Below are positions 1-64,000 of a stretch of DNA of 64,000 nucleotides, one piece after another (position 1 is the stretch's first letter; every line of letters begins with the position of its first letter). The notes beneath the pieces are model-generated. The model was not told the DNA's origin. It worked only from the letters and a program-made list of their open reading frames with translations, and made no database searches. The translations under genes were made by a program, and so were the position numbers. This DNA comes from Chalara sp. BL73. Lineage: Eukaryota; Ascomycota; Leotiomycetes; Helotiales. The stretch is taken from NCBI GenBank assembly GCA_918026815.1, contig CAKJVC010000207.1, positions 62,001 to 126,000 on the forward strand. The letters run 5' to 3'.

Positions 1-1
1 G

Positions 2-1652
2 TTGAATGCAGACCAAGCCGAAGATCTCCAGATTCTTATCAAGCACATTCCTCTCCTCTTCAAGAGTCTGCAACAGTCTGACTTTGTTAATACGATACCA
101 TCTAAAACTACCCCCCTTCCAACTAGAGCTGGCCCGGGAAATGGAACGGTCCATGATGGTGAGATTGGTGGCGACTCTGATAAAAGCAAGAATCTCTCAT
201 CAACGGCCCCTGTCTTTACGAGACACAATCTTGAGTCTTCCAATGAGCTAGAAGACATTGACTCAATCAACAGCAAGGCAGCAGTCAACCAAAAGACACA
301 GGTTTTTTCTGGCTTGCAAGCCAACGGCCCCACCATCGCCGACAATACTAAGCAGTCGATCATGGACAGAGGAGACTCTGACATTCGTTTTGAGGGAAGG
401 TAAGCGGGAAATCTTCTATGTTGTGCTACCAAGTTCTCTGCAATAGAGGATGTGTGTACTAATAACGTTTAGTTCGCTTCGTACTAGCCGCGACTTCTAC
501 GAAGGTTGGCTCTTGGCAAACAGATATCGATCAAAACAATTAGAGCCTACTGTTGTAAAGTTTTGTGGACTACGGATTAAAGTTCATCGTCCGTTGACCG
601 ATTGGGACAGGGACCGAATGGATGACTGCTCTATCACGCCATTCTCTCTCGATGAAGCATGGCTGAAAAAGAAGATAGCGGTGGTTAATGATAGAAAAAC
701 CCAAGCAGAAAGTCGGAAGCTGATCAGGTCAACAATCAGCAGTTTCACTATATCTGCCAGGGAAGAGATTCAACGGCTGCTCCAATGGCGAAATGATTCC
801 GCCCCCAAGCCTTATGCATGGCAAGTTGAAGCTATCGCGAAATACAACGAACATATGGAGGCTTCGCTTGCGACAGGCAGCCAGTGGATTTTGATCCTGA
901 AAGGCGGATTGCTGAGCTCTGACAATGGGATTCTGCCCACGCGTGATCGCAATCCTTGGCTGCTGGCGCCACCCTCCAACCCACCAACATATAATCTTGG
1001 TCAAGTTGATCCACAACGACGATACGACATCAATATTCCGTTTCACGATGACCGACCAACATATACAAGGATGTCACGGAGGCACGTCTCGTTGGAGACA
1101 TTGAACCAGTTTCGAGTCGCTTTTGAGCTCGACAAGGTATGTTCCGTAGAGAGATTTTCTCTTTCCAAGATCTGACAAGCATAACAGGATCCTGAATATG
1201 TTCTGATTAAGAGATGGGTCCCTGAGGATGAGCAGGATGCAATATGGACGCACACTCGCGACTTAAGAGAACGCCGGAGGCACTCCGCGCAAGTATCTCT
1301 TACTAAGCCTTCCGTTAGCGAGCTTTCCACAGACTCTTCCGTCAAACTTGAGTATTTCGTGAAGAGTAAGCCTAGGCCTAAGTGGAAATTCAAGAAAGGC
1401 AAAAAGAGCCAAGTCGCGGTTCCCGAGGAGGAAAAGGAAGGGGAGCCCAGGATAATCAGAGAAGGCGATTCTGAAATGAACGGGTTGTATGGAAGCCCCC
1501 GGATATATGACTTTGATGCCGAGGCAGGTCAGCGTGGTGCTGCGTTACATGGTAACGATTTACTACCACAAGATGAGGCGGAGAGGTTGATAGATGAGTT
1601 CTTGGAGACATTTGTGGAGGGCAGTAGCGACGCGAAGACCTCCAACGACTAA
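2..1652 (+). CDS. Conserved fungal protein, 5'-truncated (possible DUF8035-type)
   Basis: Three exons are visible: up to 399, 473-1136 and 1188-1652. The introns are 400-472 (GTAAGC donor, CTAATAAC branch, TTTAG) and 1137-1187 (GTATGT to ACAG), and both keep the frame. The frame is open to the left edge without a convincing ATG, so the N-terminus lies outside the window. The middle part is charged and probably helical. After the second splice the text runs DPEYVLIKRWVPEDEQD, preceded by a YDINIPFHDDRPTY stretch. From memory this resembles the C-terminal domain of fungal proteins labelled DUF8035. The tail is Lys/Glu-rich and low in complexity. No catalytic motif or signal peptide is seen, and function is unknown. 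I am confident it is coding and only moderately confident of the family. Confidence 0.75.
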
Positions 1653-2691
1653 GTAGTATGAATTGTTGTTCAACATGCGTGTGGGCTGACCACAATGGGC
1701 TTGGACCATGACCGACCTAGAACAGAACGAACTTGGGAAGTAGTAAACATGAGTGAACTCTTCATGCCAGTCCAGAATCATGTCTGCAATGTGTCCTTTA
1801 GGAGAATCCTACTCATTTGACGATACCTTGATCCGCGACCATTTCGGGTCCTCGTCTGCATCCCCTCTCAAAAGAATACAAGTCCCGAAGAAGTCCATGC
1901 TTCCATGATTAGCCGATGATGATATACCTTCCCTAATCCTTCACACCCCCCTCATTCCATGGCACGCGAAGTAGCAAACTGCCAAATCAAGACATGATCT
2001 TATGACTAATATACAATACTTGCTTAACAACCACTGCGGCGGCTCCCACAGCCGCCGTGATCGGTGTCTCCGTGGGTTTGCGGGAGTCCAGCTGTGAACG
2101 CTGGTTGGTAGCAGATGGCAGTGGGAAGACGGGATTCCTCGGGCTGAGAAATTGGTGGGGCCGATCCGATTTTCGACGCGGATATCAGGTCTTTCACTCC
2201 ATTACATTTCATTCAATCTTAACTTCAATATAAGCTTTCTTTGGATATATAACTTTCTCTCGTATGCCAAGTTGGATTTTAGTTTTAATAGGTTTCTTTA
2301 GTCAGAAGTCAAGCTGCAGCATAAGAATTAGGTGTTGAGCCCTACTACCAAGATCCGCCCCGAATTTCCTAGCGGTGTGGGGATGGGACCCCTAACCCTG
2401 CATGCAATGTTCTGGACCTGCAGACGGAGGGTTGTATTGCTGTACAGTAATTGAGATAAAAGGATACACGGCGAAAGAGTCCGGTACTTGTACTTGACAT
2501 GGAATTTCTGAGAAGACACCTTAAGAGGGGGATATAAAGGAATGGCTTACCCGAGTGAAAATTCAATTATCTGCATGTATCAGTGTATAACTGAAGCGTC
2601 TAGCTCTCGCCTTGGCTCAATATTGCTCCCACTTATACTGGCGCGTTCTTGATTGGCTCTTTCAATCAAGTAGAAAACGCCCGTCGCGAAG
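1653..2691. other. Intergenic, no gene seen
   Basis: This holds the 3' region of the truncated gene and the promoter of the small secreted protein gene. No credible ORF, RNA gene or mobile element was recognised. Confidence 0.5.
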
Positions 2692-3078
2692 ATGCAATTC
2701 TCACTAGTCGTCAAAGCTGTGGCTCTGATGATGGCTTCGGGAGCCATGGCTCTTGCATTGCCTGCTAGCCTCTCCAAGGTTTGTGGCCTGTGATTTGTTC
2801 AATGATAGACACCAGCAACTTGAATCTCAAAAAGCATATACCTAACAAGCTCACAGCGCCAATTGGTATCCAGCTATACCACAGAACCGGCCTCGCTCCT
2901 GATTGGAGCCTGCATGTCGATTGGAACATGTCGCTATGGTTCTGACCCAAACACACAAGCATGTTATACTCGGGGATGTCAAGCGGACAATCTAGGAGGC
3001 GTCTGCAGTAATTCGCCCTATTCCTCTTCGTTTACATATCCAGCTTCCCATCCTCCGTTCTGCCCCAGCAAATTCTGA
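2692..3078 (+). CDS. Small secreted cysteine-rich protein (candidate effector)
   Basis: There are two exons, 2692-2778 and 2857-3078, giving 102 residues. The intron 2779-2856 has a GTTTGT donor, a CTAAC branch and a CACAG acceptor. The N-terminus MQFSLVVKAVALMMASGAMA is a classic signal peptide. It is followed by a short pro-segment that ends SLSKR-Q. That Lys-Arg pair is made by joining the last codon of exon 1 to the first of exon 2, so the predicted Kex2 site sits exactly on the splice junction. The mature part of about 72 residues has six cysteines (ACMSIGTC, ACYTRGC, GGVC, PPFC), enough for three disulfides. I recognise no named family. Length, secretion signal and Cys content fit a fungal effector or defence-type peptide. 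The two short ORFs alone would be missed by a single-exon gene finder. Confidence 0.72.
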
Positions 3079-4695
3079 CCCATCACAGGTTGTGTTGAGC
3101 AAATCCAGGATATCATCATCCAAGAAACGGCATATGGGAAAGCGCAGTGGCCGGTGAAGTGTCCTTACTAGATATGCCGTCCTGGATAAGCGGCGGTATA
3201 ATGAGGAAAGAGGAAGCTACATACACCACTGTCCCGGTGTACAAAGGATAAGGTTATTAAAAGACAGCGGGTGACGACTACATGCATAGATGGAATATGG
3301 CAGATCTCACTTTGTGAAACTTGGCAAGAGATATGGCTAAGCCGCGTAGGCTAATAAGGAGCATTTCCCATGCTTACGTACCGTGTAGAATTGTCCGTGC
3401 CACAGTTTCCCTGGACTGAGATTATCCAGTATTACGTTCATCCTATGAAGATTGTTTTGATTGGATCTGAGATAAGTCAAGGCAACACCATGTTTGCCCT
3501 TCTCCTTTGCAATGGCATTGATTGATCCCACCAATGCAAATTCGGCATTTTCACGTGATATCGGCATTCTTTCGCCCGACGCAAAGCGACGCAACGCAGA
3601 ACTTAAAAACAAAAAGATCTCTGGCACCCTGGTTGAACATCAGTACATTCATTTAACAAAGATGCATCCGAGGAAGTTTTCGGACTTTTTATTCTTTTTT
3701 CTTTTGCGATGTGAAACACGACGTTACGACCTCCCTTCGCATGATATGATTGGCCCGGTGCATTTGCACATGTCAAAAAAAAAGCAATGACATTTGCACA
3801 ATGGTCAGCATGGCATGGGTGATTGGGTAGGGGCGTCGTAGAGGGTTGAGGCTGCCTGCAACCACCACTTCCTAGGTGCTGATTCCCTTGGTACAGCACG
3901 CTGCAGCACAGTACAGTACAGTATAGTACAGTTAGTGAGTAGGCTGTGTGAATCCAGCGCTAGAGCCAGTGCCAACACCTAGTAATCAGTAACCAGTACC
4001 CAGTACCCAGCACCTAATTGACTATGGTTGTGGTTCCCAAGGTGGGAAAACCGAGACTAAATATCATCACCACTGCCGCTACCCAAGCATTTCTGCCCGC
4101 TCTTGCTTCTCCTTCTCTCATCTCAACCACTTCCCATTCTCCTCAACCTTTCCTATCCTGCTCATCGCAATTCAATACTATCACCACCGGTTGCTCAATT
4201 GCTCGCGCCTCGGGGCATTTTTGGACCATTCCATGCAATTGGTCTACCATTATCGGTTCAACATATCTTGCCTGCTGCGCCTTCGAGACCAAAAAAAAAG
4301 CCATTCTCTGTTAGCGCAACCACCTCAATTGCCAACATTACGATTCTGCCCAAGTATCAGTAGCATTAAGAAAGGAGAATTGGGCATCGATCAATTGCGG
4401 TATTAACAAAAGGGCTCACACACGGCGCAACATTGCATAGGAACACCGTGTAAGCAACGATACTTGTACATCTCAGTTGCACAGGCATCAATGAACATCC
4501 AACACCGTCGATAACAACTTCTGTTCCTTCCTACCCCACACCCAGCGCGCAGACTGCTGTCTGCGCTCCTCAGTGGCGGATCTCATACTCCTTTCATCCT
4601 TATCATATACGTTCGTGACCCGCCGACCTCCACTCGCAGAAAACACATGCCTCGAAGCTATGCTGACATCCACAGGCCAGCATCCAAACACAGCG
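3079..4695. other. Intergenic with short tandem repeats
   Basis: This holds a GTACA-type short repeat at about 3905-3932, CAGTACC repeats near 3990-4012 and a pyrimidine-rich probable 5' leader before the next gene. Short open frames here show no coding character. Confidence 0.45.
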
Positions 4696-5250
4696 ATGCC
4701 TTCCTTCTCGATCTCTTCATCCTACTTACTTCCCGCGATTCTTGTCAATCCAGCCTTCATTCTACACCTTATCAATACCTTTGTTTCCTATTGGGCTCCT
4801 CCACCGCCCATTCCTTCAGCCTCTCCATACCCGAACTTCGAAAAATGGGGTCCACTACCTGGCTCTACTCTCTACCTCGATATGCATGCCGACGACCGAC
4901 TCTGCTGGAGCTATACAGTCATCATGGTCATCGTCCAGTTCCTTGCCTTTGGTCGCGTCCAAGACAATAGGGTGCGAAGGCATAGCGCCAAGGTAGCCAA
5001 GGCAGAGCGGGAGAAGGTTCGAAAGGAGAAGCTGCAAGCGCTAGAGGAACAACGACTGAACAAAATGAAGATCAATGGCAATGGCAGCGCGAAGATCTCG
5101 GTCGCTGGATTGGATGGCATTTGGGATGATATCCTCGAAGAACCGAAGTCCAATCATATCAATGGACATGGCCAGGCAACCAAGCAGGGTGCAGAGACCG
5201 AGAGCGAAGCTAGCTTCACGGAAACGAGTGAGGAGGAGATATTCATCTGA
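4696..5250 (+). CDS. Conserved two-helix membrane protein with coiled-coil tail
   Basis: This single-exon frame gives 184 residues from the ATG at 4696. An in-frame ATG at 4660 would add 12 residues. The first hydrophobic stretch is LLPAILVNPAFILHLINTFV. It is followed by a Pro-rich loop and a conserved-looking block (FEKWGPLPGSTLYLDMHADD), then a second helix (YTVIMVIVQFLAFGRV). After that comes a strongly basic and acidic heptad-like segment (AEREKVRKEKLQALEEQRL) and an acidic Ser/Thr-rich C-terminus. This suggests a small integral membrane protein with a cytosolic coiled coil. I do not recognise a named family, and no enzyme motif is visible. Confidence 0.7.
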   Translation: MPSFSISSSYLLPAILVNPAFILHLINTFVSYWAPPPPIPSASPYPNFEKWGPLPGSTLYLDMHADDRLCWSYTVIMVIVQFLAFGRVQDNRVRRHSAKVAKAEREKVRKEKLQALEEQRLNKMKINGNGSAKISVAGLDGIWDDILEEPKSNHINGHGQATKQGAETESEASFTETSEEEIFI

Positions 5251-7587
5251 TTATTTTGCGGTCGAATGACAGACTGGTTTTCCTGGGAAGCAAAAAGCAT
5301 GGCGTTATGGTGGATTGATGAGGAGTTTAAGGGAGTTTGAAAGCATGGTTTAAAGATTATAGACTGGCTATTGGGCATTGGAGTTGGCATACAGGGGACT
5401 TGAGGCCTATACATGCCTGCAGGGAGATAGATGTCTGATGTTAGACATTATTGATGGGCTAGAGTATAAGAATATAAGAAATATCGCCCACGAATATGTG
5501 CTTCTCCGTTGATTTCAAAGGGCTTCTCTATGATAGAGAGGAAGGGATAAGTGATTGCTCAAGTGGAGGTCTGGATCGGAGCGATATATGTGAGGGGTGC
5601 ATTAACATGCTCGTCACTCCGGATACTCCGGGTCCAGCCTGGCCCACTCTTTTATGGAAGGTCAACTCGAGATCACCAAATCACATGCAAAGTAGAGCTC
5701 TCACCAATATCATGGAACCCCCCGGGACAAGGTTCACAGATTCCTCACATACTCCATATACGCTTGAGCACATATGCTACCCTTTCCCCTTCCTAAGTAT
5801 GCCTATCATGCTAAGCATACGTAAGAGAACTTGTCGCCCACGGCGGTACAACTAGATTCAGCTACCTGCTCAACAAGCAGTAGATGGGCAGGATCTGCCA
5901 GCTTCAGGTATGTATCCAGGATGGTTTTGATTAATAGCCAGAAATACTCAGGGCCGCGGCGACTCATATACATGGATTTGATCAAGTTTGACATTGTGGG
6001 AGGTAGTTATTATCTGAATATTGTAACAGGGTTTGCGTGGACAGCAGATTCTCGATTGATAAGAAGAAGTAAAGAACTTGGAAGGTAACCTCGCAGGAGG
6101 GGAACGATCTCACGTTTGAAGCATGGGGATTGAAGCCTCTGGGCCAACAACCACCCATGAACTCGTACATATTCTCAAAATTTGTGTCTTCTTTCTACCT
6201 CATCCTCTTGTTTTAAGCGTTCAAGTTTACTACTATATGAGCAAGTCGATGTAGCCTTTATATCATGAAACACTATACGAAGGCTCCCTCAAGTCACGAT
6301 TCTCTGGTCCGTGTGTTGTGGCCCAGTGTTTAGGTTGCTTTGTGTGTCTTGTCCTATCTTTTGGTTGGTTGTTGTACCTATGGGTAGGCCTCCAAGTTAT
6401 TTTTTTAGGTCTTTCGTTCAAAGATACGGGGCATTTTGTTGTTTCCTCGCTCCTTGTTGCGGGTAGCTTTAGAAAAACTGGTAGCTTTACTTGACTACAC
6501 AAATAAGCAGCAATGCCCATAATCTAGTTGGAAGGGATTGCGCTATTAGTCTTGCATATCATCAATCTCTACTTCACTTGCTGCCGTTGAAGATAATGTC
6601 GCCTCGAAAGATAAGATAAGTTTTATTAATAGTATTAGATCTTAGCAGGATTATTTACTTCCCAATTCTTATATGCCGTCTCATAAGTTATGGGCTGTAA
6701 GATAAAAAAAACCTCGATTACGGCAAGTGACATGGATTTTTGTTAGTAAACAAGACTCATACCTATAAATGCTAATCAAAGAACGGCTAGACGAACCAAA
6801 ATACACTGGCATGCAACAGCTCTGCTACGTGCTGAAGGAAGCAAAGCTATTATCTACTGATACACCTTTCACTCAACCTGCAAAGTCTCAGTCCGTAATA
6901 AATATTCTGTGCTTGTGTAATAAGCATTTACAGCACATCAACCGTATGATCAAATATTCACTTGATAATAAGACGAGTTTCGTTCCTCATCGCCTCAATT
7001 TAGAAAACTATATGAGTTAGCTTGTTGCCTTTTTTTTTAAAGCTCGTTTTATACAAGATAGTTTTATGATAAATCCCTGGAGAAAAAGGTGCTACTGCCT
7101 TGAGTATCTTCTTTTGCGGGTGTCGGTGAAACTAGTATGCACAAATTTTAACCCAGCCTACAGGTAATGTAGTAACCAACAATGAAACACTTGAAGTTCT
7201 ATAACTTGATGAACCCATTGTTGGTTTCGAACTGCGCTTGATCATGTGGCTAAAGCTTTGGCGCAATCAAAAAAAGAAATTATTAAACATGTATCACCGC
7301 CTTTCCCATATTTGCGATATGTGAAGGAGCGCGTCCTGCTTTCACTAATGCCTGCGAGCTTAATGGAAGTCAGGGTAGTCGCTCAGTGTGAGCCACCTGA
7401 AGAGGATTAAGTAGCCGGACCGTTTTTTATTTTACTCCTTTGGAAATTAATATAAGTCTAAGGAGCTACGAAGCAGAAACACCCTTGTCGCCAAGGCCCG
7501 CTGCATTTAATATGCCATATGTTGGTTGACCTTGCCAAAGGCTTCTCCACTGCCCATGCCGGACATAAGTAAATCGCATTTATTGCC
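5251..7587. other. Intergenic, gene-poor
   Basis: The stretch is AT-rich in its second half (about 6600-7450). Short frames such as 6769-7020 have no recognisable protein features and are treated as chance. No RNA gene was found. Confidence 0.45.
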
Positions 7588-9932
7588 ATGGATCAAACTC
7601 AACAAAGCCTACGACGATCAGCCTCCTTTGCTGTTTTCCGGGAGAACCATCGCCTGAGAGACTTGTGTGATGCGCTAAGGCTTCAGGCTATGGAAGGCGA
7701 CTCAGTTAGCACAAGCTCAGAAGATGGCGATTCAGCGCCACAACGCGATATCGAAGTTGAGGAATGCCGCGCTTGCTCGGGGAAATTCCGCTATTGTCTC
7801 AACAGCGGCGGATTTGTCACTATTCTTGCAGAGGCACCACGAAAGGATCAGAAGTACAAGGCTGTCTCCTATGTGTGGGGAAAACACCGACCTATACCGC
7901 TGCGTTGCAGGCGATGCGGTGTGAAAATAGCGATGCAAATGAGATGTGCGGAGTCCTTTGAGCGCATTATGTCCCTCGCAGGCTCCGGTAGTACTGTCTG
8001 GCTCGACACCTTATCCATCGACCAAGCTGATCACAGCGACATAGCGGCTCAAGTAGCTGTGATGGGTAACACATACAAGCGTGCTCAGTGCGTATCTGTT
8101 CTGCTCCCTCCTTCCGATACGGACGCCTTTTTGAAGCTTTCCTCTATATTCGGCGCTGCCCAGGCTCTTCTCTCTCGGAAGTGGCTCTTTGAGCATGAGC
8201 CCGGTCAAGCACATGGGAACGTCGGCCTTGACGAGACTGGAAAACTTGCTCAAACATTCTTCTCGGAAATTGACGAATTTCATGACAGGCTTGAAAAATA
8301 TCGTTACTGGAGCCGGGCTTGGACATTCCAGGAATGGGCTTGCGCGTACGATATCGAGGTCACGGTTGACCATCCGGGTGGTGTATATCCCACCTTAAAG
8401 CGCATTAAGTCTGTCATTGTATATGGGGCCATAATGGTCGTGGAGTACAAGCTTCGCCAGGGACAATACGCTGAAATTGATGTCGGGTTTGTTCGCGGGT
8501 TTGGACCCCCGAAACTGGAACTTATCAAGCGATTGTTCCCGTTCGAGGACGTATTCGCATATCACGAAGAGTTTAGCGAGACAGACGTGCGATATCAGAC
8601 TATTCATCCGAATATAGGAGGCTTGAACAAAGCACTAGGACTTCACCATGGCCCTATTGCCACCAGGTCGGAAGACACCCAGCTTCGTGCCCGACTTAAT
8701 CTCATGCTTGATGCCTTTTCCGGACTAAACGAGCGAGAGGCTACCTACGAAGCCGATATCGTCTGCTGCTGGGCGTCCATGTGTAATCTCTCATATGGAT
8801 ACTCGAAAAACGACTCAATCAATATGGCACTTACAAAAGTTATTCGATGTCTTCGAAGAAAGGGTATAAGGTTTTTAATTTTCAGGTCCAACATGCTGGA
8901 GAGGAGATTGATCTAAGCTTCTTCAGCTACTCCGCATCGCAGCGGCAATGCAACGCCACGAACGGTGGGTTCTTACGAGGAGCACCTGTTTTTACCGGAC
9001 GTGTTGACACGGGAGTACACTTTTGTCAATCTATTGCAAATCCAAGCCATCTATGGAGGCTTTTTGTTTCGCCTTTTTCAACCGGGCCAACCCGCACCTC
9101 ATTTAGTGTGCTGCTGCGTAAAGTCCTGGGAGCCAATGTGACGACTGTTGTCCCAATGCTGGAGAGAGACTCCGTCTTAGCAGCCATGAACTTGGCACTA
9201 TCCGGTCAGCATGACGAATTTATGCTTGAGAATCTGTTGGACCACATAAAAGAAATCTTAGAAGAGGCTGAAGATGCAATACTTGCTAATCTAGCGTTCG
9301 TTGTCGCATCTATTCCACTAGCGCATGATTCAAGACGATACTTCCATGCTTGGGCCATCTGCCCCAGTCTTCCTCAAGGAGGCTACTTTGTCGCAAGGGA
9401 AAGTCAAAACGGGACTCTAGCTTTAGCATACCAAGGAACGAGCATGTCTCAATCAGCCCACATTGCTGCCTATCTGACAATAAGCGACCACCAAAGTGGC
9501 ACATATCTTCTACCTGTCTCTGCCACGGGTGATATCGATCTGACTCTGCCAACGCCCCAAAGAAGTGATATCTTGGTCGGATTCCATTGCGACCGGTATT
9601 TACGGGCAAAGCTCCTGCTCGGCCCAGTGGGTCTAGAGGACCCAACTCACATTCATCAGCAACCCTACGAGAGCGTTGGCGACGCAGTCGAATTCCTAGG
9701 CATACAGCCCAACGACAACATCATCATATGTTCTGAAGAAAGCTATTGCTTGGAGGCGCTTACGCGGGTGGCTGAGATGGAGCGTCCCAAAGATCCCTTT
9801 GATAGAGGGTCAACTCTGCCCCCAGAAATTGATATCGGACATCCGAATCTCATTTCGCCGGAGGAGAATGCAAGGAACCAAGAAATGCTGCGGCGCTTTG
9901 CTTCCCAGCGGCCTGTTGAATGTCCGTTTTAG
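7588..9932 (+). CDS. HET-domain (heterokaryon incompatibility) protein, frame interrupted by one base
   Basis: The first part (7588-8916) has the HET signature: YKAVSYVWG at residues 90-98, then WLDTLSIDQ at 138-146 with QVAVMGNTYKRAQCV after it, and YRYWSRAWTFQEWA. These proteins act in cytosolic non-self recognition and incompatibility cell death. The second part (8847-9932) begins with the continuation expected of the same protein (KVFNFQVQHAGEEIDL) but lies one frame over. The shift falls at about 8866-8876, in a GG/TTTTT run where one base appears to be missing. No intron of usable size fits there. Across both parts the product would be near 780 residues. The gene is therefore either a pseudogene or carries an assembly error. 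If the first frame is used as read, the protein stops at 442 residues, after the HET domain. The C-terminal half has no motif I can name. Confidence 0.8.
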
Positions 9933-12900
9933 GAGGCGGTGTCGTTAAGCAAGGGATTATAATCCGAAAATGCCCGGGGGTATCATAGCTGATTAATAGG
10001 CGCGGCTTTTGAATACTTTGCGGAATACGCACTGCGCTTAACCTATCAATATGCTTATGCCAACCGCACCACTACCATATCTTATGTGCGGGTAAATAAT
10101 TTTTGCTAAGCACGGTTTTGGTATTTTGCCGGCCAAGCAAAGCTTTTGTCAAATCTTTGTCAAGCCTATGCCAAACATTCGCAAGAGCAATTGCGGCAAT
10201 ATATACTGTCGTCGCCGCACAACATGGATCTTGGAAATTACCGCTTCATGCTACACGTTGATATTGTGATATCACCATACGACCGGAGCATTGCAAAAGC
10301 TAATATTATACGCACCAAAAAGCCGTACGCTAAGGTGTTGTATTGCCATTTACGCTGATCGAGCAATCTATCAATATCAAAGCTGCCGTAAGCGCTTTGG
10401 TGGTAAGTCTTTTCAATTTTAGGATGTCTCCGTCGCGCGATTACAAGCTTCTTGGACCTACTAGAACGTCGCCAATTGCCAATTTGCCATTATAAGATAT
10501 ATGGCTCTCTCCTGTATGTTGCAAAATGGAAGGTATTGTTGCCACTATAGCAGCATATATTCCCTCCTTCTGCAGTCAGGACCATATTCCATACGAACGT
10601 CTTCAGCTCGAAAGAGCTCGCCGCCAAAATCCATGCCTGGCGGTGCCTCGCCCCAATGTTCCCAGTGGTAAGTATGCGTATGCGGGATCAGTTTGGTACG
10701 GCTACAGCTGAGGCGAGCGGGCGTGGGAGCAATCTTGGAAGAAGCGGGATTAGGCCAACACGATAAATAGAATGCGACTAAGCGCTGGATTGTTAAAGCT
10801 CTACAAAGCCGGTTGCGATTTCGGGCAGGAAGTCAAAGTATATAAACTCACGTTGATTTCGCTTATTACTGTAGCATTTTACTTTCTTATAGCAAGCGTT
10901 CTTTATAAGAAATCTAATTTCTGTTATCTGCTTGTTGCCCTCTTTCAAAAAGAGGTTCTGCACGACTTTGACCGTTCGGCTTGTTATCCTCGGACCGCAA
11001 ATGTAATGACATGGGAAAGCATCCGCTTGTATTATTGGTCAAGCTGCAACAAGGAAAGCACCAACCGTAGAATCATTCTGTGTTGCCTGCTACTGTGGCT
11101 GATCCAAACTTTGAAAGCGTACCAAGAGGAAGCCACAAGCGAACTCTATTATAGTATTTCCAGTAGATAAATTCCCACTGGCGAGTACGCTGTCAAACGA
11201 AAGTCAAATACTAGTTCTAATCTCATGCCTCCCAAGCGATCTATGGTAAAGATCTTGTCACTATCATTGATATGGTTTAGCCTGGCGCGCCAGAGCCTCC
11301 AAGCCCCGTGGGAGTGATGGAAGGAACGAAGGAAATACTTATTATCAGGCGCAATACAGAATCCAAATAGCTTTCCATTATGTAACCTTTCAGATCGAGA
11401 GGAAAATATCCAGCGCCTGACCATCTTCGCAGTGCCACTGGTGAGGTGGGTTGGGACGATGCGGTCAGCGGCTCATCCCCACTGGTGAAATCCCCGCTGC
11501 CGAGATTTGGGGCTTGTTCTAGTGGCGCGTAGGGAGGATTCTTGGCCAGCATCAGTACTTTTTTTTCTATCTTCAATCTCATCGAGAGGATTCTGCGATA
11601 GTTCGTGTTGATCATTCATGTTGGCGATGGAGTTAATAGACGGAAAATGAGCGGAGTACCAGCCCTGAAAATGGGGAATTCCCGCAGCCTGTAAAGTAGC
11701 AGTTGCAATGGTGCTGTTGGCATCGATCGCGCACCGACGAAAAGTGTAGCGCTGGGTCTGCGATGCCTGTGTACAGGGTACCCGATGGTAACGCGCAATA
11801 TGTTGGGGTAGCGGGTCACGGTACCTGTACTCTGACCACGGCAGTCAGATGGAGACGACAATGCAACGCGTTATTTTGACACCGCAATCGAGGGGAGATG
11901 AAGCCGGAAAGTAGAAGTTGAAATATACTTGGAAGTCTACGGAGGTATGCTCCCATAAATTAGGAGGCGGGAAACACGTGGTATTGTAGGGGGGGAGAGG
12001 TGAGGAATGCAAATTACAAGTACACTACCACGCAAAATAGGTGATGCTTGGCATTCCGGAAGGGCTCACCTCACGCTCACGTTCACGTCCACGTTATCTT
12101 GCTCACGTTTTCGTTCACATGCCCCCAACCCACCACCCTCATGGAAGCGAAACCTATACGTCCCATTCCTTGTCCCATAAATAAATCGATACGCAAAACT
12201 CAAAACGTGAGACCTTCCAGATTGTCGGGAGCAAAACGACCAGACTCGGCCTTGTTCTAGATTTGGCGCCTAAATCCATTCGTAGTCTCGGCCATATTCA
12301 AAGATGGGTGCTTTTCGCTGCGTTACAACGGAACAAAAGCATGACCGAAACTACAACATGCCATTTTGACCAGTGGATCGTGTAGTCGTTATGTTGCTTG
12401 AAGTAGACGTAGACCATGGAGGAGGAGTTCGGTTGCGATTAACGATTGGTGCAGCCGGCGTCGATGTGCCGTGCGGTTGCTGGAGGAGGCGTGTATGGTG
12501 CAAGCCAACGGGGTTTTCTCGGTCGGCTTAACTTCTGGTCCATGCACGCACGCTGCTTGATGATTTGATGGGGGTGACAACACTTGATGGTCGGCGTTTC
12601 AGGAGATGAGAGTGTCACGGTTTATTTTATCTTGTACTCTCTGCCTGTGCGACTGAAGGCGAGGGGTCTCATGTTTTGCAGGGTGGTATCTTTTTTTGAA
12701 ACGGATAGACGCGCTGAAAGGATAAAAATCCATGCTCGTTTCACTTCAACTTCTTTTTTACATCAACATGCGTGTACATGATCCAATCTGGGGCATCGTC
12801 ATGCTGCCGGCTGTTTGTGCGTGTTCATCATCCGACGAGGATGCCGTAATGACCTCCAGCATCACCAGCCTCGGAGCCTCTTCGGGAGGCTTTAGTCGCG

Positions 12901-14598
12901 GTGAGTGGAAAGTAAAGGTGAGGAGGGGAACAAGGGTGGCGTCAACTGTCAAACCGCCACTCTGGTGCAGCTAGCAAAAAGTTAATCTGGGGAAAAAGTT
13001 GGGAACGTTTCTTTCTGCTTATCAGAGACATGCCACTTCTGAAGCTGTCTCTCTGATATGAATAGACGAAATATCAGCTGAAATGCATCTCGAAGCAGGC
13101 TCATTCGATGGTTGTTTCTCTCATATATGTTTCTATCCGATCTATCCTTGGGAACAGGTTAAAATGGGGCCGTCGGCTGTATTGTATGTATGTCGCTGTA
13201 TTAACACGACTTATTTTGGTTTTTCGGTGCAACTGTGCATCTAACCATGTATGTATGTATCCATCCATCAAACTATGATGGGTATGTATTATTGCAGCGG
13301 GGTTCGATATCCTGGGGGGGAGAGCCATGGCCTCTCACCTCCTCTCCTCTCCTTGGCCAACACAACGTGGCGATGGATGAACAATGGAATCGCGTTTTTC
13401 CCCATCCAAGCGCGAGCCGTGTCTTGTGGTTGGGGCTGATTGATTGGGTCCGTGATTCTTTCATTTGACAAACCATTGTAATCAGCTGCTCATCGAAGTA
13501 AACGAACGGCGGGTTTTTGCTCAGTAACGAATCCTCAATAGGTCAATGGGGGTAGGATGGGGGATTACGGGAGCCAGGAATCCAATGGATGGCCAGATGC
13601 ATTCGGTCCGTTTGTACAGGGGAGGGGTGGAAAACCGGGGTAGCCAAGGAAAGAGGCACGGGTTCGGTAAAGAAAGTTACAGTAGCAGTTGATTTGAGTA
13701 GTACGTAGCAACAGCACAGTAGAGTAGAGTAGAGCAGAGTACCAGGGGGGGAGGGGAGAAGGAGCGTGGCATGGAGAAAAAAAAGGCAAGGACATGGATC
13801 AGGGATCAGGGATCCAGTCTGGGTAGCCAAAAGAGACACAGAAAAGAACGGGTGACCAGGGTGGCACGGTCACACTTAAACCACACCAAAAAGGCTCCAC
13901 ACAAGCTCCGACCAAAAAAAAAAAAAAAGAACCAGCAGCTGCTTGCAAAAACTGGGGACTACTACAAAAAATACGGTACAACAAATATGGTACAACAAAA
14001 GCTGCGTCCAGTTACTGTACGTGCCCCTTCCCCACAATCCGGTTGGATCTATTTTGCCCTCGAGATTGCTTGCAGCCATCCAATCAAATCTGGGTTTGCA
14101 CATTTAACTACCTCCCCCTCCCCCCCCGAATCAAGCTTAGCGTAACATGGAATAAATCACACGATGCAGTGGTAATCAACCTCTTCCAGGGACCGGCCAC
14201 TTCCCATGCGTGGTCAATCTGAAATGGGGGAAGTTCATTCAGTAAGTATAAGTATATAACCACCTCCCTGTCGCACTCCCTCTGTTGCTTGTCTCTACCG
14301 CATCTCAACCTCATTCCCATTCCCATTCCAATCCCAATTCCAAACATCCCAATTCCTCTCTATCGCTCTCCGGTTCTCTCTCACGCACCTTGACCTCCCC
14401 GACAAGCTTCCCACCATAATCTGCTTACCCACGTTTTTGCCTCGTCGGCCACGTTGTTCATTCTCCGACGCAAGGTCAGCAGCAACAGCAACAACTGTAG
14501 ATCTATCATTGATCGCGGTTGTTAATCCAATCCACCAAACACAATTTAATCACCCCCGCTGAAAGAGCTGACCTGCCCCCATACGACATCAGCACATC
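9933..14598. other. Long intergenic region with simple repeats and promoter of the hexose transporter
   Basis: No convincing gene in 4.7 kb. The frame 10772-11170 (132 codons) has hydrophobic stretches but no family resemblance. Simple repeats include ATGT/ATCC tetramers at 13246-13268, AGAGT repeats at 13717-13740, a run of about 15 A at 13914-13928 and ATTCCC/ATTCCA repeats at 14306-14340. The last 300 bases are pyrimidine-rich, as expected of a strongly transcribed leader. Confidence 0.45.
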
Positions 14599-16332
14599 AT
14601 GGCGGGCGGACTTCATGCCACCACCGATGTGGCTCGCATCGAGGCCCCGGTGACCCTCAAGGCATACCTCATGTGTGCTTTCGCGTCATTCGGCGGCATC
14701 TTCTTCGGTTTCGACTCAGGCTATATCTCGGGAGTCATGGGCATGCCCTATTTCATCCGCCTCTTCACTGGTATCCCAATCCCTGCCTCTGATGCCAGCG
14801 AGGCCGTCAAGAAGGCATTCACCCTCCCCGCGTGGAAGAAGTCCCTGATCACTTCCATCCTCTCTGCCGGTACATTCTTTGGAGCCTTAATCGCCGGTGA
14901 TTTGGCGGATTGGTTTGGTCGCCGCACCACCATCATCATTGGCTGCGGAGTCTTCATCGTTGGTGTCATTCTACAAACCGCCTCTACCGCATTGGGTCTC
15001 CTCGTGGCCGGCCGTCTCATTGCTGGGTTTGGTGTCGGATTCGTTTCGGCCATCATCATCCTGTACATGTCCGAAATCTGCCCCAAGAAGGTCCGCGGTG
15101 CCCTCGTTTCTGGCTACCAATTCTGTATCACTATTGGCATCTTGCTTGCTTCATGCGTCAACTATGGCACTCAAAACCGACTGGACACGGGCTCCTACCG
15201 CATCCCAATTGCGCTGCAGATGCTCTGGGCATTGATCCTCGCTATCGGCTTGTTTCTCCTCCCCGAATCCCCTAGATACTATGTCAAGAAGGGCCAGTTA
15301 GACAGGGCTACCCACGCTTTGACTCGTCTTCGTGGTGAGCCAGAGGGTTCCGAATTCATTCAACAGGAGCTTGCCGAGATCGTCGCCAACCACGAATATG
15401 AACTTTCCGTAATCCCAGCTTCGGGTTATCTTGGCTCATGGTTCAATTGCTTCAAAGGTGGACTACGTAACCCATCCTCCAACCTTCGTCGCACCATCCT
15501 CGGCACCTCCCTACAAATGATGCAACAATGGACCGGTATCAACTTCATCTTCTACTTCGGAACCACTTTCTTCCAGACCTTGGGCACGATCAGCAATCCT
15601 TTCCTCATCAATTTGGTCACCACCTTGGTCAATGTTTGCTCTACTCCTCTGTCCTTCTGGATCATCGAACGTTTTGGACGCAGAACTATTCTGATTTGGG
15701 GCGCGCTTGGTATGCTGATCTGCGAGTTCATTGTGGCTATCGTCGGTGTTACGGCTGGTCGTGAGTCCGAGAACAACAATTCTGCCGTATCCTCACAGAT
15801 CGCATTCATTTGCATCTACATCTTCTTCTTTGCCACCACATGGGGTCCCGGTAAGTCCTTTTTCTATTCCAAACGCACCAGAATGCTAACCATGACAGGC
15901 GCATGGGTCCTGATCGGTGAAATCTTTCCTCTTCCCATTCGAGCTCGCGGTGTTGGCTTGTCAACCGCCTCCAACTGGCTCTGGAACTGTATCATTGCTG
16001 TCATCACCCCATACATGGTTGGATCAAACCCTGGTGAAGCCAATCTCGGCTCCCGGGTCTTCTTTGTTTGGGGCTCTCTCTGCACTGCATGCTTTATCTA
16101 TGCATACCTTCTTATTCCAGAAACAAAGGGTTTGTCTCTCGAGCAGGTCGACCGCATGTTGGAGGAGACCACGCCACGAACCAGCGCCAAGTGGGTCCCA
16201 CACGAGACTTTTGCGGCTGCGATGGGTGTCACCGCCGATGGTACATTGAAGGAGGAGATTATCGACCGCGTTGTGCACTCAGAGAAGCATGGAAGTGTTT
16301 CGCAAGCAGCACCTGCGGACTCTGTAGTCTAA
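14599..16332 (+). CDS. MFS sugar transporter, probable high-affinity glucose/hexose permease
   Basis: There are two exons, 14599-15850 and 15899-16332, giving 561 residues. The 48-nt intron (GTAAGT, GCTAAC branch, GACAG) is a multiple of three without a stop, so retention would insert 16 residues. This is a plasma-membrane hexose:H+ symporter of the MFS sugar porter family. Visible hallmarks are GGIFFGFDSGYISGVMG in helix 1, the DWFGRR loop, GRLIAGFGVGFVS, the PESPRYY motif after helix 6, QQWTGINFIFYFG in helix 7 and PETKGLSLEQ near the end. The wording is close to the Neurospora hgt-1 type rather than to the long-tailed Rgt2/Snf3/Rco-3 sensors, whose large cytosolic tail is absent. The ATG at 14599 follows a long pyrimidine-rich leader. 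Confidence 0.92.
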   Translation: MAGGLHATTDVARIEAPVTLKAYLMCAFASFGGIFFGFDSGYISGVMGMPYFIRLFTGIPIPASDASEAVKKAFTLPAWKKSLITSILSAGTFFGALIAGDLADWFGRRTTIIIGCGVFIVGVILQTASTALGLLVAGRLIAGFGVGFVSAIIILYMSEICPKKVRGALVSGYQFCITIGILLASCVNYGTQNRLDTGSYRIPIALQMLWALILAIGLFLLPESPRYYVKKGQLDRATHALTRLRGEPEGSEFIQQELAEIVANHEYELSVIPASGYLGSWFNCFKGGLRNPSSNLRRTILGTSLQMMQQWTGINFIFYFGTTFFQTLGTISNPFLINLVTTLVNVCSTPLSFWIIERFGRRTILIWGALGMLICEFIVAIVGVTAGRESENNNSAVSSQIAFICIYIFFFATTWGPGKSFFYSKRTRMLTMTGAWVLIGEIFPLPIRARGVGLSTASNWLWNCIIAVITPYMVGSNPGEANLGSRVFFVWGSLCTACFIYAYLLIPETKGLSLEQVDRMLEETTPRTSAKWVPHETFAAAMGVTADGTLKEEIIDRVVHSEKHGSVSQAAPADSVV

Positions 16333-19145
16333 GATTCTGAATTAATAGGCGCTCTGATGCGCATGAACTTGGTTTTGTTTTAGCTTTTGGCGGCACGAGC
16401 CGCTGCGGCATTGCTGTTGCTTTCGTAATTAGTGGGGGAGATATCGCGGGACGACGAATACGGTATTGTATCACGGGCTAATTGGGTGAATATGACTAGG
16501 GATTATGACACCTTGAATCGTGGATTGGATGTGATCATAGACCACCAACAATTAAATTGTGTATACAATGTCTCATCGGTTTTTATTTCCACAATGTGTT
16601 TACATGTTTCCCGACTAGGGTCCAAATCCAGTGGTTATTAGGCATTTCAAAGGATCTCTTCTGATGTGATCTCAATAATGTTATTCAGACTAAATTGACC
16701 TGCCGTGGAATGAGAAGAGCACCTACACTAATAAGCTATAGTACCGCTTTTGTCAGCCATAATCTTCACAGGCTGTCTGTCCTGCCACTCAAAAGGGATC
16801 TCCAGGCGAAAGAACCTCTGCTCTTTCACATGCTGGAATTCCTATCTTCGGGTGATGTTTAATCTCGAAAAGCGGTAATCAGGATGCAAGGAGTCCTATA
16901 TCGGAGCAACTATCCCTCTCACGCATCTTGCTCTCGTATCCGCAGCTTCGCGTGTCACGCCCTGATTCACAAAGTTCAAGCATAAATGATGGCGGAAACG
17001 TACATAGATGGTATCTTCAGCTCATAGCCCGTATTTCGTATCGCTCTGAGGGGAGAGCGCCGGCATGTGTAAGCTACCCGACCTCGAGTCTGGTTTGTAC
17101 CGGTGCATGGCGAGGAACAGCAGGCTATCCCTGTATTCTCTTGGTGGTGTTATATGTTCGAGTGACTAAACGGGTCGGGGTTTGATTTCGTGTAGAAGCA
17201 TTTGATTGGCGGTGCCGTGTTGGGCGTGTGCTGGAGATAAGGAACTTGGCGGCAGTTCTTGGGCGGAAGCAACATAAGTAAGGACATGTATATCTTATTC
17301 CGGTTACTCATTCTTTGGGCCGCCATGTGCGAGCGTAGGTTAAGAGCAAGCTTTATCTTGTGGCGAGCCTTGAATCAAGAACAAAGAGCGAATTAGCTTC
17401 GTAATTCATGCTATGAAAGGAGCCCTGATAATTGTTTGTTTGGGAATTGTTTCTTGAACCGGCGTGTTGAATGTAAAAGTGTCTTATGTATGGCCGTTCT
17501 GCCTTTCGTTACTATTCCTTACATTGGAGCCTTTAGTACAGGCTGTTCATACCAGCTTGGCAAAAAGGGTCCAAGGAGAAATTATAAATATGCATATTTT
17601 CCCTTTCTTTTTCGCCTCAAATACAAAAAAAGACTCAAAGTACTACCCAAGGGGGTTGAGAAGTGCGGATTGGAAGTTGTAATGAATTGGGTCCTTGGAT
17701 GCGAACTATGGAGGGAGTCTTACTACCAAACTATGTTGTCTCTCCTTTTGTTCAAGTATATGGATGATAGGTCAAATGGTAGGTAATTAACACAGGGAGG
17801 GGCAGCAATTTTAGGTATGGCGACAGCAGAGCGAAGCAGTAGGCAAACCAAAACCTGAACTCATCACTTGTAAGCCAATACCTTGCTAATTTGCTTAAAC
17901 TTCTATAAAACATGCTATCCTTACATCTAGGCAAATGGGCAAGTGCAGCAGTATGAACTTCTTGGACTTCCTGCCCTCCCAGATCGTGACCATCTCATTT
18001 TTATCTGCAGAAGGATATGTTGAAAGACAGGGAGTGCTCTTTTATAGTTACTCATAACCAAATTCACGAGCCAGGATGGATAGATTACATTTTTGCTTTT
18101 TCTAAAGTAATCAGAATTCAGAGAAATCACCCGCGCATATGCTTGCTGTGTTCTATATAAGCACGGAATTCTTTCGAGGATGTGTTCCCCAGGACATACA
18201 CCTGCGCAAAGGACAGTCGCGAGGTTAAGACATGTCAAATCTTCGTTCTACGTAACAAATTTGCTTTGCAATCTCCTTGGCCAAGGTCCGAAAGTGTGAA
18301 TAGGTTGAAGGTTTGCATCTACAGAGATTAATACGTGGCTTCTGGTAATGAATGGTACTTCCAAGATAACAACAACACGTCATGCAACAGCAAGATGCAT
18401 ATTATTGGTTGATTAATGTTGTATTGCTACACTATGATTTACAGTTACGCACATCATCTATTAATATAGTGGAATAAGTGAAGTCAACAAACCATGCTTC
18501 TAGCGCTATCTTTACGCATCCACTGAATTCATCAGGACGCGAGTATGTGACTTCCAGGTGCACAAGGCTAGGAATTGAAGAGCTAGTCTCTTATATCCAA
18601 AAGACAATTGAGCAATAAATTAAGCATATGCTTTCAGAGCTCCCGCAAAGAGTGAATTGCAAATGTCGTGCAAGCCAAAAATTCACTCCATGAAATATCA
18701 CTTGTAGGCAAACTCATCAACCCTGAACAAGTATATAATATCTCAGCGCTCCTTCCGTTTGCTTTCCCATGAAATAAATATAAGCCATGCGGTAAAAATG
18801 AGGCTTCATGTTGTGAATTATGCATATCCTTTATTTATTTTTTAAGTTTTATAGCGTATGTAGTATCCGACTAGTGCTTGTCGTTTTCAAGCGTACAACT
18901 TGATTTGTATTGTGTTGTGGTGTGTTCTGGAAGGTTTGTTGACAACGGAGCATTCAAAGCCAACAACACTATACGCAACAAACATGTCTTATATTACTTA
19001 TTCTTAGCAAGATAGATATGAAAATAAAAAGCATTGTTTGTTCAAGGCTAATGGTTCTTAGCAAGAAAGTGTAATGTTCTACAAAAATAGGCTACATCTA
19101 ATAATACATTTTCTATTTATGTTCCTCGAAAGATAGAATCTATGG
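16333..19145. other. Intergenic, gene-poor
   Basis: 2.8 kb, AT-rich towards 18-19 kb. Scattered short frames lack coding features. No mobile element ends or RNA genes were recognised. Confidence 0.45.
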
Positions 19146-20465
19146 CTACCTCCCGCTGTCGCTAATACTTTGCCGCAAGGAAGTTTTCCAGACTTTCCAG
19201 GTACTCTCCTGGACGCCTTAGGGATGATTGTTAGCTGAAAAAAAAACCAATTCAATCAGAGAGACTCACCGTATATGATGGCATCAGCAAAACCCTGAAT
19301 GACAATACATGCCTGCGATATATCTGATTAGCCAAAAGCACTCGATCATGGAAGGTCGCTGCACCTTGTCGATAGTACCAACGGCAAAGGGAGCGCTTTT
19401 CCCAGTGGAAAACTGATATATGCGCATGCTGGTAGGAATGATGAATATAAGCATATAGACGAGTGGGTACGTCATCATCTGAAAGGAAGTCTGTTTCTAT
19501 CAGCCCTCTATATCTTGCGCTAGAGGTGGAAACAGAGTACCCGTTTTAAGCCCGGAGAAGAGCGACTCTCGATCCCCGGTGTCGGCCTTGTCTGCACCGT
19601 ATTATCAACGGCAAGAGAAACCTCCATTGGCGGCTTTGATACCTGACTGCTCTCTGCAGAGTACACTGGCAGACCAGAGTCCGATCCAAAAGAGCTAGCT
19701 TCCTTGTGCACGTCGCGGATCAAAAAGTAAAGACGTAGATATAGACACAAGACCGTGAGAATAATCACCCAACGTGGGACATAGTTGATGAAAAGCCGCA
19801 TCTTGTCGCTGGTGAAAAGACAAAAGGCACCATTGTACCCGTATCCGACAAGTACCAATCCGAGAGTCCCGCAAAGAAGGGAAAAGAACCACGGTAGAAC
19901 CCAAAGGATTATCCTGTGATCTTGGATCCAGCTTGAAGGTGTCTTGTTGTTTGTAAGCAAAAGGTAAGTTGAGGCGGCAATGATTAGGATCCAATAATCG
20001 GCTGCAGGAATTTCAACGATGATTCTATGCAATTGGAAGGGGCCGTACTCTGGTTAACAAAAGCCTCAACCATGAAGCCATTGAAGCTACAGAATGTCCT
20101 TGCGGACGGGCTTCCAATATTCTGAGTACCGCTCAGGTTGTAGGCAGTAGCGGCCAGGTAGTTCACGGCCATTATGAAGTCGCTGATAGCAAGGCCGCTT
20201 TGCATTATCAGCTATAAAAATAATACATATTGCGAACATGGCTTACAGGATGAGTTGGTGTCTAAAAGTTCTCAAAGATTTGAAAACCTATGGCTGTTAG
20301 CATTGTTGAAGGCTCGTGGTGGGTGGTGGGAGTTACTGCAAAGCTAAGTATTATCCATCCCGCGCCAAAACTGGATATAACAGCCACAAATAAAATGACG
20401 ATATTGAGAGTATAAAGCTCTTGATGGCTCAAGGAAATCACGCGCTTCTCGAGCGCCTCCAACAT
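19146..20465 (-). CDS. Seven-helix G-protein-coupled receptor, cAMP-receptor-like (Git3/GprH class)
   Basis: I could assemble seven exons on the minus strand: 20465-20337, 20287-20247, 20197-20049, 20001-19541, 19478-19365, 19312-19270 and 19216-19146. The protein is 335 residues. The joins restore family text at each border: SLRTFRHQLIL then GLAISDFIMAVNYL, GFMVEAFVNQ then TDYWILIIAASTYL, then DHRIILWVLPWFFS, VPRWVIILTVLCLYLRLYF and MMTYPLVYMLIF, ending GFADAIIYGVQESTWKVW. This matches fungal cAMP-receptor-like GPCRs (Neurospora gpr-1/2/3, Aspergillus GprH). These act at the plasma membrane upstream of heterotrimeric G proteins in nutrient signalling. Two acceptors (before 20197 and 19216) end in AAG rather than YAG, but both have good branch sites. 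The third loop after helix 5 is Ser/Pro-rich and short. Confidence 0.82.
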
Positions 20466-22484
20466 GTCAAATATTTAGCAACGTAAAGTGCGTAGACATT
20501 TCAAAGCCGGGCGCTGTTGGCACAAAATTCCCTCAGGACATATGGCTATGTAAATATACCTTGTACCCCCCAAAAAAGCAAAGCCCCTGAGACTCAGAAA
20601 CCTCCACATCATGTTTCTCTAGACCTGAGTGGGCGGTCCCGATGCAAAAAGCAAGTCTTAGAAGCGCAATGCCGAGGATTCGGCTAACACTTGGCTTGCC
20701 AAAGGCCTGGCTGGAGCAGCCTCCGCTGATCTCAAGAGACCAATTGGGTGGTCTTGAGTTCCAAGAGCTGTTCCCACTAAAATGACGAAAGATATGGCTT
20801 GAAATGATCTATGTAAACGACCCCGCGCGGCCCGGGATATATATTAAGCCCGCTGCTCTTTGATGATCAAGAGAGAACGCATTCCAAAACCACATTTTGT
20901 CACGCGCCATCGCGAAAGCGGAGTCTTGTGGGATGAGTTAAGGGCCATGTGGTTACGGCAAGGCCGTAACAAGTTTGTTGTTCCTCTCTGACAGAGATAC
21001 GACATACTTCTTAAGAAAATAGCCGGGCGTGCAGCAGCCGCTCCGAGATCATTCGCCAAGCCTCGACCGAAGCGACGTGCGGTTGAAAACAGCTATCCAG
21101 GCGGCCGAAATCTACCACTGAGCAAGCCAGAAACCACCTCACTCTTCAGTGCATATTACGGACCAGTATTGGGCTATTCAGTTAAGTTTCAACGCTCAAA
21201 GTGAATCTGACACTTGCTAGGGGTGTCTTATTTCTAGATGTGGCTCTGCGTAGCCTTCACCTTCACATGTGGCTACACTACCCCAATCAATCAGCCGCCA
21301 TGCCATTCTCAATAGCAGGATTATCTGGTGGACCGCAAACAATGGCTAGCTCTCCACAACATTTTCTGGCTCTGGATAGGGAATGGGATTGCCTCGGTGG
21401 CGAAAACTGCACGGCTGTGTCGGCGAATAAAGTGGAGGTATGATTATGAGTGGTGTGTATGGCATATGGTTTGAGCGTGAAGCCATCCGAAAGACCGATA
21501 AAGCTACACCTGGTTATCCTGAGTCCATCTTCTGAAGGTGTCCCGATTGGAAATATTTCTGTGCGCCCCGATGCACCTGGTGGGACGAAGTTATTAGCGT
21601 TGTAAATAGCTTGGAGCTATCGATGGGGCCGAGTCTTGGACGGCTTTACATTGCCCCACGGCCTGGAGCAGGCGAACCAGTTTATCTCTTTCATCTTGCC
21701 TAAAAGGATTAATCTCTGTGACAGGTGCAAGATTCGTGGCTACCTTCAGCCTCAGCCATCGTATTCCCATCTATTGAATGTTATGGCACAGAAGTGGCGG
21801 GCGAGTGCTTCTCAGAGTTGATAATCGTTTTGAGGTATTTGGAGAACTGCCAGTTTGAGGATATAAGGTACTGCTGTATATTTATCTTAGAAACGATGGC
21901 GGCGGCATGTTAATGTTGCAGTCTTCAATGTATATTCTTAGAAGACCATTTCATCTAAGACTCCTTTGCTTTGGGCGACAATATCCAAACGAACTGAACA
22001 CTTCTGCTTCCCCCACTACTTAGAATTTCTTATGAAGGAGCTTAATAAAGCCCTCAGTTTCGTTCAAACCAGCCATTGGACTACCATAATCATAATGTTG
22101 GATGCCGAGGGAGATTGATGCAGCCCTCTGCGCAGAACAACATAACCCTAACCGTATCCTCTCACCAGTACAATGAACTTTGATAAATACATAGAACAAA
22201 GAAGATCAGAGGAAAATACCTTTTTGTGGAATTTGAGAATAGGGCCAAATTGTCACCTTCTTTCCTCTTTTGTGGAACCTTCACCTCCTGCCAAGGCTCG
22301 CGAAATATCGCCTATACTCGCTAACTCCGACTGAGCCCTTCCAAATGCATGCCCCATCAACTCTCGCCTTCTCCTAGAGTAGGTGAGGCTCACCAGGCTA
22401 GACCTATCTCGATCGAACCCGCTTCACCAGTACAACGCAAATACCATTGCTGATACACTACTCGAGACAGCTACACAGTGCATC
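20466..22484. other. Intergenic between divergent genes
   Basis: 2 kb between the GPCR and the next plus-strand gene. Some GC-rich stretches near 20820-21120 contain short frames with no coding character. Nothing else was recognised. Confidence 0.45.
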
Positions 22485-23696
22485 ATGGCGACGATGGGAG
22501 ACACTTCAGTCGTCAATAAACACTTTTTCTTCGAGCTTCCTGAGCACGATCTTCAGTGCCTACAAGGATTCACCGACTTCGAGAAGAAACTGCTATCCTG
22601 TCTCGCAGCTGCATTTCAGACCGGGGTCAAATACCACAACTCTCTGAATGACTTTCCTTCCACCGATTTCAACACCGATACGAGATCTCCAGAACTAGAG
22701 AAGGATTGTGAGGCCTACATCAAGAACGCGAAGTTATACTATCAGCGCGGCGATAAGTTTGTTTCCCTCCGTTTAGCAGCGCCTTCCCTCTCCTATATGA
22801 AGAAGACAGTCGGCTCAATTGGGGTCTCAGCTCAGACGTTCCAACAGATCTTTCTCTGGCGCGTTTTTGCGTTTGGGCACCGAGATCACCTCGAGGAATT
22901 GAAGTTTGCAAATGGCCTTGCTATTGATGGCTCAGCCTTGACCGCATTGATTGAGTCCTGGGTACACAATGAAAAGCTTGGAAATCCTACCTACGGCAAC
23001 CTCATGATCCCAAAAGCTTCTATTGCTGAGATCGTAACTAAGCTTTTGAGCCTGGGCGATGAAATCTCACACACTTATAGGACTTGCGGCGAACAAACCT
23101 TTAGGTTCGTTCTTGACCTCATCATCGAACGCAAGATTCCAATTATCCCAAAGGGTGGCTTGATGGCCTGGCTGCTAGCTTGCGATATCTTCGAATTTGG
23201 AGCGTGCCATGCGCCAACAGTCAAGGATCTTGACGACCATCTCTACTCTTCCAAGGCTGCTGGACCAAAAGCTGCAATACAATATATCAGGGAGTGGGTT
23301 GGGCTCGGTAATAAGAAGACTGTTTCATACACAACTTCATTCACGAATGTTCTCCAAATGCTGCAAAATCCTCTTCCTGGCATGGTGACTTTGAACAAGC
23401 TGGTTTACGACTGCGAGAGAATCCAAGGTCGGAAGCTGAACGTTGTGGACTTGGAACATGCTTTATGCAAGATCTCGCGAATGTGGGATGTTACAAGACG
23501 CCGACTTGCAAGAGAGACCAGAACATCGGAGAGAGGGGTGGAGAGGAAGCGCGAGCGTGAGGAAGGTGATTTAATGAGCGATGCGAAACGTGCAAAGGGA
23601 AATGCTAGATTTGCGAAGGCTTCTACAAATGGAGACGAGATAAATGATGGCGCTGCAGAGCATGACTTTGGAGGTCATCCTTTTAGCGGCATTTGA
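22485..23696 (+). CDS. Conserved hypothetical protein with basic nuclear-targeting tail
   Basis: This single exon gives 403 residues from the ATG at 22485; the frame extends further upstream but without an earlier ATG. The protein starts MATMGDTSVVNK and is mixed alpha-helical, with no transmembrane segment or signal peptide. Near the C-terminus lies a Lys/Arg cluster (ERKREREEGDLMSDAKRAKG) typical of a bipartite nuclear localisation signal, followed by an acidic/Gly tail. I do not recognise a domain. Coding potential is clear from the long intronless frame and balanced codon use. Function is unknown. Confidence 0.7.
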   Translation: MATMGDTSVVNKHFFFELPEHDLQCLQGFTDFEKKLLSCLAAAFQTGVKYHNSLNDFPSTDFNTDTRSPELEKDCEAYIKNAKLYYQRGDKFVSLRLAAPSLSYMKKTVGSIGVSAQTFQQIFLWRVFAFGHRDHLEELKFANGLAIDGSALTALIESWVHNEKLGNPTYGNLMIPKASIAEIVTKLLSLGDEISHTYRTCGEQTFRFVLDLIIERKIPIIPKGGLMAWLLACDIFEFGACHAPTVKDLDDHLYSSKAAGPKAAIQYIREWVGLGNKKTVSYTTSFTNVLQMLQNPLPGMVTLNKLVYDCERIQGRKLNVVDLEHALCKISRMWDVTRRRLARETRTSERGVERKREREEGDLMSDAKRAKGNARFAKASTNGDEINDGAAEHDFGGHPFSGI

Positions 23697-24505
23697 GGAT
23701 AAATTGTGGTGGTCGTACACTGGTAGTTTTCTGACAGGATTTTCCTTTCGAGAAAGCAGCTCAGTATAGCAAAAGCAGTGCTTACTGTTCGGAGTTCCAT
23801 TGCCATCATGTACAATATAAATTAGAGCCTCCTAAGAAGCTAGGCACGCCGGAGAATAAAATAAGTGTATCAAAGGCTTCAGAAGACAAGTTTGCGCGCA
23901 GTGTGGCAAAAAGTGTTCACCTGAACTATCGCTCGAACTAAGAGTCGGCCCTTCTCGCGACTTTCTCTTAGGTCGGGATGGTGCAAGTCTGGAATTGAAG
24001 CATTATCGTTTGGGATCGTATGCCAGCACATGGCATGTAGAGCCTCAGGCACCCACGCTAATACAGGTTCCCATACATAGCTTGCTGCTCCTCCTGCCAT
24101 TCAAAGACCAGACGTTATATAAATGCTTTTCCTACCTACCGCTTTCCATATCTATGGTATTGCGTGTCATTACTGGTCTAAGGACGCCCCATATTATTCC
24201 CAGCACTTACCTGAGCCGTTACACGGCCTGAGCATATATCTGAGTGACGAGGAATGAGAAGTGAAACAATTGCCAGTAATATAAGAGATGTTCACAGCTT
24301 GATCTTAGTTCAGCTGCTAGCCCTTACAGCCTACAAGATCTTTAAGACTTCACGCCAGTAAGTTACAAAGCAAACTCGGAAGATGTAATTTCATAGGCGA
24401 GATATTTCTGTGTTCAGCTACCCAACGTTTGCAGAATTGAACACTACAAGCCCTCGGTCAGAGTCCTTATTTTTCGCGATTCAGAATCAAATTTTATACA
24501 GAGTC
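23697..24505. other. Convergent intergenic region
   Basis: This holds the 3' ends of two convergent genes. No gene or RNA was recognised. Confidence 0.45.
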
Positions 24506-25348
24506 TCAAAAGGTGAACTGCGGAATATTGATCGTGCTAACAATCCACGTTTTGCCGCCATCGCTGGTTGACATATCGCCAGTGACGCCCGGGCTCTTCC
24601 AATTGGTATTACGATAGTTGGGATCCGCAACATCCATGATTATCTTAGTGTTGATCCACGCTAGAAAAGTTAGAGGGACAGTTTGGCAACGGTGGTTATG
24701 ATGCTGGACTTACAGTGAGCAGGAACAGTGCCACAGTTTGTCGCGGCGCACTCTACCGCGCTTCCCCAGCCTAAGGCGTGTCCATCCTTAGTTGATAAAG
24801 TGCCGACGGTGTTGCCGTTGACTTTAACTGTCTGCGTGTAATTCTGGGTCGCGTCATCGAATTTGTCTGCATTTAAGATATATTAGCTCAACGTGGCCGA
24901 GAGTTAAGCATTTATTAGGTATTGTTACTCACAGTGCATCGTCACCTGTGCGCCAATTGCAGCTCTGACGGGAGGTCCTTGTACCGGCATCTGAGAGTTA
25001 GCTACAGAACTTATGTTAGCGCCACGGCTACTAAATTATCGATAGTGGGACTCAAGTAGACGTACGGCCAGTTGACAGGAGTGTATAAGGATAAACCTCC
25101 CAGCCGCCGGAGGCCCTATCGGCGATAGATTGTATTAGGTCGCCATTTGAGGTGCCCATACCAACCCAGAGGGAGAGGATCCCTTGGGGATTGCTGGGAG
25201 AAGTGGGCAGTATGAGGGTGGAAGTTGCCTCGCGGATGAAAGAGTTAGCCGCAACAGCACCAGTACTGAAAGCGGGCCCCATAGCAGCGTCGACAGAGGC
25301 GGTGGCCAATGCAGCTAGAACGGATAATATCTGGCTTGAGGAAGGCAT
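24506..25348 (-). CDS. Secreted concanavalin-A-like protein related to eqolisin (G1) peptidases
   Basis: There are four exons, 25348-25066, 25001-24933, 24866-24714 and 24660-24506, giving 219 residues; all three introns have good branch and acceptor sites. The N-terminus MPSSSQILSVLAALATASVDA is a signal peptide. The first exon carries STLILPTSPSNPQGILSLWV followed by GMGTSNGDLIQSI, which recalls the W-V-G...Q strand of G1 acid proteases. Later text includes GHALGWGSAVEC and a Cys pair (ECAATNC). The G1 fold needs a Gln/Glu catalytic pair: a Gln is present in the expected place, but the typical Glu motif is not clear. It may be an inactive or divergent member, or a general lectin/glucanase-fold secreted protein. 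Extracellular location is likely. Confidence 0.68.
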
Positions 25349-27757
25349 CGCGGAGGTAGTAAGTCTAATTTTGGATGGTATCTCATAAGCAACTGACTAT
25401 CTGAATGTGAATTGATGCCTGGCGTTCTATTCCTCAAGATGAGACCGAACGCTTTATTATATACCGGCAATATTCAGTTGTTAATGTGGTGGACACAGAA
25501 TTCAAGAAAGCTTAACAATAAAGCTTATCAAATTATTCTGTCCGATTGGTGCAGGTACAATTCTGCTGCTTCAGGCGCGCTCTTTAACGGCATTTGTGTG
25601 GTTGACGGAATTATTTAGTAGGTATAACCGGGATTGCAATAATATGATCTTTACAGTATTCGGTTACGAAACCGGGTTATTGAAACCAAATTTCCAGATT
25701 GTTTAGGATAGATACAGAAATAAACAAGGATCGCCTAGGCCATGTGACGGTGGTGTGTAATAGATATACGTTGAAACATGCCCCACATTTCTAGTTTGCG
25801 GGGAGACTCGACGGGTACGCAGGGCAGCCTAGACGTTCCTTAAGGGCAGTAGTCGAAAGTCCCGGAGAGTTGAGCCCAGTGGCTCTCTCCTAAGCTTTCA
25901 ATCCAAAATGAATGTTCGAAAAGCATCCTAATTGGAGGAATCTCTGCGGATTCGTACACAGAATATAGACCCCAGAGAGCTACTCACCTTATCGAGTATT
26001 CCACGCCATCGATCGAGAGTGAGTTGTCAGCTCAAGTACTTAGACCAAGGACTAAGCTAGGACATGCATAGGAGGATAAAAATTCAAGGCTAATATGATG
26101 AACAGATCCGAACATCAATTTCGAAGTAATGGCTAGAGCAACTGAAGAGCGGAAAATTTGTCGGGCGAAAGCATGTTGAGGTGAGAATAGGCATAGACTA
26201 GACTCGGTTACATCGGCCCGGCTATTCTGTGAAAGACGGCTAGATCTTAATCGCTTAAAGAAAAGGGACAATACTATCCAAAGACTACTCGTTTAAATTC
26301 GGTTTTTGTTTTTGCTACGTACCAACCTTATCCAGCAGGCTTTGTCCCTGCTAGGCGCTGTTGATAGGTTTAACCGAAAGTCAGTCACCGACAAGCTTTT
26401 ATTTTAACCTAAACTTTGGTATTTCTCGTTATTCTCGGCATCCGATAGGCCATAATAAAGCCATACTATGTCACGAGCGTGGGGAAGGCCCCCCATCGGA
26501 GGATCGAGCCGCCGAGAGGAGGAATCCATTCTAGCTTCAGCATGATGGCCTTGACGATAAAATAATGACCGGAGTTGCTACTACATGTGCAGAAAATTAG
26601 AGCCCCGCGGTGTGAATTGTCATATGTAGAGGATATCTTTGTAGGCTAAATTTAACTCTTAATTCATGCTCTTTTTACACACGGACAGAGTTTTGAACGC
26701 AGGTGGTGATAAGTACGGTGGTAACCATGGAATCCTAGAGCCAGTGATAACTTTCCGAGCCTCGTCAAAAGTTCAATCAGGCCCTGAGGCCCTAGGAAGG
26801 TTGCAATCCAGAAAGTGAATGGGCTTCTGCACGGTAACGAAGGGCCGTCATACCACGTTAATCAGGTGGCATGCCATCAAGGAAACCGAAACATAAACAC
26901 GCTATAGTTATGGCAACTCTGAAATCTTCCGAAAAGTAGATGAATAGTGTCACTGAAATGGCTCGTGGGTAACATAGTCGGGATTCTATCTTAGACCAAA
27001 TACATGCGAACGGAGCTCACCAAGTTACGATTTGATACTTTGCAACATTACTTGTATAATTTGTGCTTGGGATGCTTTTGGGATTAGACTTAGGCAAGAA
27101 AATTTACATAAGGATGGGTAGGGGACCAAAATGTGAGTACGAGGTCGATGGAAAGATGTGTCCCTACACTGAACCCATCCGATTCAACGCATCAACACCA
27201 TGGAGCATCTTACATCCCATACGTCTGAGTTTGGGTATCGAGCTCGCAGGCCAGGGATGCCTTCCATTCATTGTACAAGCGGGTCTAATGATATCATCCT
27301 CTGAAGGAGCAACCAAACTTGGTTTGAGGTTATCGAGACTTGGAATTTGGAAGCGGAGAATTTGGAGGAGAGAAGCTAGATGATATCAACTGAGGAAGGC
27401 ACTAGCAGAAAGTACTTAGTAGCATGTGTGGGGATTTAGGGTAGAGAAATGGATAGGTCTCGGAGGAGCTTGAACTTTTGGTCCATTAACATGCCTCCAT
27501 TCGGTTCTCAAAACCAGCAGTCATGCTGTTTATCATTATTCTGTGTCCATCATGCAACGATGATAACTGTCCATTATCTTTTCCTATTTGCAAACCTCGC
27601 AATGCTTACTCCCGCAGCAGAGGAAAACGACTTAAATGCAACGGCTATGGAATATCGTCAAAGGAAATTAAAAGGGTATAATACACATAAAACCGTAACC
27701 GCCGTGTATCAATCCACTAATATGACATCTTGTACTTTTGGGTATCATCACCCGTGC
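25349..27757. other. Intergenic, gene-poor
   Basis: 2.4 kb between the secreted protein and the CDP-DAG synthase gene. Short frames (for example near 27063 and 27449) lack an ATG or any family resemblance. No element ends were found. Confidence 0.45.
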
Positions 27758-29323
27758 CTACCTCTTCTGTACGACATTATTTAGACAATCAAGGACCTGT
27801 TCATCATGTCAGTAATTGTGACCGGGCAACGCCATTCGGCCAGACTTACGTTTTCAGCGAATACCCCTTGGTTCACAAGATGTTTGCTGATCCCCTTCAC
27901 CAGCTCTATTTGTTCCTCTGGGGTGAGACCCGTGATGACAGTCTCGATTACACCCCCAAGAGAGGCTTTATTGAGCGCAATGAAGCTGTGATAATACATG
28001 TAAGCAAAAAACCCCATAATGAATTGGCAGTCCATTCTGTCAGTGATGCCTCCATGGCCAGGAATGCTATCCCCGAAATCTTTAATCTTGAACGTGCGCT
28101 TGAGCCCAGAAGCAAAGAAACCCCCGAATGGTGCTATCAATGAGGCGAAAGTAGCGAAAATGAGGATGTGACCTTGCATAGGCGCCATGGTGAGGGTCTT
28201 GAAGTAAGGAAACCAAATTGGTAGCTGGTAGACATGAGGGAAAAAAACTGGGTTTGGTGTGCACTCCAGGCCAGTGAAAATGTTTGCTCCGAGGTCCTGT
28301 AGGTGTCAGCGACAAGAAAGCCACTTATTGTTAAATTCATATCTTACATTCACTGGACAGATAAAGTACTTATATCGCATCAATAAATTGGTCATGCCGA
28401 CTCCGAAGATGACAGTCAGAATCCAAGCTCCCACAAATCCTTCCACGGTCTTTTTAGGGGACAACTTGATCAGTTGTGTGCGACCAAAGGTGATCCCACA
28501 GAGATATGCAAAAATATCATTGCAGATGACAAGAGACACTGGCAAGAAAAACCAGATCATGCCCTCAAACACATTGTTCATGATAAAGTGTGCCTGAACC
28601 ACAATCAAGTATAGAGCCATGTGAGTCCATGCAAACTGCGTAAACTGGAACTTGTAATGCCCGGCTTGTAGAGAAGTAACGAAAAACACAAAACCTATGC
28701 TACATTAGTATATACACCAAGCCTAGATGGAATTTTATCTACCAATTGTGTAGAGCATAAAGCTAATAAACCGGTGATGGGTCGCGAATGGAAGTAACAC
28801 CTTATCGACTAGAACGATGTGCTTGAAGTAGTATATCACGCTTTCGCCATATAAAAAGTACATTGTCGTCGCTAACCAGTACCAATTCAATGCCTTTGTA
28901 AATCGTAATCGTCGAGCTCGACTGGGAACGCTAGCGATGGCTATCACCTCCTTAAAGGATATGATCTGTATAGCTGTAACAATCGCAATGATGTAGATGT
29001 GTCCCATAAACATTGACGCAAAGAATCCGCCAATCATGACAAACGTCCATATCGACCGAGTGATAAAAGTCTGCTTCTTCTTCTCATACTCGGAAGGCTC
29101 GGCTGGTGCGGGCTACCAAGCATTTAATTAGCATATCTCCTCCAAAGCTGGCAGAAGTGTTGCGGTATCTTACGTCCAACAGTTTATCCTTTGCTTCCCT
29201 TAGAGGCGAGCCTGGTTCTGATGCTGCCTCACTGATGTCTGAGAAACTACTCCGCCTGCCATCGACACCAGTTGCAGTACCATTTCGATGAGGGAACTTG
29301 ACGCCACGACGTGGTTTAGCCAT
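27758..29323 (-). CDS. cds1: Phosphatidate cytidylyltransferase (CDP-diacylglycerol synthase)
   Basis: There are five exons, 29323-29174, 29112-28743, 28694-28348, 28296-27850 and 27796-27758, giving 450 residues. The enzyme converts phosphatidic acid and CTP to CDP-diacylglycerol in the ER, feeding phosphatidylinositol and phosphatidylserine synthesis. The PROSITE-type signature is intact near the C-terminal third: SGLKRTFKIKDFGDSIPGHG, directly followed by GITDRMD. Other family text includes FEGMIWFFLPVSLVICNDIF, KTVEGFVGAW and APFGGFFASG, plus several transmembrane helices. The N-terminus is basic and Ser-rich with MAKPRRGVKFPHRN. The last 13 codons come from a small exon behind a 53-nt intron (GTAAGT donor). 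Reading through that donor instead would give a 25-residue alternative tail. It is divergent from the checkpoint gene, with a 518-bp shared promoter. Confidence 0.93.
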
Positions 29324-29841
29324 GGTATAGGTTATATGAAGCTTGTTGACGCTATACCCCTAAAAATCAGTTGTGTCGCAAATGCGGATATCAAGTCGAC
29401 GTCAATCGCGCTTGCGTTCGCAATCTGCAATCAAGATTCTTCTTCTTCTAAATATCTGTATGGCGCAGATCAGATAAAGTGAATGCCGAATATGGCAAGG
29501 AGCGATAAATGTTTGTCTGAGGGTATGGGTGCATCTGTGATTGTTGTAGCCTTCGTGAAGTTGTCGACCGTGACGTAGGATTAGGAGCCTTCGCTGTCTT
29601 TCCTGTATGGAGCCACATCCGCTTGTCGTTTGGCAGCTCCAATCGAATCTCCCGCCATCAATGTCAAGCCGGCACGGATATTAATTGTTCCGTGGCCCGG
29701 AGTTTGTGGCTTGTGCGGCGGCCGCTTCCGGCTATCAAACCGCGACATTCCCATTAAAGAAAATACGCGTTCAGTTTGAGAGCCACAACCATGGCAGATT
29801 CATGACTCGCTCAACCATGAATCTGAAGCTACATTCATGGG
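29324..29841. promoter_or_regulatory. Divergent promoter between CDP-DAG synthase and Rad26/ATRIP genes
   Basis: This 518-bp spacer separates two divergent housekeeping-type genes. No clear TATA box or known operator was identified. Confidence 0.4.
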
Positions 29842-32222
29842 ATGGCCAGCTATCAAGATGGAGAAAACAATTTCTCCGATGATGATCTGGACGACTTGCC
29901 TCCCAATACCTTGGCAGAACTAGAGAACAATGCCATTCAGTTCACCCAAATTGCGGCCGGTGCAACTCAGCCTCCTCGCAAGCCTGCTCCCTCATCTGAC
30001 TATGGCGATGATTTTGATGATGAGGATCTAGACGACGCTGTTGTTGTGGACGAATCGCGCAGTGTGCCAACCGTACTTCCAAACAATATTCGTGGCGCTA
30101 CAGTACCTTCAATACAGAGATCACAATATGTCCCGCAAGGGTCTCACTACAGGAGCAATGCTGGATTGATCAACCAACAGCGACCTGGAGCCTCTCTATT
30201 CAACCCACCACAACGGACCGATCTAGCTCAGTCGCAACGAGAAGTTCCAGTACAATGGAGCCAAAGCACCAAGAGAGATCGGCCTGCCGGTGGTGCTGTA
30301 AGCCTATTGCGCCAGATTGAAGAGGTTAGAAAATTTATAGGCTCTAAGATCAATGCTAATTGGAGAATAGTTACAACAAAGAAACAAGGCTCTTGAACAA
30401 AATCTTACGGCGAAAACTGGCGAAGTTGCTATTGTCCGGAGTAAACAGGAGAAGGAGGCTAGAGAACATGAACGGGAGCTCAATGCAGTACGAAAGCTAA
30501 ACGAGGAGAAGCTAGCAAAACAAAAGAAGGAGCTTGAAGCGGCTCGAATTGCTGCGAATAATGCTGCGACAGAACGAGATTTTTTTAAGCAGGATTTAGC
30601 GGAGTTGGAAAGAGTCCGGAAGCTGAATAAGGCTGTGGAGAGGAAGGATGCGACTACCACTCCCAGAAAAAGGAAGGCTCTTCCACATAGAGACGGTTTT
30701 GATGATGATGAGATCGAGATTATTTCGCCATCCAAGTTATCTCCATCTAAGCCCAAGTCACGAAATGGGACGCCAACCAAGCCAGGGAAACGTAAACGGA
30801 AGGCCACTGACAGTCCCGCCAGTGTACTAGACGTCCATGTAGAGGAAATTCCAGAGGTTACAGAACAGAAACTACCGGTATTAGATGAGACCATATTAGC
30901 GAAACTGGGAATACAAGATGACCGATTTGATGTATAAAATCTCTTTACCCTTTCTACGAGGAGTTTGCTAATTTGACAAGTTTCTTGGGATCATATTAGA
31001 CCATCGGCCCAGCAAGGGGCATCTACGAACAATTGAAGCTTTAGCTCAATACTCTCTACCATCATCGAAGGATGAGTCACTGGCTTCAATCATACTAGGG
31101 AAGATACCGACATTGGGACTAAAGAAACCGACCGATCTTCCTGTGCAATTCTGCGAGCTTCTTATATCATTGTGGGCGAAGTGCTTTGAAGAGAATTATG
31201 TTTGTATCCTTCTCTTAAATTTTCGTAGTTGCTAACGAAATCTAGCTCAAACCACTGTACCTCTTCATTGATGTGGTGTCGCTTGCATTAGAACTCAGAA
31301 CTCTCACTATTGCACCTCATATTATTGATAGTCTCATTCCTCTACTACAAACGACAGTAGATAAGGTCGTCATTCCCAGATTCTATAGAAAGCCAGTAGG
31401 AGATTACGAAGAGGTTATTGATGTTGGGGTCTATCTTTCCGTTCTGCACCTTACAGCACTTGGTTGCATGTCGGAACAAGAACATATCATTCGATTCTGG
31501 AGGCTGGTACGGCTCGATTTTATACTTCTATGCTTGAGCCAAAATCAGCCACTTGAGCATTTTTACCTTATGCTCAAAATTCTGAGCACGAGTGTTATGC
31601 GAGAGTCATTTGGGAACATCGATCCCAGCAGACAGACGCTAGACGCGCGTTATATCATCGACCGTCTCACATATCCCCTCTTTCAGGTGCCATATCAACC
31701 TACCGTAGACGTACGACTAGAGCCACATGTTTTACTTTCCTTACGATTGGCTTGCTTGCATCTATTGACAAGTATGACAAGGAGCCCTTTCGCGACTGCA
31801 GCACTCGCAGAGCATCAAACTACATTGGGTCGTTTAGTATGTTTAATGAGCGACACTTTGGATATACTCTATGATCACCAAGCAGGACACGAATTAAGGT
31901 ATGCCGCCACTTTTTGTATCAATCAACATTCGCATAATTGACCAATGATGTTAGTGGCCAGATACTCACTCTCGCAACACGTCTCCTATACCACCTCGTC
32001 ACCAAACACCCACAAATCAATATTCAACAGAAACTTACTGAGGTGCCTGGTGGGCCACAGAAATATCTACTTGTTCTCGCCAGGCTGAATTTCTCAGAGG
32101 ACGATCTGGTTTTGGAAAGAGCTATTGGAGATGATATTCAAGGACTGGCGTTGGAAATGCTGGAGAGTGCTGTGACACCGGAAGAAGGCGATAAGATATT
32201 CGAGGCATTTTTGAGTGGATAA
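29842..32222 (+). CDS. DNA-damage checkpoint protein, Rad26/UvsD (ATRIP) family
   Basis: There are five exons, 29842-30324, 30371-30931, 30981-31199, 31246-31898 and 31955-32222, giving 727 residues. The N-terminus is acidic (FSDDDLDDLPPNTLAELENN), which matches fungal Rad26/UvsD. A Gln/Pro-rich segment follows, then a long coiled coil starting LLRQIEE/LQQRNKALEQN and continuing through LNEEKLAKQKKELEAA. A basic Pro/Ser region with nuclear-type signals (TPRKRK, KPGKRKRK) comes next, followed by a large helical C-terminal domain (LDHRPSKGHLRTIEALAQYS onward). ATRIP-type proteins bind RPA-coated single-stranded DNA and recruit the ATR/Mec1 kinase (UvsB in Aspergillus). The spliced joins at 30371 and 31955 restore the frame exactly. 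The start codon is the first ATG in frame. Confidence 0.85.
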
Positions 32223-33981
32223 ACAGCAGTGGATAAACTTCCGATGAGAGGTGATTCCGACCCTTCCTCGATATCAGTGCTAGGCAATAAAAGCATGTGC
32301 CCATACTGAAATATGTCCGACCAGTGCCTGAATAGGCCCGAACGGATACACGATTTCAGGGTGCTCTTGGTCATTGTTTCCATGTAAATGAACAGTACGC
32401 AAAAGCACACTGGGCCGCATGTCTTACGTATCTTGAAATTCAGGTCTACGGCTTGGTTTTGTGGGCAAGGCACGCAGAAGTGGTGTGCGAGGATCCAGGC
32501 TTTCGCAAGATGTAAGTCCCGATGACAGAAGTCCCCACGAAAGTAGCTCTACTTGTTTGGGGTATAGATAACGGCTTGTCTTTCATGGGTGATCCTAGCA
32601 TATATTGGATGATATCAAAGCACAAAGGATAATATACCGATGATATTGAAGAATGAGACATGCCATTCAATACTCTCTTATACGTCTGAAGTCCTGATAG
32701 TAAATACTCTGTACGCCAATAGCTAATCTCTTGGTCATATATAACGCCTAAAATAGTCTTAACGAATCTTAAGGGCATGCCATTTTCTGTAAAACTAGTT
32801 GTCGAACCTGATAAACAATGCATTATCTGGTCTCGAATCCTCCACTACGGTGATATGAGCGTCCAACTTCTCAGAAGATCTTACGCTGACCCGACCTAAA
32901 GGCTTGTATAAAGGGTTATTTTATTCCAAATAAACAACGGTCCACTCGAGTGAGCGCTTGGTACTTGTTCCTAGCTCACAGTACTTGGGTATGGCATTTA
33001 TCTTGTGATTTATAACACGCTCGTAATATCTAAGTTTGGAGCAGGGAATTTTAAGTCTGGGTACATCATAATGAGATAGCTGGTTTCAAGTTGAACAGAA
33101 TGTTTGGACCCAGTTTGTGGATGTGTATTAAAGGTGCGGTTACAGGACACACGTTGGTATAGCCTAAGCTATCTATTTTATTGTTGTCTTCGTCACAGCC
33201 AGCAGACACGAATTTATGGTATTAAACATAGGTCTGCAGAGTTTAGAACCCACGCAGCATATTTGCAAATACGATAGCGTAATATCAGCTGAGTTCACTC
33301 CACGTGCGTGATAGGTAAACAATATTCATCGTTGATCAGGAGGGCTTTGAACTTGTCGTTGCCTAACTAAATTCACTAAGCAGGAGTTTCTGTTGGAACA
33401 GGGTCACCTGGCATTCACGAGCAACGTTGTCGCAATTTGTGGATGCTTGCAGCTGAAGACTGAAAGACAGGCTGCAGGAGAAATGCATGCGGTGGCACCA
33501 GAACAAGAAGGGCAAAACATGTGCCAAGCACCCTCTAATGGTGGTAATGAATTTTAAAGTCACGTGTGTTACTCCAGTGCCACAGAGAGTTTGGTCTTGG
33601 CGTGTCCTGGTTTTGTGGAGCCAAATAAATCTTGGCTGGCAAGGATGGTTCCACAACTGACGTCGTTTGTGTAGCACTGCTCGACAGTTCTGGTATTTAG
33701 CACTGATGCCAACTTAATGAACCTTGGATGAGTAGTAAGAAGTCGATGCGTGATGCAACGGAACACGGTACCACCACCTTAGAAGGCGAATATACGTGTT
33801 CTTCTTTAATCCTTCATCATTCATTTCGTCTCTTTCTTCGCTTTGCTGTCTCTTCTCTCCTTCTCTTCCTCTCTCTTTTCCATGAGCAACCACAGCTTGA
33901 TTGCTGGCACATTCTTCTCCTACACAGTCAATTTTAGTTACAGATTGAAAGTTCTGGCCACGCTGACACGTTTAAAGAACT
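32223..33981. other. Intergenic
   Basis: 1.76 kb. A 125-codon minus-strand frame at 32446-32823 has no recognisable feature and is not called. The last 250 bases are pyrimidine-rich and look like a leader of the next gene. Confidence 0.45.
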
Positions 33982-36900
33982 ATGTCTGCTACTGACTTTA
34001 CCGAGGAAGCCGGTCGTAGAGACTATAAGGCTCCATACTCGAGAAATCACCCTATTCCAACCATACAGAAATATCGGGAACACAGAGGCGAGCTCGATGA
34101 GCAGCAGAGACAGGCAGAGATTGCACAGCATTCTGATGAAGATGAATCGAAAACAAAGCGGGCATTCGAGTCGGTGAAGACGATATTTAGAGACGAAGAC
34201 AAAAAGAAGCTAGCTGGAAATCCATACCCTACTGCGAATCGAAACACCGAAGCAGTAGATGGCGGGCCCGGGGAGCACGATTCTAGCATACCTGGGCCGC
34301 CATCGAAAGGTGAAGGGCATAACGGCGCCGATAACTCAGAAGGCGGAGAGACCGCGGGGTCTTCCGTATATTCAGACGATAAACCTAAGGACAAGGAAGG
34401 CAACCCGGATCAAACAGTAACCGAGAAGGTGGCAGGCATGGTTGATCCTAAGGAGAAACGCAAGGCAATGAAGCATAACGAGCGTGGCGATGGAGGTCGT
34501 GTTGTAACCGATCCAGTCACGCATCTACCGCTGGTGATTCGAGACTCGACAGAGAAAGATATGAGACGCACTCCGGAAAATGAACCCGCTCCAGGAAGCT
34601 CATCGAGGACAGCTACAGGCATTAGCGGAGCTTCAAAATCAAGAGCGAAGCTTGACGCGGAGAACGACGAAATGCAGCAGAGCTATAATGGTATGCAGAG
34701 GGTCTTTCCATCTCCATCATTCGATGACATCAAAGCGGAGTTGTTCAGGACCTTCCAGCTTGCCCTGGGTATTTCCATAGCAAGCACTGTGATGCTTGCC
34801 ACATTGGTTGTTATCTCAATCATAATCCTTGGATCTAATTTTCATGTTGACATATCTAAATCAAATTCACGGTGGGACCAGCAGACTCGACTCTTTATCC
34901 CACTCTGCGTAACTATTATTCTCGCAGGAGGCTTCGGAGTTGGCTTGATACTTAGCATCCGAGGATGGCTTGGTAAAAAAGTCGAGAGTATATGGGAAGA
35001 TGAAGTATGGGATGCTGCACGGATTGACGAACAAAAGACAAACGACACCGAGGATAAACTTCCCGAGTCTGTCGCCTGGATGAATGGCATCCTCGCATCT
35101 GTTTGGCCACTAATCAACCCCGATTTATTTGTTTCCGTTGTAGATATGCTGGAAGATGTTATGCAGGCTAGTTTACCAAAGATCATTAAAATGGTCAGTG
35201 TTGATGATCTCGGCCAAGGGAGCGAAGCGATTCGGATCTTGGGCATACGATGGCTTCCTACTGGTGCCGCTAGCCAAACTGTTGATGAAGACGGAAACTT
35301 GCAGGAGGCGAGTCATAATAATACAAACGACAGAGCAGTTCCTGGCCAAGGGGAGGAGGATAAGCAAGATGATGACGCGGATGGTGACCAGCCCTCTGAA
35401 AGCAAGAAGAGAAATCAAAAGAAGGAACAAAAAGAACAAGAATCACAAGCTATGCGAGAAGGAATGGAGGCAGAGCAAGGGGATTTTGTCAACATGGAGC
35501 TTGCATTCTCGTATCGCGCTCGATCGTCTGGAAAATCTATAAAATCGAAAGCAAAGAATGCACATCTATACCTCAAGTTTTACCTACCAGGTGGCATGTT
35601 TGTACCCGTATGGGTGGAGCTTCGTGGTATTATCGGTACTATGCGAGTCCGGCTACAGCTGACGCCAGATCCGCCATTCTTTAGTCTCTGTACCTTGTCC
35701 TTTCTTGGTCAACCACGTGCAGATCTGTCATGTGTTCCATTGTCAAAGCACCTCCCCAACTTGATGGATTTCCCTCTTATCTCGTCGTTTGTACAATCGT
35801 CAATTGATGCAGCGCTCGCCGAATATGTTGCACCGAAAAGTCTCACATTGGACTTGAAAGACATGCTCATCGGTGACGATTTTAAGAAGGATACTGTAGC
35901 ACGTGGCGTGATCAGGATCTTTATTAGGTCTGCCAAAGATTTCAAAGAAGGGGATGGCGGTATCGGGCCGTTGAGCGGCTCGAGTGACTCGTATGTGACA
36001 TGTTCGTGGGGCAAATTTGGTAAAACCGTTTCCTCCACTCGGATCATAGAAGATGAACAAATTCCAGTATGGAACGAGTGGGCATATATTCCTGTAACAC
36101 CCGAAGAGCTTAATGCTGAGGAGAAACTTCGGGTTCAGCTATGGGATTCGGACAAGCACACCGCCGACGATGACCTAGGACGAGTAGAGGTAGATCTAAA
36201 AGAGCTAATGAATAGCCCGGCCACCAAGAACAAAATGGCTGAACGTGAAGATCGGTTCAAAGGACAAGATCCAGACGAGAACATGCCTGGAACTCTATCA
36301 TGGGCAGTTGGCTATTTCGCCAAGAATCGAATCACAGACGAACAACTTGCCAACCAAACTGAGGATACATCTATTAGAACCAGAGAAGAGCTCAAGGGAC
36401 GTGTTTGTGTGACAGCAGAGAAGAAGCTACGGGAAGCTACAGCCCACGATGAGCGCAAGGAAATCGAACAGCAGAAGGTGCAAGACTACAAAGAGCGCGA
36501 GGATGCTCTAATATGCGCATCACCTCCTGATTCGACGTATCCTAGTGGTATTCTGTCTATTCAGATCCATAATATCACCGGACTTGAGGTTGAACAGCTG
36601 CAAAAGCGTGACAGACACAACAAAAACGACGATGGAGACCGGGAAGACGAAGCTGAGCAGTCAGATGATTTACCGAGCAGTTACTGTACCATTATTCTGA
36701 ACCACAAGAAGATATTTATGACACGAACCAAACCTAAGAATGCCAAACCTTTCTTCAATGCAGGAACAGAGCGTTTCATTCGCAATTGGAAGACAGCCGA
36801 GGTCATGGTGAGCGTAAGGGATAGCAAGGAAGGCGAGAATGACGCTCTTCTTGGCATTGTATGGTTACCCCTGGCCAGAGTATTCGAAAAACGAAGCCAA

Positions 36901-37950
36901 ATTGAAAATACATATCGTTTAGTAGGAGGAATAGGCTTTGGCCGAGCGAGAATCTCGCTGGTTTTCCGGAGTGTCGAATTAAAACTACCGAAAGAACTCC
37001 TCGGTTGGGAGTATGGCACATTGGAGATTAAAGCGCCTGCACAACTTAAAGGTAGTGCACCAGATCTGCAAAATCATCGTATTAAGTTTCGAACGAATTT
37101 GTCTCATGCTAAAATGGTACCGGATAGCGGACAATGGCGGCCAAAGCACGACAGAGAATCCCTCTTTCTTCCCTGCCGCAATCGCTATTCTGCGCCTCTC
37201 ATTCTTGAATTCCGCAAATCGAGCCTCGGGCCTGATTCGACACCCGCTTTTGCTGTTTTCTGGATTTCGGAAATTCCTGATGACGAAGAACAAACACTTT
37301 CGATCAAAGTGTGGAAAGGTGGAAAGAATAATATCAAGCGAGCTAGCGCATGCAGCGAATACAAAGGTTTGGAAAATGGCGAGCAGTCCATTGCGGAGAT
37401 TGAGATTAAGCTGAAGTTCTGGCGTGGACTAAGCGGTTACCATAAGAGCTACGCTCAGAAGGAGAAAAGTGGTAACATGAGAGATGTTATGGAAGTGTTG
37501 GATACTGCCAACGATGAAACTGGGCGTGGAGATTCCGACGGCGAATATGCCGATGACAGTGAAGATAGTACTGACTCTGAAGATCAATCGAGATCCCGCT
37601 CAGGCAAGCCCAACAAACTTAAGAGCGGCACCAACGATACTGACTCCTCGTCATCGGACGATGACGAGCACGAGCCCACTAACAACCCGATTAAGATGGT
37701 AAAACAGAAAGCACAGGATCTGGTGGAGAAGCGACAGGCATCAGATGATGGGTCTCGTGGCGCGATAGCCCAGGTCAACGACTATAAAGATCATCGAAAA
37801 CAGCTACATAGAAAGCATCGCGGTATCATGCAGTGGAAAGGCGCACGGGTTGCAGAGTATGCGGGAGGTAAGATAAGAAGAGGAAAGGGGCGTATGGGAG
37901 ATTTATTTGAACACAGCGAGAAAGACTCCGGAATTGAGCGGGAGGTATGA
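33982..37950 (+). CDS. SMP/C2-domain lipid-transfer protein, Mug190-like (tricalbin-type)
   Basis: This intronless frame gives 1322 residues. The order is: a disordered charged N-terminus (1-250); two adjacent transmembrane helices (about 258-283, around TFQLALGISIASTVMLATLV, and about 304-326); an SMP lipid-binding domain starting near 362 (AWMNGILASVWPLINPDLF) and interrupted by an acidic low-complexity insert; a first C2 domain near 642-760 (SDSYVTCSWGKFGKTVSSTR, LWDSDKHTADDDLGRV); a second, less canonical C2 near 853-990; and an acidic Asp/Ser tail with a basic end. This architecture is that of S. pombe Mug190 and tricalbin/extended-synaptotagmin proteins, which tether the ER to the plasma membrane and move lipids. 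The Asp-rich Ca2+-binding loops look more complete in the first C2. Confidence 0.87.
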   Translation: MSATDFTEEAGRRDYKAPYSRNHPIPTIQKYREHRGELDEQQRQAEIAQHSDEDESKTKRAFESVKTIFRDEDKKKLAGNPYPTANRNTEAVDGGPGEHDSSIPGPPSKGEGHNGADNSEGGETAGSSVYSDDKPKDKEGNPDQTVTEKVAGMVDPKEKRKAMKHNERGDGGRVVTDPVTHLPLVIRDSTEKDMRRTPENEPAPGSSSRTATGISGASKSRAKLDAENDEMQQSYNGMQRVFPSPSFDDIKAELFRTFQLALGISIASTVMLATLVVISIIILGSNFHVDISKSNSRWDQQTRLFIPLCVTIILAGGFGVGLILSIRGWLGKKVESIWEDEVWDAARIDEQKTNDTEDKLPESVAWMNGILASVWPLINPDLFVSVVDMLEDVMQASLPKIIKMVSVDDLGQGSEAIRILGIRWLPTGAASQTVDEDGNLQEASHNNTNDRAVPGQGEEDKQDDDADGDQPSESKKRNQKKEQKEQESQAMREGMEAEQGDFVNMELAFSYRARSSGKSIKSKAKNAHLYLKFYLPGGMFVPVWVELRGIIGTMRVRLQLTPDPPFFSLCTLSFLGQPRADLSCVPLSKHLPNLMDFPLISSFVQSSIDAALAEYVAPKSLTLDLKDMLIGDDFKKDTVARGVIRIFIRSAKDFKEGDGGIGPLSGSSDSYVTCSWGKFGKTVSSTRIIEDEQIPVWNEWAYIPVTPEELNAEEKLRVQLWDSDKHTADDDLGRVEVDLKELMNSPATKNKMAEREDRFKGQDPDENMPGTLSWAVGYFAKNRITDEQLANQTEDTSIRTREELKGRVCVTAEKKLREATAHDERKEIEQQKVQDYKEREDALICASPPDSTYPSGILSIQIHNITGLEVEQLQKRDRHNKNDDGDREDEAEQSDDLPSSYCTIILNHKKIFMTRTKPKNAKPFFNAGTERFIRNWKTAEVMVSVRDSKEGENDALLGIVWLPLARVFEKRSQIENTYRLVGGIGFGRARISLVFRSVELKLPKELLGWEYGTLEIKAPAQLKGSAPDLQNHRIKFRTNLSHAKMVPDSGQWRPKHDRESLFLPCRNRYSAPLILEFRKSSLGPDSTPAFAVFWISEIPDDEEQTLSIKVWKGGKNNIKRASACSEYKGLENGEQSIAEIEIKLKFWRGLSGYHKSYAQKEKSGNMRDVMEVLDTANDETGRGDSDGEYADDSEDSTDSEDQSRSRSGKPNKLKSGTNDTDSSSSDDDEHEPTNNPIKMVKQKAQDLVEKRQASDDGSRGAIAQVNDYKDHRKQLHRKHRGIMQWKGARVAEYAGGKIRRGKGRMGDLFEHSEKDSGIEREV

Positions 37951-38457
37951 TCATTTACATCCAATGATTGATGCAGAGTGCACAATGTGTCTAAGTATGG
38001 AAGCGCCATAATGCATCCGACTTTATTGATATCGTTTTACTTGAGTTTCTAGCAACTCAATGAGTCTTGAGATTTGCTTTCTTATATCTCCCAGGCTTTG
38101 TAACCTGACGTTCGTGGGTTCTTATTGGTGGACTTGTGGTATTTTCCCCCTGGGTCTAACGAACATGGCAACAATTTCGGCTCGCTGAAGACTGCACCGA
38201 GCTATATTGCCCTTGCTTTATACCCCGCGAAACTCCCCACACGCTCCGCGATTCAACGTCATTTCGAGTCCCATCCACAGCGACACGCCAATTATTCATG
38301 TAAATGGAATGCTTGGTAAAGTACCGAAAGAGTGGAAGACACGGGGAAGAAGTTCTTCCAATCCAACACGGTTCGTCACGCTGCAGGTACAAAATCAACC
38401 TCCGCCCAAGTGCTATCCCCTCCCTAAAGGTAGGACTGATGCGTAATTTTCATAATC
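37951..38457. other. Intergenic / promoter of rhamnogalacturonan lyase
   Basis: 507 bp between two same-strand genes. No operator was recognised with confidence. Confidence 0.4.
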
Positions 38458-40618
38458 ATGTCTCCCTCTTACCAAGGTTTGTTTTTGCTATTAGGCATAT
38501 TCCCGTATGCCCTGGGTCTCAACGCAACAGAAAACACCACGCAACTTACTCTCTCCAACTCCCGCCTTTCCGCCACTGTCTCCAAAGCTGGCGGGGCGAT
38601 TACATCTTTGACACTTGACGGCCAAAATCTTCTAGGTACGCGTTCAGGAAGCACTGGAATTGGTCCCTACCTTGATTGCTATTGCACGCCTTCAGGTTTC
38701 TACACACCTGGCTCAATCGCGCCAAGCTACAAGCTCATCACTGGCACCGATAGCACCAACACTGCGTATGGCGGCATTGTAATGTCCGAGGTATACCCTC
38801 CTACGGGGCAACTCCTGGAACAATACTGGTTCTTAAGAGAGGGAGAGACAGGGCTGCATGTTTTCAGCCGGCTGGCGTATTACAACGAGACAAAGCCATT
38901 CTTGAGGAACTTACAAGAATTCCGCACCCTATTTCGACCCAATACGCCACTCTGGACGCATCTGCTCACAAATAAAAATCATTATGCTCCTCTACCATCC
39001 AAAAATGCAGTCAGCAAACAGGTTGTGGTGCAAGACGCAACCTGGTATTTAGGAAACACACCCGAGGATCCCTATGTAAAGCAAGAGGGTGAGTATTTCA
39101 CAAAGTATATCTTCGCGGACACGTGGCGAGATCATGATGCCCACGGTTTATTTGCGGATGGGAGCCAGAGTCCAGGCAATGAGACGTTTGGAGCGTGGTT
39201 GGTCCACAACACTAGAGAAACATATTTTGGAGGCCCTCTACATTCTGATTTGACGGTCGATGGGATTGTGTATAATTATCTAGGTAAGTTTGGATATACG
39301 ACTTGAGATATTGAAGTGGGCTGACTAGGATAGTCTCGAACCATCATGGTGATGGCACGCCAAATATCACAAATGGTTTTGACCGTACTTTCGGTCCGGT
39401 AAGCTTGAAGTTTGGAAGGTCGTGGATCTTAATACTGATTATTTCAAGCAATACTATTACTTCAATAAAGGTGCTCCCGGATCATCCTTAGAGACTCTTC
39501 GTAGCGATGCAGCAAAACTCGCCAATCCAACCTGGAACTCCGAATTCTACGACTCCATCGCAAAGCATGTTCCAAACTACGTTCCATCATCCAATCGCAC
39601 AACCTGGAACGGAGAAATTGACCTCCCTACAGGTGCAAACGATGCTGTCGCCGTTCTCGCCCAAGATGGCGTAGATTTCCAAGATAATGACCGTCATCCC
39701 TCGAAATTTCAATACTGGTCAGCCATTTCGCCTTCTGGCAGCGTTACCATCCCCTCTGTAGTTGCTGGGACATATCGTCTGACTGTCTATGCGTCCGGGA
39801 TATTTGGACAATACACAAAAGATGGCATCGTGATAAAACCAGGCGTCAGAACTGCCACGTACGCAAAATGGACTCCCGAGTCCCATGGAACCGAAATCTT
39901 CCGCATTGGCACCCCCGATCTCTCGGCGGGCGAGTTCCGTCATGGGAACTACCCTTCCCCCAATGCCACACTCCATCCGCCAGAATACAAAAACTACTGG
40001 CCTGTTCATGATTTCGTCAATGATTTTCCTTCTGGAGTGAAATATGTGGTAGGGGAAAGTGACCCTGCCAGAGACTTCAACTATGTGCACTGGTCCGTCT
40101 TCGGAGGCTACGGTAACTCCATACGCACCGTGCCATATGTTGGGCACGGAGAGGTGAATAATTGGACCGTGGTGTTTGATCTTGAGAAGCAGCGGAGGAG
40201 TAAAAGTTGGGAGCAGGCGACGTTCACGGTACAGCTTGCGGGTGTAAAAACTGCGGCTGGAAACACGGACGTGTATAATGCCTCAGAGCCGTGGGCTAAC
40301 CTACCTTATACTGTTGTTGTTAACAAGCATGAGTTGGAGCCTTGGGTTATTCCGTAAGTTTCCCTTACTTTGGTTTTCTTTCGAAGTCAAGGACTAATGG
40401 GTTTATAAAGGTATTATCACAGCTCCTCATGTGCGGTACGATCAGAGGTAAGCTGTTACAACGTGGCGAATAAGTTTGTTTTCCCAGCGACATTCTTGAA
40501 GGACGGGAAGAACGAGATTGTGTTGAGCTTGCCATATAATGCGACTGATTATGAGAGTGCCATTTTGGCGAGGAGTATCTACGTGCAGTATGATGCATTG
40601 CGGTTGGAGGTTAAATAG
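38458..40618 (+). CDS. rglB: Secreted rhamnogalacturonan lyase (PL4), RglB-type
   Basis: There are four exons, 38458-39283, 39334-39398, 39449-40353 and 40411-40618, giving 667 residues. The N-terminus MSPSYQGLFLLLGIFPYALG is a signal peptide. The protein cleaves the rhamnose-galacturonate backbone of pectin rhamnogalacturonan I by beta-elimination, outside the cell. Family text includes LTLSNSRLSATVSKAGGAIT, EQYWFLREGETGLHVFSRL, the spliced NYLVSNHHGDGTPNITNGFD and FGP/QYYYFNKG, then a fibronectin-like middle domain (VPSVVAGTYRL-type text) and a C-terminal carbohydrate-binding-like domain ending YVQYDALRLEVK. Many N-x-S/T sites fit a secreted glycoprotein. The length is near that of Aspergillus RglB rather than the shorter RglA. 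The stop at the exon 3 donor shows that the last exon is required. Confidence 0.9.
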
Positions 40619-40840
40619 TGATAGAGTTGGGCCGAAAAAGCAGACTCGCGCTGCAAAGAAATGTATATACAAGAAGACATAATACGAAGGATGACGTGTG
40701 CATGACAATTACAGGTGCTGCGCGGAGCCGCACAAGTTACTTTTGAATGGTTTGGTCCCTAACCCGTTTTAGGAAATTGGATGGTGAACTGCCACATCTG
40801 TTAATCAATATCTTGATGGCCTCTATGCCCCGCCAATCAC

Positions 40841-41866
40841 CTAGTCCTTCTCATTAGGATATGAAGGCCCGAACACCGGATGTACAAATACGCCCTCCGC
40901 TCTCGGATCCTTTACTGCCCGCTCCGTAACCCAATTTGAATAATGTTCCCAATCCACGCACACGCTATCTACTTCAAAATCCCCCCACGGGATCCGCGTA
41001 TCGGGCATCCACTGGTAGGTCATCATGCTGGCGGAGGCGTGGCACTGGATCCACTTGCGCATCAGGTCTAGACAGTGATCGACGTGATCGATCACCGTGA
41101 TATGTTTGGTTGGCTTCAGGGTGTAGGCCTCGGGGTGTGCGAATTGATAGAGCCACCACAGGCAATGTAGTTGATGGTATGTCTATAATCCAGCCTCTAT
41201 CAGCAAATAGGAAAGAGAGAGAGCCAATAGGAGGGGAGAAGTACGTCTGGGGTTGCGAGGTATTTGCCTGATCCATCAGAGACTTGGATTGACGTTCGAT
41301 TTAGTCGATTCAGCTCTTCTTCACTGATGAGCATATCACCATCTACCATTTATGTATAAGAATAGCGTCGTTTTGTCTTCGGGTTTTGACTTACATCGAA
41401 ATAAAGAAGTCCACGCTTCATCTACTTCCGGAGATGGCGGACCTCTGAAAACGCTGCTGTTATCAACGGATTCATGAACTGTTCGGACTTCATATTTGAT
41501 TGCATCTCGCATGGGTGCTATTTAGATTTCAGCACATGGCCTTAATACGTGAAGATGGTAAAAGACTAGCGATAACCTACAGTAGAGCATTTCATTCGGG
41601 TTTTGTAATGCAGGCAAAGCTTTTGGGGCAGGGAAAGTATACACCTTGAGCAATGCAGCTATTAACACGGTGGTGTAGAAGGTGAGAGTGAATATGTGAA
41701 CTATAATCCATCTTCGGGACGTCTTGTTCTTGCTTTTAAATCCACGAGACCTGCCGCTCTCGGCTTCACCATAGTCACAATTAGATTTCTCTAATAGTTT
41801 GGTGGAAGACGAGTCTGTTTCCGCAGATTCCAGCGAGGCTGATCGATATGTCCTAAGAGGGGACAT
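40841..41866 (-). CDS. UstYa-family (DUF3328) oxidase 1
   Basis: There are four exons, 41866-41581, 41517-41395, 41342-41245 and 41182-40841, giving 282 residues. Exon 1 has a basic/Ser N-tail and one transmembrane helix (WIIVHIFTLTFYTTVLIAAL). After the helix the spliced text reads LYSPMRDAIKYEVR, then GDMLISEEELNRLNRTSI, then the paired metal-binding-type motifs YHQLHC and HVDHCLD. UstYa proteins are single-pass secretory-pathway oxidases that, in ustiloxin, phomopsin and asperipin pathways, oxidise and cyclise Kex2-released core peptides. All three splice joins fall on family-conserved positions. It lies at the left edge of the peptide cluster. The C-terminus (after HVDHC) is long and Trp-rich. 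Confidence 0.88.
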
Positions 41867-42658
41867 CGAGAAGCTCGTAGCACTGTATTATTCCTGGAGC
41901 ATGGAAACATTTAGATCGACAATGATGTCTATGGTGAATTGGATGTAGTTGTGTATCACATATTCCCTTTTTCCTCTAGAGCATTGGAACGTCTATTCTC
42001 CTGTCCTGATGTGTGGGTTAGTGTATTACATAAGGTACGCCGTAAAAAGCTCTCTTACCGTGAACTAACTCAATGCTTGCTTTCCAGGTGTCTACTTACG
42101 GTGGGGCTTGGCCTCCGGTCCGAAAACTTCGTAAGCCGGAATTAGTATTCCCCATTCGGTAGGACCGGATACTAATCCAAATGCCTTGACAAATAATTTC
42201 AGACCCGTTTAGCAAGGCGGTAAGTAGTATCATTTCTCTTCTTAGATTTGGGGCCTTGTTTTTGAAAAGCACCGGATTAATTGGTGTACACATCGATTGG
42301 CTCTTTTTTCCGTTAAGCGAGCCCTCAGTACCATAGTCTCCAGTATTTCCTTGGTCAGGGCCACACACACTAACTTTGTCAGCAACTCCACAGTCTTGTT
42401 ACCGTGTGCCTATTAGATGATTCTACCATCGTAGACCTTTTTGTGATATAGAGCCATTTAATGAAGTACAGTTACAGCATGTTTATTGGTGGAGTGCGTA
42501 AGGCATACACCTACGATTTCCATAAAAGTTAATTAACTGATGGTAACTAAAACCTAGGGACCTCTATTTGAGTCTATAGTTATCTCTAATCATATTTCGG
42601 CAAATTAGCAAGAATTTTTCAATGAGTGATAAGTTTAAGACTCTCATTCTCTCAGAGT
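41867..42658. other. Intergenic spacer within the peptide cluster
   Basis: 790 bp. A 90-codon minus-strand frame at 42096-42368 starts with GTG, has no signal peptide and shows no repeats, so it is not called. AT-rich towards 42500. Confidence 0.4.
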
Positions 42659-43650
42659 TCAAGAATCCTTTTCAATACCATCTCCAAAATCAACCACCAC
42701 TGCGTGATCGCGTGCCCAGTCGTTGATAGTATCCATATTTACACAATTCTTTCTTAGAGGTAACATTGGAAGAGGCTTATCACCTTCCGCAACTCGTTTT
42801 ACATGCCAGGTTACTGGAGTAATATCAGGCTGGCAAAGTAAGGCTTGCCGAATCCAGTCTAGACAGTGATCTAAGAGCCATTAGCGTTCTGAAACCAATG
42901 GCTAGAGCTTCCCCCTGCGCACATACCAATGTGCTTGGCATTTTTTCCAGTGAAGTTCCTCCCTCCATTCTCTGACAAGAAATCGTGAAAGTCATCCCTG
43001 TAACGCTCAACTTCCGGAAGCCATATCGCTTTTCTGATAGTGTTTAAGCAGTGAAGCTGATGGTAGACATCCAACTCAATTAGGAACTGATCCGGTCGAT
43101 TTGGTATGTTCAAGGTTGTCGAGTCTAGCTTCGCAGCTTCAACTTCGCTTATTTGGCTGCTCATCTTTTCTATCGAACTCAGCACTCATATTTGGCTGCG
43201 AGGGGGAAATGCATCTTACCATCATATAGTTCTTTCCATTTTGCATCAGTCACATCGCTAGGGAGGCCATCAACAGAATTTGCCATGTATAGTGTCCGGT
43301 CAAATAAATCATCGACGAGAGTAGTAGGTTTGTACGCTACTAGATGTTGTACAGGCGCTTTGAGTGATGTTAGAAAGCTTGACAGATGGTTCTAAGTTTG
43401 CCTTACAATATATTTCGTATGACGGTTTATACCCTCGTGTTCGATCAAGAGCAAAAGCGGCAACCCAAAAAAGCGTAAATACGACTCCTGAACAAAACCA
43501 GAAGATGCTCGATATATGCCGATGCAAATTCCTTCTTGGAGTCGGCTTCTCGAGTTCATCATCAACGACGTCGGACAAAAGTCCGCACCGCTCTACATCG
43601 TCTTCAATCTTCGACGTCGACATTGAGAGTGGCATTAGGAAGTCAAACAC
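42659..43650 (-). CDS. UstYa-family (DUF3328) oxidase 2
   Basis: There are four exons, 43650-43407, 43357-43220, 43169-42927 and 42870-42659, giving 278 residues. Other in-frame ATGs (codons 6 and 10) could serve as start. One transmembrane helix (ISSIFWFCSGVVFTLFWVAA) is followed by the spliced EIYSPVQHLVAYKP, then TLYMANSVDGLPSDV and KWKELYDEKM. VYHQLHCLNTIRKAIW follows, and the last join creates KHIDHCLDWIRQAL. The two Cys/His motifs are intact. It is transcribed divergently from tyrosinase 1, with a 386-bp spacer. The predicted role is an oxidative step on the Trp/Tyr core of the PSWYYD peptide, by analogy with UstYa/UstYb. Confidence 0.88.
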
Positions 43651-44036
43651 AATGCATCAACACAATGACGCTTGGAAATGGTTTGAGAGTCACCTGATTA
43701 GTTGCTTCAAGCCACATGATTATTGAGTGTAATCCAAGTACGGATGATGGTAAGGTCTCGCTTAGCGGAAATGCAACCAATCATTCTGTACCGAAGTGCC
43801 TACTCGGAAGCATGATTTTTACGCAGTAATATCGCCACTTTGAACATCCGCCGTCTTCATAGGTCCCTTAGACTGGTACTATCCGTTCATGCGCAGTAGG
43901 TTTTTGTGATTATTATCCATGTGATGTTGTGTACTGTACGTGAAACTAGTCACGTTTCATACTTTTTTATGGCAGCTGCCCGACGAGATACTTGCTGTCA
44001 TTGCACTTCACAAAATTAAAATGAAATTCATCTACA
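43651..44036. promoter_or_regulatory. Divergent promoter, UstYa 2 / tyrosinase 1
   Basis: 386 bp. It contains an inverted pair CCGA-N9-TCGG at 43791-43807, the type of spaced palindrome bound by Zn2Cys6 factors. I saw no second clear copy in the other divergent spacers, so the assignment is tentative. Confidence 0.35.
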
Positions 44037-45330
44037 ATGGCAAAATCTGGGAAGGGACGTATTTCTCTTTACCTTGAGAGTTCAAAAGACAGACATGATG
44101 ATTGTCAACTAGACGAGGATTCATTGCCTAGCAAAAGATATGATTGTGCACACGTTTTTGGGATAAGAATTGGCTTTTCTCTTCTATTATTTATATTCAT
44201 ATCACTAGCGATTTGGATGAATGCGGGACTCCCTCAAGAGTAAGCCGTGAGTTTTACTCACAGAAAATTCAATAACTAACGGCTCAATAGTCCCAATCAA
44301 GCACTTGGTCCATCTTCGTGTGAGTGTTATTTCTTACATGGCTCAAACACTCATTCATAACATTGACTTCAATTATAGGCCCGGAAAATAAAAGATTGTA
44401 TGTTCGAAAAGAATGGAGGGCTTTGACTTTCGAAGAACAGCACTCATACCTTGATGGTATTAAATGCTTAACCGCCAAAAGCTCGAAACTAGACCTCAAC
44501 ACCAGCAGATATGATGACTTTACCTATGCACACCTTCGATTGGTTGAGCAGACTCATAGAGTTGCTTTATCAATGCCATGGCATCGGATGTTCATTTGGA
44601 TATGGGAGCAGACACTTCGTCAAGAATGTGGTTATAAAGGATATCTGCCGTGAGTGTTTCGCGTATAAGATATACATCTAAGAATTCTAATTTTATACTA
44701 AGGTATTGGGACTGGTTGATCAACCCTGTAAAGTTAAACTTATCTTCTATTTGGGATACCGAACATGGTTTCGGTGGCAATGGATCAGCTCTGAATGGCT
44801 GCGTCAAGGGAGGTCCGCTGCAGAATATACTTCTCAATTACACCGAGGATGGATACCAACCCCATTGTCTGAAGCGGAATCTTGCCGAGAGTGAGGCATT
44901 TTATGGAGGGGAAAGTGAAGCAGTGGAAGCTATCATCAATAATGCAAAGACATATGAACAGTTCAGAAATGAACTGGAAACTGGCCCTCACAAGCATATA
45001 CATATGGGAATAAGTGGTGAGATGAAACATGCATGGTCAACAAACGGTAAACAAAATACATGATAGCAGAAATAAGAGAGATGCTGATTTGGAATATCAG
45101 ATCCACTGTTCTTTTTGCATCATGCTCAACTTGATCGGATATGGTCTATCTGGCAAGATCGCGATCCCCTAAGAAGGCATCATGATTATGGGGGGAAAAC
45201 TTACATGAGCAGAAAGGCATCGACTCAGGATATAGTTAGTACTTTTGGGCTGAGAAATAACGTGACAGTCTTGGAGGTGCTAGATATACGAGCTGGGCCT
45301 TTCTGCTATGGCTATTCAAGTGCGATATAG
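44037..45330 (+). CDS. Membrane-anchored tyrosinase (UstQ-like) 1
   Basis: There are five exons, 44037-44239, 44291-44319, 44379-44649, 44703-45046 and 45101-45330, giving 358 residues. The N-terminus has a signal-anchor helix (IGFSLLLFIFISLAIWM). The copper A site is complete: His129 (TYAH), His137 (QTHRV) and His146 (MPWHRMF), with the usual x7/x8 spacing. The copper B site is also complete: His264-x3-His268 in GPHKHIHMGI, then NDPLFFLHHAQLDRIW formed at the last splice. YWDW and GFGGNGS are family marks. Type-3 copper tyrosinases oxidise phenols; in ustiloxin and phomopsin clusters UstQ/PhomQ acts on the tyrosine of the core peptide. It is transcribed divergently from UstYa 2. Exon 2 is only 29 nt. 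Confidence 0.88.
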
Positions 45331-45944
45331 CTCCACAGTAGGTCTTAGAGTTAGGAGGTCGTATAATCACTGTCTTTCAAATTTACGCCGCTCCTTTGGA
45401 TACATTTTCGTAGAAGAATCAGCTAAAATGCCTAAAAGACCAAGCAATGAGCTTGTCTGAGCATTGAAGTTTACAATCCGATGTATTCACGGTACATCAG
45501 AGCTATGAGTCTGAGCTATCTTTTCTCTGGAAACCTTCCTGTTGGTTCCGTAGGATACCTATCACGCAGCAAAAGGCGTAGTAGCTATTGACTACGCTCT
45601 TGCTGGTGTGATTATGGTTCCTTGATTGATTGTTCTAAGATTCTACTCTACGGCTATGGAAGTGGTGTAGGTATGCCCCGCATGTCACGTGCGACATGGA
45701 TGGCATACCGACACTTCCCATATGGGGAATAATTGAATCATTAAATCTCTTAGGACAACCAACTATACAGAGATCAACGCTAAGTCCTTACAGCTGTAGG
45801 GTAATTCTGAATATCAGAGTCGAGATGAGCTCGACGCATTGGGGCACGAATATAACCTAGATCATAATTGAAGGATTGTAGTTTCAGCTACCCTCTAAGA
45901 AAACTGTTTGTGGTATAAACATGGTATAAGAGTCTACGGAGATA
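45331..45944. other. Convergent spacer
   Basis: 614 bp between the convergent 3' ends of tyrosinase 1 and the Zn2Cys6 regulator. No gene was seen. Confidence 0.4.
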
Positions 45945-48647
45945 TCACCCACGAGTATCAGACCTTCTCCCATCTTCCAGAAACCATGTATCCTCAATTC
46001 CAACTGCTGTCTCCCAAAATTGACCGTCAAGAGCTGAATGTGGATCTGCAAGCCAGGATGGAGAGAAGCTAACCTCAGGTATTTCTGCAGGTGTCGCCTC
46101 GTTGAAAAGATTTGGCTCTGATATTTCATTTGGTGGTAGTAGCATCTTCGGTAATTAGCATGGGTGAATGAGGTTTGCGATTGTTGAATTAACGAACATA
46201 AATTCTTACCAGTGGAGCATCAAAAGCCGCTTGCTTAGGTGGCTGTATGTCAAAGCTACCATCTCTAAACAGAGGTGCAGTACTTTCCCCAATCACGCTA
46301 CGATGATGGCCTTGGTGGATCTTGAAAGTTGCATGAGCCACAGCTCCTAAGTCGGAGATTTCGTTGAATCCAGAATCAAGCTTTGCGGATAAAGCAAATT
46401 GTGCAAACAACCCAGAAGCAATTGTTAGGAGAGTGCTATCCCCTGTTTTTCCCGTTCCAACCATCATCTCTCGAAAGATTATACACCAGCAGATTATATA
46501 AAGATTGACTCGCGTGCTTGTTTTCCAAGTCAGCATTGACATCTCTTCTCTCTATCATTGAAGGATTACTTACTAAGATGCAAATATACCAACACCATGC
46601 TTTGGGGTATTAAGATGACTTAGTATGTCTCTTGCTGTATCCGAGTTGGCGCATGAAGGCTCAGAGTTATGCTGTCCCAGACAATTCCCACCTATGCTCC
46701 TTGGGCAAGGATTAGAATTTTCCAACTTAGTCAATTTGGCTATGTAGTAGTAGTTCAATAAGTACTCATGCTCACTACTTTCTCTTGGCTCTCTGATTTG
46801 GTAACAACCCTGGCTCTGTCTTCCTGTCTGTGGCATAGACTGGACTACCTCTTCTTTCCATTTATCTAAGGCGGCAAGAACGGATTCTTTAAATATGCAA
46901 TCATTGTATTGTGGATTGTCGGGGTTTCCTACAAACTTAATCCCTCTGTCGTGAGGAGTTGTGCTTATGTTCCAGCATATATGGGCATATTCGCAAAAGC
47001 TTGCTATAGCTAAAGAAGACTCATCCGCAGCACTATCATGCGTTGAAAGTCGCCTGACCGGGGGAGCAAACTCAATAGTGGTAATTGAGAGTTTCTTAAA
47101 AAAAGTCAGCTAAAAAGAAGGTCTCTCTATGCGGTGCGTCTTACCGGATTATAGTTCTCTACAAGACAAAGTATGTGTTCCATGCACCAAAGGGACCACA
47201 CAATGTTCTTCAGCGTTTCTTCCGGGTAATCCGTTGAGGATATACTAAGCACAGTCGAGATTGTGTTTAATCCAAGAGATTGAAGCATATTTACTGCACT
47301 TGACACAACATCGGACTTTCCTGAACAAGGATAATGGAGCTCGGAAAGAAGCTATGGAATGTCAATTGTAAAATATTTGGAGTTGACAGTGCAGACTTCC
47401 ACCTCTAGGATATACAACTTACCAGCACAACCAAGCACTACTAGATTAGCTTGAATCTGACTGATAGGAACCTTTTTTAAGAATATTTACCTGAAGCTTT
47501 GCAATTGACGGTTTTTCTTTTTCAATCTGCCTGCTAACTGTGGATGCAATCTTGGCATAGTCTCTTGAATTTTGATCGTCGCCAGAGATTTGGTATCCCA
47601 GTGATACCACACTGTAAAGAAACGTCCTTTCTTCTGCTAAAGATGCATCTGAAAGATTTTCTAAGATTTTCTCGATGCTCCACCTCGCAACAAGAGATCT
47701 TCCTCTGGTCAAAAATTAAACCAATTTTGGCAGTATGGAAACAGTTTCTGCTTACAGAGCATACCCCTCAAAGAAACCTGTAAATCGTTACTAAAACTGT
47801 AGATTCGGAGGAGAGGCACTAAAATATACTATTGACACCAACTCTCAGTCTCCGACTATCAAAGGCGAGTATTGTTAGACTAGAAATATCCAGTTCTGAG
47901 AGATATGGCTTCAATGATTCAACTTTCTGTGCAAGCATCTCCAAACTTTGCATTACATGTCCTTTCACTAATTTCTCTTTGCCAAGAACCCAGATTTCAT
48001 GCGCAAGTAGTGAAGCGAATGGGATGAATTTCTTTCTTGTGGTTTCTTGGATTCGATTAGCATCGTATCTAAGATAGGTGATAACCACGAACTTTTTTCG
48101 AACTCATATCTCTCCTCTAACTGCTTTTCGTTAGCATTGACTTCATTTCAAAGTTGAGTAACACTTGCGGTCATGAGCTCTGGTGCTGATACCAAAAGTG
48201 TACGCTCAGATAGGAAAGAAATAATGTCATTATTGGGCAGATTGCAGCAGTCCGCGATCCCGCTATCGATACTCTTTGAGTTTCTTCCGTGAAGTGTGAC
48301 TTTTGCCGTAGATTCTACTGAATTCACAGGAGCAATAATATTGGGAATGTTAGTTGTCAATGGAGGCAGATCTTGGTCTATTCATAAGTTAACAAAACGG
48401 AGTTCAAATTTCATCATGTGTCTTACTTGATCTTTTGTGATTAGAGATAGGATAAACGCAGCCCAAATCTCCTCGCTAAGTATACTTTGTTTTAGACAAG
48501 CTTATTTAACTGCCGATCTAGCATCCTTACGTTACATGTACTGCATGGCCGCTCACCATTACATCTTATTTTCCTCTCCTTGCATGAGATACATGCACCA
48601 CGGCGCCTCTTAATCTTGAAAATCCTATTCGGTGGTGCTTCAGGCAT
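45945..48647 (-). CDS. Zn2Cys6 transcription factor, likely cluster regulator; two frame problems
   Basis: The N-terminal zinc cluster is canonical: CISC, six residues, C, five, CSTC, then six to C45 supplied by exon 2. A basic KIKRRR stretch precedes it. My exons are 48647-48531, 48475-48427, 48377-48163, 48120-47830, 47777-47756, 47704-47491, 47456-47423, 47351-47145, 47094-46574, 46516-46210 and 46145-45945. Most joins are in phase and give coherent text (ARWSIEKILENLSD, NIVWSLWCMEHILCLVEN, FREMMVGTGKTGDSTLL). Two are not. Exon 4 is one base short of the length needed to link its start (SSWLSPILDTML) to its end (FIPFASLLAHEIW). Exon 7, ended at the GTAAGT donor, is out of phase with exon 8; a weaker donor GTGGAA at the end of LYILE would cure the second. 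The gene may be decaying, or my splice choices are wrong. It is probably the pathway-specific activator, inferred from position. Confidence 0.78.
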
Positions 48648-50095
48648 GACAATAATGAGTTCTAGAAATCTATCGAGTGAAGAAATATAGAAGTTAAGCA
48701 AGAAGTTTTATTGTGGCTTTTCTCATAACAGAGGCAAAAGTCCCTTGCTTTGAGCTTGGTGAGGCGGGTATTGTGGGGTCTCAGATCCACTTGTATGCCA
48801 AGCACACTATATTCCCACAAAAGAATGCAATTCTAGAATCTGTGCTCGCTGCAGGTAAGCAAAAACATAGACCGATGTAACCTACGGATGAGCGGTCGGC
48901 AATAGTAATAGATATACAGCATGATACACAAATGACTTGGGACTATCCCAAATCTGACGGCGATCAGTGCATGTTAGCTGAGTTTAGGTTCTCATTAAGC
49001 GGCAAGCTCTAAATATCTAGTAACTTGAATTTTACTTTACGCAGAGCCAACCATTAGTGGATTAAAAGCTGCCGACGTAGAATTACCTTCGAAAGTAATC
49101 GATTGCCGATCTACTAAGCATGCAGCTTACGTAGGCTTTCGGCGTTCTAGAGTCAGCTTGCTGCTTACATGATCTGCATCTGCATAGGACCCCAGAATGA
49201 TTGCATTTTCCATTTCAGGAGGACAATGTTATGATGTGAGGAGTTAGGAAAAACGCATGAGTTAGAGTGGTGGGTTTTATGCACGGCTTTTTGGATACGG
49301 TTGCGAGTTCGGAATCTAGCGGCATGCCTTGATATTTAATACAGTATTAAACCTTTGGAGATTTAAAATTTAATTAAAAATTTTACGTAAATGCACCTAA
49401 ATAGAGAATAGCTCCTATGAAGATGGTTTAAGCTTTGCTTAACTTTCAAAAGGTGAATTCAGTTATTATTTTATGCTTTGGAGTAAACTGATAACAGTGA
49501 TCCGTAAATGTAAACGAGCTAAAATACTTTAGCCTATGTTCTACTTAATTTTACCCCATTATTCCTGCTACTATATGTTTTGCCACACCTTTCAGCATAG
49601 ATAATAGATTGTAAATTTCAACGTAAGAAGCCATGCTATACATACTTATTTAACCTAAAATAGCTAAGTTCAAATTTCAAAGACTTGTTACACTTATAAA
49701 ATATGCGTGTAAAGAACTGGCTGTTATAGTTTAGAAACCATAGCAAAGCTCCAAAAAAGGAGACTGATGCCATCCTTTCACATACAAGGCAATGTTGATG
49801 CTCAATAAAGTGGCAAAAAGTAAAAAGACGTCGTTATGCAAGCGATAATTTTAATTCCTGATTTAGCTACTGAATCCACCCATTCTACGACCGTCGGCTA
49901 ACAACAAATAACTGTCCACTCTGTATTGAAGTTATTAAGAAATTTCCAGGCTCCCTTCGAACTCTCTTTCTCGGACTCATTATTTCTAGGATAAGAAAAC
50001 ATCCTTCCAGAAGCTTTGCAAACGAGAGATTTTTCTGACAATCCATGCGACCAACCAGAGTGGAAAAAGTTGTCATTTGTAATATGATCTTTTCC
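48648..50095. other. AT-rich gene-free spacer inside the cluster
   Basis: 1.45 kb between the regulator's promoter side and the precursor's 3' end. It is strongly AT-rich at about 49330-49860. No ORF, tRNA or element end was recognised. It could be a decayed (RIP-affected) repeat, but I see no parent element. Confidence 0.4.
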
Positions 50096-50613
50096 CTAGA
50101 CATCTCTCTTGGCAAGCAACTCAGGCTGAGGAACGGCATTGCGCTTCCTGTCGTAATACCAGCTCGGAGAAGCTTCGGCATCACGCTTCTTGTCATAATA
50201 CCAGCTTGGCACTGCCTCTGGTTCAGCATTACGCTTTTTATCGTAGTACCAGCTTGGCGCTGCCTCTGGCTCAGCATCGCGCTTTTTATCGTAATACCAA
50301 CTTGGTGCTGCCTCTGGCTCAGCATCGCGCTTTTTATCGTAATACCAACTTGGTGCTGCCTCTGGCTCAGCATCGCGCTTTTTATCGTAATACCAGCTTG
50401 GTGCTGCCTCTGGCTCAGCATCGCGCTTTTTATCGTAATACCAGCTTGGTGATGCCTCTGGTGCACGCTTATCCTCGTGTGGGGCCCTGGTATCATCGAG
50501 TTAGTAGGGACCTTATTGCGTTATAGACAGTATAAAGCCCACGGGATTGGAGTTGCATGAGAAGTGGACTGCAGCAGCGCCACTCCAACAAGTGCAAAAA
50601 TGATAGACTTCAT
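50096..50613 (-). CDS. Repeat-containing secreted RiPP precursor peptide (dikaritin/KEP type), core PSWYYD
   Basis: There are two exons, 50613-50543 and 50486-50096, giving 153 residues. The 56-nt intron has a GTGGGC donor, a TACTAAC branch and an ACCAG acceptor. The start MKSIIFALVGVALLQSTSHA is a signal peptide. After a short APHEDKR leader come seven units of 14-16 residues. Units 2-5 are identical (DAEPEAAPSWYYDKKR). Unit 6 differs at two positions (NAEPEAV). Units 1 and 7 are shorter (APEASPSWYYDKKR; DAEASPSWYYDRKR). A 14-residue tail (NAVPQ...AKRDV) closes it. Every unit ends in KKR or RKR, the Kex2 cleavage type used in ustiloxin, phomopsin and asperipin precursors. The hexapeptide PSWYYD is invariant, so it, or SWYYD within it, is the likely core. 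Neighbouring UstYa proteins and tyrosinases fit cross-linking of Trp/Tyr side chains. The product is unknown to me. Confidence 0.9.
50141..50464 (-). repeat. Seven-unit coding tandem repeat (42-48 bp units)
   Basis: Unit borders on the minus strand are 50464-50423, 50422-50375, 50374-50327, 50326-50279, 50278-50231, 50230-50183 and 50182-50141. Units 3 and 4 are identical at the DNA level and unit 2 differs from them by one silent base. Unit 5 differs by a few silent bases, while 6 and 7 have diverged. This is the pattern of recent internal duplication with older outer copies. Confidence 0.93.
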
Positions 50614-51183
50614 GGCTGAGGCCGATAGTTCCAGTGATATTGGAGAACTTGTAACGTGACAATCGGTGTCCTGAAACACTCGAGTAGTTCCAGAATTAAT
50701 AAACCTCCCAATTTTTATTGAGGAAGGTAAAAGTTTTTAACGATATTAGGAACAGTGCGGTTAAGATCTACTCTTCCTTATTATGTCTGCTGACCTAAAC
50801 ACAGCCGTCAATTCCGTTATCCGCAATCCGTGGCATATGTTTCAGCTGTGTTAGTGGAACTTCACTTTATTCTGTATCAGCCAGATTTAATGGCACAATA
50901 ATCAAAGTATAAATGCCAAGCCGGTACCATTTCGCATCTCGGAATTCTCAGATTTCGTGGTACTCCATAGTTTCAGCGGAATAAGTCGGACCGCCCGGTT
51001 CTGTTAAATCTGATTGTGGAGTGTGCATTTACGGCCTCTGCATTGGGAGATGAAGTTCGCGCTCCCAACGCATGTATGAACAGGTTTGGTCTATCTGTTT
51101 TGAAGCTCAATTTTCAATTGTTTTTTTTTTCATGAGGCTCTGATTTCAATTTGAACAATTATTTGTTTTGTCTCTGACTCAAG
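50614..51183. promoter_or_regulatory. Divergent promoter, precursor / UstYa 3
   Basis: A 570-bp spacer from which the precursor (minus) and UstYa 3 (plus) are both transcribed. It contains several CGG/CCG triplets near 50810-50840 and 50990-51000. No repeated operator was established. Confidence 0.4.
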
Positions 51184-52229
51184 ATGCCCCACTACAGTAG
51201 TCGACTATCTGCTGCAAAAACTTATCTGCATATGAAAAAAGCAGCAGACGAGGAGAAGGAACCATTTATTTATTCAGATGACATAACATCAGGGGGAAAT
51301 CGTAGCCGTAATAGCTTGGACGTTTTCTCAAGCATCTCAGATTTCGCCCAACGTCCCATCCTACTCTGGCTGATCATCGTTTTCCTTTTGATATGTAACA
51401 CGGCGCTGTACATTAGCTACGGCTCATTTCCCGGAGTACCGTGGTCCCGGACAGATTTTGGTATGTGTGCTACTGCATAAAAGTGCTCGAAAGAAACCCG
51501 GCTGAAGATTCAAGGACCGTCTCGAAATGCAATTTCAAGAAAACTTGTCAAGTTCTCCAGCGGTCTCGACTTCCTAGACACAAAGAAGAATATATACCGG
51601 ATCTACAACCCTGATGAGCCCATATACGTAGGAAATAGCACTGACGTGGACAGAAATTGGGACGGGTTAATCATGCGTAGGTATATTTCTAAATTTTAAT
51701 TAGTGGATCTCGCAGCAGAGATATACTAAGAGAACAAGCCGGTTATAACGAAATTAAGATAACTACCAAAGAGACTAAATTGATTGACGGAGACATTTAT
51801 ATGTTTCCTGATGGTACATATACGATTGCGTAAGAGTTGCTTTCGTGAAAAGAAAAACCAGCTATTAATCAATTATACGGTGCTACAGGCTTTCTGTTTT
51901 CCACAACCTTCATTGTTTAAATACAATACGAAAACGAGTCTACTCGGACATCTATCCTCATATGTTGAGCGATAATGCCAAGATACATGTTGGTAAGTGG
52001 ACCTCAAGCAACAAAGCGACGCTTTAGATCAGGTCCCGAAGCTAACTAATGATGAAAAGACCACTGTATAGAAGCGCTTAGAGAAATGATCATGTGTGGA
52101 GGCGATATGACCCCAATTCCATACGTATGGTCTGAGAATGGAATGACCGATAATCCGGAATTTCCCATCATACATACGTGTCGAGACTTTAACCAGCTGC
52201 AAGAATGGATCATTAGGAGGCACTCATAG
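51184..52229 (+). CDS. UstYa-family (DUF3328) oxidase 3
   Basis: There are five exons: 51184-51460, 51515-51676 (or 51680), 51721 (or 51716)-51829, 51889-51992 and 52060-52229, giving about 273-276 residues. One transmembrane helix (PILLWLIIVFLLICNTALYI) is followed by GPSRNAISRKLVKFS, then NWDGLIM. After a very short second intron, whose exact borders I cannot fix, comes ILREQAGYNEIKIT. Then come ALSVFHNLHCLNTIRK and, from the last splice, KIHVDHCIEALREMIMCGGD. The HxxHC and HVDHC motifs are both present; the first is HNLHC rather than the more common HQLHC. It shares a promoter with the precursor, which suggests co-expression and a role on the same peptide. Confidence 0.82.
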
Positions 52230-52479
52230 AGCAGTGGTCGGTATCAAGAAAACTGTATTAGACTAGTAACCAGTTCTAGGATGTATTTAATACTGCTCTC
52301 TCATTTATGCCATAAATCTACAGTCTTAGCGACTACATTGTGCTAGCTTTTAAAGATTGATGGCGGTGGGCGAGGATTTTGCGTCAAGCCATGGCCAATA
52401 TCTAAGAGGACACATTTAACAATCATTCCATTTATTGCATTTTTAACCAATTCCTAAAATAATAGGTGTGTACTAGCAT

Positions 52480-53341
52480 TCACCTTTCATGATAGTGCCC
52501 AGAATGAGCACCAGTTGCTATAAAATCCTTAGCAGCAGGTGGAACTCTCGCAGCCATATACTCCATAACAGATTCCTACCCCTAATTAATATTTTCAAAC
52601 ACAAATGATCAAGTTGGGTCACCAACCTTCTTGCGGCACACATGGCTAACTCCATAACCGTTGATCTGCGGGTCTTTTTCAGGGTCTTGATCAGCCCATT
52701 CAATGGTCATATCACTGACGCATTCAATATTCTGGCGGAGGTAGTCAAAACAGTGCTCAATATGATGTAAAGATGGACCTGGGTCTCCCTCCGCTCGTCT
52801 GCCAGGGTCGGCCTTGCTTTGCAAGGAATGGTACTCATCTCTTATCATCATCAAACAATGAAGTTGATGTGTCCAAGACAGTCCATAAAGCTTTCTGAGC
52901 CCCTTTGGGCCATGTGGAACTCCCAGAGGAAGACCATACTTAGAAGGATTATCGATCCAGACAAATCCTGGGTCTTCTAATCTCAGATTATCCCATATTG
53001 CTTCCTCTCGCTCTGGTGGTATCCTGCTAATTATACGATGCTCCACAGGAACTAGATATTGACCGTCAGCTTCGTCTCCTAAAGGAAATGAGAGACGGAC
53101 GATGGGATTCGATGCCTTGTCCAGCGCAAGAAATAGGCCAATTTTGTTGAAATAAGTAGGCTGAGACCAATGTACCAAACGCAAAAATTAGAACTCCAGC
53201 CAAAGTACACAGGATTTGTCGGAGAATTTTTAGGCTTGTCCATTTTCTAGTCTTGGAACGATATGGTCTAGAAGTAAAATCTTCAAAACTGTCCCTCCTT
53301 TCATCATCTAGTGGAACTGGCGCATACATCTTTTGCGACAT
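52480..53341 (-). CDS. UstYa-family (DUF3328) oxidase 4
   Basis: There are three exons, 53341-53168, 53115-52627 and 52575-52480, giving 252 residues. Exon 1 has one transmembrane helix (ILRQILCTLAGVLIFAFGTL). The join to exon 2 uses a weak GTCTCA donor with a GACAAG acceptor; it keeps the frame but is the least certain border. Exon 2 has RIPPEREEAIWDNLRLEDPG, THQLHCLMMIRDEY and HHIEHCFDYLRQNIECVSD, so both motifs are intact (second as HIEHC). The last exon adds a 31-residue tail after CRKK. The loop between helix and HQLHC is longer than in the other three and contains no YSP-type start. It is divergent from tyrosinase 2. Confidence 0.82.
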
Positions 53342-53954
53342 TACAAAGGATCAATTTCGCAAGACCACAAGTCTCCCAAAGAGCTAAAACCCTGTAGAAA
53401 CAAAGTCTATGGCTCAAGGCAGGATGAGGAGAAGCAAACAGCCTACCAAGGTCCGTAGTGATAACTCAGGCACGAATGCTGTACACGGCTATACTAGCTT
53501 GCCACATAGCTATGTTTTTCATCCAATCTTTAATCAAGATGACAAGTTTTACAACGGATTGTAGTGAAAAACAATAACATATCAGATTCTCGTCTCTCCG
53601 AGGCTTGTAGCAGGGGATTGACACAGTGAGCAAGGGGGTCGGCTATTCGGTGCTGACCTGCATACACGCTGCACACATATGCACAATGCTGACGGCACAT
53701 TCCAGCTCCCCACATACTTTACTTACCGAGCAGATTCCAAAATTTGTAGATGGCGAGTGTGGCCACACGGATAAGAGAAAACTTTCATTGGCTCTGTTTC
53801 CGGCCTTTATCCGTGAGCACTTGTACGTTTCATTAGCACGTGAACGTTGGTGGTGCAGTCCATTCAAGGAGCATTCTGCTTGATAGAACCATAATTTCAT
53901 CCTAATGGAGTTCTCCGTACTTGGCTCTCAGCTTTCACTGCTCCTGATGACAAG
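53342..53954. promoter_or_regulatory. Divergent promoter, UstYa 4 / tyrosinase 2
   Basis: A 613-bp spacer. A CACGTG box lies at about 53837-53842. No shared Zn2Cys6 palindrome was established. Confidence 0.35.
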
Positions 53955-55275
53955 ATGTGGCCGCTCAAATCTGACCAGTCTAGCTATCTACCAGTGGAAT
54001 CTGAGAGTGGCAGCGAGTTCGAACGTGAAAAACCAAGAAACCGTCGTGCTACAATTATTTCAGTAAAAATATCTGTGTTTACAGTAGTCTTCATAGTTGC
54101 TATTTGCCTGACGCTTGGGTTTGCTAGCGGTGCTGGTTTAGTATGGCGTAACCGCCTTACAACCAGCTTCAGGGCCACACAAACCAAGTGCAGTAGCCTA
54201 AGGATTCGAAGAGAATGGAGAAGTCTCAGTATCAGCGAGAAAGATGAGTACATCACTTCTGTGAAGTGTCTAACGACAAAACAGTCAAAGTTAAGCAAGA
54301 AGGCTGGGGACAGTTTGTACAACGACTTCCCGTATCTGCACGCAACAATCGGAGGCTACTGTAAGTTCACTTGGGAGCCTCTTGGATTTATCGCTGCTAA
54401 TTCTATGGTCGCAGCTCACGGTGCGGCAGCATTTCTAGCATGGCACCGCTTGTTTCTTCATAACTACGAAACGGAGCTGAGAAACAGTTGTGGTTATACA
54501 GGGAGTTTGGTGTGAGATCTTACCATTTTCGCCTGTGCATATATTTGAACTGATCAGATTTTTAGATACTGGGATTGGAGCCTCGATTGGTAATATCCAA
54601 TGCGATTTCGAACTTGGTTCGCAGAGCTGATAATGGCAGGGAATATCTATCAATTTCCCCGGTATTCTCAAACATTACAGGATTTGGCGGAAACGGGGAC
54701 GTAAATGCCCATAAATCAGTTTCTGATGGACACTGTGTAACCGATGGACCTTTCGCTAACCTCCAACTGCCATTCTATGAAGGCGATGATCACGCCCACT
54801 GTCTCTCGCGAGGATTCAAATTTGATCAAAAAATCATTCATGGCAAAATACCAGGAGAATATGTTCGGCCATCGGCGGTTGAAGAGATTCTTAGTCTCCC
54901 AGACTATGAAAGCTTTTTCCTGGCGCTTGAAAGGCACCCTCATAACGCTATCCCTACTGGTATTCGCGGGGATTTCATGGGCTTCACTGCTCCGAATGAC
55001 CCAATTTTCTTCTTACATCATAGGTAACACCGAGTCCCTTCTATGAACCGTAGGTATGCTAATGCTGCTGAAATAGCCAACTGGATCGCCTTTGGTGGAA
55101 GTGGCAGAAACAAAATCCGGTAATAAGGTTGAGTGAATATACAGGCAAATCAAGGAATGACTCTGCAGAAATGGCCACGATGAGTGATATACTTCCAATG
55201 GGGGGGCTTGCCTCTGACATGACAGTTTCGGCTGTAATGGACACCGAGTCGGAATTTCTTTGCTACACATATTGA
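53955..55275 (+). CDS. Membrane-anchored tyrosinase (UstQ-like) 2, altered copper B site
   Basis: There are five exons, 53955-54360, 54415-54511, 54566-54589, 54640-55023 and 55077-55275, giving 369 residues. Exon 3 is only 24 nt and encodes the YWDWSLD segment. A signal-anchor helix (VFTVVFIVAICLTLGFASGA) precedes the catalytic part. Copper A is complete and spaced as in the first tyrosinase: His129 (YLH), His137 (SHG) and His146 (LAWHRLF). In copper B the usual H-x3-H is H277-N-A-I-P281, with proline (CCT) where the second histidine (CAT/CAC) is expected. The later NDPIFFLHHSQLDRLW is intact. The first intron (54 nt) has no stop and is a multiple of three, so a naive frame runs through it. 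Copper binding, and so oxidase activity, may be lost or changed. Confidence 0.86.
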
Positions 55276-55446
55276 TAGGAATAGGAACCGATATAAAGGG
55301 CATAGGGCGTTTTTATATGTAATACATGTGCCTTATGTTCCTACGCTGTATATAGCTTGATAGGTGTTCAAATATGCACTAATCACCGGTTAACTATTAT
55401 AGGAAAAGAGAACTATTACGAGTAAGACAATTAACCCCGCGCATTT

Positions 55447-58422
55447 TCACAAGTGTAAAAATGCTTGTACAGTAATGACTGTGATTCCCGCAAAAGCAAC
55501 CATATAACTTGAAATTGCAAATGCGCTCTGGGTATCATGTTCATATACACTCCACAGCACGCCAAACAATAAACTGCTACTGAGAAATAAGAAGAAAATT
55601 AGACCAGTAATCTTGCGATTGTCCCAGCTCTCGACGAAGTGAAGGCCCCAACCGGGGCTAGGATTGGTGGGAGATGCGGTCAGCTTCTTGAGGAGTTTTT
55701 TGGGGAAACGGTCCAGGCAAATAGAGGAAGTATGGGCGGAGGAGGGGTGGTGGAAAAGATGCATCTGTTATGATGTGTTATTCGCGAAAATACTCGGGGT
55801 TTCTAAATAAACTGACCATGTATCTCTCCCCCACAGGGGGGATTAACTCCGATGGCACAGGCTTATACCTGTAGTCTTTATGCTCAGGTGGAGGAATTAC
55901 GTCCTGTCTCCTGACATCGACTAACTCTCCAACGTGCATTTCAAATTGCACAAACTTAATGTTGGTGAGTGTATGGAGAGAAATCCATCGCCTGAGCGGT
56001 CCACGCATGGACTCGTAGTTCTCTCGAAGAAGTTTGAAGAGTGTAAGGTCAGAGTGGGCTTTGAATTCGATGAGATCAAGTTGCAGAAGGCGCGTTGCAT
56101 ATCGTCCCACATTATAGCAAAGAAGAAGATATATGAGCTCTGGTGGAGGAGACTCAGGGTCTTGTAATTGTGGTTGGACTTTGCAGGCTTCATTAGATTC
56201 AGGTTTAACTTGATGTATTGGTAAACCAGGCTCTGAAGATTGAGTAGATCTGGCTGAAAATATGGATGTAAGATTAGATAGGCCATCTAGAAATGCATGA
56301 CGCGCTTTTGAAATCGATGAGCCCGGGTTATCTCTAAGTTTCCCAGAGATTTCAAGTTGGAGATGTTGAGAAGCACCAGGCTTCAGCTCCTTGAAGTCAT
56401 CGTAGGATTTATAGCCACATACCTAGCGGAAAGCGTCAGCCATAATGCCTGCCAAAATTCTAAGAGTAGCATGTGTGGCCTTCGTCACAGGAGGAACCCA
56501 ATTAGAGACTGCGAACCCCTTCAGAAAGCTAGCGCATAAGCACATCCTCATACATTGCTGGTATCAATAATTATCTGAGTATCAGTGATACATTTCAGAT
56601 AACTTGGAAATCGCGAAACAAGCTGGATAAGAGGACAAGAACTAACACATTTCCAACTCATTCTAGTCATTTCGGGTGCCACAGGTGGTGCTCTGAAGTA
56701 AGCAAAGGCAGTTTCCATTAAAACAACAATCTGAGTATTCCAGCTGCTTGGTGAACCGGCGCTGGCATTTGAATTTCCAATGAGCACAGGCCCAGTGGTT
56801 TCATTTGCTACATCTCATTAGCCGATTATTCTAATTCGCGCATACCCAGTCTCGTTACTTTGAACCATATCATCTTCAAGATCCCACCAGACCAACGCAT
56901 CATCGTCTTCATCGGATATATCATCCAGCTGGTTCTGGAACCGCAGCTTAGGTGTAGACCGTGGAGAGGTTGAAGGGGTGCCCCAGATTTCCGATTCGCT
57001 GTCATAAAACGAATTGTTGCCATATTCAATTTCCTCTGAATCTTCATCCGATGGCTTATCCTCGTTCTCGCCAGTATCAAAAATAATTCTCGGTAAAGTA
57101 GGCGTGGCTAAACTTTTGTCTCTTGTCTTATAATTGCCCTTTCCCATCGTTATCAACCTAACAAACTCGCCGAGACTTTCACGTAGTCGCTGCATAGCCT
57201 CCGATTCTTGGATGAATGTCTCTAGGTGTAGTAGGTCTTCAATTGGGTTATCAGAATAATTTGAGTCAATATCATCGTCCGAGTCGTTCTCCTGCCCCAT
57301 GAGAAACTGTTCCCTCAGTTGCCTGGACAAAGCGGGGACTTCCTTTGGTTTTTGGAAAGAATTGCATATTAAATGAGCCGAGTTTCTCGCACGGTATCGG
57401 ACAAAGTGTGCTGTTCTCGCTTCATCCCGGGTTCCCGCTTCCTTTCTTAAGTCTACGCCAAACTGCTTTAGCAGTTTTCGGACTTGTCTTTCAAGCCTGC
57501 CAACCTTAATCCACTCTAGAGCTTCTACGCAAAGCAAGTTGATCGTCCCATCTCTAAGTAATAGGGCAACAAGCCTCTGGCCGGCTTCCTGCGATTCCAT
57601 TATAGACGATCTTGAAGATCCACTAATTGCCGAGAAAATACTATCAGCGATAGACTGAATGGATAAGTCCCCTGAGCTTTGACTTGCAATGCTCACATTA
57701 CCGTCCTCTTCAAAGGTACCCTCAAAATCATGATCTGCCTGGTCATGCTCAGTACAGAATTTTCCATGATATAGCTTTCCTTTAACACAGCCCGACTTGC
57801 TACAAGTATGCTCATGGCAATAATCGTTAGGATTCTGTGCATTATCTAATGTTCTTTTGGCCCTGCAATTAGGTATTAAGCATTCTGTGTCTAAGTAAGA
57901 ACATAAGTGTTAATATTCGCAAGTAGAGGGTAGAGATCTTACGCTGCAGGCATCTTTTATCGGTCGCTTTTTTCCTTTTAGAACAAACCATACCTTCTGA
58001 ATACTTCACAGGACATTGGTCTATCCTGCTAGTTAGATGCAAAAAACGAGTAATACATCTGATTACTCACGTCGTGGGCAATATTTAGCTTCTCCCGGAC
58101 CTAGGCGAGCACTGTGGAATATCATCACGCAATTATCACACTCGCGGTATTGTAGGATCATGTTTGGTTTCTGGATTGAACTCGGCTGCTGACCCGAATT
58201 TGGTACATCTTTCAAGTCTAACATGGCACTGGGCTTTTGTTTGCCAAGATCCTGTCTTAGACGGTCACGATGAATCAGAGACCATTTTTTGGAAGCCGGA
58301 TAATCTATCATTTGCTGTTTCACACGGTTTGGTAAATTATCCCACCCACGGCTCTGCATTAGTTTAACAAAAAGTCTCCCAACTTCGTTTTCTATTGGAG
58401 GCCTGCTACCATGCTTAGCCAT
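55447..58422 (-). CDS. Large Cys/His-rich protein with C-terminal membrane helices (conserved fungal family, unknown function)
   Basis: There are six exons, 58422-58071, 58020-57943, 57890-56859, 56807-56647, 56422-55817 and 55764-55447, giving 848 residues. After an N-terminal segment (WDNLPNRVKQQMIDYPASKK) there is a dense Cys/His run formed across three exons (CDNC, YCPRRHQC, CLQHTEC, NCRAKR, YCHEHTCSKSGC, FCTEH) that looks zinc-binding. A helical region (LERQVRKLLKQFGVDLRKEA) and an acidic stretch follow. Then comes WKCVCGYKSYDDFKELKPGA, created by a 224-nt intron. A conserved block before the end includes RRWISLHTLTNIKFVQFEMH and MMHLFHHP. Two hydrophobic helices near the C-terminus (TGLIFFLFLSSSLLFGVLWS; AFAISSYMVAFAGITVITVQ) anchor it. 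I recall similar text in many fungal genomes as uncharacterised proteins. It does not resemble a RiPP enzyme. Confidence 0.78.
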
Positions 58423-58469
58423 AGTCTGTGGTAGACAAGGAGTAAATTTGTTCTCCGCCAAAACTGCCG

Positions 58470-58941
58470 TTACTTGTCGGCTTGTACGTACTGTGCAGTG
58501 TAATCCCCATTGGGTTCCCCTTCTTCGGCAAGAAGGACTTTTTCGGGTCCCTGTGTATATTGAATCGACTCCGCACCGTGTTCTGAGGGCTCTTTGACGC
58601 TAGCTGGGTGCACAGAATTTTCTTCCGGCTCTATTGCATAAGTGTATGTATTCTCATCCGGCGACACCTTGGCAAACGAGGCCGACGACGATTCATCATG
58701 TCTGTATTTATCCAAGTCCTCAAGTTTTTCCTTCAGTGCTTTACCTATTCAAAATCAGGATTCGATATGGCATGTCGAACTTTTGGGTGATCTCACGATA
58801 TTTACGTTGACTAATACGATTTTGAATTCTGCGTTGCTCAGCGATGTCCAACACCGTAGACGCGCCACCAGCCGCTGACTGAAGAGCACTAGAGGGAGCT
58901 CTAGGCAGAGGTTTTTCAGATATTGAATGTGTAAAATCCAT
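58470..58941 (-). CDS. Small bZIP protein with minimal zipper
   Basis: There are two exons, 58941-58797 and 58744-58470, giving 139 residues. The splice (C|GTGAGA to AATAG) rebuilds a fungal bZIP basic region, AEQRRIQNRISQRKYR, followed by KALKEKLEDLDKYRH. Only about two heptads follow the basic region, and the rest is acidic, Ser/Glu-rich and probably disordered, so the leucine zipper is very short. Such proteins may need a partner to bind DNA. The stop codon lies only 47 bp before the ATG of the next same-strand gene, so the two could be parts of one transcript or one protein. It may regulate nearby genes, but that is inference. Confidence 0.72.
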
Positions 58942-59363
58942 GATAATTCATTCTTTTGCTCTAAGTATAAGAAGGCGGCGAGGCAAAGAAAGCGTAGGCG
59001 ATATATCTCATATGCTCTCTCAGCCCAGCGGGGCTGAGTCTGCATGAGGCTGCTTTCTGCTGGCAGATTCTGACCGAAGCGAACCAATTAACAAAAGCAA
59101 ATCATGTACGACTTGCATGTTTTAGGGACCTTTATGGTTCGTCGCAGCTTTTTTATCCTAGTGAATTAACAAGGGGGGTTGTATTGAAAGTAATCTCATG
59201 GTCCGAAGCATAAACTGGGTATGGCAATATTTTATTGGATACCGTCATATCTACTGCAAAGGCTCTACCAGAGTTATTATATCCTCCTTAGCCGCTGTCA
59301 ATAATCCGGTCAGGTCGCCAAGCCCCAACTTTATCAACCTCCAGTGCTCTGATCTTTGATCCC
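58942..59363. other. Intergenic, promoter of bZIP gene
   Basis: About 420 bp between the 3' end of the Q/N-rich gene and the bZIP gene on the same strand. Nothing else was recognised. Confidence 0.4.
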
Positions 59364-59900
59364 CTAAAATCCCAAAGCCGCATTAAACGCATCGGCAGTT
59401 GTCGCATCCCTAGTACCCAGTGCCTCAATCTCGGCCTGTGCTGACTCACACAGTGTTACCGCAGCCTCGTTTGCGTCACACACGTTCGTCAACTGGTCAC
59501 AAATACGGTTGGTGATGATGTTAGGATTCAACGCGTCTTGTTGACCCTGGGCGACAACCGCATCGGTAGGTAGGAAAGTACCTTCGTCCGCTCCCCGGCC
59601 GGCACGACCAAACTCGAAAGACATTGTCGGGATGCAGGTGCCGAAGTCTACGGCCCCAGCATCGGCGTTGGCCTGTCCGGCATTGGCTTCTCCGGCATTG
59701 GCTTGTCCGGCGTTGTTGTTGTTATTCTGGTTATTTTGATTTTGATTGTTGTTTTGATTGTTCTGGTTTTGATTTTGGTTATCGTTCTGGTTCTGGTTGT
59801 TCTGGCACTGGTTTTGGTTCTGGCGAGCAGAGAGGGGAACTGCTGCTGCGGAAGCGGTAGCAACAGCCAAGAATGCGAGGAGGAGAGTTTTAGGATGCAT
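59364..59900 (-). CDS. Secreted Asn/Gln-rich cell-surface-type protein
   Basis: This single exon gives 178 residues. The N-terminus MHPKTLLLAFLAVATASAAA is a signal peptide. It is followed by about 35 residues made almost only of N and Q (for example NQNDNQNQNQNN), then AGQANAGEANAGQANAD repeats. The C-terminal domain is compact: four cysteines (GTCIPTMSFEFG, RICDQLTNVCD, TLCESAQ) and the motif ALNPNIITNRICDQLTNVC. That domain recalls small secreted fungal proteins often misnamed circumsporozoite-like. The prion-like tract may mediate self-association in the cell wall. The other frames of this tract stay open and produce false ORFs on both strands. Confidence 0.8.
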   Translation of the reverse strand: MHPKTLLLAFLAVATASAAAVPLSARQNQNQCQNNQNQNDNQNQNQNNQNNNQNQNNQNNNNNAGQANAGEANAGQANADAGAVDFGTCIPTMSFEFGRAGRGADEGTFLPTDAVVAQGQQDALNPNIITNRICDQLTNVCDANEAAVTLCESAQAEIEALGTRDATTADAFNAALGF

Positions 59901-61244
59901 CTTAAGGATTCTTTTCGGGATCGGTATTAGGTCTTGCTTAAGGTATGAACGTAATTGGAAAGACCGGCCTGCGGGCTGTAGTTGGTAATATGTGCGTGAG
60001 AATGGAAAAAGTTCACAGAACTGGTAACGACAGAGATTAACTCCTGAAAGAACGTAATGACGACTGGTGAAGAAAAGTCAAGTGGAATGAATGAATGGCT
60101 GGCGTTAGAAATTACTGGCGATGAGAGGTGTATAAATGTCTAGATTAATGTGGAGAAAGCCGAGACTTCAGATGGAGGAGAACATTTGATGCTGGACTGA
60201 TGTCGGCTATCGTAGATCATACTAATGCGGTATCACAGTTCCGGTTTCATTGACCGAACTCCCCTTGCGTTCGGACGAGCATATTGAAACATGAATGATA
60301 TATCATCGCACAGATTCGTGAATGGAAGGATTGATTCTCCAAGCGCGCACTTGAGCCTGGGATTCATGTACCCAAGCATTCGCAATTACCCTTCCTATTA
60401 GATTCCCGGAAGAGAGACTGGAATCAAGGTATCGAGCTTTCCCGTCGAGCACTTGTCGTTCCTGCGGAAAAGCATGTGTAGCCGGCTCCGTGAATTGATC
60501 CCTGACGCCAAGGCTTCCTCCAGCAAAATTCTTTGGATGAAACCTTAGGTTCGAGACACAACCAGTCTGGGGTATCTCACCAAGCTGCGCATGACCTTTT
60601 TGAGACTTTTAAGAGACTCTTAAGATCCCTTGGCTCTTCTGAAAGAGAAGTCTATCCAGGCGTTAAGTCAAACCACAAATGTGGTAAAACAGCCATGGAT
60701 CTTGTGTACCACGTGGCTCAATAAGTCATTCCGAGGTTTAGGTGATGCACAGGAAAGGTCTGTTCTAGCGATTTTCAAGTAGTCCACCGCAGAGCAGACC
60801 GAGCGAGCATTCAATCATTTGAGGTCATTCTACAAGCAAAAGTGATTAGCCTAGCGTGTGCGGTCTTCAACCACGATGCAGATGATCACGGGTGTCGACA
60901 AGCACCGCGGTTGAACATGTTAGTGATTAATCATATCTCCCGGGAGGACTAAGCTCCCCATAATTGGATCTCAATGTTGTTCAGAGTATCGCGAGGGCGG
61001 TTGTTATGTTAGTTGCCAGTAGCGGAAAGAGGTGTAGAGGAGAGGTATCCTATGCTGCGAAAAAAAATAGTCTTGGCAACCAAACAATGCGCGTTCTCTC
61101 CCTTTTGTTTGGGTTTCATGGCTATACTGCTTGCGAACAAAATTATACCTACAAGATAGCAAGACTTCAATGCAGTTAGCTGAATCTGATGACATCATCA
61201 TGGAAGAACTCGCTGAGATTTGCAACCGTTGAATCATATGTCGC
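59901..61244. other. Intergenic
   Basis: 1.3 kb. It holds the promoter of the Q/N-rich gene and the 3' region of the monooxygenase. Short frames at 60533-60724 and 60964-61179 have no coding character. Confidence 0.45.
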
Positions 61245-63058
61245 TCAAGGATTCAGAGCTGCAAATTTAAACGCGCTACCAGGATGTGAGTCCCGAAGCC
61301 TCGAATCTCCAGGTGTCCCATATAAATTCTCCCTGAGGGTGCCTCCAAGGACGGCATACTCGTTCGAGTCACCAAGCCAGCCTCTTCTTTCAAGTACAGG
61401 AATGAGAAATTCAATGACGTCCTTCCAAGCCTGAGGAACAACAACATGCCCAATATTGAACCCGTCTATATCAGCGATAGTAATCCATCGTTCCAGTTCA
61501 TCAGCCACCGTGTCTCCTGTTCCTACTGTGAAAGGCGAATTCCCTCCCATCGCGCTCCATTCGCCAAGAACACGAGGAGTCCAGCTCGAGTAGCCATCGG
61601 GTCTGATTGTCAGAATCTCGCGTTGTTTTAGAGTCAGGTGGCTTAGCGAGGGATCATTAGGGTCTTTCGGGAAGTCCTCATCCAGTCCAAATTGAGCGAT
61701 GTCGATGCCTGAAATGCCACAAAACTTTGCCAAGGATCCCTCGAGGCTCGAATATTTTCGATATTCTTCCAGTTTAGCCTGTGCTTCTTCTTCGGTGGCA
61801 CCTAAGACTGGTGTAAATGACATGAAAAATTTGAGAGCCAAGGGATCACGCCCTTGAGATGCCGCAAGCTCTCTTGTCTTCTTTATTTTTTCCCCAAGAA
61901 CTCTTGGATTGGCACTGCTGATGAAAATACACTCGGCGTGTTTCGATCCAAATGCTGCACCGGCTCTTTCCCAGTCAGCGGACCAGAAGGGCTGTATATC
62001 TAAGAAACACTTACGGGGACATTCCAGCTTGAAATAACAGCGGTGTTCGCTGCGGGCTTGGGTCTACCTGGTGCGCACTTACGCACTTGAAGTATTTTCC
62101 CTTGTGTTCAATCAGCCGTACTTTGTCTGGATCTGTGAAAACTCCAGTTTTTAGGTCTTGAATTACTGCATCATCAGCCCAGGAACCTTCCCATAACCTT
62201 GGCACGATTAGTCTATTCTCATCTCATCAATTTTTTGGGAACTGACTTGTAGACTAGTTCGAGATACTCGTCAGCCATAACATAGCGTTCATCATGTTCC
62301 GGAAGGGCGTCGAGACCCACCGCGCGTGCAGCAGTATCCGCCCAGGAGGTCACGATATTCTTGTCCAAGTAAGCCAACCTGCAAGAATACGGACTCGTGA
62401 ATGACACCTACCCACGCAATCCTCCCTTTGGTCAAATGATCTAGCGTAGAGAACCGCTTTGCCAGGAGGAATGGCGGTTCAAAGGTTGAACAAGCAGTGA
62501 TTCCAAACCCAAGGCTTTTAGTCACGGCTGCCATTGCTGAGACAATCTATAACACAGTCAAAATTTTCGTTTGATCTTCGATCAAAAATCTCTCGCTCAC
62601 CACGAAAGGGTCATAAAGTGGCCATTGGGCACCAGAACGTATAGCAGGTGCATGACTTCCTTGATATGTTGCATGTGATCCAAAGTTATCTGCCAGAAAC
62701 AGAGCATTAAACTTGCCTTTCTCGAGGAGTTTCGCAAGATCAATCCAGTAGTCAAGGTTCTTCTTCGTAATGCTTTTATCCGCTGGGTTTCTCCATTGCC
62801 CAACACTTTAAAAAATTTAGCCATATCTTTGGCCTGATATCAAGACAAAGATGCTGACCTTGTATGCCCAATTCCATTCATATCGAATGCATTTAACAAA
62901 ATTCTCTTCTTTTTTTGCGCAGAAGTTTGTCCGTTGGTGCTGCGAGATAGTTCTGATTCTTTTGGAATAGATGGGTCTCCTTTCGCATGTTTAGAGCTAT
63001 GTTGAACGCCATTTTCCTTCTTTCTCTTTCGCGATTGCTGCTTCAAAATTTCGGACAT
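61245..63058 (-). CDS. FMN-dependent bacterial-luciferase-like monooxygenase, NtaA/SnaA/DszA family
   Basis: There are six exons, 63058-62859, 62805-62601, 62546-62412, 62359-62247, 62197-62015 and 61965-61245, giving 518 residues. Family text is continuous across the joins: KKRILLNAFDMNGIGHT, SVGQWRNPADKSITKKNLDY, ALFLADNFGSHATYQGS, GFGITACSTFEPPFLLAKRF, KGRIAWNIVTSWADTAARA, LWEGSWADDAV and PSPQRTPLLFQAG. The last exon carries DTVADELERWITIADIDGFN. These enzymes use reduced FMN and O2 to oxidise small organic substrates (nitrilotriacetate, dibenzothiophene sulfone, pristinamycin precursor); here the substrate is unknown. The first 45 residues are basic and low in complexity (SRKRKKENG), an extension not needed for catalysis. 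Confidence 0.9.
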
Positions 63059-63735
63059 GATGTCAAAGCATAGCCTTCAGGATAGCTTAAGGGGAGTTCA
63101 AAATCCATAGTTGATGGGTGTTGAGATCGTCCTATAATTTATCCCACTTTATACAAAGTGCTTGCTTCATATGCTGAAGCAAAACTGACCTGATTGTAAT
63201 GATTCCCGTGCCAAGCAGCTCCAATATGCCATCCTTATTGGTTCCCGCTTAGTTATACGCCATATACAGCAATTCAGACGTCACTTCGATAGAAGTCTGC
63301 CATCATTATCCAATTAATCGAGACGAAGGCAACTTATAAGCTAGACATTGCAATACAGTGGAGAATATTGGCAATAATCTCAAGCTGAGATACATCCCCA
63401 CTATTGATCCTACTTTTCAAATTCTGGAGAGTTGGTGAAGGGGGGTGGATTTCATCAACTGATATTCATTGGTTTAGCATCCAATTCGGAAGTGGGATAT
63501 CTATGTACTTTGCAGGTACGTTGGTAATGAAATCTTATCATGTACCTCGTGCAAATAGACCTGCATTATTGTATCATTTCAATCGTAACAAATTTTTCGT
63601 TTCTGTACCAGCATATCATAAGTGGATATGACTTTATGGAAGTACTTTAGGAGCCAAGAAGCATCTTAACCTTCTTCAAGCCAGCATCTTAGGTCCATTT
63701 TTGCATAGCTGTATCATTTAGCATAAGATAGAATC
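63059..63735. other. Divergent intergenic region
   Basis: 677 bp between the monooxygenase and the permease. No operator was recognised; a small frame at 63404-63631 is not called. Confidence 0.4.
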
Positions 63736-64000
63736 ATGGTTTCAAAGTTTAAGGACATTGAGACAAGCGGCAGTTATGATTTCCCGGAAAATTCAAGTAT
63801 CTCAGGTCCATCAAAAATATCTGACAGGCCGCAGCCTGGAATCACAGCAGCCAAGATTCGCGAGCATACTGATGCAGTTACAGATGCGAAAGTCGCATTC
63901 CTTGACGCCTTTTCGCCGGAGGAAGAAAAGGCGATCATGAGAAAAGTAGATTATCGCATTCTTATCCTTATTGGATTTATGTCTTTGGTGAAGCAGGTAA
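63736..64000 (+). CDS. MFS permease, allantoate/anion:cation symporter type, first exon only
   Basis: Exon 1 runs 63736-63996 (87 codons) and ends at a GTAA donor cut by the window edge. The N-terminal tail is Ser/Pro-rich. It then shows the family entry to helix 1: FSPEEEKAIMRKVDYRILIL followed by IGFMSLVKQ. This charged EEEK...RKVD.R pattern precedes the first helix of Dal5/Tna1-like plasma-membrane permeases for small organic anions. It is divergent from the flavin monooxygenase, so the two may form a catabolic pair of uptake and oxidation. No further domains can be seen. Confidence 0.72.
   Translation, partial: MVSKFKDIETSGSYDFPENSSISGPSKISDRPQPGITAAKIREHTDAVTDAKVAFLDAFSPEEEKAIMRKVDYRILILIGFMSLVKQV

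Follow-up and report, generated by a model that had tools for sequence, protein, structure and literature searches.

A gene at about 50 kb of the 64-kb window (the whole stretch of DNA that was analysed) encodes a 153-aa protein in which an identical SWYYD core recurs in seven of seven units, each preceded by a run of XA/XP dipeptides and followed by a dibasic site, in the midst of genes for UstYa-family proteins and tyrosinases. We consider it rather likely that this multicore precursor, within its UstYa/tyrosinase cluster, is turned into up to seven cross-linked SWYYD peptides whose spacers are removed by the enzymes that trim alpha-pheromones. The dikaritin-type cluster and precursor are of a known kind; what sets this precursor apart is its pheromone-type spacers and its SWYYD core.

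The precursor gene and its repeats

ORF and translation analysis placed the two-exon precursor gene on the minus strand at 50613-50096, and the coordinates and the 50542-50487 intron agree with those of the preliminary description, a TACTAAC-bearing intron joining a signal-peptide-like exon to the repeats (Table 1). The signal peptide was predicted by eye only, from a K, the hydrophobic stretch IIFALVGVALL and S-H-A, with S at -3 and A at -1 of the cleavage site. When alternatives were sought as GT-AG introns of 40-200 nt, with a donor at most 400 nt upstream, that join an ATG exon to the PSWYYD frame, three introns were obtained, all ending in the same TACTAAC..AG. The 56-nt intron has a weak donor, GTGGGC, and is the only one of the three candidates that retains the complete cleavage region.

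Presumed signal cleavage leaves the propeptide TPIPAPHEDKR, followed by the seven units and a short tail. The translation bears out the seven units with an invariant PSWYYD and a terminal KKR or RKR that had been described: PSWYYD lies at the end of each unit, followed by KKR in six and by RKR in one. At the DNA level TRF found a 48-bp tandem array of 5.9 copies (94% matches, score 470), and tandem repeats with dibasic sites between them are what characterizes a Kex2-processed repeat protein (KEP).

The degenerate pattern WYYD[KR]KR matched seven times in the 58.7-Mb genome, always within the precursor, and its reversed control gave no match. Searched against its own genome, the precursor matched itself and a single weak relative, present on two contigs (29% identity across residues 28-111, E 9.5e-4), which is a repeat precursor with EEVAAEPAASWAAAKR units. 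Among the best 7,994 candidates by words in common, a protein-database search returned no annotated homologue at E<=1; since genes that are short and repetitive may escape annotation, the lack of an annotated match does not mean that the gene is absent elsewhere. The strings SWYYD, PSWYYD, SWYYDKKR and WYYDKR were not found in the text of 5.39 million published papers (figures and supplements lay outside the search). The preliminary description knew of no named compound with this core. A Fibrinogen_BP match in Pfam was weak and below its cut-off, and was set aside as looking like an effect of composition, because an out-of-frame ORF gives the same match. This domain is assigned to KEP types G-5/P-1 and G-6 in the consulted text of Umemura 2020 (PMC7329392), and membership of the precursor in one of these types is possible.

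Table 1 Features of the precursor gene and of the surrounding cluster (positions in the window).
Feature	Position	Strand	Description
Polysaccharide lyase family 4 gene	38440..40354	+	rhamnogalacturonan-lyase-like
UstYa-A	40841..41866	-	282 aa, 4 exons, one TM (by eye), HQLHC and HVDHC, PF11807 E 2.7e-48
UstYa-B	42659..43635	-	273 aa, 4 exons, HQLHC and HIDHC, PF11807 E 1.6e-35
Tyrosinase 1, UstQ-like	44037..45315	+	N-terminal TM (by eye); 5' gene model provisional
Zn2Cys6 transcription factor	45887..48707, limits approximate	-	PF00172 E 8.4e-8; PF04082 below its cut-off
Precursor exon 2	50096..50486	-	propeptide AP-HEDKR, seven units, tail NAVPQPELLAKRDV, stop
Unit 7	50141..50182	-	DA-EA-SP/SWYYD/RKR, DAEASPSWYYDRKR
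Unit 6	50183..50230	-	NA-EP-EA-VP/SWYYD/KKR, NAEPEAVPSWYYDKKR
Units 2-5	50231..50422	-	DA-EP-EA-AP/SWYYD/KKR, four identical 16-residue units, DAEPEAAPSWYYDKKR
Unit 1	50423..50464	-	AP-EA-SP/SWYYD/KKR, APEASPSWYYDKKR
Precursor intron	50487..50542	-	56 nt, GTGGGC ... TACTAAC ... CCAG; one of three GT-AG choices
Precursor exon 1	50543..50613	-	start codon, signal-peptide-like MKSIIFALVGVALLQSTSHA, then TPIP
UstYa-C	51184..52229	+	267 aa, 5 exons, adjoins precursor, PF11807 E 9.6e-35
UstYa-D	52609..53341	-	226 aa, 2 exons, HQLHC and HIEHC, PF11807 E 2.4e-19
Tyrosinase 2, UstQ-like	53955..55275	+	369 aa, 5 exons, N-terminal TM (by eye), PF00264 E 1.5e-37

Dipeptide register of the spacers

XA/XP dipeptides fill each spacer from the dibasic site up to exactly SWYYD in all seven units, with 3, 4, 4, 4, 4, 4 and 3 steps in units 1 to 7; the tail has three steps before ELLAKR, and the propeptide also parses as TP-IP-AP. 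An A/P-rich spacer may fall into this pattern by luck (0.07-0.2 for some single units). Shuffling gave probabilities of 0.20, 0.071, 0.014 and 0.05 for the distinct spacers, 0.05 for the tail and 0.20 for the propeptide, and since the units are tandem copies these values are not independent and must not be multiplied. A stronger point than the shuffle probabilities is the manner in which the spacers vary, namely in length by whole dipeptides and in sequence at the X positions. Whether six or eight residues long, a spacer stays in dipeptide register and runs up to SWYYD; in the right-aligned spacers three of the four variable columns fall on X positions and the fourth swaps A and P; and the X positions vary (A/D/E/N/S/V) while the A/P positions remain A or P.

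Repeats of XA/XP after a Kex2 site constitute the STE13 signature, which according to the consulted text of Le Marquer et al. 2019 (PMC6339444) is generally dedicated to alpha-pheromones in Ascomycota; judged by their sequence, the spacers of the SWYYD precursor are this signature of alpha-pheromone precursors. The same text reports the signature to be absent from the precursors of toxic cyclic tetrapeptides (ustiloxin/phomopsin-type) and of epichloecyclins. The preliminary description had assigned the precursor to the ustiloxin, phomopsin and epichloecyclin design; this holds as far as the Kex2-separated repeats among UstYa genes are concerned, and stops at the XA/XP ladder.

As a control, other UstYa-linked repeat precursors of the same genome were scored, drawn from 21 of the 78 stretches of 10 kb planned near UstYa genes elsewhere, and the ladder length was zero in the scored units of all three that were compared. 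A four-unit YDNPKTATLPY repeat precursor near UstYa genes, identical in sequence on two contigs (L021, 1646-2104 (+), contig C86; L032, 495-953 (-), contig C60), is built of GEAVYDNPKTATLPYxxNSLEAKR and variants (GEAVYDNPKTATLPY...); three of its four units were scored, the first following no dibasic site. Close to a UstYa gene lies the precursor built of EEVAAEPAASWAAAKR units (L023, 1672-2064, contig C41; L024, 3798-4190, contig C107; 5/5 units scored), which is the weak relative mentioned above and the only other genome match of the SWYYD precursor. Its spacer, EEVAAEPAA, is also A/P-rich and fails at the first dipeptide, EE, and its presence on two contigs means that the assembly holds duplicated stretches. 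The third, among several UstYa matches (L035, 5301-5984, contig C97), has eight TNIYPSV... units, seven of them identical (TNIYPSVSFLGDPEAEKVKR), and seven of the eight were scored. By eye, the units left out of the scoring have a ladder of zero too, the eighth L035 unit also beginning with TN.

The UstYa HMM has 89 matches in the genome, counted exon by exon, and this number suggests that many RiPP-type clusters may be present. A second place with UstYa and tyrosinase matches within 4 kb lies on contig C82 (1275966-1279696), and no repeat precursor was found near these matches in one 10-kb stretch (L045).

Gene cluster around the precursor

Between 40.8 and 55.3 kb the gene order is UstYa-A, UstYa-B, tyrosinase 1, the Zn2Cys6 regulator, the precursor, UstYa-C, UstYa-D and tyrosinase 2. 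Four PF11807 genes and two UstQ-type tyrosinases thus fall inside 14.5 kb, and UstYa-C starts ~570 bp from the start of the precursor; that the precursor is a Kex2-processed one of the UstYa type, as had been proposed from its repeats, is supported by these six genes around it. The cluster accounts for six of the 89 UstYa HMM matches and for four of the 39 tyrosinase matches in the genome, and its Zn2Cys6 transcription factor is likely the cluster regulator. The HxLHC...HxxHC signature is found in 4/4 PF11807 genes. UstYa-B, C and D share 24-27% identity with UstYa-A, and HxLHC, HxxHC and a later Cys are common to all four, which we read as old paralogues and not recent copies. Tyrosinase 2 is 41% identical to Tyrosinase ustQ of Aspergillus parasiticus (P0081).

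An HMM search found no S41 peptidase match in the 64-kb window and, genome-wide, one marginal match on another contig; intron-split genes could be missed in both searches. No methyltransferase, P450 or transporter was recognised by Pfam in selected open stretches at 40.8-55.3 kb. The polysaccharide lyase gene stands at the left edge of the cluster, and to the right of the cluster there is a stretch with weak similarity to DUF6594, below the cut-off of that family.

Three of the cluster genes, which flank the precursor on both sides, have close counterparts in Bisporella sp. PMI_857: UstYa-A is 96% identical to P0121, UstYa-C 92% identical to P0124 over its 177 aa, and tyrosinase 2 95% identical to P0001, the next match of tyrosinase 2 by E-value, from Colletotrichum orchidophilum, being at 46-49% identity depending on the gene model. 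We read the three counterparts as lying on one scaffold, the one that carries B0O99DRAFT_621302, _686266 and _571195. With matches of 92-96% identity for three genes in all, spread over both sides of the precursor, this fungus and Bisporella sp. PMI_857 probably have the cluster in common, and the DNA probably stems from a near relative of that strain, within Helotiales by NCBI taxonomy. No Bisporella protein was among the matches listed for UstYa-B and UstYa-D.

Maturation, rival readings and known systems

Since secreted-looking repeats of SWYYD and dibasic sites lie among UstYa and tyrosinase genes, the precursor would likely be cut into short aromatic peptides, which these enzymes are predicted to cross-link, and a dikaritin-type RiPP precursor is the most likely reading. 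From the observed repeat, ladder and gene neighbourhood we infer five steps of maturation. The signal peptide, predicted by eye, would take the chain into the ER; a Golgi kexin would cut after each KKR or RKR; a Ste13-type dipeptidyl aminopeptidase would strip each unit of its three or four XA/XP dipeptides and halt at SW; a Kex1-type carboxypeptidase would take off the basic residues after D; and the UstYa proteins and tyrosinases, in which N-terminal TM segments are visible by eye, would, before or after trimming, oxidise and cross-link the Tyr-Tyr or Trp-Tyr side chains. The cross-link could be a bond to Trp or could run, as in asperipin-2a, from Tyr-O to a beta-carbon. For the trimming enzymes, the genome contains one kexin P-domain match, a DPPIV-type protein of 953 aa, which has a single TM near its N-terminus (by eye), and S10 carboxypeptidase matches, 19 in number. 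In the consulted text of the respective papers, the XA/XP STE13 motif of a basidiomycete repeat precursor was reportedly removed by Pichia pastoris (PMC9769878), and relatives of the UstYa and tyrosinase proteins are needed for cyclisation at Tyr in ustiloxin (PMC6514808).

We put forward more tentatively, and a little short of an even balance, that this would be a dikaritin with an alpha-pheromone trimming code, in which the Ste13 ladder replaces a cluster-encoded peptidase, so that general Golgi exopeptidases alone would free the five-residue WYY core. The ladder would predict both ends of the core, hence one pentapeptide, and gives exact masses to seek (computed m/z of 733.283 for SWYYD, 731.267 minus 2H and 729.252 minus 4H, with oxygenated forms at +15.995); if the ladder reading is true, the spacer-bearing peptide expected without STE13 is DAEPEAAPSWYYD. 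A 2022 review (PMC9233826), in its consulted text, names cluster-encoded peptidases as responsible and raises the question of an origin of such RiPPs in the duplication of mating-pheromone genes. A Ste13-ladder dikaritin-type precursor would make the questions of flank removal and of pheromone origin testable in yeast, and, if true, a pheromone-coded dikaritin would be a living link for the rise of cyclic fungal RiPPs from pheromone precursors. According to the consulted text of PMC10512285, the dikaritins reported up to 2022 numbered only five, so that a SWYYD product would likely be new chemistry.

Other readings of the locus place the ladder, the neighbouring genes or the reading frame in a different light. 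In a dikaritin precursor the acidic, A/P-rich spacer might be a recognition sequence for UstYa that is removed by unspecific or unknown proteases: conserved ED and KR motifs flank the ustiloxin core and are said to be likely needed for its recognition by the modifying enzymes, the proteases that remove these flanks were unknown as of 2019 (both in the consulted text of PMC6514808), and D or E occurs at X positions of the SWYYD spacers. Against such a role speak spacers of six and eight residues that both stay in dipeptide register up to SWYYD, and X positions that vary beside A/P positions that remain A or P, and we regard it as unlikely. It is quite unlikely, too, that the locus encodes a linear alpha-pheromone-like signalling peptide that merely lies among UstYa genes, unmodified by them. 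Although precursors with the STE13 signature have been proposed as hormones, and alpha pheromones are unmodified, as the consulted text of PMC6339444 has it, the SWYYD precursor is surrounded by four UstYa and two tyrosinase genes, one of them as near as UstYa-C, whereas in the consulted text of Umemura 2020 (PMC7329392) a UstYa-type gene accompanies not one of the 227 putative yeast alpha factors, and three of the 216 putative fungal pheromones; moreover, its core has two Tyr and by eye resembles no pheromone motif named in the consulted text of PMC6339444. The pattern WCxxxGQxC had one match in the genome, outside any repeat seen in the open frames of at least 50 aa, and two in the reversed control, so it did not reveal the alpha pheromone of this genome.

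It is very improbable that the true gene lies in a different frame of the array or that the locus is a dead repeat. The earlier observation that the repeat stays open in other frames is correct, as a 203-aa ATG ORF and two antisense ORFs also span the array. Counted between consecutive units, synonymous and nonsynonymous nucleotide differences stand at 15:11 when the array is read in the PSWYYD frame; the two remaining frames of its strand give 0:24 and 7:16, and one antisense frame gives 16:7, because of which the synonymous count alone cannot settle the frame. Third positions make up 12 of the 17 variable columns across 14 codons of the seven units, and seven of the eight across the nine codons of PSWYYDKKR, where one antisense frame fits equally well in both cases. 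The frame is settled instead by the predicted signal peptide (by eye), the TACTAAC intron, the regular dibasic sites and the cluster, and the PSWYYD frame yields seven identical SWYYD cores; against a dead repeat, the neighbouring genes look intact, three of them with the Bisporella counterparts described above.

Taking the precursor as a dikaritin-type one, the cluster can be set beside known systems. A dikaritin is a RiPP from a KEP that is cyclised by UstYa homologues (PMC10512285, consulted text), and here four UstYa-family genes adjoin the precursor, with UstQ-type tyrosinase and a zinc-finger regulator in the cluster. The S41 peptidase is among the highly conserved dikaritin-cluster proteins, without being part of the definition or, in the consulted text, one of the four asperipin-2a genes (PMC6514808); the HMM, which could miss an intron-split gene, found none in this cluster. 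The lack of a STE13 signature, reported for ustiloxin/phomopsin-type and epichloecyclin precursors as an observation and not as a definition (PMC6339444, consulted text), does not apply to this precursor, with its ladder in 7/7 units. With phomopsin and ustiloxin, as far as the consulted texts of PMC6514808 and PMC7329392 describe them, the cluster shares a signal peptide (here a putative one, by eye), Kex2-separated repeats, several UstYa oxidases, a UstQ/PhomQ-type tyrosinase and a zinc-finger regulator. It differs from them in having no YXIX core, two tyrosinases and the XA/XP ladder; no S41 peptidase was found, and in the open stretches submitted to it Pfam recognised neither a methyltransferase nor a P450. 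Asperipin-2a (AprA, core FYYTGY) offers a similar short core with an aromatic-Tyr-Tyr run and requires a UstYa-type enzyme, its ether bridges arising from Tyr side chains; one UstYa gene and no tyrosinase are listed for it in the consulted text (PMC6514808), against four and two here, and the core is different.

The ascomycete alpha-pheromone precursors resemble the SWYYD precursor in their order of Kex2 sites, XA/XP dipeptides and released peptide (PMC6339444, consulted text). SWYYD lacks the two Cys and the PYGXPXG of the Dothideomycete pheromones of that text (compared by eye with those motifs only), and UstYa and tyrosinase genes adjoin its precursor, whereas 98.6% of 216 putative fungal pheromones have no UstYa-type gene nearby in the consulted text of PMC7329392. 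There, Umemura 2020 also counts 76 KEPs with homology to putative basidiomycete pheromones, 17 of which lie near UstYa-type genes, so the combination of ladder and UstYa genes, rare in the published text examined, is probably not unique. The same consulted text describes a Ccg-4 homologue of Rutstroemia, PQE12560.1, a pheromone-type precursor that has a UstYa-type gene at a distance of two genes and is suggested to mark a stage on the way from pheromone to cyclic product. In PQE12560.1 the pheromone repeats are mixed with Tyr-bearing fragments, whereas in the SWYYD precursor only the aromatic core follows the ladder.
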